Shown here piece after piece: positions 1 to 64,000 of a DNA stretch of 64,000 bases. The stretch lies in the NCBI RefSeq assembly GCF_000820045.1, contig NZ_CDBJ01000100.1:62001-126000 (forward strand), read 5' to 3'. The stretch comes from Aeromonas rivuli (GTDB lineage Bacteria; Pseudomonadota; Gammaproteobacteria; Enterobacterales; Aeromonadaceae). The notes beneath the pieces are model-generated. The model had not been told where the DNA came from and ran no database searches. It saw only the letters and a list, made by a program, of their open reading frames with translations. The position numbers and the translations under genes are program-made. The first letter of the stretch is position 1. The number at the start of each line of letters is the position of its first letter.

Positions 1-684
1 TCCTTTGTCCTGACGCCTGTCGATGGGCTGCCCGTCCTCGACTTCCAACCAGGTCAGTACCTCAGCCTCAAGCTGGCGCATCCTGACCTGAGCTATCAGG
101 AGATCCGCCAATATTCCCTCTCCGATGCGCCCAACGGGCACAGTTACCGCATCAGCGTCAAACGTGAGTCCCGGGGACAAGTCTCCAATCTGCTCCATGA
201 CAAACTGCAGCAAGGGGATCGATTGGAGGTGATGCCGCCGGCGGGGGACTTCGTACTGACGGCCAGGCCCGATCAGGCCGTGGTGCTCATCTCGGCCGGT
301 GTGGGCCAGACGCCCATGCTCAGCATGCTCAATCAGCTGCTGGCGATGGGTCATGGCGCCGATATCCGCTGGCTCCACGCCTGCGAGCAGGGCGCGCTGC
401 ATGGCTTCAAACAGGATATTCATACCAAGTCTCGCCAACATGAGCGACTGCTCAGCCGGGTCTGGTATCGCGCCCCGACCGAGCAGGATCAACAGGGGGA
501 GGACTATGACTTCACCGGCACCATGGTATTGGCGCAGGTGCAGGAGTTGTTGCCCGTTGACGCGCATTACTACTGCTGTGGCCCCCTGCCCTTCATGGCC
601 AGTATCAAGCAGCAGTTGCTGGCCCTCGGGGTGAGTGGCGAGCGCCTTCATTACGAAGTATTTGGCCCTCATCAAGATCTATAA
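1..684 (+). CDS. hmp: Flavohemoprotein, nitric oxide dioxygenase, C-terminal part
   Basis: This is the reductase half of a flavohemoglobin, which uses NAD(P)H and FAD to turn NO and O2 into nitrate in the cytoplasm. The frame is open from base 1, so the globin domain lies outside the window. About 227 residues remain. They show the FAD-binding RQYSLS motif, the segment VKRESRGQVSN, the NAD-binding ISAGVGQTPML and YYCCGPLPFM motifs, and the Hmp-type tail YEVFGPH. The close match to E. coli Hmp across this region makes a plain ferredoxin reductase unlikely. An inverted repeat follows at 754-782. Confidence 0.93.
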   Translation, partial: SFVLTPVDGLPVLDFQPGQYLSLKLAHPDLSYQEIRQYSLSDAPNGHSYRISVKRESRGQVSNLLHDKLQQGDRLEVMPPAGDFVLTARPDQAVVLISAGVGQTPMLSMLNQLLAMGHGADIRWLHACEQGALHGFKQDIHTKSRQHERLLSRVWYRAPTEQDQQGEDYDFTGTMVLAQVQELLPVDAHYYCCGPLPFMASIKQQLLALGVSGERLHYEVFGPHQDL

Positions 685-753
685 CAACCGGCTATCCATA
701 CCAATGAAGGGGAAACAGCCTGCACGGCACGGCGGCTGACCTCCCCATAAAAT

Positions 754-782
754 GAGGGCCCCTGCTGCAAACAGGGGCCCTC
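754..782. terminator. Hairpin between convergent hmp and motX
   Basis: An 11-bp perfect stem (GAGGGCCCCTG at 754-764, CAGGGGCCCTC at 772-782) encloses a 7-nt loop. On the minus strand it is followed by ATTTTAT and on the plus strand by TTCTC, so it probably ends motX and may serve hmp as well. Confidence 0.7.
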
Positions 783-805
783 TTCTCATCACTGGGCAAA
801 AGGCA

Positions 806-1696
806 TCAACCCATGGCCTTGGCCCGCGCCACGGCATTGGCGGGCATGCGACCGGCAAGACGCGACAGCAGGCTGGCCGCCCGACCATGGAGCGCCTTGT
901 CGCCAATCACGGCCCCGTGCAGCAAATGGTAGGCTTCTTCATAATCGAGAGGGCTGCCGAGTCCCGCCAGCAACATTTCGACCCACTCCAACTGCGCCTT
1001 GAGCAGACCCTGGCTCGCCGCCTCCCGCATCAGGGTCTCGGCACGCAGCAGATCCTTCTGCACCAATATCCCCTTCCAGTAGTAGCGGCCCAGTTGTTCC
1101 AGCGCGGGCGCCAGGCCTTGATCCGCCGCAGCCCACAGGTACTTGACCCCCTGCTCGGCATCGGGCTTCACGCACACGCCCCAGGCCAGCATGTCCCCCC
1201 ACAGAAACTGGTAGGAAGGGATCTTCATCACATTGGCCCGCGCCTCTATGTCCTGAGTCAACTGGCACCTGTCCTGCTTGACCTGTTTGAGGTGACGGCC
1301 CTGTTCAATCCAGTCGAGCAGCTCGTCCTGACGATAGAGGGGGACAACCTGCAGGGGTGCCACCGAGACCGGGGGCAGCTGGACCGCAGGATCTACCACT
1401 TCGACCAGGGTAGCGGGCGCCGCCGACACCTGGCCTGCGGGTGTCGGCCACTGGGGCAGGCCCGCACCGGGCAGAGCGGATGGCGTGGCAGCCTTGGCCT
1501 GGGTGGCCGGCAACCCTGGGTTGGATGCCGCAGCTATCTCGGCAGGCTGCACCGCCCCCTTGACTGGTTCAGGCACCGGCGCAGGTACAGATGCGGCCGC
1601 CAACATGGGATCGGTCGCACCGGTGTCAATGGGTTCTGCATCAGCCTGAGCGGCCAGCAAACACGTAAAGATAATGAGGGGGAAGAGGTTCATCAT
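806..1696 (-). CDS. motX: MotX-like sodium-driven polar flagellar motor protein
   Basis: The first 20 residues look like a signal peptide (MMNLFPLIIFTCLLAAQADA). Residues about 20-115 are a low-complexity Ala/Pro/Val linker. The C-terminal half carries Sel1-like repeats with the MotX signatures CQLTQDIEARA, LWGDMLAWGVC, LEQLGRYY and ALAP-type spacing. In Vibrio and Aeromonas, MotX joins MotY in the periplasmic T ring that holds the PomAB sodium stator at the polar flagellum. At 296 aa it is longer than Vibrio MotX (about 210 aa), and the linker explains the difference. An AGGAG sequence lies 5-6 bases before the first ATG. Another Sel1 protein is possible, but the conserved blocks favour MotX. 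Confidence 0.82.
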   Translation of the reverse strand: MMNLFPLIIFTCLLAAQADAEPIDTGATDPMLAAASVPAPVPEPVKGAVQPAEIAAASNPGLPATQAKAATPSALPGAGLPQWPTPAGQVSAAPATLVEVVDPAVQLPPVSVAPLQVVPLYRQDELLDWIEQGRHLKQVKQDRCQLTQDIEARANVMKIPSYQFLWGDMLAWGVCVKPDAEQGVKYLWAAADQGLAPALEQLGRYYWKGILVQKDLLRAETLMREAASQGLLKAQLEWVEMLLAGLGSPLDYEEAYHLLHGAVIGDKALHGRAASLLSRLAGRMPANAVARAKAMG

Positions 1697-1788
1697 GGGT
1701 TCTCCTGCTGCTCTCCTGTATCGGCCACAGGGGCAATCCCTTAAGTCAGGATGAAATCCGGATGGAAAATGGCCGCCGCCAGGATGAC

Positions 1789-1814
1789 AAAAGGGGAGCC
1801 TGAGCTCCCCTTTT
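1789..1814 (-). terminator. mdh terminator
   Basis: The stem is AAAAGGGGAGC (1789-1799) with GCTCCCCTTTT (1804-1814) and a 4-nt loop. On the minus strand the run of T follows the stem directly, just after the mdh stop codon. Confidence 0.85.
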
Positions 1815-1829
1815 CAACCGTCATACGTC

Positions 1830-2765
1830 TTACTTGACGAAGTCGACGCCCAGCTGGATGTCGGCTTTCAGGGTGGCCAGCATGCCATCCATCGCTTCCT
1901 GCTCGAAGGCACTCAGCTTGCCGTAGTCCAGTATGGTCTCGACGCCGTGCTTGCCCAGCAGTATGGGTTGTGCGAAGAAGCTGGCGTGCTCGCCATCGCC
2001 TTCCACATAGGCGCACTCGATGACGTTGGCTTCGCCCTGCAGACCCTTGATGAGGGAGAGGCCGAAGCGGCAAGCCGCCTGACCCATGGAGAGGGTCGCT
2101 GAACCGCCACCGGCTTTGGCTTCAACCACTTCGGTACCGGCATTCTGGATGCGCTTGGTCATGGCAGCCACTTCCTCGGCAGAGAAGTTGGCACCCTCAA
2201 TCTGGGACAGCAGCGGCAAGATGGTCACGCCGCTGTGGCCGCCAATGACGTTGACGCGCACTCTATCAACGTTCAGCCCCTTGGCCTCGGCCACGAAGGT
2301 CTCGGCACGGATCACGTCCAGGGTGGTGATCCCGAACAGGCGACGCTTGTCATAGACACCGGCTTTCTTCAACACTTCGGCGGCGATGGCGACCGTGGTG
2401 TTGACCGGGTTGGTGATGATGCCGATCAGCGCCTGCGGGCAGGATGCGGCACACTTCTCGACCAGGTTCTTGACGATACCGGCGTTGATGTTGAACAGAT
2501 CGGAGCGATCCATGCCGGGCTTGCGCGCCACACCGGCGGAGATCAGCACGACATCGGCGCCAACCAGAGCCGGGCTCGGGTCTTCGCCACAAAATCCTTT
2601 TACTTTCACGTCAGTCGGGATGTGGCTCAGATCGACGGCAACACCCGGGGTCACGGGGGCAATATCATACAGGCTCAATTCGGAACCAGCAGGCAGGCGA
2701 TTCTTCAGCAACAGGGCAAGGGCTTGGCCTATCCCACCGGCGGCACCCAGAACGGCAACTTTCAT
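1830..2765 (-). CDS. mdh: Malate dehydrogenase
   Basis: This enzyme oxidises malate to oxaloacetate with NAD+ in the TCA cycle. The 311 aa match the E. coli length. The sequence opens [20 protein letters not shown] (Rossmann glycine motif). The substrate arginine region [12 protein letters not shown] and the catalytic [12 protein letters not shown] follow. The start was set at 2765 because GGAG lies 6 bases upstream and family members begin MKVAVLG; an ATG four codons earlier lacks this support. In E. coli mdh also neighbours argR. Here the art operon lies between them. The gene is monocistronic, with its own terminator. Confidence 0.97.
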
Positions 2766-2788
2766 GATCAACTCCATGTTTAAGCAGG

Positions 2789-2824
2789 TTTAAGGTTGTT
2801 TCTTGTTGTGCGCCCAACCTTAAA
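2789..2824 (-). promoter_or_regulatory. Inverted repeat upstream of mdh start
   Basis: TTTAAGGTTG (2789-2798) and CAACCTTAAA (2815-2824) form a perfect 10-bp inverted repeat with a 16-nt spacer, 24 bases before the mdh ATG. It could be an operator or a leader hairpin. No regulator can be named from the sequence. Confidence 0.4.
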
Positions 2825-2923
2825 GGATCCCCCCCTAAAAAACAATCTGATAACAGTTGCGATAACACGTTCTGTGAGCTACGGAACAGCCAGCGCCGAA
2901 AGCGGGGGGGAAATATGAAAAGT

Positions 2924-2960
2924 GGAAGGAGAAGCACAGATTTTCTGTGTTTCTCCTTCC
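2924..2960 (-). terminator. art operon terminator
   Basis: A 17-bp stem with one G-T pair runs from GGAAGGAGAAGCACAGA (2924-2940) to 2960 around a 3-nt loop. It lies just after the artM stop. The minus strand continues with ACTTTTC. Confidence 0.75.
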
Positions 2961-2983
2961 ATCAGAGGGTCAATATCTGGCGT

Positions 2984-3646
2984 TTAGCCTTGGAAAGCCA
3001 GGGCTCGGCGCTCGCACCAGCGAAAGCCAATTGTTAACAAACCATTCATGCAGAGGTAGAGGGCCCCCGCCACGGTAAACACCGCCAGGGTGTCATAGGT
3101 CTGGGCATTGAGACGCTGGGCCAGCCCCATGATATCCATGATGGTGATGGTGCTGGCAAGGGAGCTCCCCTTGAGGACCAGGATCACCTCGTTGGAGTAG
3201 GCAGGAACCAGGCGACGGGCGGCGTGACGCACCTTCATCCACAGGGTTTGGCCCGGCGTGAAGCCCAGGGCACGACAGGCTTCCACCTCCCCCGCCGGAA
3301 TGGCCTCCAGCGCCCCCTTGAACAGGCGGGTCGAATAGGCGGCCGTATTGAAGCCAAGGGCCAACACGGCGCAGAACCAGGGTTGCTTGAGCAGGGGCCA
3401 GAGTGGCCCGCTCTTGAGCCACTCGAACTGGCCGGGCCCGTAATAGATAAGGAAAATCTGGATCAGCAGAGGGGTACCGGTGAACACCAGCACCCACAGT
3501 TGCACCAGCTGAGTCGCCAGCGGGATGCGGCGCTCCAACACCCAGGTCATCAGGGCCGCCATGGCCACCCCGAGCAGCAGGCTCAGGGCGGTCAGCTGCA
3601 AGGTGGTACCAAGTCCACCGAGCAGAGTCATCAGATAGTCTTGCAT
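2984..3646 (-). CDS. artM: Arginine ABC transporter permease ArtM
   Basis: An inner-membrane subunit of the arginine importer, of the His/Glu/Gln/Arg permease type (220 aa, about five membrane spans). The cytoplasmic EAA loop, which contacts the ATPase, reads EACRALGFTPGQTLWMKVRHAARR. It is the last gene of artP-artI-artQ-artM, in E. coli order, and starts 2 bases after the artQ stop. The two permeases are paralogous. The ArtM/ArtQ assignment rests on gene order, so the names could be swapped without changing the function. Confidence 0.9.
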   Translation of the reverse strand: MQDYLMTLLGGLGTTLQLTALSLLLGVAMAALMTWVLERRIPLATQLVQLWVLVFTGTPLLIQIFLIYYGPGQFEWLKSGPLWPLLKQPWFCAVLALGFNTAAYSTRLFKGALEAIPAGEVEACRALGFTPGQTLWMKVRHAARRLVPAYSNEVILVLKGSSLASTITIMDIMGLAQRLNAQTYDTLAVFTVAGALYLCMNGLLTIGFRWCERRALAFQG

Positions 3647-3648
3647 CC

Positions 3649-4299
3649 CTAACCTCCGTAGCGCCGGCTATAACGGGACGCCTGCTTGAGCCCGAATTCA
3701 CTGACCAGACTGATCGCCAAATAGATGAGGGCCGCCGTGGCATACCAGGTGAAGGGCTGGTAGGTACTGGCCGACGCCATCTGTGCCTGACGCATCATCT
3801 CGTTCACCCCGATGAGGGAGACCAGGGCGGTATCCTTGAGCAGCACCAGCCACTGATTGCCCAGCCCGGGCAGGGCGTGACGCCAGGCCTGAGGCAGCAC
3901 GATGCGAAAGAAGGTCCGCCCCCGTCCCAATCCCAGCGCCTCGGCGGCCTGCCGCTGACCGATCGGCACCGCATTGAGGGCGCCGCGCAGGGTCTGGCAG
4001 GCATAGCTGGCAAACAACAGAGAGAGTGCCAGCACACCGCAAGCGAAGGGGCTGAACTCCACATACTCCCCGGTGATGAGGAACAGCACCTGGGTCGAGC
4101 CAAAGTAGATGAACAGCACCACCAGCAGCTCGGGCAGGCCGCGGATCAGGGTGGTGAGGGTGGCAACGGGCCAGCCGAGCCAGGGCTTGCCGCTGAGTTC
4201 AGCCGCGCTGAATGCCAGCGCCAGCACCATACCCCCAACCAGAGAGGCCAGGGCCAGCCCCAGGGTCATCCAGGTTGCGTCGAGCAGCAGACTCAGCAT
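3649..4299 (-). CDS. artQ: Arginine ABC transporter permease ArtQ
   Basis: The partner permease of ArtM (216 aa, about five spans). Its EAA loop reads EALGLGRGRTFFRIVLPQAWRHALPG, with the NEMM segment in the loop before the last spans. The start lies 3 bases after the artI stop codon, so the two are translationally coupled. The proposed complex is ArtM, ArtQ, two ArtP and the periplasmic ArtI/J protein. Confidence 0.92.
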   Translation of the reverse strand: MLSLLLDATWMTLGLALASLVGGMVLALAFSAAELSGKPWLGWPVATLTTLIRGLPELLVVLFIYFGSTQVLFLITGEYVEFSPFACGVLALSLLFASYACQTLRGALNAVPIGQRQAAEALGLGRGRTFFRIVLPQAWRHALPGLGNQWLVLLKDTALVSLIGVNEMMRQAQMASASTYQPFTWYATAALIYLAISLVSEFGLKQASRYSRRYGG

Positions 4300-4302
4300 G
4301 GC

Positions 4303-5040
4303 TTACTGCGCGAAGTACTTGTCAAAGATCTGCTGATAGGTGCCATTGGCCTTGATCTCGGCCAGCCCCTTGTTCAGCTGAGCCAGCAGCTCTTTATTGC
4401 CTTTGGCTACGGCGATGCCAAAACCCGTGCCGAAGTACTTGGCATCGGTCACAGGCTTGCCCATCACCACATACTCTTTGTGCTGTTTGAGCCAATCGGC
4501 GGCCACGGCGGTATCGGCAAAGACGGCATCGGTACGACCGTTCATCATGTCGAGGAAGGCGCTCTGATAGCTGGCGTAAGGCACGGTGAGCAGGCCCTTG
4601 CTGACCCAGTTATCCACCAGATAGGACTGATGGGAACTGCCGTTCTGGACGCCGACCGTCTTGTCGACCAGCTCTTCCGGGCCCTTGAAGGCATCCTTCT
4701 TGGCCACGAATACGGCGGAGTTCTCGTAATAAATGTCGGAGAAATCGACCTGGGCGGCACGCTCCGGGGTCACGTCCATGGCGGCGATGGCGGCATCGAA
4801 GCGATGGAACTTGAGGCTGGGGATCAGGCTGTCAAACGCCTGGTTATGGAAGCTGCACTCCAGCTTGGCCTGCGCGCAGATGGCGCGGGCCAAGTCGATG
4901 TCGAAGCCCTGAAACTCGTTCTTGTCATCCAGATACTCGAACGGGGCATACGTTGCCTCGGTGACAAATTTGATCTCTTTGGCCACAACGGTCGTGCTCA
5001 GCAGTCCCATGGCCACGGCCAGCAATATGCTCTTTTTCAT
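4303..5040 (-). CDS. artI: Periplasmic arginine-binding protein ArtI/ArtJ
   Basis: A class-3 solute-binding protein (SBP_bac_3 fold, 245 aa). A signal peptide, MKKSILLAVAMGLLSTTVVA, ends before KEIKFVTEATYAPFEY. Ligand-site and fold motifs include FQGFDIDLARAIC, FDAAIAAMDVTPERAAQVDFSD and VGVQNGSSHQSYL. It captures arginine in the periplasm and delivers it to ArtQM. E. coli has separate artI and artJ; only one binding-protein gene is present here, inside the operon. Confidence 0.93.
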   Translation of the reverse strand: MKKSILLAVAMGLLSTTVVAKEIKFVTEATYAPFEYLDDKNEFQGFDIDLARAICAQAKLECSFHNQAFDSLIPSLKFHRFDAAIAAMDVTPERAAQVDFSDIYYENSAVFVAKKDAFKGPEELVDKTVGVQNGSSHQSYLVDNWVSKGLLTVPYASYQSAFLDMMNGRTDAVFADTAVAADWLKQHKEYVVMGKPVTDAKYFGTGFGIAVAKGNKELLAQLNKGLAEIKANGTYQQIFDKYFAQ

Positions 5041-5068
5041 GTGATTGTCCTTGTCAAAATGAAGGGAT

Positions 5069-5809
5069 TCAGTGATTCAGAAACTCGGCAAAACGACGGG
5101 TTCGGGGTGAGGTGAAGATCTCGGCGGAGCCGGATTCCACAATCTGACCCCGCTCCAGGTAGATCACCTGGCTGGCCACCTTGCGGGCGAAATCGACCTC
5201 GTGGGTCACCACCACCTGGGTGATCCCGGTCTTTGCGAGACCACGAATGATCTGGGCGACCTCCTTGGTTATCTCGGGATCCAGCGCCGCCGTCGGCTCA
5301 TCAAACAGCAGGACCTCGGGGTCCATCATCAGGGTACGGGCGATGGCCACACGCTGCTGCTGGCCACCGGAGAGCCGGGCCGGCCAGGCATCGCGCTTGT
5401 CGGCGAGCTGCAACTGGGTCAGCAGGTAGCCGGCCTTGTCGATGGCCGCCTGCTTGCCCATGCCGAGCACCTTGATGGGCGCCTCGATGAGGTTTTCCAG
5501 CACGGTGAGATGGGGCCAGAGGTTGTATTGCTGGAACACCATGCCGACTTTGCGACGCAGCGCCTGGGCTTCGCGGGCAAAATCCCCCTTGGAGAGGGTC
5601 GACGGGAAAGAAAATTCACTCTTGCCGATGCGTAAAGTACCGGCATCCGGGGTGTCGAGCAGGTTGAGCATGCGCAGCAACGAGCTCTTGCCCGCACCGC
5701 TTGGGCCCAGCAATACCAAGGTCTCGCCGGGATTGGTGCAAAAGGATACCTGTTGCAGAACCTGCTGTTTGTGCCAGGACTTGTCGATAGCGTTTAATTC
5801 AATACCCAT
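5069..5809 (-). CDS. artP: Arginine ABC transporter ATPase ArtP
   Basis: The cytoplasmic ATPase of the arginine importer (246 aa). Visible motifs are Walker A GPSGAGKSS, the Q-loop FQQYNLWPH, signature LSGGQQQRVAIART, Walker B VLLFDEPTAALDPE and the H-loop VVVTHEVDFAR. It is the first gene of the operon. Its ATG lies only 11 bases from an ARG-box-like palindrome (5820-5833), so ArgR-arginine very likely represses the operon. Confidence 0.95.
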   Translation of the reverse strand: MGIELNAIDKSWHKQQVLQQVSFCTNPGETLVLLGPSGAGKSSLLRMLNLLDTPDAGTLRIGKSEFSFPSTLSKGDFAREAQALRRKVGMVFQQYNLWPHLTVLENLIEAPIKVLGMGKQAAIDKAGYLLTQLQLADKRDAWPARLSGGQQQRVAIARTLMMDPEVLLFDEPTAALDPEITKEVAQIIRGLAKTGITQVVVTHEVDFARKVASQVIYLERGQIVESGSAEIFTSPRTRRFAEFLNH

Positions 5810-5819
5810 ACAACCCGAT

Positions 5820-5833
5820 TGAATAAGTTTTCA
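5820..5833 (-). promoter_or_regulatory. ARG box (ArgR operator) at artP
   Basis: TGAATAAGTTTTCA matches 12 of 14 positions of the E. coli ARG-box core TGAAT-WWWW-ATTCA. It sits just upstream of artP in the artP/argR divergent region. ArgR hexamers usually bind paired boxes. The second one next to it is not obvious. Confidence 0.65.
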
Positions 5834-5868
5834 AAATTTCGTCCTGATTTTAATCTCAACATGGGTAT

Positions 5869-5896
5869 ATGCAAGCTAAACTTGCATCGATATGCA
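5869..5896. promoter_or_regulatory. Overlapping ArgR-like palindromes in the argR promoter region
   Basis: Two overlapping dyads lie here. ATGCAAG-CTAAA-CTTGCAT (5869-5887) has perfect 7-bp arms. TGCAT-CGAT-ATGCA (5883-5896) has perfect 5-bp arms with the 4-bp centre of an ARG box. TGCAT half-sites also occur in the E. coli argR operator. The placement between artP and argR suggests autoregulation of argR and control of art. Confidence 0.55.
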
Positions 5897-6008
5897 GTAC
5901 AAACCGCAGTTCCTTGCCAAAAAAGGCATACGAATGCAAAATGGCCATGCTGAACAGCTGCCGCCTGCGTACCACAGGCCGCCACCCTCCCTCATTCGTG
6001 AGTCCAAG

Positions 6009-6479
6009 ATGAAGCATAACGACAAGCAAGAAAAACTGGCGAAGGCCTTTAAAGCCTTGCTGAAAGAAGAAAGATTTGGCTCCCAGGCAGAGATAGTCAC
6101 GGCCCTGCAAGAGATGGGTTTTGAAAACATCAACCAGTCCAAGGTATCGCGCATGCTGAGCCGTTTCGGCGCCGTTCGCACCCGCAATGCCAAGATGGAG
6201 ATGGTCTACTGCCTGCCGGTCGAACTCGGCGTGCCCACCACCTCCAGCCCCCTCAAGAACCTGGTACTGGATGTCGACCACAACGGCGCCCTGGTGGTCA
6301 TCCACACCAGCCCCGGTGCCGCCCAGCTGATCGCCCGCCTGCTCGACTCCCTCGGCAAGGCCGAAGGGATCCTCGGCACCATCGCCGGGGATGACACCAT
6401 CTTCATCACCCCGACCAGCGATACCGATATCGAAGAGCTATACCTCTCCGCCCTCGAACTGTTCGAACAGACCCCGTAA
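6009..6479 (+). CDS. argR: Arginine repressor ArgR
   Basis: An arginine-dependent hexameric repressor of arginine biosynthesis and uptake, 156 aa as in E. coli. The winged-helix DNA-binding half reads [18 protein letters not shown] and [21 protein letters not shown]. The C-terminal arginine-binding and oligomer domain has [17 protein letters not shown] and [10 protein letters not shown]. The reading frame extends 39 codons upstream, but the protein alignment supports the ATG at 6009 ([10 protein letters not shown]). The gene is divergent from artPIQM, which it probably controls through the dyads at 5820-5896. Confidence 0.96.
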
Positions 6480-6527
6480 TCCGGCAAGCTCAGCTACGGC
6501 TGGGCTCCCTGAACGAACAATGGAACG

Positions 6528-6555
6528 AAAAATCCCGGCCTCGGCCGGGATTTTT
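6528..6555. terminator. Bidirectional terminator between argR and the DyP gene
   Basis: An 8-bp GC stem TCCCGGCC (6533-6540) with GGCCGGGA (6543-6550) and a 2-nt loop. It is flanked by AAAAA on one side and TTTTT on the other, so it works on both strands between the convergent genes. Confidence 0.88.
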
Positions 6556-6588
6556 GTTCATGCCTTGCCGGCATGCTCCTCGATGGGC

Positions 6589-7494
6589 TTATTGTCCCTG
6601 GCCCTGCAGGAACTCCACCGAGGGGGCGAAGAAGGCAGCCCCGGTCACGGCGCGGGTGAAGCGCAGCAGGTGATCGAAGTGGCCACCCTCGCCCTTGTAC
6701 ATGCTGGCCAGCATGGCATTGAAGTGCAGCGGGGTGCGGCAACAGGAGATGAAGTAGAGCCCCTGCTCACGCATGGTGCCCCAGGGCATGCTCTGGCGCA
6801 GTATCTCCATGGACTCCCCTTTGGGGGTCTTGAGATTGACCCTCTTTATATGAGCCGTGAGTGGTTTGGCGGCAGACTCATACTCCAGGTTGTCGACCTT
6901 GGTGCGGCCTATGATGTCCTCTTGCTCTTTGAGTGACAGCCGCTCCCAGTCGCTCATGGCATGTAGCCAACGTTGCACATGGACATAAGAGCCACCCGCA
7001 AACTCGCCACCGGCCAGCAGCGCCACTTCTCCCCTGTGTTCATCCTGAGGATTCTCGGTGCCATCGACGAAACCGGTCAAGTCACGGCAATCCTGATTGC
7101 GGAAACCCCGCACCTCTTCCACCAGCTCAACCTGGCCACCCAGCAGCGCCATCAGCCGTTGACCGGCATGATGCAGCACATCGACCCGGTCGGCACGCAG
7201 TTGCACGAAGAGATCGAAGGGGGTATGGGGCGCCTGCTGGCCATTGGCCTCCTGGGCCAGGAAACTGCGAAACTGGGGAGGGCGCGCCATGGGATAGAGA
7301 CCATCCCAGGCTTCGGATCCCACCGCCAGCAAACCAGAGAAGCCGGCGTCCGGAAAGTCGGCGGTGACGGATTGCCACAGCGTTGGCACCTTGGCGAGGC
7401 GGCGAACCAATTCGGCACTGTCACCGACCCGGTTGAACATCAGATAGAGGGCATGCAGATTAGGCTCTGCGCAGATCCCGGTTTGGGCATTCAT
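6589..7494 (-). CDS. yfeX: DyP-type heme peroxidase, YfeX-like
   Basis: A dye-decolourising-type heme peroxidase (301 aa). The distal catalytic motif GFVDGTENPQ carries the family Asp. GGSYVHVQRWLHAM and the heme-side segment FISCCRTPLHFNAML follow in the C-terminal half. No signal peptide is visible, so a cytoplasmic enzyme is likely. E. coli YfeX oxidises porphyrinogens. The true substrate here is unknown. No encapsulin gene is adjacent. It lies alone between argR and the iron importer operon on the same strand. A role linked to iron or heme is only suggested by position. Confidence 0.88.
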   Translation of the reverse strand: MNAQTGICAEPNLHALYLMFNRVGDSAELVRRLAKVPTLWQSVTADFPDAGFSGLLAVGSEAWDGLYPMARPPQFRSFLAQEANGQQAPHTPFDLFVQLRADRVDVLHHAGQRLMALLGGQVELVEEVRGFRNQDCRDLTGFVDGTENPQDEHRGEVALLAGGEFAGGSYVHVQRWLHAMSDWERLSLKEQEDIIGRTKVDNLEYESAAKPLTAHIKRVNLKTPKGESMEILRQSMPWGTMREQGLYFISCCRTPLHFNAMLASMYKGEGGHFDHLLRFTRAVTGAAFFAPSVEFLQGQGQ

Positions 7495-7592
7495 TCATCT
7501 CTCCCATGTGTAAGCATTGGTCGATCATAAAGTCGCCTGATTATAAAGCAATGGCCGATGGGATCCTTGATGTGACCCGGCACCTTGGCGCA

Positions 7593-8621
7593 TCAGAGCG
7601 CGAACAGTACCAGAGGGTGTGGCGCCACCTGCACCCTGGCCTGCGCGGGGATCAGGGGTTCGCTGATACTGGCCTCCAGTGTCAATTCGCCACAGGCCAG
7701 CTGCACCCGGCAGTGATGGCCGAGAAACTGCTGATCCACCACCCTGAGCGGCCCCTCTTCATCCCCAATAAGCTGCAGCTGCTGGGGTCTGAGCATGAGT
7801 TGACGCCGCTCCCCCTGGGCCAGCCCATGGGGCTCGCTACCGCGGATCAGGCCAATGGCGGTCTGTACGCTATCGGCATCCACCACCTCGGCGGCCAGGT
7901 AGTTGACGCCACCGAGGAACTCGGCCACGAAGGGATTCTGCGGGCGACGATAGAGCTGCTCCGGCTCGCCCACCTGCTCGATGTGACCGGCGCGAAACAG
8001 CGCCAGCCGATCGGCGAAGGCGAACGCTTCCTCCTTGCTGTGACTGACAAAGACGGCCCCTATCCCCTGCCCCTTGAGCAAGGCACGGATCTCCAGGATC
8101 AACTTCATTCTCACTTGGGTATCAATGTTGGAGAAGGGCTCGTCGAGCAGCATGAGACGCGGCTTGCACACCAGCGCCCGGGCGATGGCGACACGCTGCT
8201 GCTGGCCGCCGGAGAGTTGATGAGGGTAGCGTTCCCCCAGCCCTTGCAGATTCACCAGCTGGAGCGACTCCTCCACGGTCTGGCGGCGCTCGCTGCGCGC
8301 TTGCCTTCCCAGGCCGAAGCCGATGTTCTCGGCCACGGTCAGATGGGGAAAGAGGGCATAATCCTGAAAGATCATGCCGATGTTGCGCGCCTCGGGAGGA
8401 ACGCTCACCCCGGGACCCTCCAGCAGATGCTCCCCGAGCCGGATCTCGCCCTCTGCCAGGGGCAGCAGGCCGGCGATGGCCTTGAGCAGCGTGGTCTTGC
8501 CGCAGCCACTGGCCCCCAGCAAGCAAACTATTTCGTTGTCAGCCACTGACAAGGAGAGCTGCTCCAACACGTTATGACCGTTATAACGGCAGCTCACTTT
8601 CTCTATTTGCAAGCAAGACAC
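7593..8621 (-). CDS. fbpC: Iron(III) ABC transporter ATPase FbpC
   Basis: An importer ATPase (342 aa). It shows Walker A GASGCGKTT, Q-loop FQDYALFPH, signature LSGGQQQRVAIARAL, Walker B LMLLDEPFSNIDTQ and H-loop VFVSHSKEEA. A C-terminal TOBE-like region follows. The Ser-Asn-Ile version of the D-loop region is typical of the ferric-ion CUT1/FbpC subfamily. It is the third gene of fbpA-fbpB-fbpC and energises transport through FbpB. Confidence 0.9.
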   Translation of the reverse strand: MSCLQIEKVSCRYNGHNVLEQLSLSVADNEIVCLLGASGCGKTTLLKAIAGLLPLAEGEIRLGEHLLEGPGVSVPPEARNIGMIFQDYALFPHLTVAENIGFGLGRQARSERRQTVEESLQLVNLQGLGERYPHQLSGGQQQRVAIARALVCKPRLMLLDEPFSNIDTQVRMKLILEIRALLKGQGIGAVFVSHSKEEAFAFADRLALFRAGHIEQVGEPEQLYRRPQNPFVAEFLGGVNYLAAEVVDADSVQTAIGLIRGSEPHGLAQGERRQLMLRPQQLQLIGDEEGPLRVVDQQFLGHHCRVQLACGELTLEASISEPLIPAQARVQVAPHPLVLFAL

Positions 8622-8672
8622 GACTCAAATCCTCTTGTGTGAGAGTGGCCAGGGCACCTCATTCAAATTGGC

Positions 8673-10298
8673 TCAATGGCCCTGGCTATCCAGGCTGCGG
8701 TTGACCCAGATGAGCGGCAGCAAGCCCACCAGTACGATGACGATGGCGCCAAGCGCCCCGCGCTCCAGCATCTCGTCCGAGACGAACTGATAGACATGGG
8801 TCGCCAGGGTCTCGAAGTTGAACGGCCGCAGCAGCAGGGCGGCGGGCAGCTCCTTCATCGATTCGATAAAGACCAGCATGGCGCCGGCGAACAGGCCCCG
8901 TCGCACCAGGGGCAAATGCACCCGTCTGAGCATACCGCCCGCCCCCTGCCCCAGGGAGCGGGCCGCCATGTCGAGACTGGGGGAGACCTTGCCGAGGCTG
9001 CTCTCCACCGAACCGATGGCAATGGCGACGAAACGCACCAGATAGCCGAACACGATGGCGGTGAGCGTGCCGGTCAGCAGCAGGCCTGGCCCCTGAAGCC
9101 CAAGCCACTCGGCCAGATCGTTGATGCCAAAATCCAGGGCCGTGAGCGGCACCAGCACACCGATGGCCAGCACTGTCCCCGGCATGGCATAGCCCAGGGC
9201 GGCAAGACGCAGCGGGATCAGACTCTTGACCCCGCCATCGAGGCGGCGGAAGAAACCGAGCAGCAGGGCCACCCCCATGGCAAGCAGCGCCGTCAGGGCC
9301 GAGATGAGCAGGCTGTTACCGGCGAAGCGCACAAACTCCGGAGTCCATGACAGTGCAAAATAGCGCACCCCGTAGTCGAGCAGTATGGCGAATGGCAAGG
9401 CAAAACCGGCCAGTACCAGGCCCCAGCACCAGAGCCCGGCCAACCAGCGCAGCCCTCCCTTGAGCGGGTAGCGCAGCGGCGGTTCATGGCCCATGGATTT
9501 CTGGAAGACCTGCTGACGGCTCCGGGAGCGGCGCTCAAAGGCGATCAGCAAGACAACCGCCAGCAACATCAGGCAGGAGAGCTTGGCCGCCGTGGCCAGG
9601 CTGCCATAGCCGAGCCAGGTATCATAAACGGCGGTGGTCAGGGTATTGATGGCAAAGAAATGCACGGTCGCAAAGTCAGCCAGGGTCTCCATGGCCACCA
9701 GGGAGACGGCCACCATGATGGCGGGTCTGGCCAGGGGCAGACTGATGCGGCGAAAGCTCTGCCAGGGCGAACTGCCGAGCAGCCGACTGGAGTGGATCAG
9801 GCTGACCGACTGCTCCAGGAAGGAGGCTCGCGCCAGCAGATAGACATAAGGGAACAGCACCAGGGCCAGCACCCAGGCAGCCCCGCCGAGAGAGCGGATA
9901 GCCGGGAACCAGTAGTCGCCAGGCCCCTGCCAGTCGAACAGGGTGCGCAGCCCCGCCTGCACCGGACCGGAGTAATCAAACAAGTCCGTATAGACGTAGG
10001 CAACGATGTAGGAAGGCATGGCCATGGGCAGCATCAGCGCCCACTGCAAGGCCCGGCGACCCGGCACCTGGCACATGGCGACCAGCCAGGCGGTCGGTAC
10101 CCCGAACAGCAGGCTGAGCGAGACGACGCCCAGCACCAGCAGCAGGGTATTGACGAGGTAGGTGGAGAGAACGGTATCGGCCAGATGGGCGAACAGATCC
10201 CCATCCGCCGAGAGCGCAGAAAACAGCAGTGCCAGAACGGGCAAAACCAGCAGCAGGGCACAGGCCCAGCCGCTGGCTATCCAACCAAATTTTTTCAT
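8673..10298 (-). CDS. fbpB: Iron(III) ABC transporter permease FbpB
   Basis: A fused double permease (541 aa, about 12 membrane spans) with two binding-protein-dependent transport domains. The first EAA-like loop is near residues 175-200 (SRLLGSSPWQSFRRISLPLARPA), the second near 445-470 (ARSLGQGAGGMLRRVHLPLVRRG). This duplicated layout is characteristic of FbpB/SfuB ferric permeases. It lies between fbpA (39-bp gap) and fbpC (51-bp gap), so the three are probably one Fur-controlled transcript. Confidence 0.92.
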   Translation of the reverse strand: MKKFGWIASGWACALLLVLPVLALLFSALSADGDLFAHLADTVLSTYLVNTLLLVLGVVSLSLLFGVPTAWLVAMCQVPGRRALQWALMLPMAMPSYIVAYVYTDLFDYSGPVQAGLRTLFDWQGPGDYWFPAIRSLGGAAWVLALVLFPYVYLLARASFLEQSVSLIHSSRLLGSSPWQSFRRISLPLARPAIMVAVSLVAMETLADFATVHFFAINTLTTAVYDTWLGYGSLATAAKLSCLMLLAVVLLIAFERRSRSRQQVFQKSMGHEPPLRYPLKGGLRWLAGLWCWGLVLAGFALPFAILLDYGVRYFALSWTPEFVRFAGNSLLISALTALLAMGVALLLGFFRRLDGGVKSLIPLRLAALGYAMPGTVLAIGVLVPLTALDFGINDLAEWLGLQGPGLLLTGTLTAIVFGYLVRFVAIAIGSVESSLGKVSPSLDMAARSLGQGAGGMLRRVHLPLVRRGLFAGAMLVFIESMKELPAALLLRPFNFETLATHVYQFVSDEMLERGALGAIVIVLVGLLPLIWVNRSLDSQGH

Positions 10299-10337
10299 GA
10301 GTCCACAAAAATGGATGGGGCCCCTGGCCCCATCTGA

Positions 10338-11348
10338 TTACAGATCGAACTTGACTTCGTCGAGCAGCTGCAGCGCATCCTTACGGTGCTTGGCATAGTC
10401 GCTGACCGGCAGGGCATCGACCTTGAAGCTGCCCCAGGATTTGACCATGGCGGACGGCTCAACACCCGGCTTGACCGGATACTCGGCATTCACCTCGGCA
10501 TACATGTGCTGAGCCTGATCACCGGAGAGGAACTCCATCAACTTCTGCGCTTGCACCTTGTTTTTGGCGTACTTGGTCATGGCCACACCGCTCACGTTGA
10601 CGTGGGCGCCACGATTGGTCTGATTCGGGAAGTTGATCTCGACCGCCTCAGCCCAGGCCTTCTGCTCCGGATCCTTGAGCATGGCGCCCAGGTAGTAGCT
10701 GTTGCCCAGGGAGACATCACAGATGCCATCCTTGATCGCCTTGACCTGATCCCGATCGTTACCCTGAGGCGTGCGCGCCAGGTTGGCCTTGACCCCTTCC
10801 AGCCAGGTCTTGGTATCCGCCATGCCGTGATGAACGATCATGGAGGAGATCAGGGCGACATTGTACTCATGCTTGCCGCTGCGGGTACAAATTTTGCCTT
10901 TGAATTCCGGCTTGACCAGATCTTCGTAGCTGATCTCGGCAAGTTTGCCCAGACGCTCTTTGCTGGAGTAGATGGCCCGCACGCGAGTGGTCAGGGCAAA
11001 CCAGCGATTATCCGGGTCGCGGTAGGCGGCCGGGATATTCTCCTGCAGCAGCTTGCTGTCTACCGGTTGCACCAGATCCTTGTCGACCAGATCGGTCAGA
11101 CGGCTGATGTCCACGGTCAGCATCAGATCCGCCGGGGAGAGCTTGCCTTCACGCTCCAGGCGCTCGTTGAGCCCCTCTTTGGCAAAGACCACATTGACCT
11201 TGATCCCTGACTCCTTTTCGAACTGCTGGATGATGGGCTTGATCAGCTCATCCTGACGGTTCGAATAGACATTTACTTCCTGTGCAGCCATGGCGGCGGG
11301 AGCAGAAATGGCCGTCAATGCCAGCGCCAATAGTGTCTTCTTGATCAT
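10338..11348 (-). CDS. fbpA: Periplasmic iron(III)-binding protein FbpA
   Basis: A ferric-ion-binding protein (336 aa) that takes iron from the periplasm to FbpBC. The signal peptide MIKKTLLALALTAISAPAAMA precedes AQEVNVYSNRQDELIKPI. The C-lobe has SLGNSYYLGAML, containing the paired tyrosines that bind iron in this family. The start at 11348 was preferred over a frame extension 27 codons upstream, because the signal peptide begins there and AAGGA precedes it. A Fur-box candidate lies 27-45 bases upstream of the ATG. Confidence 0.93.
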   Translation of the reverse strand: MIKKTLLALALTAISAPAAMAAQEVNVYSNRQDELIKPIIQQFEKESGIKVNVVFAKEGLNERLEREGKLSPADLMLTVDISRLTDLVDKDLVQPVDSKLLQENIPAAYRDPDNRWFALTTRVRAIYSSKERLGKLAEISYEDLVKPEFKGKICTRSGKHEYNVALISSMIVHHGMADTKTWLEGVKANLARTPQGNDRDQVKAIKDGICDVSLGNSYYLGAMLKDPEQKAWAEAVEINFPNQTNRGAHVNVSGVAMTKYAKNKVQAQKLMEFLSGDQAQHMYAEVNAEYPVKPGVEPSAMVKSWGSFKVDALPVSDYAKHRKDALQLLDEVKFDL

Positions 11349-11374
11349 GGAGTCAATTCCTTGGGATGAACGCG

Positions 11375-11393
11375 AATAGTGAGAATTATTGTT
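11375..11393 (-). promoter_or_regulatory. Fur box upstream of fbpABC
   Basis: The 19-mer AATAGTGAGAATTATTGTT matches 13 of 19 positions of the classical Fur box. It lies about 27 bases upstream of the fbpA start, fitting iron repression of the operon. Confidence 0.6.
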
Positions 11394-11473
11394 GTTTGCA
11401 TTCTGCCTGAGGAAATTGCCATATCGCAAGCCGATTACCGCATCTGCATCACAAATTTACTCAATGATAAATA

Positions 11474-11505
11474 AAAGGGCCGGATGGAATCCCATCCGGC
11501 CCTTT
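11474..11505. terminator. Terminator after amtB
   Basis: A perfect 14-bp stem from AAAGGGCCGGATGG (11474-11487) to CCATCCGGCCCTTT (11492-11505), with a 4-nt loop. It lies just past the amtB stop. On the minus strand it is followed by TATTTATC. Confidence 0.85.
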
Positions 11506-11524
11506 CAGCTGAGTTAACCGTCAA

Positions 11525-12766
11525 TTAATGGCTGCTTTTCACCGTCACAAACTCCGGATAAGCATCCACACCACACTCGTGCAGATCGACACCCATCATC
11601 TCTTCCTCTTCGCTGACCCGGATCCCCAGGGTCGCCTTGAGCAGGAGCCACACCACCAGAGATGCGAGGAACACCCAACCGAAGATGACAGCCGCACCGA
11701 GCAACTGAGCGCCAAAGGTGGTTGCTGCATTGCTGAAGGGCACGACCATCAGGCCGAAGAAACCGCAGACGCCGTGCACCGACAAGGCACCGACCGGATC
11801 ATCAATCTTCAGCTTGTCGAAGCTGACGATGGCATAAACCACCAGGCCACCGGCCAGGACACCGATCAGGCTGGCAAAGAGCGGGCTGGGTGAGGCAGGG
11901 TCGGCCGTGATGGCGACCAGACCGGCCAGCGCACCGTTCAATACCATGGTCAGGTCAGCCTTGCCCCAAGTCAGCTTGGTCACCAGCAGGGCGCCCAGGG
12001 CGCCGGTGGCGGCGGCGGCGTTGGTGTTGACGAACACCTTGCCGATGGCACTGGCGTTGGCCGCATCGGACAACATCAACTGCGAACCACCGTTGAAGCC
12101 GAACCAACCCATCCAGAGGATCAGGGTGCCCAGGGTCGCCAACGGCAGGTTGGAGCCGGGGATGGGGTAGATCTCGCCATTCTTGCCATATTTGCCACGA
12201 CGCGCCCCCAGTACCAGTACGGCGGCCAGGGCGGCGGCGGCACCCGCGAGGTGCACTATGCCAGAGCCGGCAAAGTCGGAGAAGCCAGCCTCTTTCAAGA
12301 AGCCGCCACCCCAGGTCCAGTAACCCTCGACCGGGTAGATGACCCCAGTCATCACCACGCAGAACAGCAAGAAAGACCAGAGTTTCATCCGCTCGGCCAC
12401 GGCGCCGGAGACGATGGAGGTCGCCGTTGCCACGAACACCACCTGGAAGAAGAAATCAGACTCGAGCGAGTGACTTGCCCCCTCGGCCTGAGTACCGAGC
12501 AAGGTGCCAACACTCGGCAACCAGCCACCGGCACCGTTGTCGACGTACATGATGTTGTAACCGATCAGCAGGTACATCACGCAGGCGATGGTATAGAGCA
12601 GGACGTTCTTGGTCAGTATCTCCGTGGTGTTCTTGGCGCGCACCAGGCCCGCTTCCAACATGGCGAAACCGGCGGTCATCCACATGACCAGGACCCCGGA
12701 CATCAACAGATAAAAGGTATCCAGCGCAAAACGCAGCTCACTGACACTCTTGGCTAACTCTTCCAT
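11525..12766 (-). CDS. amtB: Ammonium transporter AmtB
   Basis: An Amt/Rh-family channel of the inner membrane (413 aa, 11 spans expected). The Amt signature is present (DFAGSGIVHLAGAAAALAAVLVLG), as are WMGWFGFNGGS and the C-terminal twin-His region SVHGVCGFFGLM. The cytoplasmic tail EEEEMMGVDLHECGVDAYPEF is the segment that docks PII proteins. It lies 35 bp after glnK, the near-universal glnK-amtB pair in which GlnK plugs AmtB when nitrogen is plentiful. Confidence 0.96.
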   Translation of the reverse strand: MEELAKSVSELRFALDTFYLLMSGVLVMWMTAGFAMLEAGLVRAKNTTEILTKNVLLYTIACVMYLLIGYNIMYVDNGAGGWLPSVGTLLGTQAEGASHSLESDFFFQVVFVATATSIVSGAVAERMKLWSFLLFCVVMTGVIYPVEGYWTWGGGFLKEAGFSDFAGSGIVHLAGAAAALAAVLVLGARRGKYGKNGEIYPIPGSNLPLATLGTLILWMGWFGFNGGSQLMLSDAANASAIGKVFVNTNAAAATGALGALLVTKLTWGKADLTMVLNGALAGLVAITADPASPSPLFASLIGVLAGGLVVYAIVSFDKLKIDDPVGALSVHGVCGFFGLMVVPFSNAATTFGAQLLGAAVIFGWVFLASLVVWLLLKATLGIRVSEEEEMMGVDLHECGVDAYPEFVTVKSSH

Positions 12767-12801
12767 GACAATCTCCTAACAGCTTCCCTAATTCCAATGA
12801 C

Positions 12802-13140
12802 TCACAGCGCTTCGTCGTCTGTCTCGCCGGTGCGGATCCGCACCGCCTGCTGCAGCTCATAGACGAAAATCTTGCCGTCCCCAATCTTGCCGGTGTAGGC
12901 CGCCTTGCAGATCGCCTCGATCACGCTCTCCACGTTGTCGCTGATGGTGGCAATCTCCAGCTTGACCTTGGGCAGGAAGTCGACCTGATACTCGGCGCCA
13001 CGGTATAATTCGGTATGTCCCTTCTGACGGCCGAACCCTTTGACCTCGGAGACGGTCAATCCCTCGACGCCGAGATTGGCAATGGCTTCACGCACATCGT
13101 CCAACTTGAAGGGCTTGATAATCGCAGTAATCAATTTCAT
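12802..13140 (-). CDS. glnK: Nitrogen regulatory PII protein GlnK
   Basis: A trimeric PII signal protein of 112 aa. It has the canonical MKLITAIIKPFKLDDVREA start, the T-loop with uridylylation Tyr51 in GHTELYRGAEYQVDF, and the C-terminal TGKIGDGKIFVYEL. The start at 13140 (13 codons inside the open frame) is set by the family alignment and by GGGAG seven bases upstream. Linkage to amtB and a sigma-54-type promoter support GlnK rather than GlnB. Confidence 0.95.
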   Translation of the reverse strand: MKLITAIIKPFKLDDVREAIANLGVEGLTVSEVKGFGRQKGHTELYRGAEYQVDFLPKVKLEIATISDNVESVIEAICKAAYTGKIGDGKIFVYELQQAVRIRTGETDDEAL

Positions 13141-13178
13141 CTGGTTGCTCCCAATCCATGGTGTGTCGATATAGTGCA

Positions 13179-13195
13179 ATCAATTCTTGTGCCAA
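13179..13195 (-). promoter_or_regulatory. Sigma-54 promoter of glnK-amtB
   Basis: On the minus strand TTGGCACA-AGAA-TTGAT gives the -24 GG and a -12 element with GA in place of GC at the right spacing (10 nt), about 40 bases before the glnK ATG. It resembles glnAp2 with one deviation. Confidence 0.6.
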
Positions 13196-13317
13196 GAATT
13201 TTTATTGTTATATTTCAACAAGATAAAATAATCACTGCCTAGTCCCTCTCCGCAGACTCTCCAAGGGGGAGCAGAGCGCCCCACGATGAGGCACCATCCT
13301 TAAACAAGGTTAAAAAA

Positions 13318-13334
13318 TGCACCAAATTGGTTCA
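13318..13334. promoter_or_regulatory. NtrC binding site
   Basis: TGCACCAAATTGGTTCA matches 15 of 17 positions of the NtrC consensus. It lies about 125 bp upstream of the glnK -24 element, an enhancer distance. It ends only 8 bases before the divergent arfB ATG. Confidence 0.7.
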
Positions 13335-13342
13335 GTCACTCC

Positions 13343-13759
13343 ATGCTAGTCATCTCGGAACACGTCACCCTGCCCTGGCATGAGTTGCAGTTTCAGGCGA
13401 TGCGCGCCCAGGGCGCCGGGGGGCAACACGTCAACAAGACAGACTCGGCGGTCTGGTTGCGCTTCGATTACCGAGGCTCCCCCAGCCTGCCAGAACTCTA
13501 TAAAGAGGGGCTGGACAGGCTCAGTGACAGCCGGGTACATGACGGCTTCATCCTGATCCGGGTCGAGACCCATCGCAGCCAGGACATGAACCGCAAGGAG
13601 GCCATGAGCCGACTGGTGGAACTGCTGACCAAGGCCGCCTGGCGACCCAAAGCCCGCCGAGCCACCAAGCCGACCAAGGGCTCCCAGCGCCGCCGAGTCG
13701 AAGCCAAGAAGCGCAAGGGCGACATCAAATCCGGACGAGGCAAGATAGCCCTGGATTGA
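13343..13759 (+). CDS. arfB: Ribosome rescue hydrolase ArfB (YaeJ)
   Basis: A peptidyl-tRNA hydrolase of 138 aa that frees stalled ribosomes lacking a stop codon. The GGQ motif is at residues 26-28 (AQGAGGQHVNKTDSAV). The Lys/Arg-rich C-terminal tail from about residue 100 is the part that enters the empty mRNA channel. It lacks the recognition domains of RF1/RF2, so it is not a full release factor. It diverges from glnK, and the NtrC site nearly touches its start codon. Confidence 0.94.
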   Translation: MLVISEHVTLPWHELQFQAMRAQGAGGQHVNKTDSAVWLRFDYRGSPSLPELYKEGLDRLSDSRVHDGFILIRVETHRSQDMNRKEAMSRLVELLTKAAWRPKARRATKPTKGSQRRRVEAKKRKGDIKSGRGKIALD

Positions 13760-13943
13760 CACAGGCTGGCTGAGTGAGGAGTGATCTCCCTTCCAAAAGA
13801 GAGGGCTTTGCGGCGAAAAGATGAACATCAGATGAAGGCCACTCTCAGAAGTGCTTCAGAAGAGCGGGGGCATGATGAGTGCGTACCTGGATGGACATCA
13901 CCCATGCACGTGCACCCATGTGACACTTCCAATCTGTTTTCTC

Positions 13944-13970
13944 GCGCCTCTTCCCTGGGGCGCTTTTTTT
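13944..13970 (+). terminator. Terminator downstream of arfB
   Basis: GCGCC at 13944 pairs with GGCGC ending at 13963 and is followed by TTTTTTT. The stretch 13760-14076 has no convincing gene. It also contains a 10-bp palindrome TGCACGTGCA at 13905-13914. Confidence 0.65.
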
Positions 13971-14027
13971 GTGCCCTCCTCCCTGGCTAACCCGCCTCAT
14001 GACATGGGCAACATCCGGGAACAAAAA

Positions 14028-14045
14028 GGCCCGCCGAGGCGGGCC
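14028..14045 (-). terminator. nupC terminator
   Basis: GGCCCGCC (14028-14035) pairs with GGCGGGCC (14038-14045). On the minus strand a T run (TTTTTGTT) follows. Confidence 0.82.
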
Positions 14046-14076
14046 ATGACCGGAAGGTGCTAACTTCGGGGGTCAA

Positions 14077-15273
14077 TCAGATAGCGAGGAACAGACCCGC
14101 CAGGGCGGCGCTCATCAGGTTGGCGAGCACCCCGGCCAGTATGGCCCGCATGCCGTAGCGAGAGATGAACGCCTTGCGCTCCGGCACCATGGATCCCAGG
14201 CCGCCGATCAGGATCGCCATGGAAGAGATGTTGGCGAAACCGCACAGGGCGAAGGTGACGATGGCCTTGCTCGACGGGTCCAGGGTCTGATCCTGCACCA
14301 GCGCGATGAACGCCACGAATTCGTTGATGACGACCTTGGTGCCAATCAGAGCGCCAGCAGCCTGAGCCTGATCCCAGGGCACACCGATGAGCCAGGAGAC
14401 AGGGGCAAACAGCCAGCCCAGGATCAGCTGGAAGCTCAGCTCCCAACCCAGCAAGCCACCGGCCCAGCCAAGCAAGCCGTTGAGCAGGGCTATCACACCG
14501 ACGAAGGCCAGCAGCGTGGCTCCCACGGCGACCGCAATATTCAGACCTGACATGGCACCATCGGCGGCGGCTTCAATCACGTTGGTCGCACGAGGGATCT
14601 CCACATCCTGATGATGATCCTGTTCATCCGCTGCCGGCGGCACCAATATCTTGGCCATGGCCAGACCGGCCGGGGCAGACATGAAGGCCGCCGCGATCAG
14701 ATACTTGAGCTCCACCCCCAGGCTGGCATACCCCACCAGGGTGCCGCCTGCCACGGAAGCGAGGCCACAGCTCATCACCGCGAAGAATTGCGAGTCGGAC
14801 ATCTTGGCAAGGTAAGGTTTGACCACCAGCGGAGCCTCGACCATGCCGACGAAGATATTGGCGGTGGCTGAGAGGCTCTCGGCCCGGCCAGTGCCGAGCA
14901 GCTTTTGCAGACCGCCGCCGAGCAGGGCGATGATCCTGGTCATCAAGCCGATGTGATAGAGGATAGCGATCAGCGCCGAGAAGAAGATGATGACCGGCAG
15001 CACATTGAAGGCAAAGATGAAGCCGAGTTTGAACTTGGCCAGGTCCCCAAACAGGAAGGCGATCCCCTCCTGGCCGTAACCGATGACGCTGCTCACGCTG
15101 TCACTGACGGCATTCAATACCCGCTGACCGGCGGGAAGCCAGAGCACCAAGGCGGCGAATACGATCTGCAGGGTGAGGGCACCGCCCACTGTTCTCAGTG
15201 GGATACGACGGCGATTGTCAGAGCAGAGGGTGGCGAGCGCCAGTATGCAGAGCATGCCGAGCAGGGCTATCAT
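14077..15273 (-). CDS. nupC: Concentrative nucleoside transporter (NupC/CNT family)
   Basis: A cation-coupled nucleoside importer (398 aa, about 8-10 spans). Core motifs include GQEGIAFLFGDL, the re-entrant region VGMVEAPLVVKPYL, and FALCGFANISSMAILIGG near the C-terminus. It looks closest to the Vibrio vcCNT and NupX branch. The coupling ion (Na+ or H+) cannot be told. It is monocistronic, with its own terminator. Confidence 0.92.
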   Translation of the reverse strand: MIALLGMLCILALATLCSDNRRRIPLRTVGGALTLQIVFAALVLWLPAGQRVLNAVSDSVSSVIGYGQEGIAFLFGDLAKFKLGFIFAFNVLPVIIFFSALIAILYHIGLMTRIIALLGGGLQKLLGTGRAESLSATANIFVGMVEAPLVVKPYLAKMSDSQFFAVMSCGLASVAGGTLVGYASLGVELKYLIAAAFMSAPAGLAMAKILVPPAADEQDHHQDVEIPRATNVIEAAADGAMSGLNIAVAVGATLLAFVGVIALLNGLLGWAGGLLGWELSFQLILGWLFAPVSWLIGVPWDQAQAAGALIGTKVVINEFVAFIALVQDQTLDPSSKAIVTFALCGFANISSMAILIGGLGSMVPERKAFISRYGMRAILAGVLANLMSAALAGLFLAI

Positions 15274-15454
15274 GGGGACTCCATCGGGGGGATTTCAGAT
15301 GGGCGCGGATTCTGCCCCCCTCCCCTGATGACTGCAAGCTAGCAAGGTTATCAGTCTGTTACCAACCACCTCTGCGCCAACCACCCGGATCCAAGCACTT
15401 GATTCCCCTCGTCTTATTTCGCTCCCACCCACAACTGTTTACGCATGGAAACAA

Positions 15455-16411
15455 TCATTCCTCCAGGCCGGACAATGCTTGTCCCAACCAGGGCGCCAGA
15501 CGCTGTTGCCAATAGGGTGGCGTACCGAATCCCTCTTTGAGGAAATCGATGAAGAGGCGGATCTTGGGATCCAGATGTTCTCGGCGGGCATACACGGCAT
15601 GGACCGCCATCTTCTGGCTCGGACGCCACTCGGGCAGCAGCGGGATCAGGGCGCCCGATTGCAGCTCCTTGTCGAGCAGATAGTTGGCGATATAGGCCAC
15701 CCCCAGCCCGGCCAGCGCGGCGTCGCGTACTGCCTCCGCCAGATCGACCCTGTAGTTGCCCGCCACCTGCACGCTCTGGCGCTCCTTCTCCTTGCGAAAG
15801 TGCCACTCCTGATAGCGTCGCTCCCGGCTCTGATAGGTGATGCAGTTGTGACCTAGCAGATCTCGCGGCGTGAGCGGCGTGCCGTGGCCGAGCAGGTAAT
15901 CGGGGGAGGCCGCCAACACGAAGCCGATATCGGCCAGGCGCTGGCCTATCAGCCCCAGGGGCTTGTCTTCATAGGTGGTGATCCAGAGATCCAGTCCCTC
16001 ATCCACCAGATTGGTTCGGTGATCGAACAGGGAAACCTCCAGCTCCAACTCGGGATAGCGCTGCTGGAAGGCCTTGAGGCGGGGGATCACATGCAATCGG
16101 CCAAACGACTGACCCACCCCTAGATGCAGTACGCCACTCACCTTGCCGCGTCTGTCCGCCACCATGGACTCCGCCTCCTGCGCCTGCGCCACCAGGGCGC
16201 GGCAGTGGCGGGCATACTCCTGCCCCAATTCGGTCAGAGCGAAACGGCGGGTGGTGCGCTGCACCAGCTGGGCACCGAGATCGGCCTCAAGCTGGGCCAG
16301 CTGCTTGCTGATGTGGGACTTGGAGACGCCGAGCCGCCGGGCGGCGGCCGAGATGCCCTGTTCGCGGACCAGGGCATCGAAGATCAACATTTGCGGGAGT
16401 CGGTGCAGCAC
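15455..16411 (-). CDS. LysR-family transcriptional regulator
   Basis: An LTTR of about 318 aa. The N-terminal helix-turn-helix reads ISAAARRLGVSKSHISKQLAQLEADLGAQLVQRTTRRFALTELG. A substrate-binding domain follows (GVLHLGVGQSFGRLHVIPRLKAFQQRYPELELEV). The frame is open back to 16555, but that extension overlaps the neighbouring peroxidase gene. The GTG at 16411 gives the usual LTTR start (LHRLPQMLIFDALV) and has AGG upstream. The target is unknown. It belongs to the CrgA/DhcR-like group. Confidence 0.86.
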   Translation of the reverse strand: MLHRLPQMLIFDALVREQGISAAARRLGVSKSHISKQLAQLEADLGAQLVQRTTRRFALTELGQEYARHCRALVAQAQEAESMVADRRGKVSGVLHLGVGQSFGRLHVIPRLKAFQQRYPELELEVSLFDHRTNLVDEGLDLWITTYEDKPLGLIGQRLADIGFVLAASPDYLLGHGTPLTPRDLLGHNCITYQSRERRYQEWHFRKEKERQSVQVAGNYRVDLAEAVRDAALAGLGVAYIANYLLDKELQSGALIPLLPEWRPSQKMAVHAVYARREHLDPKIRLFIDFLKEGFGTPPYWQQRLAPWLGQALSGLEE

Positions 16412-16460
16412 GATATGACCTGAACAAGGGAGCGGGGCACCATTATTCCAGAGCCGCCGC

Positions 16461-17000
16461 TCAGGGGGTAGCGGCGAGTGCCTGCCGTAGCTGCGCGAGC
16501 AGAGGATCCTCATCCGGGCGCTGGCGCGATCCATAACTCGCCAACAGCTGGCCATCCCGTCCGATCAGATACTTGTGAAAATTCCAGGCTGGCGCCTCCC
16601 TGGCCGCCAGCGCCAGTCCCTTGAACAGAGGGATAGCCTGATCGCCACGCACCGAGACCCGGTTGAACATGGGGAAAGTGACCCCATAGTCCCGCTGGCA
16701 AACTGCGGCCGTCTCCCCCTCCTCCCCCGCTTCTTGCTGGAAGTCATTGGAAGGGAAGCCGAGGATCAGCAACCCCTGGTCACGATACTCTTGGTTGAGT
16801 GCCTCCAACCCCTTGAACTGTTTGGTGTAACCGCAATAGGAGGCGGTATTGACCACCAGCACCACCTTGCCTTGGGTGAGCTGGCACAGGTTGTGGCGCT
16901 GGGTGCTGTTGAGCTCGCGCTGCTCCCCGGCAAAATAGTCGGGGCAGCCAGCCAGGGCAGAGTGACCCCAGAGCAGCAATATGAGTGCGATTCCCTTCAT
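16461..17000 (-). CDS. Exported glutathione-peroxidase-like protein
   Basis: A thioredoxin-fold peroxidase of the GPx/BtuE family (179 aa). It starts with a signal peptide (MKGIALILLLWGHSALA), so a periplasmic location is likely. The peroxidatic Cys lies in NTASYCGYTKQFKGLEAL (Cys, not selenocysteine). The usual GFPCNQF block reads GFPSNDFQQE, so the catalytic Gln position is shifted or replaced. WNFHKYLI holds the conserved Trp and Asn. It lies 49 bp before the LysR gene on the same strand. Confidence 0.88.
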   Translation of the reverse strand: MKGIALILLLWGHSALAGCPDYFAGEQRELNSTQRHNLCQLTQGKVVLVVNTASYCGYTKQFKGLEALNQEYRDQGLLILGFPSNDFQQEAGEEGETAAVCQRDYGVTFPMFNRVSVRGDQAIPLFKGLALAAREAPAWNFHKYLIGRDGQLLASYGSRQRPDEDPLLAQLRQALAATP

Positions 17001-17117
17001 GCTCTTCTCCTTTTTTCATCTGACCCCGGGCTGCTCACCAAGAGTGGGTCAGTGGTTATGGTCAGCCTCTGAACTCTCTACGCAGCAGGCGGGGCTTTGG
17101 CTCAATCCACCCATGAC

Positions 17118-17681
17118 TCAGCGTAGTGCCATGCCGGTCAGCCAGCCGTGCCCCCAGAAGATCAGTACCACTGTGGCCACCAGGCCCAGACCCAGGCTAG
17201 TCAGCGTCCCCTGCCAGCTTGCCTCGGGACGCGCCACCCTGCCCCAGTCACGGATCGATATCCAGATGATGCTGACCAGCGCCCAGAGCCCCAGGCCGCC
17301 AAACAGGATCAGAGAGCGGGCCTCGGCATTGACCAGCAGGTGAGCGCCACTCCAGATCAGGACACCGAGCAGCTGGGGATGACGCAACCAGCGCCGGAAA
17401 TGGTTCGCCCCCTGGCCCGAGCAGAGCAGGATCATCGCCAGGGGCATCAGCCCCTGCACGGCCGCCGGCCCCCAGGAGGGCGGGAAGTAGAGCGGCATCG
17501 GGTAGAGGCTGCGCCAACCGGCCACGATGCAGCCGATAGCGACCAGCAGCAGCAGGGAAAACATCCCCTTATAACGACTCTCCCCCAGACGCGCTCTGAG
17601 CCGCACCCTGTGGGCCTGGGCAAAGCAGGGGTAGAGATGCACCAGGGCGAACAGCAGCACTCCCAGCATCAGCAATAGCAT
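17118..17681 (-). CDS. NnrU-family membrane protein
   Basis: A hydrophobic protein (187 aa, about six spans) with the NnrU-type block RHPQLLGVLIWSGAHLLVNAEARSLILFGG near residues 98-127. NnrU was named from denitrification clusters, but homologues occur widely and the function is unsettled. No denitrification genes are nearby. It appears to be a single-gene unit. Confidence 0.78.
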   Translation of the reverse strand: MLLLMLGVLLFALVHLYPCFAQAHRVRLRARLGESRYKGMFSLLLLVAIGCIVAGWRSLYPMPLYFPPSWGPAAVQGLMPLAMILLCSGQGANHFRRWLRHPQLLGVLIWSGAHLLVNAEARSLILFGGLGLWALVSIIWISIRDWGRVARPEASWQGTLTSLGLGLVATVVLIFWGHGWLTGMALR

Positions 17682-17791
17682 GGCGACCTCCTTGAATGTC
17701 TGGGAACACTATGACGCAAACGGGCCTGATGGCCTATAGAAACAGCCGTCGGCTCCGTGGGGGATTGAGAAGGGAAAGGGCGGATAAAAAG

Positions 17792-17812
17792 ATGCCGGCC
17801 AGGGGCCGGCAT
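17792..17812 (-). terminator. Terminator of the glycerate kinase unit
   Basis: ATGCCGGCC (17792-17800) pairs with GGCCGGCAT (17804-17812). On the minus strand CTTTTTATCC follows. A second small hairpin (GCGCCATA with TATGGCG, 17819-17841) sits between it and the stop codon. Confidence 0.8.
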
Positions 17813-17847
17813 TGAAAAGCGCCATACCTGGAGATATGGCGACGGGA

Positions 17848-18981
17848 TCAGAGCTTCAGTTGGTAAAGAGCCGCCACGTTACGGGAGGTCAGCGTCAGAT
17901 TGGTGCTGGCGGTTTCCAGTGCCTCCGGCAGCGACATGGCCCGGTTGACCACGGCGAAGACGGCATCTATGCCATGTGCGTGGACCACGCCACAGTCATC
18001 GGTCAGGCAACCGGCGATGCCGATCACCGGCTTGCCAAACTGCTTGGCGCAGCGCGCCACCCCCATGGGGGTCTTGCCATGTATGGTCTGGCTGTCGATG
18101 CGCCCCTCGCCGGTGATGACGAGATCCGCATCTTGCAGCACGCTGGCCAGATCCAGGGCCTCTATGACGATCTGGATGCCCGGCTTGAGCTCGGCGCCCA
18201 GCAGACCCACCAGCGCGGCGCCCATGCCACCGGCGGCACCGGCCCCCGGAATGTCCTTCACCTGGCAACCCAGGGCCGCCTCGATGCAATCCGCGTAGTG
18301 GCTCAGGTTGTTGTCCAGTTGCACCACCATCTCGTAGTTGGCGCCCTTCTGGGGACCAAACACGGCCGAGGCCCCCTTGGGACCGCAGAGCGGGTTGTTC
18401 ACATCGCAGGCCACCTCTATGGTGAGATCCGCCAAACGCGCATCCAGCCCACTCAAGTCGATCGTCGCCAGCTCGGCGAGGGCGGCGCCCCCGAAGCCAA
18501 TGGCGCTGCCGTCCGCCTTGAGCAGCTTGCCGCCCAGCGCCTGGATCATGCCAGCGCCGCCATCATTGGTGGCGCTGCCCCCTATGCCGAGGATGAGGTG
18601 AGTCACCCCCAGATCCAGGGCGGCCAGGATCAACTCACCGGTACCGAAGCTGGAGGTCAGCAGGGGGTTGCGCTGCTCGGGCGCCACCAGATGCAGGCCG
18701 GAAGCGGCTGCCATCTCGATGACGGCGCGCTTGCCATCCCCCAGCAGGCCGAGGAATCCCTCGACCCTGTTACCGAGCGGGGCCGTCACTTCGGCGGTCA
18801 CTATGCGACCGTCGGTGGCATCGACTAGGGAACGCACCGTGCCCTCGCCACCATCGGCCATGGGCAGCTTGACGTAGGTCGCATCGGGCAACACCTGTTT
18901 GAAACCCGCCTCGATGGCGTCGGCCACTTCCATGGCACTCAGGCTTTCCTTGAAGGAGTCAGGGGCAATTACAATTTTCAT
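17848..18981 (-). CDS. garK: Glycerate kinase (GarK/GlxK type I)
   Basis: This enzyme phosphorylates D-glycerate to 2-phosphoglycerate. Signatures of the glycerate kinase type I family across 377 aa are [54 protein letters not shown] and [24 protein letters not shown]. It follows the GntP-type permease by 9 bp, and a CdaR gene lies upstream. The set resembles the E. coli glucarate/galactarate regulon, in which CdaR controls garK. Confidence 0.94.
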
Positions 18982-18990
18982 ATCAATTCC

Positions 18991-20262
18991 TTAGGCAACA
19001 CCAAGTACGCCAAACATCAGGGTAGAGACAACTGTAATGGTCAAACCGACTGCCGTTTCGTAAGGGATAAGCTTCAAGCGCTCGCTGATGCCCATGTGGA
19101 CGCTGCCGCCCGTTGCATGGAAGAAGGAGCCATGGGGCATGTGGTCGAACACTGTGGCACCGGCGTGGATCATGGCGGCACCCGCCAAGCCACTGATGCC
19201 GAGTTCGAGCAGGGTCGAACTGAAGACGTTGGAGGCGACCACAGTCCCGGCGGTGGTCGAGGCGGTCGCCAGGGACATCAGGGCACCGGAGATGGGGGCC
19301 AGCAGGTAGGAGGGCAGACCCGAGGCAGTCAGGCCGCTGATCAGTACATCCTTCAGCCCCGAGTTGGCGATGATGCCTGCCAGGGTACCCGTACCGAGCA
19401 GCATGATGGCCACAGGTGCCATACGGGCCAGACCCGAGACGGCAAACTGGTTCACCTTGCTGAATTTACCCATCATGAGGGCGCCTACCAGGCCACCCAG
19501 GGGCAGGGCGATGAGGGGATCCACCACTATGCCAGCCACGGGACGCAGGGCCAGCAGCAGTATGGCCACCAGGGGCGCACTGATGGCGGCGGCAAAACCG
19601 GGCAGAGCAGCCTGATCGACGCTGACCACTTCCTCGGCGGTGACCTTGGTACCCTTGTTGTTCAGACGCTTGGCCAGCCAGTAGGCCATGACCAGACCGA
19701 AGATACCGGGGATGATGCCAGCCGCCATGACGGAGGTCAGGGGCAGATGGAAGGCGTCCGCCGCCGCGATGGCGTTGGGATTGGGGGACATGACGTTACC
19801 CGCCTTGCCGCCGCCTATCATGGCGAGCAGTATCGCTGGCTTGGAGAGGTCGGCGCGCTGGGCAATGGCCAGCGCGATAGGCGCTACGGTGATGACGGCA
19901 ACGTCCACGAAGACGCCGACCGCGGTCAGGATCAGCGTCGCCAGGGCCAGGGCCAGCAGGGCCCGGGTCTCTCCCAGTTTCTTGATGATGGTTTCGGCGA
20001 TGGTGGTAGCCGCCCCCGATTCAATCAGGACGCCAGCCAGCACACCGGCGGCCAGGATGCGCATCACCGCTGTGGTGATCCCCTGGGCGCCGCCTATCAT
20101 CAGGGCGACGGTCTGGGTCAGGTCGGCGCCGCCGATCAGACCCCCCGCCAGGGCTCCCACTATCATGCCGTAGGCGGGCGGGACCCTCTTCAGGATGAGA
20201 AAGATGGCGATGGCGAGCGCCGCTAGGGCGCCGATGGCGGTAACTGGGATCATGACAGGCAC
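18991..20262 (-). CDS. GntP-family permease, probable glycerate or sugar-acid transporter
   Basis: A gluconate-type H+ symporter (423 aa, about 12-14 spans) with the family segments GGAQGITTAVMRILAAGVLAG, GGGKAGNVMSPNPNAIAAA and HMPHGSFFHATGGSVHMGI. It sits directly upstream of the glycerate kinase gene and downstream of cdaR, so glycerate (or a related acid that feeds glycerate) is the likely substrate. The sequence alone does not fix it. Confidence 0.86.
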   Translation of the reverse strand: MPVMIPVTAIGALAALAIAIFLILKRVPPAYGMIVGALAGGLIGGADLTQTVALMIGGAQGITTAVMRILAAGVLAGVLIESGAATTIAETIIKKLGETRALLALALATLILTAVGVFVDVAVITVAPIALAIAQRADLSKPAILLAMIGGGKAGNVMSPNPNAIAAADAFHLPLTSVMAAGIIPGIFGLVMAYWLAKRLNNKGTKVTAEEVVSVDQAALPGFAAAISAPLVAILLLALRPVAGIVVDPLIALPLGGLVGALMMGKFSKVNQFAVSGLARMAPVAIMLLGTGTLAGIIANSGLKDVLISGLTASGLPSYLLAPISGALMSLATASTTAGTVVASNVFSSTLLELGISGLAGAAMIHAGATVFDHMPHGSFFHATGGSVHMGISERLKLIPYETAVGLTITVVSTLMFGVLGVA

Positions 20263-20379
20263 CTTTTTTATGTGTGGGGTTCAGGTGTCGTCATTATCGG
20301 GAAATCAACCGGAAATACTTTGTAAAAAAAGACAAAGACAACGGTTTTACATTGGCCTTATTTGTACATTACGACAAAT

Positions 20380-21495
20380 TCACTCTCCGAGACTGAAACC
20401 GAGATAGAGTAAAAACTTATCATCTAACTTGTTGATATTTAAACCTGTTATCTGCTCAATCCGAGTCAGCCGATAGCGCAGGGTATTAGGATGAATGAAC
20501 AACAATTCCGCAGTACGATGCAGATCACAATCCTGCAAGAAATATTGGCGCAGCGTCTTGTGCAGGACTCCCTTGCTGTCCTGTTTCGCCAGGGTGCGCA
20601 GGGGTGCCAGCAGCTGAGTCGCCTGCCAGGAGTCCGCCAGACTACCGAGCAGCACCGGCAGGCGGTAATCCTCGAAGAAGTAGACCTGCTTGCGCGGCGC
20701 CTGACGGCGACCCCGGCGCAGGGTATCCCGGGCAGTCTGGTAGGAGAGCACCAGACCCTCGATGCCAGGGAAGTAATCCCCCACCCCGATGCGCACCTTG
20801 AAGTCCGGGATCCGCGCCAGTAGCTGCTTGATGCGGGTCCGCTCCTGACTCGATTGCCAGACCCCATCGTTCAGTTGAGCGGGCTTGAGCACCACTATCT
20901 CGTCCAGACCATTGATGGCCACCAGGTTGTCCCGCTCCGGGTATTCGAGCAGCTGCACCAGCTCCCGTAGCCGGGCAGGATCGGCCTCTTCCAGGCTCAA
21001 CACGGCCACCACCCTCGGCTTGGCCAGGTCCAGCGCGAGAAAATGGGCCGCCTGTTGCAACTGATCCACCCGCCCCTCCCCCCGAATGAGTTGCAGCACC
21101 AGCTCCTCCTTGTGGCGCTTGTCCCACTGCAGCTGCTCGGTGAGGGCGGCCTGTTCGAGGATCAGCTCAGCCGTCATCCGCACCAGCTCGGCATAAGCAC
21201 GAACGATGTCCGGGTCACCGGAGATACCGATGACACCGATGAGCGCCCCCTGATAGGCGATGGGCAGGTTGATGCCAGGCCTCACCCCCTTGAGCTGCTG
21301 GGCGGTCGCCTCGCTGATCTCCACCACCCTGTTGTCGGTCAGGGCCAGCACGGCCCCTTCATGGCGCTGATGCAGACGCTCCGGGTTACCGGAGGCAATG
21401 ATCAAGCCCTGTTCGTCCATGACGTTGACGGAAAAAGAGAGAATTTTCATGGCCCGGGTCACGATCTGGCGGGCGAGCTGCTCATTCAATTGCAC
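20380..21495 (-). CDS. cdaR: CdaR-type carbohydrate diacid regulator
   Basis: An activator of about 371 aa. The N-terminal diacid recognition domain begins MQLNEQLARQIVTRAMKILSFSVNVMDEQG. The C-terminal PucR-type helix-turn-helix reads FLQDCDLHRTAELLFIHPNTLRYRLTRIEQITGLN. The start is a GTG at 21495, chosen because AGGAG lies six bases upstream. The open frame runs 56 codons further, into non-coding sequence. It is expected to respond to glycerate or sugar diacids and to activate the permease-kinase genes just downstream. Confidence 0.92.
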   Translation of the reverse strand: MQLNEQLARQIVTRAMKILSFSVNVMDEQGLIIASGNPERLHQRHEGAVLALTDNRVVEISEATAQQLKGVRPGINLPIAYQGALIGVIGISGDPDIVRAYAELVRMTAELILEQAALTEQLQWDKRHKEELVLQLIRGEGRVDQLQQAAHFLALDLAKPRVVAVLSLEEADPARLRELVQLLEYPERDNLVAINGLDEIVVLKPAQLNDGVWQSSQERTRIKQLLARIPDFKVRIGVGDYFPGIEGLVLSYQTARDTLRRGRRQAPRKQVYFFEDYRLPVLLGSLADSWQATQLLAPLRTLAKQDSKGVLHKTLRQYFLQDCDLHRTAELLFIHPNTLRYRLTRIEQITGLNINKLDDKFLLYLGFSLGE

Positions 21496-21682
21496 GGTAG
21501 GCTCCTGTGGATGGCTCCCCCGGAAGGATGGTCTGGCTGCATCCATTGTCACATCATCAAGACAAGCGAGGGGGGGATCGCTAGAATAGGCCACTTTACT
21601 CGATGTGAGCCTCGAGGTGGTGTCCCAATTCGGGCTCCTGTCTGGTCTCCATCCGAGCGCCAAGCTGACGAGAACCTCTTTT

Positions 21683-22057
21683 ATGGACTATGAATTTCGA
21701 CGCGATCCCTTCGGTGGCTATCGCGCCCGCTTCTCCATGGGCCATGAGGCCATAGGCCAGTGGCTGATCGACGAAGTGGGCAAGGATGAAGAGAAGCTCG
21801 ACGAGCTCTTCGGCGTCATCGACCAGCTCTCCAATCGCACCCTGATGGAGTACAAGATGCTGGGCGGCGACTACTCGCTGCTGCTGACGATAGAGGAAGC
21901 CGAGGTCAAGGCCAATGTCCTCAACATAGCGCTGGATGAGGATCTCGACGACCTGGCCTACTACGATGATGAACAGCTGGCCATGTGCGGGCTGGAAGAT
22001 TTTGCCCAGGTGCTCAGCTCCTGGCGCGCCTTTATCCGTAACGAAGATATGGGCTGA
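21683..22057 (+). CDS. yacL: UPF0231 family protein YacL
   Basis: A small acidic protein (124 aa) that aligns with E. coli YacL: MDYEFRRDPFGGYRARFSMGHEAIGQWL at the start, and later YYDDEQLAMCGLEDFAQVL. The function is not established. The start at 21683 is set by the family start MDYEF; the frame runs 26 codons further upstream without support. It is followed by a short gene on the same strand. Confidence 0.88.
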   Translation: MDYEFRRDPFGGYRARFSMGHEAIGQWLIDEVGKDEEKLDELFGVIDQLSNRTLMEYKMLGGDYSLLLTIEEAEVKANVLNIALDEDLDDLAYYDDEQLAMCGLEDFAQVLSSWRAFIRNEDMG

Positions 22058-22107
22058 ACAAACCGATCAAGGGCGAGCATGCCCTTCGCAACCCAACAGG
22101 ATTGACT

Positions 22108-22407
22108 ATGTCTATTTACGATTTTGATGACGAATTGCCGGAAGAAGAAGATCAGGAAGAGAGTGGCAAGAAGCCTGCCGCTCCTGCCAAGAAGAAGGGC
22201 AAGCAGGTCATGAACACCCAGGTGAACCTGAGCCCCCGTGATGCCAGCCGCCTCAATGGCATGCATATCGAAGCCATCTCCACCCTGGACGATGTCAGCC
22301 TGCCGAAGAACGTCATCTTCAAGGCGGGCCTCATCGCCCTGGGCGAGCTGGCGCCGACCAAGCGGGCCGATATCATAGCCCGTGTGATTGCCGAGTCCGG
22401 CCGCTAA
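22108..22407 (+). CDS. Small conserved-looking protein of unknown function
   Basis: About 99 aa, not recognised. The first 35 residues are charged and disordered (acidic DDELPEEEDQEES, then Lys/Ala/Pro). The rest looks helical: NLSPRDASRLNGMHIEAISTLDDVSLPKNVIFKAGLIALGELAPTKRADIIARVI. The ATG at 22108 has AGGA six bases upstream, which supports translation. It lies 50 bp after yacL, with a good terminator behind it, so the two probably form one transcript. Confidence 0.7.
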   Translation: MSIYDFDDELPEEEDQEESGKKPAAPAKKKGKQVMNTQVNLSPRDASRLNGMHIEAISTLDDVSLPKNVIFKAGLIALGELAPTKRADIIARVIAESGR

Positions 22408-22430
22408 GCCGCCCCCTGCCTTCACCCATA

Positions 22431-22457
22431 AAAAGACCGGCTCAGGCCGGTTTTTTT
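22431..22457 (+). terminator. Terminator after the yacL unit
   Basis: ACCGGC (22436-22441) pairs with GCCGGT (22446-22451) around TCAG. It is preceded by A residues and followed by TTTTTT. Confidence 0.85.
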
Positions 22458-22560
22458 ATGGGCAGCCGTGCCCCCTGTCTCTCCCCCTGTAACCAAAACC
22501 CCTCTGCCCCGGTCTGTGTTTCTGTGTTGTTGATTGCCAGGATCACCAGAGGAGTTCCCC

Positions 22561-23208
22561 ATGCCCGGTATTTCCCCCTGTTTTGCCCTGATATTGTGCA
22601 CCCTCTCGGCCACCGCCGGTGCCGCCAGCCTGATCGTTGAGAACGGCCTGCCCTCTCCCCTTATTGGCTGGCCCGAAAAATCGTTTCAGGGGCACACCCG
22701 CTACAGCGACGTCGAGGAAGCAGGAGGCATAGTGCTGCGGGCCGAGGCCGATGGCAGTGCCTCCGGCAAGTTTCTGGATCACACCATCGATCTGAACAAG
22801 ACCCCAATTCTGAGCTGGCGCTGGAAGGTGGCCACCGTCGCCGACGGGCATGCTGACGAGCGCAGCAAGGCGGGGGATGACTATCCGGCTCGCCTCTATC
22901 TGGTGGTCAAACGCGGCCTGTTCGGCCTCTCCAGCAAGGCCATCAACTATGTGTGGTCTGCCCATCAGCCCCTGGGCAGTCATTGGCCCAATGCCTTCAC
23001 CGAGCAAGCCATCATGCTGAGCGTGGAGAGCGGCCCGGCTCATGCGGGGCAATGGGTCAGCTACCGCCGTGATGTCCGCGCCGACCTCGCCCGTCTGCTG
23101 GGGGAGCCGATCGACCAGATAGACTCCATCGCCATCATGACAGACAGCGACAACGGGGGCGGCCTGGCCCAAGCCTGGTACGGAGACATCCGCTTCTCGG
23201 CCAGATAG
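22561..23208 (+). CDS. Exported DUF3047 family protein
   Basis: 215 aa with a signal peptide (MPGISPCFALILCTLSATAGA). The DUF3047 blocks are ILSWRWKV, KAGDDYPARLYLVVKRG, INYVWS and IAIMTDSDNGGGLAQAWYGDIRF. The fold is expected to be a beta-sandwich, and the role is unknown. The start at 22561 has GAGGAG upstream. An earlier in-frame start at 22534 would spoil the signal peptide. Confidence 0.84.
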   Translation: MPGISPCFALILCTLSATAGAASLIVENGLPSPLIGWPEKSFQGHTRYSDVEEAGGIVLRAEADGSASGKFLDHTIDLNKTPILSWRWKVATVADGHADERSKAGDDYPARLYLVVKRGLFGLSSKAINYVWSAHQPLGSHWPNAFTEQAIMLSVESGPAHAGQWVSYRRDVRADLARLLGEPIDQIDSIAIMTDSDNGGGLAQAWYGDIRFSAR

Positions 23209-23314
23209 GCAGGCCAGCTCGGACGACCGCCACGCCATTCACCCCACCTTTTCCATCCGTTTGCCACCCGGATGCAGAAGGAGTCATTGTTGTCTTCCCA
23301 CTTCATCCCTTGCT

Positions 23315-24181
23315 ATGCTCTGCGCCCTTTTAGTGCGCCGGAGCCCGGATTTGTCTCTCCCTATCGATATGCTTGTCTGGGCCCTGCTGGCTGCCAGCAC
23401 AGGGCTCACCCTGGCCAGGCAGTGGCACGCGGGCGCTCTGCTACTCGTACTTTGTCTGTTGGCCGCCCTGCTGATGGGGCGACTCAGCCCCCTCGCCCTC
23501 AGTCTGGTCGTGATGGGACTCACTCTGGCGGGCAACCTGCATCGCCTGCCCGTCTCCTGTCGCCCCGCCGCCCGGGGGCTGGTGCTGCTCTGGGCATTGG
23601 CACTCATGCTCCACCAGCTCCCCGGCTTCGACAATTTGAAGATGTTGGACAAGGTGCAGGCGGGACCGGCCAGCGTCCCCTTTAGCCTCTATCTGAATCT
23701 GGACAAGCCCCTGGCCCTGTTCGGCCTGCTGCTCGCCTGGCGAGATCTGCTGGGGCCGGGAGGCCTGATACGCTGGCGGCCGCTGCTCCTGCTCACCCTT
23801 CCCCTTGCGGGCTTGCTATTGACGGCCTGGGGAGTGGGCGCCCTCAAACCCGAGGTGGGCCTGCCCAGCTGGTGGTGGCTGTTTGCCCTCAATAATCTGC
23901 TGCTCACTTGCGTCTCGGAAGAGGCGCTGTTTCGCGGCTGCCTGCAACAGCGGCTGAGTGAGCGCTTCACCCCCTTGACGGGCTTGCTGATCGCAAGCGG
24001 GCTCTTTGGCATGGCCCATCTGGCTGGCGGCCCGCTGCTGGTCGGCTTCGCCACCCTGGCCGGGCTCTGCTACGGCTTGGCGTTTCACTGGAGTGGTCGC
24101 CTGAGCATCGCCATCGCAGTCCACTTCCTGTTCAACTTCGCCCACCTGGCTCTCTTTACCTACCCCCTGGCCAGTCGCTAA
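23315..24181 (+). CDS. CPBP-family intramembrane metalloprotease (CAAX-like)
   Basis: A membrane protein with about eight spans. The C-terminal ABI/CPBP domain has the three motifs expected for the family: EEALFRG (catalytic Glu pair), GMAHL with the first metal His, and a final HFLFNFAHL. It probably cleaves within the membrane; the substrate is unknown. The start is uncertain. The first ATG is at 23315, another is at 23369, and neither has a clear ribosome-binding site. Confidence 0.83.
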   Translation: MLCALLVRRSPDLSLPIDMLVWALLAASTGLTLARQWHAGALLLVLCLLAALLMGRLSPLALSLVVMGLTLAGNLHRLPVSCRPAARGLVLLWALALMLHQLPGFDNLKMLDKVQAGPASVPFSLYLNLDKPLALFGLLLAWRDLLGPGGLIRWRPLLLLTLPLAGLLLTAWGVGALKPEVGLPSWWWLFALNNLLLTCVSEEALFRGCLQQRLSERFTPLTGLLIASGLFGMAHLAGGPLLVGFATLAGLCYGLAFHWSGRLSIAIAVHFLFNFAHLALFTYPLASR

Positions 24182-24187
24182 GCCATG

Positions 24188-24215
24188 AAAAAAAGGGCCC
24201 CAATCGGCCCTATTT
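24188..24215. terminator. Hairpin between convergent genes
   Basis: AGGGCC (24194-24199) pairs with GGCCCT (24206-24211). An A tract precedes it and TATTT follows it. Confidence 0.55.
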
Positions 24216-24230
24216 ACCCCCTCCACTCCC

Positions 24231-25724
24231 TCAGGCCAGCGGGTAGCTGGCCGCCAGACCATTTTCACAATGCCAGTTGGCCCACAGCTTGCCATCGCTG
24301 CCCATCTGCAGGGTGGCGAAGTTGCGAGTGCGCAGGTAGACGGGGGCACCGAACGGCTTGATAAGCTCGGTGCGGATCAGCCGGCTCTCGTCGAGATACT
24401 CGGGGTCGTCATTGGTCATGGCGAGGATCCCCATCCACTGGAACTGGGTCGGGCAGGGATGCACTATGCCGGAGGAGACCAGTTGGTGCACATTCATCAC
24501 CCCCTTGCCCACCCGCCGGTCCTGGATCACCCCGAGGCAACCCACGTGCACATCCCCGGACAGGATCAGGGTTCTGGACGCCCCCTTGTCGGCCTTGCGC
24601 CGCTGCTGGGCGTTGTCCAGCAGTCGCATGATGAGGCGGGCCCGCTCCCCCTCGTGGGCCTTGGCGCGCCAGTGATCCTTGAGATCGTCGGTCAGCTCCT
24701 CCTCCCAGGGGGTGGCATCCAGCGCCGCCTCGGTGAAGGAGAAGTCCCGATAGACCACCGGCACCCCCGCCATCACCAGCAGGTGCCCCTCGCTGCAGGC
24801 GGCCAGGGCGCTATTCACCTGATCCCACTGCCCCCGGCTCATCACCTGGGTTTGAGTGCGGGTTGCCCTGTTGTCCAGCGCCAGGATCTGGTAACCCCGG
24901 AATGTCAGACGCCAGGAGTGGTGACTCAGGGCCGCCGGATCCAGCAAGGATCCATTGGCGCCGGAGCGCAGCTGGAACAGCCGGAAATACCTGGCGGCGG
25001 CGGCGTAGATGGCGCGATAGACCTCGCAGCCCTGCAAGTCGGCGGGGTAGCTGCCCCAGCCATCGAAGATGTCGTGATCGTCCCACATCATGGCATTGGG
25101 CACCCGGGCCAGCATGCGCGCCACCTCGGGGCGGCCCCACTGCTTGCAGTAGAGCTCGCAATAGAAACGGTCGAGCTGCTCCTCCATGGTGCGGGTCGCC
25201 TTGCGTTTGACCTTCTCGGTTCTGTCCAGCTCGTTCCAGGCCTTCAGGGTCGGCACCTGGGTCCAGAAGGAATCGGCATAGACCTGATCGCCGCCCATCA
25301 GCAGCAGGGAGAAGGGGTGCGCCTGGTGTTCGGCGGCAAGCTTGTCCCACATGGCGTAGGGCTGGGGGGTGGAGGTGAGCAGCTTGAAGTCGGAGAAACC
25401 GTTGCAGGAGGCATAGCCAATCAGCACCTGATCCTTCAGGCCAGGCAGATGAAACTGCCATTGGCTGGCCCCGGCCAGATCCTGGGCGGGCACCCCGTCC
25501 AGCAGGATCTCGTAGCCTATGGTGCTGGTCTTGGCCTTGGCGGGGGCCGACCAGAGCGCTCGCCAGAAGCCGCCTTTGGGGGTATCCGCCTGCTTGCTGG
25601 CGGCCAGCAGCTTGCCATTGACCCTGACGTCAGCCCCCTTGCACTCCGCTCCCGCCAGAAAACAGATGCTGTATTGTGTGTCGGATTCGAGCCCCAGCAG
25701 GGGGCCCATTACCAAAGTTGTCAT
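24231..25724 (-). CDS. PhoD-like metallophosphatase family protein
   Basis: A 497-aa protein. Its C-terminal part has PhoD-like metallophosphatase signatures: IGYASCNGFSD, LLMGGDQVYADSFW, MMWDDHDIFDGWGSYP and TLILSGDVHVGCLG. No signal peptide is evident (MTTLVMGPLLGLES), unlike secreted PhoD enzymes, so a cytoplasmic protein is likely. The first 100 residues form an Ig-like or beta-rich domain seen in many homologues. The substrate is unknown. Confidence 0.85.
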   Translation of the reverse strand: MTTLVMGPLLGLESDTQYSICFLAGAECKGADVRVNGKLLAASKQADTPKGGFWRALWSAPAKAKTSTIGYEILLDGVPAQDLAGASQWQFHLPGLKDQVLIGYASCNGFSDFKLLTSTPQPYAMWDKLAAEHQAHPFSLLLMGGDQVYADSFWTQVPTLKAWNELDRTEKVKRKATRTMEEQLDRFYCELYCKQWGRPEVARMLARVPNAMMWDDHDIFDGWGSYPADLQGCEVYRAIYAAAARYFRLFQLRSGANGSLLDPAALSHHSWRLTFRGYQILALDNRATRTQTQVMSRGQWDQVNSALAACSEGHLLVMAGVPVVYRDFSFTEAALDATPWEEELTDDLKDHWRAKAHEGERARLIMRLLDNAQQRRKADKGASRTLILSGDVHVGCLGVIQDRRVGKGVMNVHQLVSSGIVHPCPTQFQWMGILAMTNDDPEYLDESRLIRTELIKPFGAPVYLRTRNFATLQMGSDGKLWANWHCENGLAASYPLA

Positions 25725-25824
25725 CGCTTATCCCTCCATGATTTCACCCATGCAGCATAGCGAAACAGACCCCTTTTCATACTGACCAGCTGGGCCGCCC
25801 CACCTCAGACGGCGAAGGGGGCGA

Positions 25825-27045
25825 TCACGCCTTGCCCTTGAACTGCTTGACGCTGCGCTTGTTGGCGGTGCGGCGATTCGCCTGCTTGTCCCTGGGGGCT
25901 CGCTTGCCTTCCCCGCTCGCAGGCTGGTCGGTCACCGGGAAGCCTTCAAGCTCGGCCAGCGCCAGCTCACGACCGGTCAGGGTGCGGATGGCGGCGAGGG
26001 TCTCGGTCTCGCCGTGGCAGACCAGGGACATGGCGAGCCCCTTGCGCCCGGCGCGGGCGGTGCGGCCGATGCGATGCACATAGACGGGGGCATTGGCGGG
26101 CAGGTCCAGGTTGATCACCACAGGCAGCGCCTCCACGTGGATGCCGCGCGCCATCAGATCCGTGGCCACCAGTACCCGCACCTTGCCCGCCTTGAAATCG
26201 GCAAGCGCCTGCTCCCGCACCACCTGATCCTTCTCCCCGTGCAGGGCCGCCACCGCTATGCCCGCCTTGGCGAGCTTTCTGGCCACGGCGTCGGCATCGT
26301 CCCGCGCGCTGATAAACACCAGCACCTGAGGCCAATCCTGTTCCTTGAGCAAACTGATCAGCGCCGGCACCTTGCTGCTCTTGTTGACCAGATGGAGCCG
26401 CTCCTCGATCTCGCTCACCAGGCTGTTGAGGGGGGTTGCCTCGATGCGCACCGGGTTCGTCAGCAGGCCGGTGGCCAGGGTCTCGAGCTCGGTTGGCAGG
26501 GTGGCGGAGAAGAGCAGGTTCTGCCGCTCGGTCGGCATGGCGTTCATCAGCCACTGAATATCGGGCCAGAAGCCCATCTCCAGCAGGCGATCCGCCTCAT
26601 CCAGCACAAGGGTGCGCAGGTGGCTCAGTCCCAGCAGCCGCTGGGCCAGCAAGTCCCGCAGTCGCCCCGGGGTCGCCACCAGCAGTTGCGGCCCCAGGGC
26701 CAGCTCGCTCTGTTGCTGCTCCTGGGCCACGCCGCCGCACAGGGTCAGGAGACGCAGCCCCAGCGCCTCGGCACCGCCCTGCAGCGCGGCGCTCACCTGG
26801 GTCGCCAGCTCCCGGGTCGGCACCAGCACCAGCCCCTGTACCCGATCGGAGGCCGAGTCCAGCCGTTGCAGCAGCGGCAGGCCGAACGCCAGTGTCTTGC
26901 CGCTGCCGGTCTGGGCCAGCGCCAGCAGATCCTGACCCTTCAGCGCCGCCGGAATGGCAAGCTGCTGGATGCGGGTCGGGGTATGCAATTCGGCAGGCAA
27001 GGCGGCCAGCAGGGCGGGATCGAGGTGGAGTTCGTTAAAGGTCAT
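25825..27045 (-). CDS. DEAD-box ATP-dependent RNA helicase
   Basis: About 406 aa with all core motifs: FNELHLDPALLAAL (Q-motif region), AQTGSGKT (I), PTRELA (Ia), TPGRL (Ib), DEAD (II), SAT (III), ATDLMARGIHVEALPVVI (V) and HRIGRTARAG (VI). A short basic tail (KRAPRDKQANRRTANKRSVKQF) may bind RNA. The start at 27045 was chosen because RhlE-like proteins begin with the MTFNEL type of start. The subfamily is uncertain: it is RhlE-like but lacks a long tail. Confidence 0.92.
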   Translation of the reverse strand: MTFNELHLDPALLAALPAELHTPTRIQQLAIPAALKGQDLLALAQTGSGKTLAFGLPLLQRLDSASDRVQGLVLVPTRELATQVSAALQGGAEALGLRLLTLCGGVAQEQQQSELALGPQLLVATPGRLRDLLAQRLLGLSHLRTLVLDEADRLLEMGFWPDIQWLMNAMPTERQNLLFSATLPTELETLATGLLTNPVRIEATPLNSLVSEIEERLHLVNKSSKVPALISLLKEQDWPQVLVFISARDDADAVARKLAKAGIAVAALHGEKDQVVREQALADFKAGKVRVLVATDLMARGIHVEALPVVINLDLPANAPVYVHRIGRTARAGRKGLAMSLVCHGETETLAAIRTLTGRELALAELEGFPVTDQPASGEGKRAPRDKQANRRTANKRSVKQFKGKA

Positions 27046-27184
27046 GGGGCTACGCGGCAGGAAGAAGTGGGAGGCGAAGTCTAGCCAGCCTGACCCCATA
27101 AGTAAAAGGTCGGTGAGAAGAAGTGGGGGGATATGGGCCAGCCAGTCTGTTCACCTCAACCCTGAGGGCCACGGCGCCCGCAAT

Positions 27185-27210
27185 AAAAACGGCCTGCATC
27201 AGCAGGCCGT
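27185..27210 (-). terminator. tpx terminator
   Basis: ACGGCCTGC (27189-27197) pairs with GCAGGCCGT (27202-27210) around a 4-nt loop. On the minus strand TTTTATT follows. Confidence 0.85.
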
Positions 27211-27233
27211 CGGCAATCAGGGCAAGACGAAAC

Positions 27234-27734
27234 TTACAGGGCGGCCAGGGCGGCGGCGTAGTTCGGCTCGTCGGCCACTTCGGCCACCAGCTCGCTGTGC
27301 AGCACCTTGTCGTTTTCATCCAGCACCACGATGGCACGGGCAGCCAGGCCCACCAGGGGACCGGAGGAGAAGGCAACACCGTAGTCCTGCAGGAAGGAGA
27401 CGCCACGCAGGGTGGAGAGGTTCACCACCTTGTCCAGACCCTCGGCGCCGCAGAAACGGGCCTGGGCGAACGGCAGATCGGCGGAGATGCACAGCACCAC
27501 TGTGTTGTTCAGGGCGCTGGCCTGCTCGTTGAACTTGCGCACTGAGGTGGCGCAGGTCGGGGTATCGACGCTCGGGAAGATGTTCAGGATCTTGCGCTTT
27601 CCGGCGAAGGTCGCCAGGGTCGCATCGGACAGATCGCCAGCAACCAGGGAGAAGGGCTTGGCCTGCTCACCGGCAACGGGGAAGTGGCCGGAGACGGAGA
27701 CGGGGTTGCCTTGCAGGGTGACGGTATTGCTCAT
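27234..27734 (-). CDS. tpx: Thiol peroxidase Tpx
   Basis: An atypical 2-Cys peroxiredoxin (166 aa) that reduces lipid and alkyl hydroperoxides with thioredoxin. The peroxidatic Cys is in [14 protein letters not shown], the resolving Cys in ARFCGAEGL. The sequence opens [19 protein letters not shown], as in E. coli Tpx. The start at 27734 follows the family; the frame runs 23 codons further upstream. Confidence 0.96.
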
Positions 27735-27870
27735 GTTAGGTCCTTGATTATCGATGGGGGATCCAGGGTTCCCAGTATAGGCCCAGCGGCAGGGGACAAA
27801 CACCCGCTAACAAGAGGGATTTGTTGCCGCCCTGTCTCGCCCGTCCCGCTGAGAGGGTGCAAAGAGGGGC

Positions 27871-27902
27871 TTGACCTTGGACTTAACACCAAGGTTTACA
27901 CT
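27871..27902 (+). promoter_or_regulatory. MerR-family (ZntR-type) promoter of zntA
   Basis: The -35 box TTGACC (27871-27876) and the -10 box TACACT (27897-27902) are separated by 20 bp, the over-long spacer of MerR-activated promoters. The spacer holds a perfect dyad, ACCTTGG (27874-27880) and CCAAGGT (27889-27895). No merR/zntR gene is adjacent, so the activator is encoded elsewhere. Confidence 0.85.
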
Positions 27903-27957
27903 GGGCTCAGACATAAGGGATCCCGCAGGGGCGGGATCCACTCAAGAGGGACTCATC

Positions 27958-30429
27958 ATGAGCAAATCCTGCTGCAGCCATTCCCATGCCGCCCCCATCA
28001 AGGCCATCGGCAAGGCCGCCCCCCATCAACACGAACACGGGCACGACAGCCACTGCTGCGACAATGCGGCCCCGGTCAGCTGCTGCGCCAGTACGGCCTC
28101 CCATGCCCATCAGGAGCAGGAGGTAAACGAATCACCGGGGGATGAAGAGCCCCCCAGAGGAAGTTGTCAGAGTCAGGGTTGCTGTGACTCGCAGCCGGCT
28201 CATGACCATAACGACCATGCTGGTCATGATCATCAGTCGGTCGCCGACAGCCCCGAGCCCCTGGCTTCGCCGACCCAGAACAGTCGCCGCCACAGCTGGC
28301 AGGTGCTGGGCATGGACTGCCCCAGCTGCGCCCGCAAGATAGAGACCGCCGTCGGTCGGGTGGCCGGCGTGCAGCAGGCCCGAGTGCTGTTTGCCACCGA
28401 GAAGCTGGTGGTGGATCTCGCCCCCGGCCTCTCCCCCGACCCCGTCACCGCCGCCGTGCTGGCCGCTGGCTTCCGGCTCAAGGGCGAGGCCAGTACAAAA
28501 GCCGCCGATGACAAGCATCGCAGCCCCTTGCTGACCCTGATCGGCAACTTATTTGGCAAATATGGGCAACCCCTCTCCCTGGCCTCCCTGATGTTGGTGG
28601 CGGCCCTGCTGCCGGCCCAGTTTGGCCAGCCGCTCTTTACCCTGGCGACACTTTGGGGGCTCTGGCCCGTCGCCCGCAAGGCCTGGGCCTTGACCAAGAG
28701 CGGCTCCCCCTTCGCCATCGAGACCCTGATGACGGTGGCGGCGCTCGGCGCCCTCTTCCTCGGCGAGACCGCCGAGGCGGCCATGGTGCTGCTGCTCTTC
28801 ATGCTGGGGGAACACCTGGAGGCCTACGCCGCCGGTCGTGCCCGCGCCGGCGTCACCGCCCTGATGGCCCTGGTGCCCGACCAGGCGCTGCGCATTCGTA
28901 CCACCGCAGAAGGTGAAATACGGGAAGAGGTGGCCGCCGACGCGCTGCGCCCGGGCGACATCATCGAAATCGCCCCCGGTGCCCGCCTGCCTGCGGACGC
29001 TCGTTTGCTGGATCCCCTCGGCGCCTTTGACGAGAGCGCCCTGACCGGCGAGTCCATCCCGGTGGAGCGCCGCCAGGGCGACAAGGTGCCCGCCGGCAGC
29101 CTGGCGGCGGATAGGGTGCTACGCCTCGAGGTGGTCTCAGAACCCGGCAACAACGCCATCGATCGCATCCTGCACCTCATCGAGGAGGCCGAGAGCCAGC
29201 GCGCCCCCATAGAGCGCTTCATCGACCGCTTCAGCCGCTGGTACACCCCGGCCATGATGCTGGTCGCCCTGCTGGTGGTGATAGTGCCACCGCTCGCCTT
29301 CGGCCAGGGCTGGGACGAGTGGATCTACCGCGCCCTGGCGCTGCTGCTCATCGGCTGCCCCTGCGCCCTGGTGATCTCCACCCCGGCGGCGGTTACCTCG
29401 GCGCTGGCGGCGGCAACCCGCCAGGGGGCCCTGATCAAGGGCGGTGCGGCCCTGGAGCGACTGGCCCATATAGACACTGTCGCCTTTGACAAGACAGGCA
29501 CCCTGACCCTGGGCAAGCCCCAGCTGACCGAGCTGACAAGCCTGGATGGCCGACCGGAGGCCGAACTGCTGGCCCTGGCCGCCGCCATAGAGCAGGGTTC
29601 CCACCATCCCCTGGCCCGCGCCGTGGTGGCTGCCGCAAGCGAGCAGGGGCTGACCCTGGCCAACGCCCGGGATCTGCGCGCCCTCCCCGGCATGGGGGTA
29701 GAGGGGCGCATCGACGGCGTCCTCTGGCAGCTGCTGGCCCCGAGCCGGATCCCCGATCTCAGCGAGGCCATCAGCCAGCAGATCGCCGCCTTAGAGCGCC
29801 AGGGCAAGACGGTGGTGGTGCTCTGTCAGGCACCCTCACCCCACCCTCTCCCAGAGGGAGAGGGAACTGCTCTCACCACACCGGTCGCCCTGCTGGCGCT
29901 GCGCGACCAGATCCGGCCAGAGGCCGCCGCGGCACTGCAGGAGCTCAGGGCGCTGGGGCTGCAGAACATCATGCTGACCGGGGATAACCCCAACGCCGCC
30001 GAGGCCATCGCCAGCGAGCTCGCCATGGAGTGGCGCGCCAGCCTGTTGCCCGAAGGCAAGGTGGAGGAGATAGCCAGGCTCGCAAAGACCCGCAAGGTGG
30101 CCATGATAGGGGATGGCATCAACGACGCCCCCGCCATGAAGCGGGCCAGCATCGGCATCGCCATGGGGGGCGGCACCGACGTGGCGCTGGAGACCGCCGA
30201 TGCGGCCCTGACCCACAACCAGCTCGGCGGCCTCGCCGCCATGATCCGGCTGTCGCGTTCGGCGCTCGCCAACATCCACCAGAACATAGCGCTGGCGCTG
30301 GGGCTCAAGGCCATCTTCCTGGTCACCAGCCTGCTCGGCATCACCGGGCTCTGGATAGCGGTGCTGGCCGATACCGGCGCCACCGCCCTGGTCACCGCCA
30401 ACGCCCTGCGCCTGCTGCGCAAGCGCTAA
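27958..30429 (+). CDS. zntA: Zn/Cd/Pb-exporting P-type ATPase ZntA
   Basis: A P1B-2 metal exporter (823 aa). A long Cys/His-rich stretch fills residues 1-95. A heavy-metal domain follows, with GMDCPSC (Cys121 and Cys124). The core has the membrane metal site GCPCALVIS, the phosphorylated Asp in DKTGTLTLG near 511, HHPLA, GDGINDAPAMK and the final LADTGATALVTANALR, whose Asp is typical of Zn/Cd pumps. Residues about 625-640 (APSPHPLPEGEGTALTT) look like an in-frame repeat insertion. The ATG at 27958 has AAGAGGG upstream. The preceding MerR-type promoter fits metal induction. Confidence 0.95.
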   Translation: MSKSCCSHSHAAPIKAIGKAAPHQHEHGHDSHCCDNAAPVSCCASTASHAHQEQEVNESPGDEEPPRGSCQSQGCCDSQPAHDHNDHAGHDHQSVADSPEPLASPTQNSRRHSWQVLGMDCPSCARKIETAVGRVAGVQQARVLFATEKLVVDLAPGLSPDPVTAAVLAAGFRLKGEASTKAADDKHRSPLLTLIGNLFGKYGQPLSLASLMLVAALLPAQFGQPLFTLATLWGLWPVARKAWALTKSGSPFAIETLMTVAALGALFLGETAEAAMVLLLFMLGEHLEAYAAGRARAGVTALMALVPDQALRIRTTAEGEIREEVAADALRPGDIIEIAPGARLPADARLLDPLGAFDESALTGESIPVERRQGDKVPAGSLAADRVLRLEVVSEPGNNAIDRILHLIEEAESQRAPIERFIDRFSRWYTPAMMLVALLVVIVPPLAFGQGWDEWIYRALALLLIGCPCALVISTPAAVTSALAAATRQGALIKGGAALERLAHIDTVAFDKTGTLTLGKPQLTELTSLDGRPEAELLALAAAIEQGSHHPLARAVVAAASEQGLTLANARDLRALPGMGVEGRIDGVLWQLLAPSRIPDLSEAISQQIAALERQGKTVVVLCQAPSPHPLPEGEGTALTTPVALLALRDQIRPEAAAALQELRALGLQNIMLTGDNPNAAEAIASELAMEWRASLLPEGKVEEIARLAKTRKVAMIGDGINDAPAMKRASIGIAMGGGTDVALETADAALTHNQLGGLAAMIRLSRSALANIHQNIALALGLKAIFLVTSLLGITGLWIAVLADTGATALVTANALRLLRKR
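29831..29878 (+). repeat. Palindromic repeat inserted in frame in zntA
   Basis: CCCTCTCCC (29844-29852) and GGGAGAGGG (29856-29864) form a perfect 9-bp hairpin with an AGA loop, preceded by CACCCTCACCCCA. This type of CCCTCACCCC...CCCTCTCCC palindrome is a common intergenic bacterial repeat. Here it lies inside the ATPase catalytic-domain coding region and adds roughly 15 residues without breaking the frame. Confidence 0.65.
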
Positions 30430-30476
30430 GCAGCAATATCACCGGCCACGGCACTGCCCCGCAGATGCCGGACATG

Positions 30477-30503
30477 AAAAAGCCAGCCCTCGGGCTGGCT
30501 TTT
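30477..30503. terminator. Terminator between zntA and pulA
   Basis: GCCAGCCC (30482-30489) pairs with GGGCTGGC (30492-30499). It is flanked by AAAAA and TTTT, so it can serve both convergent genes. Confidence 0.85.
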
Positions 30504-30558
30504 ATTTTCTGAGGTGGCAGGGCGCTACCGCCCTGCCCCCAGCTCATGGCACCTTGGC

Positions 30559-33500
30559 CTACCCCTTCTTGCCCAGCGGCAGACCCGCCCCCTGGGCACC
30601 GGCTTGCGGTTTGACGAAGACGGCGGCGGACCAGGCCCCCAGGGTGAGCTGACCGCTGCCAGCAGCCGCGCCATTGGCGATGCTGTTGCTACCGCGATGC
30701 TTGCCGCTCAACACCATGCCGGAGAGATCGATGGGTTGATCCTTGCCGTCACGCAAATCGCCGATGCTCTGGCTGGTGTTGGTGGCGTTGATCATCACCA
30801 CCAGACCATCGATGGCAGGATCGAGATCCGCCCCGGCACCCGCACCATCATCCACCGACATCACGATGAGACCGGGGATCTGATCCGGCCCGGTGTTGCG
30901 GAAGTCGACCCGCTTGATCACCTCGGCACCGCTGCCAAGACGCAGCAGACGGGAGGATTGACGCAACTCGGCCAGCTCCTGGTAGAAGCTCACCATCTGC
31001 TGCATCTCGGCCGAGCCCGGCGTGGCGTGCTGGCCGAGCACCTGCTCGATCAACGGGTAGTTGTCGCCGTCTTTATCCTTGCGTGGCAAGCCCTTGTCGA
31101 AGTTGTTGTCGCCGAGGGTGTAATCGACTCTGTTGTACCAGTCACCGGAGTCGTAGCTGTCGCGCTCCATGGACTTGGAACGCAACAGTTCGCTGCCAGC
31201 GTGGGTGAAGGGAATGCCCTGCCCCAGCATGGCGGTCGCCAGCGACACCCCCTGCATCCGTACCAGATCGGCACCTTGTGGCGCCTTGTAGACCAGGTTG
31301 TCGAACAGGGATTGGTTGTCATGCTTGGAGACGTAGTTCTGAACTTCGGTCGGATCCTGGGCATAACCCGCAGCCTGACCGTTGTAGTCGATCTCCGCCC
31401 CCTTCTTCACCACGCCATCCTTGTCGGTCAGCACGAACGCCTTGAGGTTGCCGGCCATGCCCAGACGCACCAGATCGGACTGATGCAGGGCGGTGGCAAG
31501 CTCAACCCCGTCCAGCTCGTTGGCAGCCACGAAGGCGCCATTGCCGAAGCCCTGGGCTTTGCGAATGCCTTCACCGCCGTCGAACGGGCTGCCGCCGCGC
31601 ACCGCGTCCCGCAACCGGTCGGAGAAGGAGCCGATACCGGTCCCGGCCAGGTGTTGCTGGGTGGCCTGCACGAAGCGCTTGTCGTTCTCCACCTCGCCGA
31701 AGTTCCAGCCCTCGCCGTAGAAGTACATCTCGGGGTTGACCTTCTTCACCTCCGCCAGGGCCTGCACCATCTGATCCTTGGGATGGTGACCCATCAAGTC
31801 GAAACGGAAGGCATCGATCTTGTAGTCCCGCGCCCAGGTCACCAGGGAGTCGTCGATCAGTTTGGCGAACATGGCGTGTTCCGGCGCCGTGTTGGAGCAG
31901 CAGGTGGAGTTCTCCACCGAGCCGGTCTCGGGATTGAGGCGCTGGTAGTACCAGGGCACTATCTTGTCGAGCACGGATTTCGAGCCCAGCCCCGCCTCGT
32001 TGGTGTGGTTGTAGACCACGTCCATCACCACGTTCATGCCGATGTTCTGCTTGATGGCCTGCACCATCTCGCGGAACTCCTTGATCCGGGTCGAGCCCTC
32101 GGCGTTGGTGGCGTAGGAGCCTTCCGGGGTGGTGTAGTGGTAGGGGTCATAACCCCAGTTGAAGGAGTCCACCCCGCGCAGATAACCGTAAAGCTCCTGC
32201 ACCACAGGGTTCTCCTTGCTGTCGCTCATCTGCAGATCGCCAAGCACGGCCGCTATGGTCTGGCCGCCGCCGCAGTGGCTGGCAAACCTGGAGTTTTGCA
32301 CCTCAGGGTTGACCTGACACAGTTTGCTGAAGTCATCCTGGAGGTTGGCAACCTTGGCCGGATCTTCGTCAATGGTGGCGATGTCGAACACCGGCAGCAG
32401 GTGCAGGTGGCTGACGCCGCTCTTGGCCAGGGATTTCAGGTGGGTGACGGGGACGCTGTCGCTGTCGGTCAGGCCGAGGAACTTGCCGCGGTGCTCGGCC
32501 GGAGTGGAGTCGTCGTTGCCGGTCAAGTCCCGGACATGGGCCTCATAGATGACGATGTCGGCGGGATTGACCTGACTGTGGGGGGCCTTGAGGCTATCCC
32601 AACCCACGGGTTTGAGGGCCGGATCGTCGAGATCCACCACCTGACTGAACTCGGAGTTCATGGCCAGGCTCAGGGAGTAGGGGTCGGTCACCTGATAGGA
32701 TTCCAGCTTGCGGCTGAGGGGGTGATAGACCTCGATGGCATAGCGGTAGAACTTGCCCACCAGCTCGCTGCCACCCTGCAGGCTCCAGCTGCCGCTCGCC
32801 TCATCCAGCGTCATGGCGCGTTCGCCCAGAGGCTGGTGCTGCTCATCGAACAGCGCCAGCTTGACCGACTTGGCGGTCGGCGCCCAGAGCCGGAAGCTGA
32901 CGCTGCCCCCTTCCGCTATGGCGCCGTAGGCCAGCTTGGTGGCGGCCTCGGCATAGACAGCATCCAGGGCGCCAGCGCTCTGTACCAGGGTCGCCGCTTG
33001 CAAGATCCCCTCCTGGTCGGTACCAATTGCCACCAACTCCCCCTTGAGCAAGGGCTTGAGGTCCTTACCGGTAGGCAAAGCGAACGCGGCGGCGTCCTTG
33101 AGGTGCGGATACTTGGCCTGCTGCGAGGCCGAGAGGCTGGTCGGGGTCAGCTTGAGGTAGGGGAAGTCAAACACCCCCTCGCCATTGGCGGTGATGGTGC
33201 CTGATTCCGTGTAGTAGAGACGCACATGGGGTTTGTCCTTGCCCCCTTGCCAGATCAGGGTATTGCCATCGATCAGATGGGCACTGGCCCCCGACACCCC
33301 GAAGGCGGCGTTGAACGCCTCGGCCCGGCTGCCATAGACATCCCCCTTGCCTGCCAGGATGGCGACGGTGCGATCCGGGTGATCCTGGAAGATCACCTTC
33401 ATGTCGCTGCCCGTCAGGTTGCCGAGGGAACCATCCCGGGCGATAAAGTTGATGCAGCCTTCCAGCTTGTCGAGGGGCACCACCCAGGCCGGGCCGACGC

Positions 33501-33840
33501 TGTCGGCACTGGCTGGCGTCTTGCTCCCATCATCCCAGCTCGCATTCAGGCCGCTGGCGGCGGTGGCGCTGCAGGCATCGTTGTTCCACAGGTGCAGGCT
33601 GTAACTGGCGAAGGGGCCATCCACCCCGCGCGCCGCGGCAGACTGGGTGTCTACCAGGGCGATCACCGCCTCATTCGGTCCCGCTACCAGCAACTCCTTG
33701 GGAGGATCCATCTTGGGCAGCCGGGCGACCGGATCGGTGCCACTACCACTGTCGTTATCGGAGCCGCTGCCATTGCAGCCGGACAATAGGGTCAACAGTG
33801 AGGCTGTTACCAGCGCCACCTTGGTCTTTTTCATATCCAT
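30559..33840 (-). CDS. pulA: Pullulanase-type alpha-1,6-glucosidase lipoprotein
   Basis: A GH13 debranching enzyme (1093 aa) that cuts alpha-1,6 bonds in pullulan, starch or glycogen. It has a lipoprotein signal (MKKTKVALVTASLLTLLSGC, Cys as the lipid anchor) and then a Ser/Gly/Asp linker. N-terminal carbohydrate-binding and N2-type domains follow, then the GH13 core. The core shows VVMDVVYNHTNEAG, the nucleophile Asp in DAFRFDLMGHHP, the acid Glu in YFYGEGWNFGE and the transition-state Asp in YVSKHDNQSL. As in Klebsiella, type II secretion to the surface is plausible. It is a single-gene unit. Confidence 0.93.
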   Translation of the reverse strand: MDMKKTKVALVTASLLTLLSGCNGSGSDNDSGSGTDPVARLPKMDPPKELLVAGPNEAVIALVDTQSAAARGVDGPFASYSLHLWNNDACSATAASGLNASWDDGSKTPASADSVGPAWVVPLDKLEGCINFIARDGSLGNLTGSDMKVIFQDHPDRTVAILAGKGDVYGSRAEAFNAAFGVSGASAHLIDGNTLIWQGGKDKPHVRLYYTESGTITANGEGVFDFPYLKLTPTSLSASQQAKYPHLKDAAAFALPTGKDLKPLLKGELVAIGTDQEGILQAATLVQSAGALDAVYAEAATKLAYGAIAEGGSVSFRLWAPTAKSVKLALFDEQHQPLGERAMTLDEASGSWSLQGGSELVGKFYRYAIEVYHPLSRKLESYQVTDPYSLSLAMNSEFSQVVDLDDPALKPVGWDSLKAPHSQVNPADIVIYEAHVRDLTGNDDSTPAEHRGKFLGLTDSDSVPVTHLKSLAKSGVSHLHLLPVFDIATIDEDPAKVANLQDDFSKLCQVNPEVQNSRFASHCGGGQTIAAVLGDLQMSDSKENPVVQELYGYLRGVDSFNWGYDPYHYTTPEGSYATNAEGSTRIKEFREMVQAIKQNIGMNVVMDVVYNHTNEAGLGSKSVLDKIVPWYYQRLNPETGSVENSTCCSNTAPEHAMFAKLIDDSLVTWARDYKIDAFRFDLMGHHPKDQMVQALAEVKKVNPEMYFYGEGWNFGEVENDKRFVQATQQHLAGTGIGSFSDRLRDAVRGGSPFDGGEGIRKAQGFGNGAFVAANELDGVELATALHQSDLVRLGMAGNLKAFVLTDKDGVVKKGAEIDYNGQAAGYAQDPTEVQNYVSKHDNQSLFDNLVYKAPQGADLVRMQGVSLATAMLGQGIPFTHAGSELLRSKSMERDSYDSGDWYNRVDYTLGDNNFDKGLPRKDKDGDNYPLIEQVLGQHATPGSAEMQQMVSFYQELAELRQSSRLLRLGSGAEVIKRVDFRNTGPDQIPGLIVMSVDDGAGAGADLDPAIDGLVVMINATNTSQSIGDLRDGKDQPIDLSGMVLSGKHRGSNSIANGAAAGSGQLTLGAWSAAVFVKPQAGAQGAGLPLGKKG

Positions 33841-34108
33841 GTTTTTTATTATTCCCGCTGTGTGAGTCCCGACGGTCGAGACGTTCAGGCCCGGTCAGTG
33901 CCGAGCAGAACCATATTAATCAGCGGCCTGGGATGCAAACGTGAGCGGTTTTGCATAAAAGTCATACACTTTCAACAAGATAACGTTTTCATAACAGAAG
34001 TTGGATCGGGCTCACAGACCGGGGGACTATTTAGCCTCACAACTGGGACAAGGCGACAAGATTCAGAAAAACCAAATTAGGATCAAATAGATAGAGAGGG
34101 TATGCCAT

Positions 34109-34519
34109 ATGACAAGGATCGAGGAGCACGCCAGGCAGCTGGACAGGGAATATCAGGCCCTCAACCAGCTGTTTAACCAATTCTGCCAGCTGGCGGGGGC
34201 CCTGGCGGAGCAGTATCACTTCTTCAGCTGGCCCGATTATGAAGAGACACCGCCCCTGTGCCGAGCCTTCACCCTGCTGGGAGAGCCCCGCGAGTTGCGG
34301 CTGCGCTGCCAGCCCACCAAGCACCCTGCCCTCGACGGCCTGCTCCAGATCCTGGATGAGACCGGCACAGTCCATGCCAGCCTGAGTTTTCGCGCCGATG
34401 GTCAGCTGCAACTGGAATCGGGCCACTTGCTGGACGATCCACCCAAGCTGTTCCTCAAGCTGCTGCTGGGGGCCGTCTGGCAACACAGCGCCGTCGAGGA
34501 ACACCACCCTCACCCCTAA
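34109..34519 (+). CDS. Hypothetical protein
   Basis: 136 aa, not recognised. The N-terminal 40 residues look helical (RIEEHARQLDREYQALNQLFNQFCQLAGALAEQYH). A mixed alpha/beta part with two Cys (PLCRAF, LRCQPTKHP) follows. The His-rich end is VEEHHPHP. There is no signal peptide or membrane segment. AGAGAGGG lies eight bases before the ATG and supports translation. It is alone between pulA, which diverges from it, and the convergent CDF gene. Confidence 0.65.
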   Translation: MTRIEEHARQLDREYQALNQLFNQFCQLAGALAEQYHFFSWPDYEETPPLCRAFTLLGEPRELRLRCQPTKHPALDGLLQILDETGTVHASLSFRADGQLQLESGHLLDDPPKLFLKLLLGAVWQHSAVEEHHPHP

Positions 34520-34638
34520 GAGGGATCGTCAGATAACGATGGACACCCCCTGCTCGCCTCTGCACAAGGGGCTGATGAGCCCCCTCCCCCATGAGATCGC
34601 CCAAGAGCAAGAGGAGAGCACCGCCCCAGCCTGGAGCA

Positions 34639-35592
34639 TCAGGCCTGTGCTATCTCGATGGTGAGATGCACCAGCTCCTCGTGGATGGCGAGTTGCTCGC
34701 GGATCTGCCGGGCCGGCACCGGATCCGCCATGGCCAGTGACAGCACCCCGGCATATTGCCCCTGACCAACTCGCCAGACGTGCAGATCGCGGATCTCGGC
34801 GCCGGGCAGGGTGGCGATAAGCTCGCGGATCTCCGCCACCAGGGGGGCATCCATCTCGGCATCCAGCAGTACCAGCCCGGTGTCGCGCAGCAGGCCCTTT
34901 GCCCAGACGGCCACCAGCACGGCGCCCACAATGCCCATCAGAGGATCCAGCCAGTCGGCGCCCCACAGCATGCCCCCCACCAGCGCGAAGATGGCCAGCA
35001 CCGAAGTCGCCGCATCCGCCAGCACGTGCAGGTAAGCGGCACGCAGGTTCAGATCCTGATGGCCGTGATGATGATGATCCTGATGATGATCCTGATGATG
35101 ATCGTGATGATGAACGTGATGATCGTGATGATCGTGATGATCGTGATGATCGTGATGATCGTGGCCATGGTGACGGTCATGATGGCCGTGGTGATGATCC
35201 TCCTTGAGCAACCAGGCACAGGCCAGGTTCACCAACAGACCGAGCAAGGCGATGGCGATCGCCTGTTGGTAGTGAATGGGGCTGGGATCCAGCAGCCGAG
35301 CCACCGACTCGAATAGCATCAAGCCCGCCACTCCCACCAGCAGCAGGGCACTGGTAAAGCCCCCCAGCACTTCGATCTTCCAGGTGCCGAAGCTGAAGCG
35401 ATGATCCCGGGCGAAGTGGCGGGCGGCGCGATAGGCCAGCAGCGCCATGGAGTTGAATACCCAGCCACCGCTGATCTCCGCCACCATCATGATGAGAGTC
35501 AGCAGCACGGCCCAGCGGGTCTTCTGTTCGGCCAGGGGATTACCCTGATGCAAGACGGGTTGATGACACTGATGGGTAGCGACGGATGACAT
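34639..35592 (-). CDS. CDF metal exporter (DmeF-like), probably missing part of TM2
   Basis: A cation diffusion facilitator of about 317 aa. The family blocks are TRWAVLLTLIMMVAEISGGWVFNSMALLA, FSFGTWKIEVLGGFTSALLL and YLHVLADAATSVLAIFAL (TM5 metal-site His and Asp). A very His/Asp-rich cytoplasmic loop of about 45 residues and a C-terminal cytoplasmic domain are present. After MALLA the sequence jumps straight to YRAARHFARD. DmeF relatives carry about 19 more residues there (ADGWHM...type), including the TM2 metal ligands. The start at 35592 has AGGAG upstream. It diverges from an RcnR-like repressor gene, so Ni/Co (or Zn) is the likely substrate, if the protein is functional. Confidence 0.85.
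   Translation of the reverse strand: MSSVATHQCHQPVLHQGNPLAEQKTRWAVLLTLIMMVAEISGGWVFNSMALLAYRAARHFARDHRFSFGTWKIEVLGGFTSALLLVGVAGLMLFESVARLLDPSPIHYQQAIAIALLGLLVNLACAWLLKEDHHHGHHDRHHGHDHHDHHDHHDHHDHHVHHHDHHQDHHQDHHHHGHQDLNLRAAYLHVLADAATSVLAIFALVGGMLWGADWLDPLMGIVGAVLVAVWAKGLLRDTGLVLLDAEMDAPLVAEIRELIATLPGAEIRDLHVWRVGQGQYAGVLSLAMADPVPARQIREQLAIHEELVHLTIEIAQA
35116..35161 (-). repeat. 9-bp tandem repeat encoding the His/Asp loop
   Basis: About five perfect copies of the 9-mer GTGATGATC lie here, inside a wider degenerate array from about 35060. They encode the Asp-His-His units of the CDF loop. The unit keeps the frame, so copy-number change would lengthen or shorten the loop only. Confidence 0.85.
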
Positions 35593-35622
35593 GGATTTCT
35601 CCTGCGGGCTTTGATGCAATAT

Positions 35623-35640
35623 ACTATACCCCAGTATAGT
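35623..35640. promoter_or_regulatory. RcnR/CsoR-type operator
   Basis: ACTATAC-CCCA-GTATAGT is a perfect 7-bp inverted repeat with a C-rich centre. It lies between the divergent repressor and CDF genes. Operators of this family have the ATAC-(G/C)n-GTAT form, so autorepression plus repression of the exporter is likely. Confidence 0.75.
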
Positions 35641-35664
35641 TTTTTTAGATCATCAGGATTTTCC

Positions 35665-35940
35665 ATGTCACACACCATTCACGACAAGAAGAAGCTGCTG
35701 GCCCGGGTCAGACGCATCAAGGGGCAGACAGGTGCGCTGGAGAACGCCCTGGAGCAGGGGACCGACTGCACTGCCATCTTGCAGCAGATTGCCGCCATCC
35801 GCGGCGCCGTCAACGGCCTGATGCTGGAGGTACTGGAAGGGCATATGCGCGAACACCTCGGCGCCGAAGAGGCTACCCCGGCCGAGCGGCTGGAGGATCT
35901 GGATCAGGTGGTGCGGGTACTGCGCTCCTATCTGAAATAA
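35665..35940 (+). CDS. RcnR-like Ni/Co-sensing repressor
   Basis: A CsoR/RcnR/FrmR-family repressor (91 aa, all-helical). The metal-ligand fingerprint His3, Cys35, His60, His64 matches RcnR; FrmR has Pro2 and lacks His64. This predicts Ni or Co sensing rather than formaldehyde. The start at 35665 gives MSHTIHDKKK, which places His3 correctly. It diverges from the CDF gene over a shared operator. Confidence 0.88.
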   Translation: MSHTIHDKKKLLARVRRIKGQTGALENALEQGTDCTAILQQIAAIRGAVNGLMLEVLEGHMREHLGAEEATPAERLEDLDQVVRVLRSYLK

Positions 35941-36083
35941 CGAGCCTCTCCCTGGGATACGGCCAACTTGGCAGCAGCATGATTTACCGCCGGTTTCAGG
36001 CTTGAGCCCTCGTCCGCTTTACGCCATGATGGCTGCCGATCATTGATCTCCGAATTCTGGATGCAACTTCGCAAGGATCCCCC

Positions 36084-37280
36084 ATGTTTGAACACGTCGA
36101 TGCCTACGCTGGCGACCCCATACTGACCCTGGTCGAGACCTTTCACAAAGACACCCGCGAGCAGAAGGTGAACCTGGGGATCGGCCTCTATTACGACGAG
36201 CAGGGCCGCATTCCGCTGCTGGCTTCCGTGCAGCAGGCCGAAGCCCAGCGGGCCGCCGCGCCGGCGCCGCGCCCCTATCAGCCAATGGAGGGTGCCGCCA
36301 ACTACCGCAGCGCCGTACAGCATCTGCTGTTTGGCGCCGAACACGCCGCCGTCAAGGCGGGTCGTATCGCCACCATCCAGACCATAGGTGGTTCGGGCGC
36401 GCTGAAGATCGGCGCCGATCTGCTCAAGCGCTACTTCCCTGCCTCAGAGGTGTGGGTCAGCAATCCGACCTGGGACAACCACAAGGCGATGTTCGAGGGA
36501 GCCGGCATCAAGGTGCACGACTACCCCTACTATGACGAAACCAGTGGCGGTCTGAACTTCGGCGCCATGATCGACTGTCTGAGCGCGCTGCCCGCCAGGA
36601 GCATAGTGCTGCTGCACCCTTGCTGTCATAACCCGACCGGCGTGGACCTCTCCCGCGCCCAATGGGATCAGGTGATCGCCCTCATCGTGGATAAAGGGCT
36701 GATTCCCTTTATGGACATCGCCTATCAGGGTTTCGGTGACGGTCTGGAGGAAGATGCCTACGCCATCCGCGCCATGCTGAACGCAGGCGTCAGCTTCTTC
36801 GTCAGCAACTCGTTTTCCAAGAACCTCTCCTTCTACGGCGAGCGCTGTGGCGGCCTGTCCGTCATCTGCAAAGATGTGGAAGAGGCGAGTCGGGTACTGG
36901 GTCAGATGAAGGCGACCGTGCGTCGCAACTACTCCAGCCCGCCCACTCACGGCGGTCAAATCACCGCGGCGGTGATGAATCAGCCTGAGCTGCGCGCCCT
37001 CTGGCTCGATGAGGTGACCGAGATGCGCACCCGCATCAAGGCCATGCGCCAGAAGCTGTTTGAGGTGCTCAGCGCCAAACTGCCAGGCCGGGATCTCAGC
37101 TACTTCATCAGCCAGCGCGGCATGTTCAGCTATACCGGCCTGACCCCAAGCCAGGTCGATCGCCTGCGCGAGGAGTTCGCCGTCTATCTGGTGCGCTCGG
37201 GGCGCATGTGCGTGGCGGGGCTCAACAGCCGCAATGTGGAATATGTAGCCGACGCCTTCGCCGCCGTGCTCAAGGATTAA
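36084..37280 (+). CDS. tyrB: Aromatic amino acid aminotransferase
   Basis: A PLP-dependent class I aminotransferase (398 aa) for tyrosine, phenylalanine and leucine synthesis. It aligns closely with E. coli Tyr[51 protein letters not shown], the PLP lysine in [20 protein letters not shown], and [12 protein letters not shown]. TyrB is preferred over AspC by these blocks. It is monocistronic, with a perfect-palindrome terminator. Confidence 0.94.
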
Positions 37281-37315
37281 GATCCCGCGTATTCATTGCC
37301 GCTGACAATCCTCAC

Positions 37316-37345
37316 GAAAGAGCCCCGCCATGGCGGGGCTCTTTC
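37316..37345 (+). terminator. tyrB terminator
   Basis: A perfect 30-bp palindrome whose left arm is GAAAGAGCCCCGCCA. The stem is followed by CTTTC-type pyrimidines. Confidence 0.75.
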
Positions 37346-37373
37346 TATGGATGACGGCCTCCGCGCTCACCGC

Positions 37374-37715
37374 TCAGGGCAGCATTGCCCACAAGGCATG
37401 GGCGCCACCCAGCCAGCGCAGCAGGAAGAAGCCGCCCATGCCGATCACCACCACTGCCAGCGTCGGCAGCCGCAGCAGGGTCAGCAACGTCACCAGCACG
37501 GCGGCCAGCAGGTAATCCAGATCCCAGCTCAGCCCCGCCGCAGGCTCGTAGCTGAACACTATGGGCAACCAGATGGCCGTCAGCACCGACTGGGCGGAGA
37601 AGCTGAGGAAGGTGCCCATCTCCTCCCCCGGCTGATAGCGAGTCAGGCGGGAGAAAAAGGCAAAACGGTTGAAGAAGGTGATCATGGCCAGCAGGCCTAT
37701 CATGAGCCAGCTCAT
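37374..37715 (-). CDS. azlD: AzlD-family branched-chain amino acid exporter subunit
   Basis: A small membrane protein (113 aa, four spans) with the AzlD blocks WLMIGLLAMITFFNRFAFFSR and VLTAIWLPIVF. It is the partner of the AzlC gene just upstream. E. coli YgaH is the equivalent in valine export (YgaZH). The start at 37715 has GGGAGAG upstream; the frame extends 12 codons further. Confidence 0.88.
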   Translation of the reverse strand: MSWLMIGLLAMITFFNRFAFFSRLTRYQPGEEMGTFLSFSAQSVLTAIWLPIVFSYEPAAGLSWDLDYLLAAVLVTLLTLLRLPTLAVVVIGMGGFFLLRWLGGAHALWAMLP

Positions 37716-37781
37716 TTCAATATCTCTCCCCATTGCCGCACAGCGACGCACTGTACAGCCCCTTTATGAAGCTCTTCATCG

Positions 37782-38504
37782 TCAATCCCTCGCCCGTTGC
37801 AACAGATAGCCCACCAGCATGCCCGCCAGGGAGGAGATGATGATGTACACCTCGGCAAACCAGTGCTTGGTGATGACAGCCAGACCGCCGCTGACCAGGG
37901 TGGCGGCCACCATGGGCACACTCTTCATGGCCGGGATCGTCATGGCAATAAAGGTGGCGGCGATGGCAAAGTCGAGGCCGAGTTGTTCCAACCCCTGAAT
38001 GTATTGGCCAGCGGCGATGCCGACCAGGGTCGCCAGGTTCCAGAACAGGTAGAAGACCACCCCGGCCACCAGGGCATAGGCGGGATTGAATACCCCCTGA
38101 TGCTCCCTGTCTTTGAGGGCCACCGCAAACATCTCATCGGTGAGAAAGAAGGCGAGCCCGACACGCCAGCGCAGCGGCAGCCCTATCACCTCGCGCCTGA
38201 AGGTAAAGCCATACAGGAAGTGCTGGGAGGTGATGACGAAGGTAGAGCCCAGGATAGGCAACAGAGGGGTTCCCGCCCCGATCAGGGTGCTGGCAGAGAG
38301 CTGGGCCGCCCCGGCGAATACCAGTAGTGACATCAGCTGTGCCTGCAGGGGGCTCAGCCCCACCTGCAGCGCCAGGGCGCCGCAGAGGATCCCCCAGGGC
38401 ACCACGGACACCGAGAGCGGCAATATATCCAGACTGGCCCGCACCAGGAGCGGGCGGGAGAAGCGAGAGGCGCTGGCTGCGTGCTGCGCGGAATTGACGG
38501 CCAT
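37782..38504 (-). CDS. azlC: AzlC-family branched-chain amino acid exporter subunit
   Basis: A membrane protein (about 240 aa from the ATG at 38504, seven or so spans) with the AzlC blocks LPLSVSVVPWGILCGALA, LMSLLVFAGAAQLSA, SQHFLYGFTFR and FFLTDEMFAVAL. It resembles E. coli YgaZ and should form the export pair with AzlD 66 bp downstream. The frame extends to 38585. The start at 38504 gives the usual family length, but its ribosome-binding site is weak. Confidence 0.88.
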   Translation of the reverse strand: MAVNSAQHAASASRFSRPLLVRASLDILPLSVSVVPWGILCGALALQVGLSPLQAQLMSLLVFAGAAQLSASTLIGAGTPLLPILGSTFVITSQHFLYGFTFRREVIGLPLRWRVGLAFFLTDEMFAVALKDREHQGVFNPAYALVAGVVFYLFWNLATLVGIAAGQYIQGLEQLGLDFAIAATFIAMTIPAMKSVPMVAATLVSGGLAVITKHWFAEVYIIISSLAGMLVGYLLQRARD

Positions 38505-39020
38505 ATCTGTATTCCACTGCATAAAAAGGAGCAAGCAAACTACCACAGTCAAGGGATGAACTCTAACCCGGCGGGCGTCATTCAAGCCATTGATACATCA
38601 CCCGGCTTAGCCCCTGGCAGCACAGCTGGTTAAGGCTGCTCGCGCACTGCGTTCACGACGGTGACATATTTGAAGACACCCGGGCGCCATGACAGATATC
38701 TAGGCCGCCAGCGATGGCTGGTATAACGTCGCTTTAGCTGCTCCTATGAATAGGTGTGCCTGCCAGCGTTCATCAATCCGTCACCTTTGTGCACCATAAA
38801 CAAACGAGCACGCGCCCCGTGACCCTCTTTACAAACTCGTAAATAGCTTCTTTATTAATCTTATATAAAACAATATATTGATATTTAACGACCTTTTTCA
38901 TCCATTACCCGAAAAAAGACAAGTGGTTAAGCCTGGGGACAGGTAAATAATTAAAGAATGCCCTCCTAAAAATTACCGATACTTGATGACCTAACCTCAC
39001 TTCCATCATGAGAGCCTGAT
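38505..39020. other. Intergenic region, AT-rich in its second half
   Basis: No convincing gene is seen. The stretch 38830-38900 is markedly AT-rich and probably holds the promoter of the efflux cluster that starts at 39021. I could not pick a single clear -35/-10 pair. Confidence 0.5.
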
Positions 39021-40151
39021 ATGCAACAAGATACTAACCCCGAACTGGAACGCCGCTTGTTTAACAAGCTGTTGGATGTGCTTATCAAGGCTGGTCTGAT
39101 CCTGGCGCTGGTCATCACCTGCTACGGTATTTTTTCCCCCTTCCTGACCCTGATGTTATGGGCCCTGATCCTGGCAGTCACCCTCTACCCCTTCCACCAG
39201 AAGCTGGCGGCGCGACTGGGTAACCGCCAGGGGCGGGCAGCCACCCTGCTGGTGCTGTGCGGCATAGTCCTGATCGTGGGGCCAACGGCGGTACTGACCA
39301 GCTCCCTGGCCGATACCATCACGGGTTTCGTCCATGACATGAAGGCCAACAGCCTGGTGATCCCCATGCCCGCTGAATCCGTGGGCACCTGGCCCATCGT
39401 CGGCAAAAAGGTCTACGCCGTCTGGCATCAGGCTGCGACCGATCTGCCCGCCTTTATTCAGAGCATGCAGCCCAAGATAGGTAACCTGGCCAAGACAGCC
39501 CTCGGCATGGTGGCCAGCATGGGCACCGGCATGCTCCAGTTTATCCTCTCCTTCGCGGTCGCTGGCATCATCATGGCCTACGGCTTGCCGGGTCAACGGA
39601 GCGCGCGCGCCATCTCGGCCCGCATCATGGGTGAGCATCGTGGTGACGAATTCGCCACCCTCTGCACCGCGACCATACGCGCCGTGGCACAAGGGGTCAT
39701 CGGGGTCGCCTTCATCCAGGCCATCTTGCTCGGTCTCTCGGTCGCCATCGCCGGTATTCCAGCCCCTGGCGTGATTGCGCTGATTGCGCTGATCCTGGGC
39801 ATTGCCCAGATCCCGGCCGCCGTCATCTTCATTCCCTGCGTCATTTATATCTGGAGCAGCGGCGACTACGCGACTGCCCCAGCCGTTGCCTACACAGTGC
39901 TGCTGGTGATCTCAGGTCTGGCCGACAACGTGCTCAAGCCTCTGCTGCTCGGTCGCGGCGTCGATGCGCCCATGCCGATCATTCTGTTGGGCGCCCTGGG
40001 TGGCATGGTGTCAAGCGGCATACTCGGCATGTTCGTCGGGGCTGCCCTGCTCGCCATCGGCTACCAGATCTTCATGACCTGGGTAGCAGGGGATCATCTC
40101 ACTCCGCTGAGCCGCAACACCCAGGAGACAGAGCAGCAAGATGCCCCCTGA
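39021..40151 (+). CDS. AI-2E family (PerM-like) membrane transporter
   Basis: An AI-2E/UPF0118 family protein (376 aa, about eight spans). It has an N-terminal span pair, a polar middle region (DMKANSLVIPMPAESVG), and the conserved C-terminal half QGVIGVAFIQAILLGLSVAIAGIPAPGVIAL and DNVLKPLLLGRGVDAPMPIILLGALGG. Family members export signals or ions; the substrate here is open. Its 3' end overlaps the next gene by 11 bp, so it belongs to the efflux operon. Confidence 0.85.
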   Translation: MQQDTNPELERRLFNKLLDVLIKAGLILALVITCYGIFSPFLTLMLWALILAVTLYPFHQKLAARLGNRQGRAATLLVLCGIVLIVGPTAVLTSSLADTITGFVHDMKANSLVIPMPAESVGTWPIVGKKVYAVWHQAATDLPAFIQSMQPKIGNLAKTALGMVASMGTGMLQFILSFAVAGIIMAYGLPGQRSARAISARIMGEHRGDEFATLCTATIRAVAQGVIGVAFIQAILLGLSVAIAGIPAPGVIALIALILGIAQIPAAVIFIPCVIYIWSSGDYATAPAVAYTVLLVISGLADNVLKPLLLGRGVDAPMPIILLGALGGMVSSGILGMFVGAALLAIGYQIFMTWVAGDHLTPLSRNTQETEQQDAP

Positions 40152-41685
40152 ACCATCATCAGCCAACACAGATAGCATCAGTTACCGCAGGGCGCCCTTA
40201 GGGGTCGCCCTGTTCGGTAGTCTATTGCTGAGTGCTTGTACCACCCTCGGGCCCGACTATGTCAGGCCCGAGGGTGGTCCCGTTAGCCAGTGGCAGGGAG
40301 GATCCCTCGGCCAGACCCAGGCCCAAAAATCAGCTGTAGCGCTTGATGAGTGGTGGACCCAGCTTCAGGATCCCGTGCTCAATAGCCTGGTACAGGAGGC
40401 CCTGACCAAGAACCCTAATGTGCGGATCGCAGGCCTGCGCATTCTGGAAGCCAGGGCACAACTTGGCATCGCCGATGCCAGTCGTTATCCCCAGCTGCAA
40501 CAGGTGAGCGGCAGCGCCCTGCAGACAGGGCAGGTGCGGGACGGACCCGACAGTCACTTCATGAGCTATGGCCTGGGTGCCAATCTCGGCTGGGAGATCG
40601 ACTTCTGGGGTAAATTCCAGCGCAGCATAGAGGCGGCCGACGCCAGCTACTTCTCGACCCTCGCGCAATATGATGATGTGCAGGTGTTGATGGCGGCCCA
40701 GGTGGCCAGCCTCTATGTCAACATCCGCACCCTGGAGTCGCGCCTGCAGATCTCCCGGGACAACGCCCAGTTGCAAAAGCGCAGCCTGGAGATCACCGAG
40801 AAGCTGTTCAAGAGCGGCAACAGCGATGAGCTGGACGTACAGCAGGCCAAGACCCAATACCTGAGTACGCTCTCCGGTATTCCCTCCCTTGAGGCCAGTC
40901 TGCGTCAGGGGCAAAACGCCCTGAGCACCCTGCTGGCCCGCGCCCCCGGTCCCCTGCCGGAGATGAGTGCCGACATTGGCATCATCCCTCACGCCAAACT
41001 TACCTTGGCGGCAGACTTGCCAGCGGATCTTATCCGCCGCAGACCGGATGTGCGCAGTGCTGAGCGGCTGATGGCGGCACAATCCGCCCTGATAGGCGTG
41101 AGCGAGGCGGAGCTCTACCCCTCCCTCACCCTGCTCGGTTCGGTCGGCCTGTCGGCCACCTCCTTGTCGGGCAGCAGCTCTACCCTGGACTGGGGCATAG
41201 GTCCCAGTTTCAAGTGGAATGTGTTTGACCATGGCCTGCTCAGCAATGCGGTGCTGGTGCAAGATGCCCGCTTCCAGCAGCTCAAGGAGAGCTACCAGAA
41301 TACCCTGCTCGGCGCCGCGCGCGAGATCGACGATGCCGCCATAGGGTTTGCCAAGAATGAAGAGCAGATAGCGCTGCTTGAGCAGACCGAGCAGGCTGCC
41401 CGCCGCTCCCTCGACATCGCCAATATCCGTTACCGGGAAGGCATGGCGGACTTCCAGCGGGTGCTCGACTCCCAGCGGGCCCTGTTCAGCCAGCAAGAGC
41501 GTCTGGTCAGCAGCCGCGGCAATGTGATGCTCAGCCTGATCTCCCTCTACAAGGCAATGGGGGGAGGTTGGCAGCAAGGGCGAAATCGTCCACTGCTCGA
41601 TGCACAGAGCCAGCAAGAGATGCAATCGCGCAGTGATTGGGGTCCATTGTTGACCGATCCGCTGCCCACTGCCGATGCCCCCTAA
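40141..41685 (+). CDS. NodT-family outer-membrane efflux lipoprotein
   Basis: A TolC/OprM-like channel (514 aa). It has a lipobox LLLSAC at Cys33, then TTLGPDYVRPE. The duplicated outer-membrane efflux regions follow, including ADLPADLIRRRPDVRSAERLMAAQSALIGVSEAELYPSLTLLG, the NodT hallmark. It provides the outer-membrane exit duct for the HlyD-type adaptor encoded next, and it overlaps the AI-2E gene. Confidence 0.92.
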   Translation: MPPEPSSANTDSISYRRAPLGVALFGSLLLSACTTLGPDYVRPEGGPVSQWQGGSLGQTQAQKSAVALDEWWTQLQDPVLNSLVQEALTKNPNVRIAGLRILEARAQLGIADASRYPQLQQVSGSALQTGQVRDGPDSHFMSYGLGANLGWEIDFWGKFQRSIEAADASYFSTLAQYDDVQVLMAAQVASLYVNIRTLESRLQISRDNAQLQKRSLEITEKLFKSGNSDELDVQQAKTQYLSTLSGIPSLEASLRQGQNALSTLLARAPGPLPEMSADIGIIPHAKLTLAADLPADLIRRRPDVRSAERLMAAQSALIGVSEAELYPSLTLLGSVGLSATSLSGSSSTLDWGIGPSFKWNVFDHGLLSNAVLVQDARFQQLKESYQNTLLGAAREIDDAAIGFAKNEEQIALLEQTEQAARRSLDIANIRYREGMADFQRVLDSQRALFSQQERLVSSRGNVMLSLISLYKAMGGGWQQGRNRPLLDAQSQQEMQSRSDWGPLLTDPLPTADAP

Positions 41686-41703
41686 CAAGATGACGAGAAG
41701 ACC

Positions 41704-42837
41704 ATGAGCCAAGATACCCCCATGCCCCCCGCCAATCCGCCAGCGTCGCCGCCCAGCCCTCAGCCGGGCAAGGGGAGCCGTATCGGCACCCTGCTGCTGC
41801 TTGCTCTGATCGCCATCAGCCTGCTGTGGTACTTCACCGCCGATCGTCTGACCCCTTATAGCTCCCAGGCCAGGGTGCAGGCCTTCGTGGTGCCCATCGC
41901 CGCCCAGGTCTCGGGTCAGGTGCAGCAGGTACTGGTGCAGAACAACCAGGATGTCGCGCTCGGTCAGCCGCTGTTCGAGATAGATCCCAGTCAGTATCAG
42001 ATAGCCCTGCAGAGGGCCAAATCCGACTACGATTCGGTGTCGCGCTCGGTCAATGCGGCGGGGGCCGGTGTCATTGCCGCCGAAGCCTCCTTGCAGGCCG
42101 CCAAGGCCAATCGCCTCAAGGCCGAGCAAGACGCCAATCGCCAGGAGCGGCTCTATGCCGAGGATCCCGGAGCCATCTCGGTACGTCGCCTCGAAGTGAC
42201 CCGCGCCACTCGGGTGCAGGCCCAGAGTCAGGTCAAGGCCGCCGAAGCCAGCCTGATCCAGGCCAAGGAAGCCGCCGGCAACAGTGGCGACAACAACTCC
42301 CAGCTCATCAGCGCCCGCTCCGCCATCGAAAAAGCAGAGCTGGATCTCAGTCACACCCGGGTGCTGGCCCCCTCCCGCGGCCTGGTCACCGACCTGCGCA
42401 CCGATGCCGGTCAGTTCACCTCGGCCGGCACCCCGGCCATGACGCTCATCGCCATCCATGACGTCTGGATCAGCGCCGACATGACGGAGAACAACCTGGG
42501 TAATCTGGCTCCCGGCAATGAGGTAGCCATAGTGCTGGACGTCATGCCGGGCCGGGTATTCAAGGGCAAGATCCGCAGTCTGGGCAACGGGGTCAGTTCG
42601 GGTTCGCAGAGTGCGGCTGGCAGTCTGCCCACGGTGGAAAACAGCCGTGACTGGCTACGCCAGGCTCAGCGTTTCCCGGTCGCCATCGAGTTTGAAAAAG
42701 ATGAGCTCAAGGATATTCAAGGGATCCGGGTCGGCGGCCAGGCCGAAGTGCTGGTATACAGCGGCGACAACTGGCTGATGAATGGCCTGGGGGTATGCTT
42801 CATCAAGTTGATGAGCCTGCTCTCCTACCTCTATTGA
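41704..42837 (+). CDS. HlyD/EmrA-type membrane fusion protein
   Basis: A periplasmic adaptor (377 aa). It has a Pro-rich N-terminus, one membrane span (LLLLALIAISLLWYF, residues 30-45), a barrel-sandwich hybrid (VVPIAAQVSGQVQQVLVQNNQDVALGQPLFEIDP), a coiled-coil hairpin (about 100-200) and a beta-barrel part (LAPSRGLVTDLRTDAGQFTSAG). It couples an inner-membrane component to the NodT channel. The inner-membrane partner is most likely the DUF2955 protein downstream. Confidence 0.9.
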   Translation: MSQDTPMPPANPPASPPSPQPGKGSRIGTLLLLALIAISLLWYFTADRLTPYSSQARVQAFVVPIAAQVSGQVQQVLVQNNQDVALGQPLFEIDPSQYQIALQRAKSDYDSVSRSVNAAGAGVIAAEASLQAAKANRLKAEQDANRQERLYAEDPGAISVRRLEVTRATRVQAQSQVKAAEASLIQAKEAAGNSGDNNSQLISARSAIEKAELDLSHTRVLAPSRGLVTDLRTDAGQFTSAGTPAMTLIAIHDVWISADMTENNLGNLAPGNEVAIVLDVMPGRVFKGKIRSLGNGVSSGSQSAAGSLPTVENSRDWLRQAQRFPVAIEFEKDELKDIQGIRVGGQAEVLVYSGDNWLMNGLGVCFIKLMSLLSYLY

Positions 42838-42871
42838 GCGGCGAACGAATGCGATACGGAGCGACACCCTG

Positions 42872-43900
42872 ATGCACAGGGCCGACAAAGCAGTACTGCG
42901 ACTCACGTTGGGCATGGGCCTCAGTGTCATGGTGACCTACGGCCTGGCCCTGCCTCAGCCTCACTTGAGTTGTCTGGTGGTGATACTGCTGCTGTGCAAA
43001 CCGGGCCCTCCTCTGCCCCTGCTCAAGGGGTTGCTGATGGGAGGGGTGCTCATGGTGCTGATGGCCAGCGGCGTGCTGATGGTTCCCCTGCTTGAACACT
43101 ATGGGGTCAGCGCCCTGCTGCTGATTGCCCTGATACTGTTTGGCCTCTTCTACTCCGGTCTCAAGAGCGGCAACCCCTTGCTGACGCTACTGGTCATCAC
43201 CTTCACCCTGATCCCGGTAGCCGGGGTGGCGGATCAGGCCCTCGCCTTCATGGTGATCCAGGCGCTGGCAACCGGGGTCATGCTGGGGGCCTTCATCGGC
43301 ACCGTCTCTCACAATCTGTTTCCCGATGAACCGAATCAGGGGGCCAAGCCTGGCTACCTCAGCCCGGAGAACGCAGGCTGGGTCGCACTGCGGGCCGTCA
43401 TCATAGTGCTGCCGGTCCTGGTGTTGGCGCTGCAAGACCCCTCCCACTATCTGGCCGCCATCATGAAGACGGTCGCCCTTAGCCAGCAGGCCTGTACCAC
43501 CAATGCCCGCAATGCAGGCAAGGAGCTGATAGGCTCGACCCTGGCCGGCGCCCTGGTCGCCGCCATTGCCTGGTCCGGGCTCGCACTCTGGCCCAATCTG
43601 TGGATGCTGATGCTATGGATCATGGCCACCAGCCTCTGGCTCGGCGTGCGACTATTCAGGATAAGAATGAGCCGGGTTGCCCCCTCCTTCTGGAGCAACG
43701 CCTTGATGACCATGATGATACTGCTGGGCCCGGCCATTCAGGACAGCGCCAACGGCAAGGATGTACTGCAGGCATCCCTGTTCAGACTGGGCCTTTTCCT
43801 GCTCGTCGCCTGCTACGCCTGGGGGGCGGTCTGGGTACTTGAGCGCTGGCGCGCGAGCAGGCGATCCCCACAGACACTCAACCACGAGACAATGCCATGA
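42872..43900 (+). CDS. DUF2955 inner-membrane protein, putative efflux component
   Basis: A 342-aa membrane protein with about 10 spans in two halves, of DUF2955 type (related to FUSC/aromatic-acid exporter permeases). Its place, directly after the HlyD and NodT genes, is that of AaeB-like permeases. It ends with an ATGA overlap to the next gene. Transport by this family has not been shown as far as I recall, so the function is inferred from context. Confidence 0.8.
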   Translation: MHRADKAVLRLTLGMGLSVMVTYGLALPQPHLSCLVVILLLCKPGPPLPLLKGLLMGGVLMVLMASGVLMVPLLEHYGVSALLLIALILFGLFYSGLKSGNPLLTLLVITFTLIPVAGVADQALAFMVIQALATGVMLGAFIGTVSHNLFPDEPNQGAKPGYLSPENAGWVALRAVIIVLPVLVLALQDPSHYLAAIMKTVALSQQACTTNARNAGKELIGSTLAGALVAAIAWSGLALWPNLWMLMLWIMATSLWLGVRLFRIRMSRVAPSFWSNALMTMMILLGPAIQDSANGKDVLQASLFRLGLFLLVACYAWGAVWVLERWRASRRSPQTLNHETMP

Positions 43901-44343
43901 TCTTGATGAACCTGCTGGTGGGCTTGCCCACCATGCTCATTTGCCTCTCGTTGCAAGCCACAGTGACCTTCTGGGCCGTGCGCTTCTATATCAACCAGGT
44001 TCACAGCAACACCAATCCGGGTTGGCTGGGGCGTGGTGTCGGCCCCCTGCTGGTTGTCATGGTGTTGCTGATGCTGGGTAATTTCATCCAGATCACGCTC
44101 TGGGGCACCTTGTTCCTGACCCTGGGGGAATTTACCCAGCTCTATGACGCCATCTACCACTCCGGGGTCAACTTCACCTCTCTCGGCTATGGCGACATAG
44201 TGATGAGTCATCACTGGAAGATGCTGGGCCCGCTCGAAGCCGCCAATGGCGTGCTGATGTTTGGCATGACGGGGGCCGCGCTGATGGCCGTGCTGCAGGC
44301 GTTGATAAAGGCCCAGATAAGAGACAAGCTCAAACTGGATTGA
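43897..44343 (+). CDS. Two-span potassium-channel-like protein
   Basis: A 148-aa membrane protein. It has an N-terminal span, a second span (LLVVMVLLMLGNFIQITLWG), a pore helix (YDAIYHSGVNFTSLGYGDIVM) with the K+-filter-like SLGYGD, and a third span. The ATG overlaps the previous stop, so it is the last gene of the efflux operon. It resembles the Ion_trans_2 family; ion selectivity is inferred from the filter only. Confidence 0.8.
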   Translation: MILMNLLVGLPTMLICLSLQATVTFWAVRFYINQVHSNTNPGWLGRGVGPLLVVMVLLMLGNFIQITLWGTLFLTLGEFTQLYDAIYHSGVNFTSLGYGDIVMSHHWKMLGPLEAANGVLMFGMTGAALMAVLQALIKAQIRDKLKLD

Positions 44344-44358
44344 GACGACCAGCACCCC

Positions 44359-44395
44359 AATAAAAACGGCAGGCCAATGGCCTGCCGTTTTTATT
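44359..44395 (+). terminator. Terminator of the efflux operon
   Basis: A perfect 17-bp stem, AATAAAAACGGCAGGCC (44359-44375) with its complement at 44379-44395, has a 3-nt loop and A and T tracts on its two sides. It probably also ends the convergent L,D-transpeptidase transcript. Confidence 0.9.
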
Positions 44396-44406
44396 CATCC
44401 TGCCCC

Positions 44407-44886
44407 TCAGGGGTTGATGATAATGGGGGTGCCCGGTTCGATGGCGCTCCACACCTCATCCATGTCCTTGTTGAGCATGGCGATGCAACCATTGGTCCAG
44501 TTGGACGGCTGCAAGCTGGAGCCATTGCCGTTGCGCTGGCCGTGGATCATGATCATGCCACCCGGCCTGACGCCCAACTCGTTGGCCGTCTTGATATCGT
44601 CCAGACTCGGGTAGTTGATGTGGATGGCACGATAGAAGTTCGAGTCACTCTTCTTGTAATCCAGGGTATAGCGCCCCTCGGGGGTACGCTGATCCCCTTC
44701 TCGCTGCTTGTGTCCCCTGGGGGCTGGTCCCAGGGCTATCCAGTAGCGTTTCAACTCCTTGCCATCCTTCATCAGGCTCAGGCTATAGGAGGACTTGTTC
44801 ACGACGACCATGTCGGCACTCATGCCCAGACTGGCGAAACTCAACGCGGGCCACAGGCCCAGCACACATAATATTACGGCTCTCAT
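44407..44886 (-). CDS. Exported L,D-transpeptidase (YkuD family)
   Basis: 159 aa with a signal peptide (MRAVILCVLGLWPALSFA). The YkuD catalytic region has MIMIHGQRNGNG and NWTNGCIAMLNKDMDEVW, with the Cys nucleophile in NGC. It probably makes or remodels peptidoglycan cross-links. It is compact like E. coli YafK, which instead acts as an amidase on lipoprotein links, so either reaction is possible. The start at 44886 is set by the signal peptide. Confidence 0.9.
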   Translation of the reverse strand: MRAVILCVLGLWPALSFASLGMSADMVVVNKSSYSLSLMKDGKELKRYWIALGPAPRGHKQREGDQRTPEGRYTLDYKKSDSNFYRAIHINYPSLDDIKTANELGVRPGGMIMIHGQRNGNGSSLQPSNWTNGCIAMLNKDMDEVWSAIEPGTPIIINP

Positions 44887-45286
44887 TCCATCCCTCGACG
44901 AGCCTCTGTTGCGGGCTCTTGACAGTACATCATCTGAATACCAGCGCTGGCTGGCGTGCGTCATCATATTGGATCGCCATCAATACTCAATATACCCAGA
45001 GAAACATATCAGGCGCCATAATGAGTGCCAGATTGGAAACCATAATCAAATCAGATGGGTAGCCAGGAGATATCGCCAGTGGGTCCGGCGACCTACCCGC
45101 AGATGGATGCAAGGCCGACCGGAGGAGCAAGGGTGCCAGTGGCCTGTGCACCTGAAGGTGTGCAGAGGATCCCAAGGGCGGGCATGGGCAGAGGAAGAGT
45201 CTGGCAATACGGATGCATTGGTCGATCAGGTCAGATAAGAAACATGCACTTTGTTCCCTCCTTGGCGGCTGACCCCAGATGAAAGC
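44887..45286. other. Intergenic region without a convincing gene
   Basis: This 400-bp stretch separates the divergent transpeptidase and the convergent end of the GT2-HlyD operon. It has small open frames without good starts. A short inverted repeat near 45148-45165 (TGCACC with GGTGTGCA) is the only structure I noticed. Confidence 0.45.
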
Positions 45287-45309
45287 GCTGTGCCCCCGAG
45301 GGACACAGC
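45287..45309 (-). terminator. Terminator of the TackOD1-GT2-HlyD operon
   Basis: GCTGTGCCC (45287-45295) pairs with GGG-A-CACAGC (45300-45309), with one bulge. On the minus strand GCTTTC follows. Confidence 0.55.
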
Positions 45310-45317
45310 ACTTTGGC

Positions 45318-46367
45318 TCAATCAAACAACACCGTGACTGGCAGTCCCTCGACCAGCAAACCCTGAGGCAGCTTTTCATCCAGTGACAAGGCGACTTTGA
45401 GTGTCGCCTTCTCCCCCTCGAACGGGGCGGCCAGTTGAGCCGGCAACTTGTCGGCCAGCTCTACCGGTCTGGCAACCCTGGCTGTAAAACGCTCTCCGCT
45501 TGGCAACTTGACGATCGCCTTGTGGCCCGTCTCCATCGAGGAGAGGTATTTTGGCAACACATACGCGATGACCAGGGGATCCTCATGCTTGGAGATCAGA
45601 GCAAGCGGTGCGCCCGAAAAGACCCAGTCACCCTCTTGCACCAGCACATCGGAAACTCTTCCCGTTGCCGGAGCCTGGGGCTGTTGCTGCCTTGCCGTGG
45701 CTTCCATCTCCGTTAGCTCCTGCTCCAGAGAGTGGCGAGCGCTGGCCAATGGCCCCGTCAGGTGATCCTCTTGGATCTGCAACTCTTGCAGCGTCTTTTC
45801 TGACCTGGCCTTCTGCAGAAAAATGCGCGATTGAGTCCAACTCAACAGAGAGCTGGCATACTCGGCACTGGAGACCAGTTTTTCCTTCCTGTAGTTCGCA
45901 TACTCCTTGTAAATCCCCTCCTGCTCACGGGTGCCCCGATCGGCGATGGCGATCTGCTCATCCAGGTTGTGCAATATCGCCTGCTCGGCACTCCCCTTGT
46001 CCAGTTCGATCGCTTTCAGCCGGGCCTTGCGCCCTTCGATGTTGGCCATGAGCGTCGGTGACTCGAACCGCATCAATGTATCCCCTTGCAAGACGGACTG
46101 GCCGGGAGACATATAGATGCTGCGGATGAAACCATCACCATTGGCGACCACCAGCTGGGGCTCGGTAGTGATGATGGCTGGCGCCTGGGTCAGCCACCAC
46201 TCTCGTCCCAGATACCAGAGCAGTATGATAACGGGGCTGAATGCCAGCAGCAGGATGAGATACCAGCGCAGCCGAAATGCGATGCGCTTGGCGGGGGCAT
46301 ACAACACCCGGATCCCTTCATCCGAGGTGGCATCCCGTTTCTTGGGGGGATTGAACGTGACTTTCAT
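45318..46367 (-). CDS. HlyD-like periplasmic adaptor of an exopolysaccharide operon
   Basis: A membrane-anchored adaptor (349 aa). A cytoplasmic start of about 30 residues precedes one span (LRWYLILLLAFSPVIILLWYLG). A biotinyl-lipoyl-like domain follows (VVANGDGFIRSIYMSPGQSVLQGDTLMRFE), then a coiled coil (about 95-210) and a C-terminal barrel (GRVSDVLVQEGDWVFSGAPLALISK). Alg44 and similar proteins join synthases to export machinery in this way. It overlaps the GT2 stop codon (TGATG), so the two are coupled. Confidence 0.85.
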   Translation of the reverse strand: MKVTFNPPKKRDATSDEGIRVLYAPAKRIAFRLRWYLILLLAFSPVIILLWYLGREWWLTQAPAIITTEPQLVVANGDGFIRSIYMSPGQSVLQGDTLMRFESPTLMANIEGRKARLKAIELDKGSAEQAILHNLDEQIAIADRGTREQEGIYKEYANYRKEKLVSSAEYASSLLSWTQSRIFLQKARSEKTLQELQIQEDHLTGPLASARHSLEQELTEMEATARQQQPQAPATGRVSDVLVQEGDWVFSGAPLALISKHEDPLVIAYVLPKYLSSMETGHKAIVKLPSGERFTARVARPVELADKLPAQLAAPFEGEKATLKVALSLDEKLPQGLLVEGLPVTVLFD

Positions 46368-47707
46368 CAGAATTTGTTTCCTCGTTTTAATACCCACCAA
46401 GGCGCCATACTGCTCTCTTCATGACCGCGTCGGAATATTTCATTGAGCAGAGCCACGGCGCACCACAGGCGCATCAGCAGGGTATAGACAGGGTACAGAC
46501 ACAACCATGGCAGCATGCGCAGATCCCTGTTGGGCCGCTCGGATATGGCGAGCAGAAATACCAGAAAATTGACCAGGGTGAGGAACAGATAGACCAGATA
46601 GAGACATAGCATCAAGGCTGTCACAAACTGGCCCGGATAGCTGAACACCAGCCACCAGCTGTATCCCATGACCAGCAGGGGCAGCACCACGTTTTGCGCC
46701 ACCCCATAGACCAGGGTGAACAGGAAGGTCTTCCATCCCAAGATGCGTGGCGTCAGCGACAACTTGTGCTTGCGCAGGTAAAGAAACAGCAGATCCCCAT
46801 CCCAGCGCAGACGCTGGTTTGCCAGAGTCATCAGATCCGCAGGTGCATCCGTGTGACCTATGGCCCTGGGGGCGAACCCTATCTTCAGGTTGGGGTGACG
46901 CTTGAGGTAGTGCTTGATCCGCACCGTCAGATCCAGATCCTCCGCCGTGTGGGTATCCCAACCACCAATCTGGCGCAGGAAGTCGCGGCGAAATGCCCCG
47001 AACGCCCCCGAAATATTATTGATCAGGTTCCATTCGCTCAGACCCGTCTTGCCTCCCTGCATGGAGATCATGTACTCGATCCCTTGCATGCGGGTGAGCA
47101 GGCCATCGCGCAAGTTACGCACCCTCAACGCACCGCCGACGGCCGGCACATCCGGATCATCGAAACAGGCCACCATCTCGTCGATCATGTTGTTGTCGAA
47201 GGAGGTGTCCCCGTCGGCATTCATCACTATCTCGCCGGTTGCCGCAGACAAGCCGGCATTGAGCGTCGATACCCGCCCACCACGCTGCCACTTGGGCAAC
47301 AGCACCAAGGTACGCGTCTCGCATCCCTGAAATGCGGCGATGCAGTTCAAGGCCGCCTGATAGGTATGAGCGTTGGCCTTGGCACCATCGATCACCGCGA
47401 TAATCTCCAGATGACCGCGATAAAGCTGCTCCTTGAGGGTCAGGATGGTGGACCGGATCGCCTCCCCCTCCCCATAGCAGGTGATGATGCAGGAGACCTT
47501 GGGACAACGACGTGACAACGGCAGATCGGAGGCTTTGGGCACCTGACGGGCAAACCATTTGAGGATCCCGGTCAGCGTCAATGCCATCAGGGGCACCTCC
47601 ATCAACAGCAGCATGGGCAGCAGCAGCAGGATCATCCTGGGTGAAAATTGCAGGCTACCCAGGATCTCGGTCAGGATGTAACGGATAGTACTCATCCACT
47701 CAGGCAT
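46367..47707 (-). CDS. Membrane GT2 polysaccharide synthase
   Basis: A processive-type family 2 glycosyltransferase (446 aa). N-terminal spans are at about 20-50. The GT-A core has CIITCYGEGEAI, DXD as NADGDT (Asp165 and Asp167), TAEDLDLT (254-261, the acceptor TED motif) and QRLRW (298-302). C-terminal spans lie from about 325 on. It resembles PgaC/NodC-like hexosamine synthases more than BcsA, since no PilZ domain is present. The sugar is unknown. The start at 47707 has GGAG eight bases upstream and overlaps the upstream gene by 8 bp. Confidence 0.9.
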   Translation of the reverse strand: MPEWMSTIRYILTEILGSLQFSPRMILLLLPMLLLMEVPLMALTLTGILKWFARQVPKASDLPLSRRCPKVSCIITCYGEGEAIRSTILTLKEQLYRGHLEIIAVIDGAKANAHTYQAALNCIAAFQGCETRTLVLLPKWQRGGRVSTLNAGLSAATGEIVMNADGDTSFDNNMIDEMVACFDDPDVPAVGGALRVRNLRDGLLTRMQGIEYMISMQGGKTGLSEWNLINNISGAFGAFRRDFLRQIGGWDTHTAEDLDLTVRIKHYLKRHPNLKIGFAPRAIGHTDAPADLMTLANQRLRWDGDLLFLYLRKHKLSLTPRILGWKTFLFTLVYGVAQNVVLPLLVMGYSWWLVFSYPGQFVTALMLCLYLVYLFLTLVNFLVFLLAISERPNRDLRMLPWLCLYPVYTLLMRLWCAVALLNEIFRRGHEESSMAPWWVLKRGNKF

Positions 47708-49043
47708 CCGGGAGGCTCCCATCCAACCAGTGGCTCAGCCAGACGCCAGTCTCTTCACCCAGGGCGGTAGGCAGCGACTGCACCTTCACATTCAGGGTCA
47801 GCGCATCCAGTCCTTCGACGTTGTTGAGCGCAAGGATCCGTCCTTGCAGGATCTGCCAATCCTCCACACTGGTGTGCGGCAACAGCAGCAACAGCTGATC
47901 GTCGGCATATTGGCACACCACATCGGTATCCCGGAACAGTGCCTGCAGACGGGCCAGCAAGGCAGCCAACCGCTGCTGGGTTTTCAACAGGCCCAACTTG
48001 GCGCGCAGCTCAGCAAGATGTTCGACCCGGATTGCCAGCAGGGTATGGTGACCGCCATGGCGCTGCAGCAGGCTGTTGCTCCACTGCAACAGCCAGGGGA
48101 AATGATCCATTGCCATGGGCGTCCCCCAGGTCAGGGGAATATGTAACTGCTGGGTACCCTCGCGGGCTATATGGCGAGCCAATTTGCCGATGCGATACTC
48201 ATAAATGGGCGCCACCACCAGATCGTCTGGCTTGTGGGCCTGGCCACATTCATGACATCGCGCCAGAACGGCGGCCTCCATAAAACGGGCATGGCAAGAG
48301 AGGCAGCGGTACTTCTCCAGTGGCCGATCATAGTCGACCCCGATGTGACGCAGGGTTGTCACGCACTTGGGACAACGCATGACACCCTGCTGCATGAAGG
48401 CATCCTGATCATCCACATGGCCACAGGTGAAACAGTGCACCGCTGGCTTGGCCTGAATGGCGATATGGGAGCACTCCGGGCACACATCGACGAAATTGAG
48501 ATGAGCCGAGTTGCAGCTGTTGCACAAGCGCACCCGATCAACCAGTTGCTCATGTTGCAACAACCGTTCGGAAACCAGTTGTGGTAAGGATGCCCCGGCA
48601 TCGGCTCCCAACAAGCAATCCAGCAGCGGATAGCTGTATCCCTGACGACAACCGGCCTGCCAGCGTGGCAGCAGGCGAAACCACGCACGGGGCCAGCTGT
48701 ACCAGGCCAGCTTTTCCATGTCATCCGGATGCTCACGCGGCGTCAGCAGCGCCAAACGTTCCAGCATGTCGGGCACCCGCTCATCCAGCTGTGGCATAAG
48801 ACCATCCGCCAGCATGGGAGAGAGCGGACTCTGCAATACGCAGAACACGGGATAGAGGTAGCGGGAAGGATCCCGGCGAACCGCCTGCAGCACCCGGTCT
48901 TGCTCATCGGCAGGCAGATTGAGCAGCAGCACAGGTTGCCGTGCCGGATCCCACAAGGAGAGATCGAGGAGAGACTGGGTAACACGATCCACCGTGCCTC
49001 CCAGCAGCGCAATCTGGCCGGGTTGTTCACTCATGATCATCAT
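47700..49043 (-). CDS. TackOD1-like zinc-ribbon protein with degenerate GGDEF domain
   Basis: A cytoplasmic protein of about 447 aa, first gene of the synthase operon. The N-terminal 170 residues have a receiver-like look (PVLLLNLPADEQDRV). Residues about 174-268 hold repeated CxxC pairs (LCNSCN, CPEC, CFTCGH, CPKC, CLSCH, CHECG), i.e. several zinc ribbons of TackOD1 type. The last 130 residues fit a GGDEF fold in which the signature is YADDQL instead of GGDEF, so cyclase activity is very unlikely. It may act as a c-di-GMP or protein-interaction module controlling the synthase. The ATG at 49043 has AGAGGG upstream. Confidence 0.75.
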   Translation of the reverse strand: MMIMSEQPGQIALLGGTVDRVTQSLLDLSLWDPARQPVLLLNLPADEQDRVLQAVRRDPSRYLYPVFCVLQSPLSPMLADGLMPQLDERVPDMLERLALLTPREHPDDMEKLAWYSWPRAWFRLLPRWQAGCRQGYSYPLLDCLLGADAGASLPQLVSERLLQHEQLVDRVRLCNSCNSAHLNFVDVCPECSHIAIQAKPAVHCFTCGHVDDQDAFMQQGVMRCPKCVTTLRHIGVDYDRPLEKYRCLSCHARFMEAAVLARCHECGQAHKPDDLVVAPIYEYRIGKLARHIAREGTQQLHIPLTWGTPMAMDHFPWLLQWSNSLLQRHGGHHTLLAIRVEHLAELRAKLGLLKTQQRLAALLARLQALFRDTDVVCQYADDQLLLLLPHTSVEDWQILQGRILALNNVEGLDALTLNVKVQSLPTALGEETGVWLSHWLDGSLPDA

Positions 49044-49124
49044 TGGGAAATACCCTCTTTCCATTCGCTGGCATATTAGAGACCAAGTCAATAAACGGAA
49101 CGACCTGTTGGCTGTCACCATCAA

Positions 49125-49163
49125 GGCCAGGGCAATACCGCTGGTATGGGTATTACCCTGGCC
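49125..49163 (-). other. Long hairpin in the TackOD1 leader
   Basis: Two 15-base arms (GGCCAGGGCAATACC at 49125-49139 and its partner at 49149-49163) pair with one G-U, around a 9-nt loop. There is no T run on either side, so it is not a standard terminator. It sits between the conserved leader element and the gene start, where an expression platform would be. Confidence 0.6.
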
Positions 49164-49260
49164 GGTGCAGCATCGGCAGGATTGTCAACGTTCTCGACAG
49201 ATAGCATGAAACAGGCGGACGCACTGGAAGGGTTGAGAGCTGACGCCATTTTCATGTGCG

Positions 49261-49324
49261 GCTCAGCCATCTCGAGGACAAGAGATCTGAAGCTTTCCGA
49301 ACCCGATTCACATCGGGGGTGGCG
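49261..49324 (-). ncRNA. Putative structured leader RNA, copy B
   Basis: It shares most of its sequence with 57062-57120. Read on the minus strand it has a closing GCCA/UGGC stem and a hairpin CGAU-GUGA-AUCG (plus-strand 49304-49315) extended by C-G pairs. The linker CGGAAAG is identical in both copies. A second hairpin UCUC/GAGA follows, with a variable loop. GUGA is a GNRA-type tetraloop only on this strand, which is the transcribed strand of the TackOD1-GT2-HlyD operon, about 220 nt upstream of its start. Confidence 0.6.
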
Positions 49325-49536
49325 AGGTGGCCGATTTTGAGTCTGGCTGGGAATTAGTCAATGGGACGGGGCAATCTCCCTGCCATGACCCCGGATAGAG
49401 AGAGGGGGTTTATTTTCAGGATGAAGAAATTGCCCCTCGCCACAATACAGTGCCATGACTGGGGATATTGGAGTTGCCCTCTCAAAATGCATCCCATTGA
49501 ACAAATAGTTTGTTATAACAATTAACAACTTACAGT
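49325..49536. other. Promoter-containing intergenic region before the TackOD1 operon
   Basis: No gene is seen. The AT-rich part at about 49495-49535 contains TATAAC-like and TTGTTA-like boxes on the minus strand. It is a plausible promoter for the operon, since the upstream ybcH transcript ends at the hairpin at 49541-49567. Confidence 0.4.
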
Positions 49537-49540
49537 AAAA

Positions 49541-49567
49541 GCATTGCGACAGGAATAGTCGCAATGC
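49541..49567 (-). terminator. Terminator of the wecB-nfr operon
   Basis: A perfect 10-bp stem, GCATTGCGAC (49541-49550) with GTCGCAATGC (49558-49567), has a 7-nt loop. On the minus strand TTTTACTG follows. It begins inside the stop-proximal region of ybcH. Confidence 0.8.
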
Positions 49568-49572
49568 CGATG

Positions 49573-50460
49573 TCAGCGCATGTCATCAAGGCCGGGCAGG
49601 TAGCGCAATGAGAAGAACCAGCGCTGGCTGCCGCAGCGAGTGGGGGCCGCCCAGAGTGCCCGTTGCTGTTGTTCAGGCAAAGGCTCGGCCTGAAAGGTAC
49701 CGCTCTCACCTTGCTGGACAAACAGCTCATGAACCAGACCCGCCACTCGCCCCTCACAGGGTTCGAGGGCACTCAGGTAGAGCCCTCGCTCTGCGGGGCT
49801 CAAGACCCCGGTACCACTGCCATCCTGCACCATCAGATCCACCCCCTGGTCTGCCAGGCGAGTCAGCAGTTCCCGATAAGCTTGCGGACTCATCTTGCCC
49901 GTAAAGAAGCTGCTGATATAAACGGGGGCTGTGCTTAGTTCGCGCAACCCCTTGACCGAGCGAGCCAGATGCTGAGCCAGCAACTGCTGGCGCTGGGGGT
50001 CGCGCCAATTGAGATCATCCAACTCGGCCGGCAGATACCAGCCGGCGATGCGATCCTTGCCAAGGCGCTCTTGCCACACCTTGGCCAGGGCCAGATTGCG
50101 GCTCTCCTGCTGCCCGAGATAACCCGTGAGCAGACCGCCACTCTGATCCTGACGTTGGAAGAACTCAGGGTCCGAGTAGAGCCCCAGGATCAGAGTTAAA
50201 CCTGCTGCCTGGGCACGCTGTAGCCGGGCCGCCAACCAGTCGCTCTGTTCAGGCTGCTCGAAGGCATCACCATAGCGGGTCCACTGCACCACCAGGGTAT
50301 CGAAGCCATGCTGTTTCACCTTGGCCACTATCTGATCCCAACGGGCTTCGCTCAGAGCGGCATCCCGCAGCTGGGGTTGATAGAAAATGCCCTGGCTGGC
50401 CTGGGCTGGCAGCACCATCCACATCAGGAGCAGCGTCATACCCTTTATCAATTGCCTCAT
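49573..50460 (-). CDS. ybcH: YbcH-like exported DUF4434 protein
   Basis: 295 aa with a signal peptide (MRQLIKGMTLLLMWMVLPAQA), then SQGIFYQPQLRDAALSEARWDQIVAKVKQHGFDTLVVQWT. This is a TIM-barrel-like DUF4434 start, with AGWYLPAELDDLNW in the middle. Its length and position after nfrA match E. coli ybcH, the last gene of the nfrB-nfrA-ybcH operon. A role in handling or cutting the exported polymer in the periplasm is plausible but unproven. The start overlaps the nfrA stop (TAATG). Confidence 0.82.
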   Translation of the reverse strand: MRQLIKGMTLLLMWMVLPAQASQGIFYQPQLRDAALSEARWDQIVAKVKQHGFDTLVVQWTRYGDAFEQPEQSDWLAARLQRAQAAGLTLILGLYSDPEFFQRQDQSGGLLTGYLGQQESRNLALAKVWQERLGKDRIAGWYLPAELDDLNWRDPQRQQLLAQHLARSVKGLRELSTAPVYISSFFTGKMSPQAYRELLTRLADQGVDLMVQDGSGTGVLSPAERGLYLSALEPCEGRVAGLVHELFVQQGESGTFQAEPLPEQQQRALWAAPTRCGSQRWFFSLRYLPGLDDMR

Positions 50461-53423
50461 TACCACCTCACTCCCATGGTCATCATCAGGGTGCCCTTGT
50501 CATACTCCTCGCCGGTCTCTAACTCTTTCAGGTCTTGATCACTCTTCAACCGCCGTTGGTACTCGAGCCCCAGACTCAGCTTGTGGGGCCAGGCGTCATA
50601 TGTCGTCTCCCCAAACCAGTGATTCCAGCGCACACCAACCCCGCCCATCAGCAGCTTGTAGTCATCAGAGCCCGAGGAGAACTCCTGGATACTGCCATCG
50701 TCATCTTTGACATAATCCTTGTCGGGACTCTTGTCATTCCAATACAGGCGCCCTTGCAGGTGAGCGTAAGGCTCGATGGTATCCCCCCAACGGATCTTGT
50801 GGTGATAGCTGAGCCGGTAGTCGGCCACCAGACTGGTCTGTTGTGAGCGCAGATAGCGGGCCCCATCCAGATAGAGATTCTGGGCCCACCAGCCGCTCTC
50901 CCCCAGATGCCATTCGTCGCTGTATTGACCCTCGTTGAGGAAGGAGGCACTGGCCCGGAGCAGGGTGTCATGCTCGCCCCCCTGGCTGCGGTTGAGCGGC
51001 AGCAACTCTTCGGCCGCCAGGAAGAGGGTCTGGTCACCCAGCGGCTTCCAGCGCAGCCCCACCCCCAGAGTGGGATCCCGGAAGTCGAGCGGATTACTAT
51101 TGCTCTCCTCTACATAGGTAACATTCTCCCCGCCATCCTCATCGGGGTGGTAGAGCCGCTGACTCTGGCTGCTGCCATAGAGACGGCCATAGACGGAGAG
51201 AATCTTGCCATTGCGAATGGGCTCCTCGCCGAGCCGGTACTCCACCTCGGTCTGGGCATAACTCTGGGCCACGCTGTTGGCGCCAATGCCGCTCACCGTA
51301 CCCTGACCGTTCCCCGTCCAGGCATCGAAACTCATGGTCCAGCGCCGGCCCAGATCCTCGTGCAACCGCCTCAGGTCATACCGCAGTTGCGCCGATTGCT
51401 CGCCGTCGATCGCCTTGGCCGCATAGTCCCGCGCCTTCTGGTTATGAGCCAGCGACTGGTTGATGTAGGTCAGCTGCTCGGCAAGTTCGGTGTCTCCGGG
51501 CCGGTAGAGCGGCTCCAGCCAGTCACTGGCTGCCTGCCGCTCATCGTTGTTGAGCAAGGCATAGCCATAGGCGAGCTGGTATTCCCTGTTGTCTGGTTCG
51601 AGTCGATTGGCCGCCCGCAACGCATCACGGGCCTGGGGCCTGTGGCCGAGCTGCTGCTGATGTTGGGCCAGCTCGGCATAGTCTTGCGCCGCGGGCGCCA
51701 GGGCGATGGCCCGACCCAGGCTGGCAATGGCTTGCTCATCTTGCTGGGTACGGGCCAGGGCGCGCCAGTAATCGGCATCCTGGGGCAAACCAGCCTGCTG
51801 GTACTGGTTCAGCCATTGCCGTGCCTGAGGCAGATCCCCTGCCTCCAGCGCCGAGCGAATCGCGGCCATCTGCTCCTGCTCATCCCGGGCCAGTGTCACT
51901 TGCTGCCAAGCCTGCAGCGCCGCATCAACATGGCGGTTTTCATAGGCTTGATAGGCAAGCTGACGCCTGTCCTGGGGCAAACCGAAGCTGGCCGCCCGGG
52001 CGAAGGCATATTCGGCCAGCCCTGGTTTACTCTGGCGATAACAACTACCGAGGGCACGCCAGCTGTCGGCATCATAATCAGCGCTGAGATCCCCCAGCAC
52101 CCGCACCACCCCATCGCACTGACCCGACTGGGCGAGCAGAGTCGCTTGCAGGCTGCGCAAGGCCGGGGTCGGCAGTGGGTCAGACAGGCGTGCGGGCAGT
52201 GCAGGCGCCCCAGCCTGCCCCTGCAGCAGGGTCAGACGCCTGATCAGGGTCTCTCGCCCGGCCTGGCTGGCGCCCCTATAGGGCCAGTAATCGATGAGCA
52301 GGGCACGACTCGCCGCCAGTTGACCCCGCTGTTGCAGCTGGTAGCTCACCCGCTCCAGGGCGGCCATGGGCTGGCGCGCCTCACGCACCAGTTTGCGCCC
52401 ATCTCGCGCCAATTTATCCCACTGCCGCTGATGCAGGGCCAGCTCAAACCCAAGTTCGGCGCTGGCTTGCCCTGGCGACTTGGCGAGCAGATGTTCCATC
52501 TCCTGCCAACGCCCCTCACGTCGCAGGACCGGCAGCATCAAGCCGATATAAAAATCCTGATTTTCAGTAAATTGCAGAGTCTGATCGCTCTTGAGGGTGC
52601 CGTTATTGGCGGCCAACTGCAGCCATTCACGCTCCTGGGCTGCACGCGCAAAATTCGGCGTGCGGGCCTGCTGATAATGGGTCAGCGCCTCTTTATTGCC
52701 CCCCTTGCCAAGGGCCAGGGCGATGGCAAGGTCGAGTTCGCCATCCTGCATGGGCAGCCGGCGACGCAGGGCGACGGCCTGCTCTACCTTCCCCTCGGTC
52801 AGCAGCATGGTGACCCACTGCTTCTGCTCACCCTGACCCAGCTTGCCTGCCCGATCGAGCCAGGCAAACTGCTCTGCGGCCAGAGGCCACTCTTGCTCCC
52901 CCAAGGCGCGTTGCAACAAGTCATGACGCAGACTCAACCCCTGGGGACTGTTGGCCAGTTCCGCCTCTTGCAGCGCAGCCGCCAATCCGTTCAAGTCATC
53001 GCCGAGCAAGGATCGCTCGGCACGGGCCACCTTGCATTCGAGCAGGCCACAGGCCGGATCCAGTGGATCCTTGCGCTGCAACCCCTCGGCGAAGGCGAGC
53101 AACTCGCTATCTTGCGGGGTGATGGCCAGCTGCTGCGCTATCACTGCCGCGGCTTGTTTATCCTGACCAAATTTTTCGTAGGCTCGCGCCAGGTAGAGGG
53201 CAATCACGGGATTCTTGGGCTGCAGCTTGCGGGCTTGCTCGAACTCGGCGATAGCACGCTCACGATGGCCCCGCTCCAGGGCAGAGAAGCCCTTCTGCAG
53301 ATGGGGATAGAGCACGAAGCGCTGATAGCTGCTGACATCGGGCCCCAGATCGTAGTCGACCTGGGCCGCCAAGGCCCCCTGACCCAGCAAGATGCCACAT
53401 AAGGCAAAGACAACAGGGCGCAT
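50460..53423 (-). CDS. nfrA: NfrA-like outer-membrane TPR/beta-barrel protein
   Basis: 987 aa, close to E. coli NfrA (phage N4 receptor, about 990 aa). It has a signal peptide (MRPVVFALCGILLGQGALA), then about 650 residues of TPR-like helical repeats (RAIAEFEQARKLQPKNPVIALYLARAYEKFG is the clearest). The C-terminal third has alternating beta strands ending in MTMGVRW, a typical outer-membrane barrel end. It would export the polysaccharide made by NfrB. Both ends overlap their neighbours (TGATG and TAATG), so the operon is tightly coupled. Confidence 0.9.
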   Translation of the reverse strand: MRPVVFALCGILLGQGALAAQVDYDLGPDVSSYQRFVLYPHLQKGFSALERGHRERAIAEFEQARKLQPKNPVIALYLARAYEKFGQDKQAAAVIAQQLAITPQDSELLAFAEGLQRKDPLDPACGLLECKVARAERSLLGDDLNGLAAALQEAELANSPQGLSLRHDLLQRALGEQEWPLAAEQFAWLDRAGKLGQGEQKQWVTMLLTEGKVEQAVALRRRLPMQDGELDLAIALALGKGGNKEALTHYQQARTPNFARAAQEREWLQLAANNGTLKSDQTLQFTENQDFYIGLMLPVLRREGRWQEMEHLLAKSPGQASAELGFELALHQRQWDKLARDGRKLVREARQPMAALERVSYQLQQRGQLAASRALLIDYWPYRGASQAGRETLIRRLTLLQGQAGAPALPARLSDPLPTPALRSLQATLLAQSGQCDGVVRVLGDLSADYDADSWRALGSCYRQSKPGLAEYAFARAASFGLPQDRRQLAYQAYENRHVDAALQAWQQVTLARDEQEQMAAIRSALEAGDLPQARQWLNQYQQAGLPQDADYWRALARTQQDEQAIASLGRAIALAPAAQDYAELAQHQQQLGHRPQARDALRAANRLEPDNREYQLAYGYALLNNDERQAASDWLEPLYRPGDTELAEQLTYINQSLAHNQKARDYAAKAIDGEQSAQLRYDLRRLHEDLGRRWTMSFDAWTGNGQGTVSGIGANSVAQSYAQTEVEYRLGEEPIRNGKILSVYGRLYGSSQSQRLYHPDEDGGENVTYVEESNSNPLDFRDPTLGVGLRWKPLGDQTLFLAAEELLPLNRSQGGEHDTLLRASASFLNEGQYSDEWHLGESGWWAQNLYLDGARYLRSQQTSLVADYRLSYHHKIRWGDTIEPYAHLQGRLYWNDKSPDKDYVKDDDGSIQEFSSGSDDYKLLMGGVGVRWNHWFGETTYDAWPHKLSLGLEYQRRLKSDQDLKELETGEEYDKGTLMMTMGVRW

Positions 53424-55672
53424 CAGACAACTTCCTTCTGGTAGTGACACAGTAACTGATCGTCGATGCCAGCCTCTCGCAGCAGCTCAGCCAGATCGTG
53501 CTGATACACCTGTTGCAAGGCCTGAGCCTGGCTCAACACCGGCTCGCTGATCACCTCTTGTTCGACCAGGAAATGGGCCAGGGTGGCCTCACTGCGCTCA
53601 TGCCGCAGCAACAGGGAGCGCAGCGCAGCCTCGTCGATGTGACCGAGGGAGATAAGGATCTCGGGCAGCATGACCTGGCTCGCCAGATAGCGGGTCCAGA
53701 TCTCGCCAAGCTGAGCGTCGTCAAGCAAGCCATCGGCCAGCACTTTTTGCAGCAACCGCTTAGGATCCTGACGCTGGCCACGCACGTACCAGCGCCGCAG
53801 CCCCACCGTCACCTCACCCTTGCAGGCGATCACATAGGAAACCGGAGACTTGAGCTTGCGGGACAGGGCGCCGAGGGAAACCGGGTCGAGATAGGTCTCG
53901 CAGGCGAGGATCAAGACACCGTGCTCGATACGCAGCGGCAAGACACTGTAGTGCACCGCAACGTTGGGGGAGACCTTCTGCAGCAGGCTTTTGGGCAGGG
54001 CATAGGCATCCACATGCTCCCAGGCCACCCCGCTCTGCTCGGCCACCCCGGCAGCCAGCTGCTCGCTGTCTATCCAACCCTGGTGTACCAAGCTGCTGCC
54101 CAGACGCAGGCCGGGTTCGCGGTTCAACAGCGCCTGTTCCAGCTGGACCTGGCTCAAGACTCCCTGGCTCACCAGTATCTGACCCAGGGGACGACGGGCG
54201 CGGTTCTCTTCTCCCAGGCTTGGGAAATCATGGGTGGTCTTGTCCCAGGCGACCCGGCGTGGGTCCCCCTGGGCGATGATCTGGGAGAGGGCACGCCAGT
54301 TCGCCATGAAGTTGATGATGTTGCCCCAAAACAGCCGGGGTAAGGACATCAGCCCCTGCATCAATCCGTAGTAGCGGGTCACAAAGATGAGGCGCTGCAA
54401 CATGCGATTCAGCATCAGGAACATATTGATCCAGAGCAGGGTCACCAGCCAGCTGTCGCCCTCGAAGATCGAGAGGAAATAGTAGGGATCGGGCGCCAGC
54501 CACTGATACAGGATCAGCGCCAGCAGCTGCAGCAGGATCAGGCTGGCGGAGAAGCTGAGGAAGTTGGTCAGCGCCCCCTTGCGATCCCGCCACAGGAAGT
54601 AGTTGAGCCGCCAGTTGCTGCTCCACTTGTGGGTTTTGAACCCCTGATAGACGATGCCGATGATCCAGCGAGACTTTTGGCGCACCGCCGTCTGGAAGGT
54701 ATCGGGAAAATATTCGCGCACGCAGATGACATTGGTGTCCCGCTCGTGCATCCCGAATCGCCACCGCTGATTCGGGGTGCTCCTGGCTTCCCGGATCACC
54801 GGGAAGCGGACGAACACCTCCTCCATTCCCTTCTCCTTGAGGCGAAAGCCGATGTCATAATCTTCGGTCAGGCTCTGCACATCGAAGGCGATACCGTCAC
54901 CATCTTCCAGCAGGGCTATGATGGCGCGGCGGCTAAAGCAGGTGCCGACCCCGGCACTCGGCACCTGCCCCGAGACGGCCTCACGCACCGGCACATCCTT
55001 GCTGTGCAGTTCCGCGAACTCGTCCAGATAGTGGAGGCTGGTGAAGTTGTACCAGGGACGCTCGAAGGGGTAGACGGGGATCTGGATCAGATCCTTGCGC
55101 TCCACCAGATAATTGAACAGCCGCAACTCCATGTCGGAGATGACATCCTCGGCATCGTGCAGGATAAAACCGGCAAACGACAGGTTGGCCTTGCGCTCAA
55201 ACTGGAAGATGGCATCGAGCACATTGTTGAGGCAATCCGCCTTGCTGGTCGGGCCGGGACGAGCACAGACCACCTTGTGCACGTTGGGGAAGCGGGCACA
55301 GACCTCATCCACGTCCTTCTGGGTATCGGGATCATTGGGATAGGTGCCGACGAAAATCTGGTAGTTTTCGTAATCAAAGCGCGTCGCGGCCAGCTCAGCC
55401 ATCTGGCCGATGACGCCGGTTTCGTGCCAGGCAGGCACCATGATGGCCAGCGGCTGCTCCTCCCGCTCGTAGAGTGCCTGATACTCCAGCCGATCGTGGC
55501 GACGATAGACAGTCAAGCGGCGCCAGCTGGTGCGCAGCCAGTAGATGATGTCGATGAAGAGATCATCCACCCCGCTTATCAACATGGCGACAGCCACCAC
55601 TATGGCGATCAGTTTCAGACCATAGAGATAGGTGGCAAAACCATCAACCAACCAAAATTCCGGCATCATCAT
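53423..55672 (-). CDS. nfrB: NfrB-like c-di-GMP-responsive glycosyltransferase
   Basis: An inner-membrane GT2 synthase (749 aa, E. coli NfrB about 745). TM1 lies at 16-35. The GT core has AIMVPAWHE, HDAED (172-176), LTEDYD (268-273) and the processive QKSRW (332-336). Spans lie at about 370-430. From about 494 there is a MshEN/GspE-N region with the tandem motifs RPLGQILVSQGVLSQVQLEQAL and LRLGSSLVHQGWIDSEQL, the kind that binds c-di-GMP, and a second such segment follows later. In E. coli NfrB makes a ManNAc-containing polymer when c-di-GMP is bound. wecB just upstream would supply UDP-ManNAc. Confidence 0.92.
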   Translation of the reverse strand: MMMPEFWLVDGFATYLYGLKLIAIVVAVAMLISGVDDLFIDIIYWLRTSWRRLTVYRRHDRLEYQALYEREEQPLAIMVPAWHETGVIGQMAELAATRFDYENYQIFVGTYPNDPDTQKDVDEVCARFPNVHKVVCARPGPTSKADCLNNVLDAIFQFERKANLSFAGFILHDAEDVISDMELRLFNYLVERKDLIQIPVYPFERPWYNFTSLHYLDEFAELHSKDVPVREAVSGQVPSAGVGTCFSRRAIIALLEDGDGIAFDVQSLTEDYDIGFRLKEKGMEEVFVRFPVIREARSTPNQRWRFGMHERDTNVICVREYFPDTFQTAVRQKSRWIIGIVYQGFKTHKWSSNWRLNYFLWRDRKGALTNFLSFSASLILLQLLALILYQWLAPDPYYFLSIFEGDSWLVTLLWINMFLMLNRMLQRLIFVTRYYGLMQGLMSLPRLFWGNIINFMANWRALSQIIAQGDPRRVAWDKTTHDFPSLGEENRARRPLGQILVSQGVLSQVQLEQALLNREPGLRLGSSLVHQGWIDSEQLAAGVAEQSGVAWEHVDAYALPKSLLQKVSPNVAVHYSVLPLRIEHGVLILACETYLDPVSLGALSRKLKSPVSYVIACKGEVTVGLRRWYVRGQRQDPKRLLQKVLADGLLDDAQLGEIWTRYLASQVMLPEILISLGHIDEAALRSLLLRHERSEATLAHFLVEQEVISEPVLSQAQALQQVYQHDLAELLREAGIDDQLLCHYQKEVV

Positions 55673-56754
55673 TACCCCAGCAAGGCGTCAGCCATGATGG
55701 CGACGATACGTGCACAGGCCTGACCATCCCCAAACGGATTCGCCATGGCACGGGGGGCAAAATCCCCGGCCTGCCACAACTCGGTCACCCGCTTGACGAT
55801 CCGCTCCTCGTCCGTGCCCATCAGCTCGGCATAACCCGACGCCACGGCCTCGGGCCGCTCGGTCTCTTCGCGCAATACCAGCAAGGGGACCCCGAAGGTG
55901 GGCGCCTCTTCCTGCAGGCCGCCAGAATCCGTCATCACCAGCCAGGCATCGGCAATGGCCTGCTGCATGGCCAGGTAATCGAGCGGCTCGGTCAGGGTGA
56001 CATTGGGCAAGTGCCCGAGCAGGGGATAGACCACCTGCTTGATGACGGGATTGAGATGCACGGGGAAGAGCACTTGCATCTCGGGATTGGCTTGGGCGAG
56101 ACGCGCGATGGCACGGCAAATCCCGGCCACTTCATCACCCCAGTTTTCTCGCCTGTGCACCGTGACCAGCAGATGGCCGGGCTGAGGTTTGTGCCGGTTC
56201 AGGCCATGACGCTCTGCGGCCCACAGCTGGGCATCGATGACGGTGTTGCCGGTCACATGTACCCGCTCTGCCGGTACTTGCTCGGCCAACAGGCAGGCGC
56301 TGGCCCCCTCGGTCGGAGCCAGGTGCAGACTCGCGATGCGGCCAATCATCTGACGTAGCCCCTCTTCGGGGAAAGGCCTGTCGAGGCGGTAGGTGCGCAG
56401 TCCCGCCTCCACGTGGGCCACGGGAACCTGATGGTAGAAACCGGTCAAGGCGCCGAGGAAGGCGCTCTCGGTATCCCCTTGTACTATCACCATGTCCCAT
56501 TGCGCTTGCGCCATCAGGGCCTCAAGCTGACCACGGCAGCCCTGGCTGAATTCGAACAGGCTGGCCCCCTGGCGGGTCAAGCTCCAATCCGGCGTGATAT
56601 CAAAGCAATCGAGGAGCTGAGTCGCCATGCTGTCGTGCTGGCCGGTGTGAACCCAGCGCACATCGGCCCAGGGTGCCTGCTTGAGCCCATGATAGAGGGG
56701 GGCCATCTTGATTATTTCCGGGCGAGTACCCGATACCATCATGATCTTTTTCAT
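55672..56754 (-). CDS. wecB: UDP-N-acetylglucosamine 2-epimerase
   Basis: This enzyme interconverts UDP-GlcNAc and UDP-ManNAc (360 aa). Family blocks are MMVSGTRPEIIKMAPL, VIVQGDTESAFLGAL, VAHVEAGLRTYRLDRPFPEEGLRQMI, VTVHRRENWG and LVMTDSGGLQEEAPTFGVPLLVLREETERPEA. It overlaps nfrB by one base (TAATG), so it is the first gene of a four-gene operon. In E. coli wecB lies in the ECA cluster instead. This copy may be a dedicated paralogue. Confidence 0.95.
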   Translation of the reverse strand: MKKIMMVSGTRPEIIKMAPLYHGLKQAPWADVRWVHTGQHDSMATQLLDCFDITPDWSLTRQGASLFEFSQGCRGQLEALMAQAQWDMVIVQGDTESAFLGALTGFYHQVPVAHVEAGLRTYRLDRPFPEEGLRQMIGRIASLHLAPTEGASACLLAEQVPAERVHVTGNTVIDAQLWAAERHGLNRHKPQPGHLLVTVHRRENWGDEVAGICRAIARLAQANPEMQVLFPVHLNPVIKQVVYPLLGHLPNVTLTEPLDYLAMQQAIADAWLVMTDSGGLQEEAPTFGVPLLVLREETERPEAVASGYAELMGTDEERIVKRVTELWQAGDFAPRAMANPFGDGQACARIVAIMADALLG

Positions 56755-57061
56755 CGCAACGAACTCCGTTCATAGACTGACATCACAGCAGGAGTCTAGA
56801 CGACCAACATGTCATTGGTTCGTACTCACTGCCGGATAATATCAATAGATTACAAGTCTCTAGGGAGGGTCAAGCAAGTCAATGGGGCTTACTCATCCGA
56901 CGGATGCTCGCCCGATAGATATCCAGATGCCATGAGTCAGGCGGGTACTTGTCTCTACAACAGCACCCTGTTCGCACGACCCTTGCGGAGTCGGCCATCA
57001 TCATGAATGGATATGGAACGAGATATAGCGGCAGATCGTCGAACCCTCGTCACAGGCAGCC
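56755..57061 (-). other. Long 5' leader of the wecB-nfr operon
   Basis: About 300 nt between the structured element (57062-57120) and the wecB ATG have no good gene on either strand. A leader of this length without a coding function is unusual for a bacterial operon and fits RNA-based regulation. Confidence 0.5.
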
Positions 57062-57120
57062 CAGCCATCTCGAGAGGGAGATCTGTGACTTTCCGAGCCC
57101 GGTTCACACCGAGGGTGGCG
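57062..57120 (-). ncRNA. Putative structured leader RNA, copy A
   Basis: This is the second copy of the element at 49261-49324. On the minus strand a GCCA/UGGC stem (plus-strand 57116-57119 with 57064-57067) closes a hairpin CGGU-GUGA-ACCG (57100-57111), the shared linker CGGAAAG and a UCUC/GAGA hairpin (57068-57081). Compared with copy B the CGGU/ACCG stem has become CGAU/AUCG, a compensatory change that keeps pairing. A further GUCACAG/CUGUGAC pairing in this copy (57050s with 57080s) could form an alternative structure. Confidence 0.6.
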
Positions 57121-57152
57121 TTAATATGCTCTGATCCTGAACAGAAAAAATC

Positions 57153-57167
57153 TACATTTAAAATGTA
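57153..57167. promoter_or_regulatory. Palindrome in the AT-rich wecB promoter region
   Basis: TACATTT-A-AAATGTA is a perfect 15-bp palindrome. It lies in the AT-rich stretch 57140-57320, which probably contains the operon promoter. The binding protein is unknown. Confidence 0.45.
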
Positions 57168-57396
57168 AGAAATCCAACAAACGAAATATAAAATACACGT
57201 TTTGTTTAATTGCGAATTTAATTCTAATTTTTAGCTATCGCCCAATACCTGCCATCACAAACGTCCTGTTTTGTTCAATGAGAAGCAATTGTGAAAATTC
57301 AGTTTACCTGTGGAAACTGAACCGGGACTGACTCAGGCCAGGTAAGCCTGGATAAAAATAGCCCAAATGACCCCAACTTCTCATGATAGCTTCCAT

Positions 57397-57423
57397 AAAA
57401 AGAGCCCCTTTTGGGGCTCTTTT
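57397..57423. terminator. Terminator after the M3 peptidase gene
   Basis: AGAGCCCC (57401-57408) pairs with GGGGCTCT (57413-57420) around TTTT. It is flanked by AAAA and TTT, so it is active on the minus strand and possibly on both. Confidence 0.82.
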
Positions 57424-57464
57424 AGCGGTTTCGCGATCACCTAAGGTGAGACGGGTTGACCCTA

Positions 57465-59324
57465 TCAAGCCGAGTCGGCCACGGCACTCTGACTCTCGGC
57501 TTCCCGGCCACGGATCCAGGCAGCAAAATCGGTCAGCATCCGGGTTTCGGACTGGCTGTTATCCGCCACCAGTTTGTCCCCATGCACCACACGAATATGG
57601 GCATTGAGGGGGGCGCCTTCTCCGGCCGGTTGCCGCTCGCGGGCCGCGGCCATGCAAGCCTGAGCCTGCTGCCAGGCCTGGGCCACATCCAGATTGCAGG
57701 CATCGGCCAGGGGTCTGGCGCTAAAGCCCTCGCCGGTCAGGCTCTGCAAGGTCTGATCATGGCTCATGCCATTACCCGGTCCCCAGTAGTGAGCGGCGAG
57801 ATCCGGGCCTATACGCGGATTGTCGGTCAGATAACCGTCGCGTTTGAGGAAATAACTGCGAGTCTGCTCCACCGCCATCAGCGCCAGCAGATAACCATGA
57901 TAGGCACAGGCCGACTCCTGATTGAGCAGATGGGGAATGGCGAGCAAGGGACGGGGACTCTCGACCCCCAGGATCTGCCGCTCCCATTGGCGAGCCAGGG
58001 CCAACACGGCCTCCGGGCTGCGCGCCTCATCCTTCATGGCATAGAGATCCCGCTCGAAATAGGCGACCAGGGCTATATGACGCTCGTTGAAGGCCCGAAA
58101 CGGCTGGCGCGCCGCAATCATCTCCTCAATCAGCGCATCCGGGATGGCACGGCCTTGCTCATCCTTGGCATAGCGTTTCAGCCAGTCCGCATCCTCGAGC
58201 AGGCTGTCGCAGAACATGGACTGAGTCTCGGCATACGCCATGGACGTGGGCGGGAACTCCTGGGAGAAACAGGGGGCATTGCCGGTCACGTTGGCAAAAT
58301 GAGCCGCATGGCCGCCTTCGTGGAACAGGGTGTTGAGCCCGCTCCAGCCGCTGCCGACCTGACCCGGGTTGGCCAGGCTGGTGAAGTTGACCACGGCGGG
58401 CACCCATTGCCCCTCCTGCCAGAAGCTCGGCACCGGACCATGGCAAAAACCATTCTCGTACTTGCCGGGTCTGTCCAGCAGATCCAGGGTCAGCACCGCA
58501 TCTCGGTATTGAATGCCGAGACGGCGGAAGCTCTGCACCCAGTCTTGCAAGGCGCGGGAGAAGGGCACATAGGGATCGAGCTGACGGGTCACGTCACCAC
58601 TGACCGAGAAGCGCAGATTATGGGGCAGCAGCGCGGCCTCCCCCTTGGCCTGTTCAAGCTCGACCAAGCTCTGGCGGGTACGCGCCTCGGTGCGGGCGAT
58701 GAAGTCATCCAGAATGACGAACAGCTGCTCTGGGCTCATCTGCTCGTTCTTGCGCACCTTGTATTCGAAATAGTCGCGATAACCCATGGTGCGGGCAAAG
58801 CGATTGCGCAATTGAACGATCTCCAGGAAGCCCGAGTCCAGGGCCCACTGCTCCAGGGTATGGAAGAGTGCTACGGCGCTGGCTCGCACCGCCTCGATCG
58901 GGCTCGCGACCAGGGAGGCGCTGGCGGCGGGCAAGCTGCCGGGAACTGTCCGACCCTGCTCATCCAGCAGCTCGAGTTTGAGCTCCTTGCGACGGGCAAA
59001 GAGCGCGGCCTCCGCGGCCACCAGCTCGTCCATCAGGGCAGCGGCGGCCGGATCCTCGATGACGTTGCACTCGAAGAAGGCGAGCCACCCCGACAAGCCT
59101 CGCTTGAGACTCGCCTCCTCGGCCTGGCCCAGCATCTCCCTGAGCTCGGGCAACCGGGCCGGATTGGCACAGAACCCCTTGTAGGCCTGCTCGGCTGCGG
59201 TGAAGCCCGCCTGATCATCGCTGGTGCCCATATAAGTCGACCAGAACAGATCCTCCTTGCGCCTGTGCAGCGCCAGATAGTCCTGATTCAACCGGTTGAA
59301 GTAATTCCTGGCAATGGAATTCAT
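57465..59324 (-). CDS. M3-family oligoendopeptidase (PepF-like)
   Basis: A cytoplasmic zinc metallopeptidase of 619 aa. The zinc site is HEGGHAAHF, within LNTLFHEGGHAAHFANV, and the third ligand Glu falls in MAYAETQSMFCDSL. The C-terminal AYHGYLLALMAVEQTRSYF is also family-typical. It should cleave short peptides; the natural substrate is unknown. It is a single-gene unit, with a terminator just beyond it. Confidence 0.9.
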   Translation of the reverse strand: MNSIARNYFNRLNQDYLALHRRKEDLFWSTYMGTSDDQAGFTAAEQAYKGFCANPARLPELREMLGQAEEASLKRGLSGWLAFFECNVIEDPAAAALMDELVAAEAALFARRKELKLELLDEQGRTVPGSLPAASASLVASPIEAVRASAVALFHTLEQWALDSGFLEIVQLRNRFARTMGYRDYFEYKVRKNEQMSPEQLFVILDDFIARTEARTRQSLVELEQAKGEAALLPHNLRFSVSGDVTRQLDPYVPFSRALQDWVQSFRRLGIQYRDAVLTLDLLDRPGKYENGFCHGPVPSFWQEGQWVPAVVNFTSLANPGQVGSGWSGLNTLFHEGGHAAHFANVTGNAPCFSQEFPPTSMAYAETQSMFCDSLLEDADWLKRYAKDEQGRAIPDALIEEMIAARQPFRAFNERHIALVAYFERDLYAMKDEARSPEAVLALARQWERQILGVESPRPLLAIPHLLNQESACAYHGYLLALMAVEQTRSYFLKRDGYLTDNPRIGPDLAAHYWGPGNGMSHDQTLQSLTGEGFSARPLADACNLDVAQAWQQAQACMAAARERQPAGEGAPLNAHIRVVHGDKLVADNSQSETRMLTDFAAWIRGREAESQSAVADSA

Positions 59325-59447
59325 AAGTTCCCTCTTGTTGTTATAGGGCCAATCCAGGTTGACCCCGTTGCTATGTGCGCTGGGATGCGCAGCTCCACGC
59401 TAGCAGAAGCCAACCCCTCTGTCAGCGCCCACCATCACCTCTGAACA

Positions 59448-59463
59448 GTGACTGTGATGTCAC
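59448..59463. promoter_or_regulatory. Inverted repeat upstream of the LPMO gene
   Basis: GTGAC-TGTGAT-GTCAC is a perfect 5-bp inverted repeat with a 6-bp centre. It is somewhat CRP-like but does not fit the consensus spacing well. The rest of 59325-59620 has no gene. The AT-rich part at 59560-59600 probably contains the promoter. Confidence 0.3.
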
Positions 59464-59625
59464 ACCATGCGCGGCTCTGGCCAGCAACTCTTCTGCCGCT
59501 GGCAAGCCACCCGTTGTCGCAAAAAGGTGGCTGGCAGCTCAGTTCAGTCCCTTTTTTGAAATTAATGTTAATTTTTTGTTCAAAATTAGCCATGATAAGT
59601 CGTCGAGTGAAACCGACACCCAGAC

Positions 59626-59712
59626 ACAGTCATTTGGCAAACCGGTCGAAAGGCCAGGACGCAAAGCCTCCGGTCCCGGGATCAAGCACGGGATAGCGGG
59701 GTTGCAGCAGGT
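59626..59712 (+). ncRNA. Cyclic-di-GMP-I (GEMM-I) riboswitch
   Basis: The aptamer hallmarks occur in order. GGCAAACC (59636-59643) comes first, then a GAAA tetraloop hairpin (59648-59651). GGACGCAAAGCC (59657-59668) and TCCGG are the tetraloop receptor region. A P3 hairpin follows (TCCCG with CGGGA, 59674-59693), and then TAGCGGGGTTGC (59694-59705). It lies about 55 nt before the LPMO start. GEMM-I elements sit upstream of gbpA in Vibrio cholerae too. A small hairpin (CGGGG-GCT-CCCCG, 59716-59728) follows, but no U-run terminator, so control may be translational. Confidence 0.92.
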
Positions 59713-59767
59713 GTTCGGGGGCTCCCCGCCAAGCTGACTGCCCAGACAGACTCAACACAAGGAATCT

Positions 59768-61189
59768 ATGGCAGTGAATCAACCACTTCATCGTCTTGCC
59801 GTCATCACCGCCCTGTTGGCCAGTGGTGGCGCCCTTGCCCACGGCTACATCAGCAGCCCGGAAGCCCGCAACACCCTTTGCAAGAACGGAGGCAACATAG
59901 GCTGCGGCGCCATCCAGTGGGAACCCCAGAGCCTGGAAGCGCCGTCCGGCTTCCCGAACGGCGGGCCCGCCGATGGCGACATAGCCTCGGCTGGCCATGC
60001 CCAGTTCGCCGAGTTGAATGCCCAGACCAGCGATCGCTGGACCAAGCGCACAGTGAGTGCCGGTGCCATCGATATCAGCTGGACCTTTACCGCCAACCAC
60101 GTCACCCGCAACTGGCGCTACTACCTCACCAGGCAAGATTGGGATCCCAATCAGCCCATCAGCCGCAGTAGCTTCGATCTGACCCCCTTCTGTGTCATTG
60201 ACGGCGGCATGGTACAACCCCCCAAGCAGATGACCCACAGCTGTACCCTGCCAGCTCGCACCGGCTATCAGCTGATCTTGGGGGTCTGGGAGGTGGGGGA
60301 TACCCCCAATAGCTTCTACAACCTGATCGATGCCCGCTTCCAGGATGGCGAGCTGCCGCCGCTGGCCTGGAGCCAGAGCGGTACCATCTACCCCTCGGTG
60401 GATCTCAAGGCCGGAGACAGAGCCATGACCCGGGTGTTCGATGCCAACGGCGAGCGCCCCGAGTTGCAGACTGTGCTCACCGTCGCCAGTGACGAGCAGG
60501 GGCTCAAAAATAACTGGGCCCAGGCGCTGGCCAGCAAGATAAACGCCGAGCAGAGCGAGATCCGTGCCGGCCAACCGGGTAGCGGTGACAGCTTCAACCC
60601 CGTCTATGGCCAGAACCCCGTCTACCTGAAGGCAGGCAGTGGCCTGGCCCGGGTCGAGATCCAGCTTGAGCAGCAACCTGCCCCCGTGGCCGACAGCCTG
60701 GTGGTGAGTGGTCTCGCCGATAGCTACCCGCTCGATGGCGGCAACCTCAAGCTCGACTTCACCCTGGCAGTGCAGGGGGACTTGAGTGTAACGGCCACCC
60801 TCTATGACCATGGCGGCGCCGCCAAGGGTCAGGTCAAGACCGACATCAAGGACGCCAGCCAGAGCCTGAGCCTGGCCCTGACCGGCCTCAGCGCCGGTCA
60901 TCACCAGCTGGTGCTCGCAGGCACCCCCAAAGGAGGCGGCGCCCTGTTGCAACAGACCCATGACCTGATGCTTCAGGATCCTGTCAGTGGCGACTACCAG
61001 TATGTTTTCCCGGCCTCTCTCTCCTCTTACAAGGGTGGGGTCAAGGTGCTGCAGCCCAAAGATGGCAAGATTTACCAATGCAAACCCTTCCCCGCCGAAG
61101 GTTGGTGCAGCCAGTGGAGCAGCAACGCCACTCACTATGAGCCTGGGGTAGGCAGCCATTGGCAGGAGGCCTGGTTGCTGGTGCAGTGA
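59768..61189 (+). CDS. gbpA: GbpA-like AA10 lytic polysaccharide monooxygenase
   Basis: A secreted copper enzyme and chitin-binding colonisation factor (473 aa). Signal cleavage after ALA exposes His25 (HGYISSP), the first copper ligand. The second is His111 (TANHVTRNWRYY). The AA10 domain runs to about residue 210, two middle domains follow, and a C-terminal chitin-binding module (about 425-473) ends YQCKPFPAEGWC...GSHWQEAW. The domain plan matches V. cholerae GbpA. The riboswitch upstream puts it under c-di-GMP control. The terminator at 61207-61236 closes the unit. Confidence 0.93.
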   Translation: MAVNQPLHRLAVITALLASGGALAHGYISSPEARNTLCKNGGNIGCGAIQWEPQSLEAPSGFPNGGPADGDIASAGHAQFAELNAQTSDRWTKRTVSAGAIDISWTFTANHVTRNWRYYLTRQDWDPNQPISRSSFDLTPFCVIDGGMVQPPKQMTHSCTLPARTGYQLILGVWEVGDTPNSFYNLIDARFQDGELPPLAWSQSGTIYPSVDLKAGDRAMTRVFDANGERPELQTVLTVASDEQGLKNNWAQALASKINAEQSEIRAGQPGSGDSFNPVYGQNPVYLKAGSGLARVEIQLEQQPAPVADSLVVSGLADSYPLDGGNLKLDFTLAVQGDLSVTATLYDHGGAAKGQVKTDIKDASQSLSLALTGLSAGHHQLVLAGTPKGGGALLQQTHDLMLQDPVSGDYQYVFPASLSSYKGGVKVLQPKDGKIYQCKPFPAEGWCSQWSSNATHYEPGVGSHWQEAWLLVQ

Positions 61190-61206
61190 TGGCCTGATAC
61201 GAGTAT

Positions 61207-61236
61207 GAAGAAGGGGAGCCATGGCTCCCCTTCTTC
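61207..61236. terminator. Terminator between gbpA and the CysB-like gene
   Basis: A perfect 30-bp palindrome whose left arm is GAAGAAGGGGAGCCA. It is suited to either of the two convergent transcripts. Confidence 0.78.
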
Positions 61237-61270
61237 ATCAGGTGACTGGCGCCACCGATAGCCTGAGTGC

Positions 61271-62218
61271 TCAGATCTGATAATCGATGAGCGGCTCACC
61301 ATGGAGCGCCCGGGCCTGGATGTCGGCCAGCGCCAGCTCGGGGTTGCAGAGCTGGATGAACTGCCAGGCGAAGTTGTGTTGGAACTGCCCCTGCTTGAGG
61401 CCAATCCAGGCGGTGTGAGGGGCGAACAACCGGCTGCCGTCGAGCTGGTGGAGCCCCAGATCGCGCTGAGGATCGAACGCCATGTCCGCCAGGATACCCA
61501 CCCCCATCTCCAACTCCACATAGGTCTTGATGACATCCGAATCCTGGGCGGTCAACAGGATCTGGGGCGAGATCCCCGCAGCGGCAAAGGCCTCATCGAC
61601 CCTGGCCCGTCCGGTCAAACCCGCCTGATAGGTGATGATGGGCCACTGGGCCAGGGCCCCCAGACTCAGCTCGGCCTCCTCGCTGAGGGGGTGCCCCCTT
61701 GGTACCACTATGTTGTGATGCCAGCGGTAATAAGGAAAAGCCACCACCCCTTCGCTGCGATCGAGCTGCTCGCTGCTGATGCCGATATCCACTTCACCGG
61801 TTTGCAACAGCCGCACTATCTCCTCCGGCCCCCCCTGACGCAGCTCCAGCTGCACCTCGGGGAAGCGCTCACGGAACGCCTTTACCACCTTGGGCAGGGC
61901 GTAACGCGCCTGAGTATGGGTGGTCGCCACCAGCAGCCGCCCCGACTCGCGGTTGGCGAAGGCGCTGGCCAGCTTGCGGATATTGCCCGCATCATTGAGG
62001 ATGCGCTCGGCGATCACCAATAGCTCCTTGCCCGGCTCCGTCATGCCAAGCAACCGCTTGCCGTAGCGCACGAACAGGGCGATGCCGAGTTCCTCCTCCA
62101 GCTCGCGGATATGGCGACTGACCCCGGACTGAGAGGTGAACAGGGCGTTCGCCACCTCGGTCAGGTTGTAGTCGCGCCGGGCCGCCTCCCTGATGATCCG
62201 TAACTGCTGAAAATTCAC
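61271..62218 (-). CDS. CysB/Cbl-like LysR regulator
   Basis: An LTTR of the CysB group (about 315 aa). The HTH region reads NFQQLRIIREAARRDYNLTEVANALFTSQSGVSRHIRELEEELG. The effector domain has TTHTQARYALPKVVKAFRERFPEV, a strong CysB-group signature. The start is a GTG at 62218 with GGAGG upstream; an ATG five codons earlier overlaps that ribosome site. The neighbouring cysW/cysA genes on the same strand suggest control of sulfate or sulfonate uptake. Confidence 0.88.
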   Translation of the reverse strand: MNFQQLRIIREAARRDYNLTEVANALFTSQSGVSRHIRELEEELGIALFVRYGKRLLGMTEPGKELLVIAERILNDAGNIRKLASAFANRESGRLLVATTHTQARYALPKVVKAFRERFPEVQLELRQGGPEEIVRLLQTGEVDIGISSEQLDRSEGVVAFPYYRWHHNIVVPRGHPLSEEAELSLGALAQWPIITYQAGLTGRARVDEAFAAAGISPQILLTAQDSDVIKTYVELEMGVGILADMAFDPQRDLGLHQLDGSRLFAPHTAWIGLKQGQFQHNFAWQFIQLCNPELALADIQARALHGEPLIDYQI

Positions 62219-62340
62219 CCTCGCCTCCTCCATGCCAAGGGTTGCCCCTTATCCGTGATGAAACCGTTACGGTTCCCATGTTTGTGTTTGCCTTGCCCAA
62301 CCTGGAGGGACGCCACATTCAGGGGTCAGTCATCGCGCCC

Positions 62341-62754
62341 TCAGATCTGATAATCCGGGTAGAGCTGGGCCTGTCTGGCCACCAGCCGCACCGTCTGCCC
62401 GGCGCTGAAGTGGCTGGCCTCGGCACGGCTCAATTCGGCTTCGATTCGAAACAGCGCCCCATTTGCGATGCCAAGGTCAGATCTGATAATCCGGGTAGAG
62501 CTGGGCCTGTCTTGCCACCAACCGCACCGTCTGCCCGGCGCTGAAGTGGCTGGCCTCGGCACGGCTCAATTCGGCTTCGAAACAGCGCCCCATTCGTGAC
62601 GCGTTGTCAGCCCCCTCAGACCTGATAATCCGGGTAGAGCTGGGCCTGTCTGGCCACCAGCCGCACCGTCTGCCCGGCGCTGAAGTGGCTGGCCTCGGCA
62701 CGGCTCAATTCGGCTGCGAAACAGCGCCCCATTCGTAACTCGTTGTCAGCGCCC
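62341..62754 (-). repeat. Three extra tandem copies of the cysA 3' end
   Basis: Repeat units begin at 62341, 62477 and 62616, and the native cysA end begins at 62755 (periods 136, 139, 139 bp). Each carries about 118-127 bp matching the last 38-40 codons of cysA and its stop (ALF...[14 protein letters not shown] and [15 protein letters not shown]). The three copies agree with each other at sites where the native gene differs (QTVRL against QRVRL). The period is not a multiple of three, so copies are out of frame with one another. No ribosome site or start was found for them. Confidence 0.93.
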
Positions 62755-63819
62755 TCAGATCTGATAATCCGGGTAGAGCTGGGCCTGTCTGGCCACTAAC
62801 CGAACTCGCTGACCGGCACTGAAGTGGCTGGCCTCGGCACGGCTCAACTCGGCTTCGAATAGTGCCCCATTTGTCTCCCCGCCGCCACGCAGTTCGACTC
62901 GGATGCGCGGCCCCATCGGCAGCAACCGGCTGATGGTGGCCTCCACCCCTCCCTGGGTTTCGAGGGGATGCAGTTCCAATTCGTGGGGACGCACATAGGC
63001 GATGGCCGCACTGCCCTGACTGAGATCGGCACGGCCACCGGCAAGCAACTGCTCGCCGACCCCAAACCCCTGAGCCGCCACCCGGCCATGAAACAGATTC
63101 ACGCTGCCGAGGAAACTGTGTACGAAGGCGCTGGCCGGCTTGTCATAGACCTCGGACGGGGTACCTATCTGCTCCACCTTGCCGGCATTCATCAGCACCA
63201 CCCGATCCGCCACTTCCAGCGCCTCCTCCTGATCGTGGGTGACGAACAGGCTGGTGACGTGCAACTCGTTGTGCAACTCCCGCAGCCAGCGGCGCAACTC
63301 CTTGCGCACCTGGGCATCGAGGGCGCCGAAGGGCTCGTCGAGCAGCAATACCTTGGGTTGTACCGCCAGGGCCCGCGCCAGGGCAACCCGTTGGCGCTGA
63401 CCGCCGGAGAGCTGAGTCGGGTGCCTATCCGCCACATGGCTGAGCTGCACCAGATCCAGCAACTCCCTGACCCGGGCGCGGATCACCGGCTCGCCGGGAC
63501 GCTCGCTTCTGGGTTTCACCCGCAGGCCGAAGGCGACGTTCTCGAACACCGTCATGTGACGGAACAGGGCGTAGTGCTGGAACACAAAACCCACATTGCG
63601 CTCACGCACATGGAGGGCGCCTGCGTCCTCGCCCCGGATCACTATGCGGCCCGAATCCGCCTGCTCCAAGCCGGCGATGATGCGCAGCAAGGTGGTCTTG
63701 CCACAGCCGGAGGGGCCGAGCAGCGCCACCAGTTCACCATCCTTGAAGTCGAGGTTGATGTCACTGAGCGCCGCATATTGGTTGAAGCTCTTGGTTAACT
63801 GTTGCACCTGTATGCTCAT
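62755..63819 (-). CDS. cysA: Sulfate/thiosulfate ABC transporter ATPase CysA
   Basis: An importer ATPase (354 aa). It shows Walker [11 protein letters not shown]-loop FQHYALFRH, signature [15 protein letters not shown], Walker [15 protein letters not shown] and H-loop [12 protein letters not shown]-terminal TOBE domain ends PDYQI. It follows cysW by 9 bp. The final 38 codons are the unit that is repeated three times downstream, and they differ from those copies at several bases. Confidence 0.95.
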
Positions 63820-63828
63820 GACGGCCTC

Positions 63829-64000
63829 TTACGACGTGCTATGGGATGATGGAGTCCGGCTACGCAGCCGGTTCAGCAGGGTTTCCCCCACCAGGGTGAA
63901 GATGCCAAACAGGGCGAGCAGGCTGGCCACCGCGAAGGCGGCACCGGTCTGATACTCGTTGTAGAGGATCTCGATATGGAGCGGCAGGGTGTTGGTCTGG
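63829..64000 (-). CDS. cysW: Sulfate ABC transporter permease CysW, C-terminal part
   Basis: The gene enters from the right edge. Its last 56 residues read LPLHIEILYNEYQTGAAFAVASLLALFGIFTLV and end with a basic tail, RSRTPSSHSTS. This is the final span of CysW, the inner-membrane partner of CysU and CysA. The order cysW-cysA matches the E. coli cysPUWA operon. Confidence 0.9.
   Translation of the reverse strand, partial: QTNTLPLHIEILYNEYQTGAAFAVASLLALFGIFTLVGETLLNRLRSRTPSSHSTS

Follow-up and report, generated by a model that had tools for sequence, protein, structure and literature searches.

The repeat that occurs twice in the window, by which we mean the whole 64,000-nt stretch of Aeromonas rivuli DNA analyzed here, is a divergent relative of the class I cyclic di-GMP (c-di-GMP) riboswitch, and its ligand is probably c-di-GMP. 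On sequence evidence, we further consider it likely that the element is a riboswitch derived from class I c-di-GMP (GEMM) aptamers that does without the canonical P1 stem. The aptamers concerned are as follows, R1 being a covariance model built from homologues of the element:

49258-49323 (G20 at 49323 to C92 at 49258), minus strand: copy B, class-I-like aptamer core (RF03167, 33.8 bits; R1, 94.2 bits; covariation)
57056-57119 (G20 at 57119 to C92 at 57056), minus strand: copy A, class-I-like aptamer core (RF03167, RF01051, R1)
59626-59709, plus strand: canonical c-di-GMP-I riboswitch before gbpA at 59768-61189 (RF01051, 60 bits; GbpA domains)

An earlier note on this DNA had placed a repeat of about 60 nt at 49261-49324 and 57062-57120, both on the minus strand, and these positions were borne out. 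Copy B as a query retrieved copy A from its own genome (E 5.4e-9); the sole other match there (L003; E 2.2e-4, 32 nt) covers flank only, without the aptamer. Searching the window with R1 returned copy B at 49252-49328 with 94.2 bits, copy A with 84.5 bits, and a third, weaker match at 59631-59711 on the plus strand (30.8 bits, E 2.1e-6), which is the canonical riboswitch before gbpA; with E of at least 0.7, five more matches are no better than chance. This riboswitch (59626-59709) and the gbpA-like LPMO gene after it are divergent from the exopolysaccharide cassettes.

The note had also stated that the repeat matches no riboswitch consensus. This was wrong, since in a lax Rfam scan both copies match the c-di-GMP-I clan. 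RF03167 (c-di-GMP-I-GGC) is the best-scoring Rfam model for each, with 33.8 bits (E 4.3e-6) for copy B and 42.7 bits (E 1.2e-8) for copy A, matched along the full model, each below the gathering cut-off of 59 bits. Copy A also reaches 37.1 bits against RF01051, above the cut-off of 35 bits, and copy B is absent from the RF01051 matches at E<=0.1 in its own genome. A window scan at default thresholds reports neither copy. Membership in RF03167 was rejected on the scores (33.8 and 42.7 against 59) and on A47, present in 20 of 20 elements versus G in the model consensus. No phage C4-type family is among the three Rfam matches at E<=10 around copy B. As an existing Rfam family explains the element, a finding that the note itself had named as refuting, the proposal of a new riboswitch class fails; covariation and gene context do support the proposal of a structured leader, probably a riboswitch. 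Among the papers listed by our literature searches, which covered few subscription papers, none could be recognized as dealing with this leader element.

Of 37 genomes of the genus, 16 contain the element according to a 64-nt search; with R1, these 16 yield 22 copies, and 7 of the 38 remaining family genomes have weaker matches, for a total of 23 of 75. The RF01051 cut-off is reached by 3 of these 22 copies, and 19 are missed at Rfam cut-offs; class I regulons in Aeromonas are therefore probably under-counted. A one-pattern scan of GTDB representatives gave 15 stretches, all from Aeromonas; the pattern was made from these copies and is hence blind to distant ones, and records close to the genome of the window may be missing from its result. 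At E<=5e-4, R1 matched 32 of 394 order genomes, including 9 from the genus, and 16 of 369 class genomes, including the window's own; two order-level matches (G085 and G329) were left out of the loci read.

Beyond the genus, 35 of 41 loci carry a C21-G46 pair, swapped relative to the usual G-C, which is kept in 6 (L129, L131, L142, L144, L145, and L148). Eighteen of the 20 loci given to Rfam have a clan match over a cut-off, at 19 places, the two without being L143 and L147; of the C21-G46 relatives outside the genus, 17 of 19 scanned pass a clan cut-off. One of them, L100, from another genus of the family, passes that of RF03167. Several of these loci have features of their own. Genome G755 carries a pair of class I aptamers with C21-G46, spaced by about 1.2 kb, in L137 (275-357 and 1503-1585, minus strand) and L149 (1501-1580, minus strand). 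The L149 aptamer, with a di-haem cytochrome c peroxidase-like gene downstream, has A instead of G20, the change known from cGAMP-type GEMM riboswitches. In G651, four class-I-like aptamers (L143, L150, L151, and L152, near 1501) have GCCT for GCCA and a non-GNRA P2 loop, and that of L143 precedes a collagen-repeat protein. C21-G46 aptamers in L116, L118, L119, and L132 precede RTX calcium-binding repeat proteins; no count rests on the aptamer anchoring of L116 or L117.

The earlier observation that the copies lie upstream of exopolysaccharide operons on the sense strand extends to all 22 copies in the genus. The cassette that follows is wecB-nfrB-nfrA-DUF4434 in 3 cases, TackOD1-GT2-HlyD in 8, and pga in 11. 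The window holds the first two of these:

55672-56754, minus strand: wecB, UDP-GlcNAc 2-epimerase, first gene after copy A (TIGR00236, 385.5 bits against a cut-off of 210)
53423-55672, minus strand: nfrB, GT2 plus MshEN (NF008411, c-di-GMP-activated glycosyltransferase, 1198.1 bits against a cut-off of 1170)
50460-53450, minus strand: nfrA-like TPR outer-membrane protein (NfrA_C, 148.5 bits against a cut-off of 25)
49573-50466, minus strand: DUF4434 protein, encoded at the end of the nfr cassette (domain scan)
49540-49568, minus strand: terminator-like hairpin after the DUF4434 gene and before copy B (1 found against 0.5 expected by shuffling)
47700-49043, minus strand: gene directly following copy B, encoding TackOD1 and a GGDEF domain that looks degenerate (Pfam)
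46367-47722, minus strand: GT2 glycosyltransferase (Pfam; PgaC_IcaA, 133.8 bits, below the cut-off of 422)
45318-46400, minus strand: HlyD-type periplasmic adaptor (domain scan)

Against PRK09782 of NCBIfam, the nfrA-like protein scores 565.5 bits, below the cut-off of 1223. In the translated TackOD1 protein, ADDQL stands where GGDEF is expected (placed by eye). This protein, encoded right after a c-di-GMP-type aptamer, also has zinc-ribbon-like cysteine pairs. Where the M3 peptidase gene and copy A adjoin, a strong GC-rich hairpin with a T tail was seen by eye in the intervening DNA (window 57420-57397, minus strand); it does not appear in the terminator scan. The pga genes were identified with curated models in one genome, where PgaA, PgaB, and PgaC score over the cut-off and PgaD below it, and with Pfam in a second. 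A PgaB match lies beside the element in 11 of 11 pga genomes, in two pieces in G025. PgaC-PgaD is activated by c-di-GMP. NfrB is c-di-GMP-activated in Escherichia coli (PMC8669469, PMC8669472), and the word riboswitch occurs in the main text of neither paper.

Element and cassettes largely occur together. Among the 37 genomes of the genus, every one with NfrB (3) or PgaB (11) carries the element, as do 7 of the 8 with the TackOD1 protein; conversely, 20 of the 21 element-free genomes lack all three marker proteins. The exception, G031, has a complete TackOD1-GT2-HlyD cassette (L191, 4207-7926) without the element at another chromosomal site. Its leader does not resemble the one with copy B, no R1 match there is better than E 4.6, and the peptidase and gbpA are absent from the 15 kb read. 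These two neighbors are both present in 15 of 17 element-bearing stretches, with the peptidase only in L166 and neither in L156. At the peptidase-side site of three element-free genomes (L188-L190), the window's cassette proteins are absent, and R1 matches do not exceed 12.8 bits (E 0.14). In L165, from G025, the TackOD1 gene falls into three tblastn pieces and the aptamer, L108, lacks C44, a pattern that fits joint decay.

The class I ligand bases G20, A47, A48, and C92 are kept in the element. We took the key positions from PMC3764141, mapped those of the GNRA receptor onto the element by hand, and counted pairs in 20 of the 22 genus copies, leaving out L108 and L112. G20, C22, A23, C44, G45, A47, A48, A49, and C92 (column 85) are invariant in all 20. 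So is the interhelical C44-G83 pair, C44 being lost in L108, outside that count. The GNRA loop is GUGA or GCGA, and pairs matching its receptor, C59-G79 and U60-A78, are found in 20 of 20.

Other class positions have changed. The 21-46 pair is C-G in 20 of 20, swapped relative to canonical aptamers: all 58 pattern matches among 60 canonical Aeromonas loci have G-C, some places having been fetched twice. Position 25 is C in 16 copies and T in 4, and position 42 is T in 19 and C in 1, where the class has A25 and G42, both highly conserved (PMC3764141). A17 and A18 occur in 1 and 3 of 21 distinct Aeromonas elements, against 37 of 37 distinct canonical Aeromonas aptamers for both and 25 and 26 of 29 other C21-G46 aptamers. 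A similar difference is seen for P1: the mean helix score of 4.14 in the element is reached by 155 of 200 shuffles, and those of the canonical Aeromonas aptamers (4.84) and the other C21-G46 aptamers (5.60) by 0 of 200 each. In these comparisons, duplicates were merged (including L125, L127, and L015), and the canonical loci L048, L049, L052, and L053, as well as L137, had no match. Against this, at least one helix of 4 bp or more occurs in similar fractions of the three groups (0.76, 0.66, and 0.62). One copy, L009, shows a helix of 10 bp at a greater distance, around the -10-like hexamer described below. The score of a shifted P1 beside G20 is reached by 0, 7, and 129 of 300 shuffles at three settings, and is thus significant at one of them only. 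One of the three class stems, canonical P1, has apparently been lost.

A promoter-like site lies close to the aptamer:

49334-49361, minus strand: promoter-like pair TTGACT-16-CAAAAT, 10 nt upstream of G20 in copy B (1 found against 0.6 expected; geometry conserved)

With 0.6 expected, a single such site does not by itself exceed chance, so the evidence lies in the conservation of the geometry. TTGACT, a 16-nt spacer, and a -10-like hexamer ending 10 nt before G20 are present in 18 of 19 TackOD1/pga copies, the one outside being the degenerate L112; the three wecB copies lack this arrangement. The hexamer is CARAAT in 14 copies and CACTAT, CACAAT, or TGTATT in 4, and the L008 site was read by eye, our script having favored an equally scoring one. 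Part of this conservation may be plain common descent. The usual spacing between a -10 hexamer and the start would put the transcript start 3-5 nt before G20, which would leave no room for a canonical P1. Tentatively, the element may be a natural class I c-di-GMP aptamer without canonical P1, transcribed from a start within J1/2 that lies 3-5 nt ahead of G20, a ligand-contacting base, and with its pocket closed in a new way; the accompanying changes at 21-46, 24/25, and 42/43 may shift affinity or ligand choice. The pocket could be closed by a tiny shifted CCUY/RAGG helix or by the 5' end of the RNA itself.

The same changes raise the question of whether the ligand is still c-di-GMP. The aptamer could have shifted to another cyclic dinucleotide or a related ligand, as some GEMM aptamers did for c-AMP-GMP (3',3'-cGAMP), variant riboswitches for which have been described (PMC7266159). 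The 21-46 swap, the replacement of A25 and G42, and the loss of A17-A18 and P1 are all adjacent to the pocket; G21 and C46 are listed as ligand-contacting (PMC9049102, PMC7288161), and PMC7288161 adds C17 and A18. Yet all 20 copies counted keep G20, C92, and A47, the swap also occurs in aptamers that pass Rfam c-di-GMP-I cut-offs (the 17 of 19 above), and the regulated genes include the c-di-GMP-activated NfrB, all of which makes an altered ligand unlikely. Slightly less likely again is a repurposed aptamer that binds no ligand and serves as a structured 5' end, for stability or for protein or RNA binding. The absence of P1 and of the J1/2 A-run would agree with it, as would L112, whose aptamer is degenerate (bases lost) while its genes read through, but a plain stability hairpin needs none of the unpaired pocket bases G20, A47-A49, and C92, which are invariant in 20 of 20. 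Counted against the reading as a P1-less class I derivative are the score of copy B far under the RF03167 cut-off and its absence from the RF01051 matches, the changed A25 and G42, the missing A17-A18 and P1, L108, L112, G031, and the search for an expression platform, which found none. Given the changed class positions, the undetectable P1, the copy B score, L112, and G031, an altered ligand and repurposing keep about a fifth of our belief.

A riboswitch class unrelated to the known ones, closed by the GCCA/UGGC stem of the earlier note, is very improbable. Over 20 homologues, the class I P2/P3 structure is paired in 99.5% of cells, and slid control structures in 20-50%. Its paired percentage, changed cells, and covariation score are reached by 0 of 500 shuffles, although kinship among sequences inflates such covariation scores. 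Its 6 pairs with two-sided changes are equalled by 7 of 500, and the number of further pair types, reached by 345 of 500, lends the fold no support. The same homologues uphold the GUGA (GNRA) hairpin, the UCUC/GAGA hairpin, and the invariant CGGAAA linker that had been read from the two copies, and their alignment confirms the AU-to-GC compensatory change in the GUGA stem. The closing stem did not hold: in 3 and 5 of the 20 homologues its inner pairs cannot form, and covariation is absent. Its bases instead fit P2, P3, and the pocket of the class I aptamer. The structure as a whole, 97.1% paired, does beat shuffles on three of five measures, because it has the GUGA hairpin in common with class I. 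We therefore rejected this fold over its closing stem; the clan matches (E 1.2e-8 and 4.3e-6) and the passing of the RF03167 cut-off by the related C21-G46 aptamer L100 also argue against an unrelated class. Equally remote is a dispersed mobile repeat without regulatory function, suggested by two copies in one genome and by cassettes that differ between species at one site, and rejected on the downstream genes and orientation of the copies, with 22 of 22 in sense before exopolysaccharide cassettes and the pocket bases invariant.

For the class I-derived riboswitch, the likely mode of action can be outlined. P2 and P3 would pack side by side through the GNRA loop/receptor contact and the C44-G83 pair, and c-di-GMP would be held by G20, an intercalated A47, and C92. 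These intact bases, together with the gene context, point to c-di-GMP as the ligand. With one copy heading each cassette, c-di-GMP would act twice, activating the synthase protein, as shown for NfrB in E. coli, and setting, probably upward, how strongly the operon is expressed. We infer c-di-GMP sensing, the ON direction, and a start 3-5 nt before G20; ON regulation is probable by analogy with the Vibrio cholerae riboswitch Vc1 and because NfrB needs c-di-GMP. The distance from G20 to the start codon is 186-369 nt in the 22 leaders. As to the expression platform, there is no conserved intrinsic terminator, 18 of the 22 leaders having no T-run of the kind searched for, which makes translational control or Rho more likely. 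Several TackOD1 leaders have, just before the start codon, a stretch that could pair with the Shine-Dalgarno sequence (seen by eye). Leader folding gave inconsistent aptamer and RBS probabilities, and we therefore claim no expression platform.

If the aptamer is naturally without P1, it would offer a test of what this stem is for, given that in the class I structure the ligand stacks with G14-C93, a pair of P1 (PMC3764141). The locus would also tie c-di-GMP to two layers of one pathway, the NfrB synthase protein and, probably, the operon mRNA. The exopolysaccharide cassettes concerned are interchangeable at one Aeromonas site.

Compared with known systems, the element shares with RF01051 (GEMM-I) P2 and P3, the GNRA loop, the C59-G79/U60-A78 receptor, C44-G83, G20, A47-A49, and C92, as well as a biofilm/surface gene context. 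It differs in having C-G at 21-46, in the replacement of A24-A25 and G42-A43, in the loss of most A17-A18, and in having no canonical P1 above chance. From RF03167 it differs by A47, where that consensus has a G after C46, presumably the G to which "GGC" in c-di-GMP-I-GGC refers. The other C21-G46 aptamers of Gammaproteobacteria (for example L114, L121, L134, and L100) have the same swapped 21-46 pair and, by eye, mostly GUGA or GCGA loops; in contrast to the element, they mostly have A17-A18, have P1 above chance, and, again by eye, usually have A25/G42. Proteins downstream of such aptamers (15 scanned) have RTX repeats in 4 cases and PEP-CTERM in 3. In the 3',3'-cGAMP (GEMM-Ib) riboswitch, G20 is changed to A. 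The element differs in keeping G20 in 20 of 20; a G20A mutant binds cGAMP (PMC7288161). Vc1, located before gbpA in V. cholerae, has the class residues, interacts with c-di-GMP in vitro, and raises expression when isolated, and its chromosomal point mutations are reported to have inconsistent effects (PMC4744006). While the interaction of Vc1 with c-di-GMP has been shown in vitro and that of the Aeromonas element is putative, the two have the messenger in common, and in the window locus, too, a class I copy precedes gbpA.
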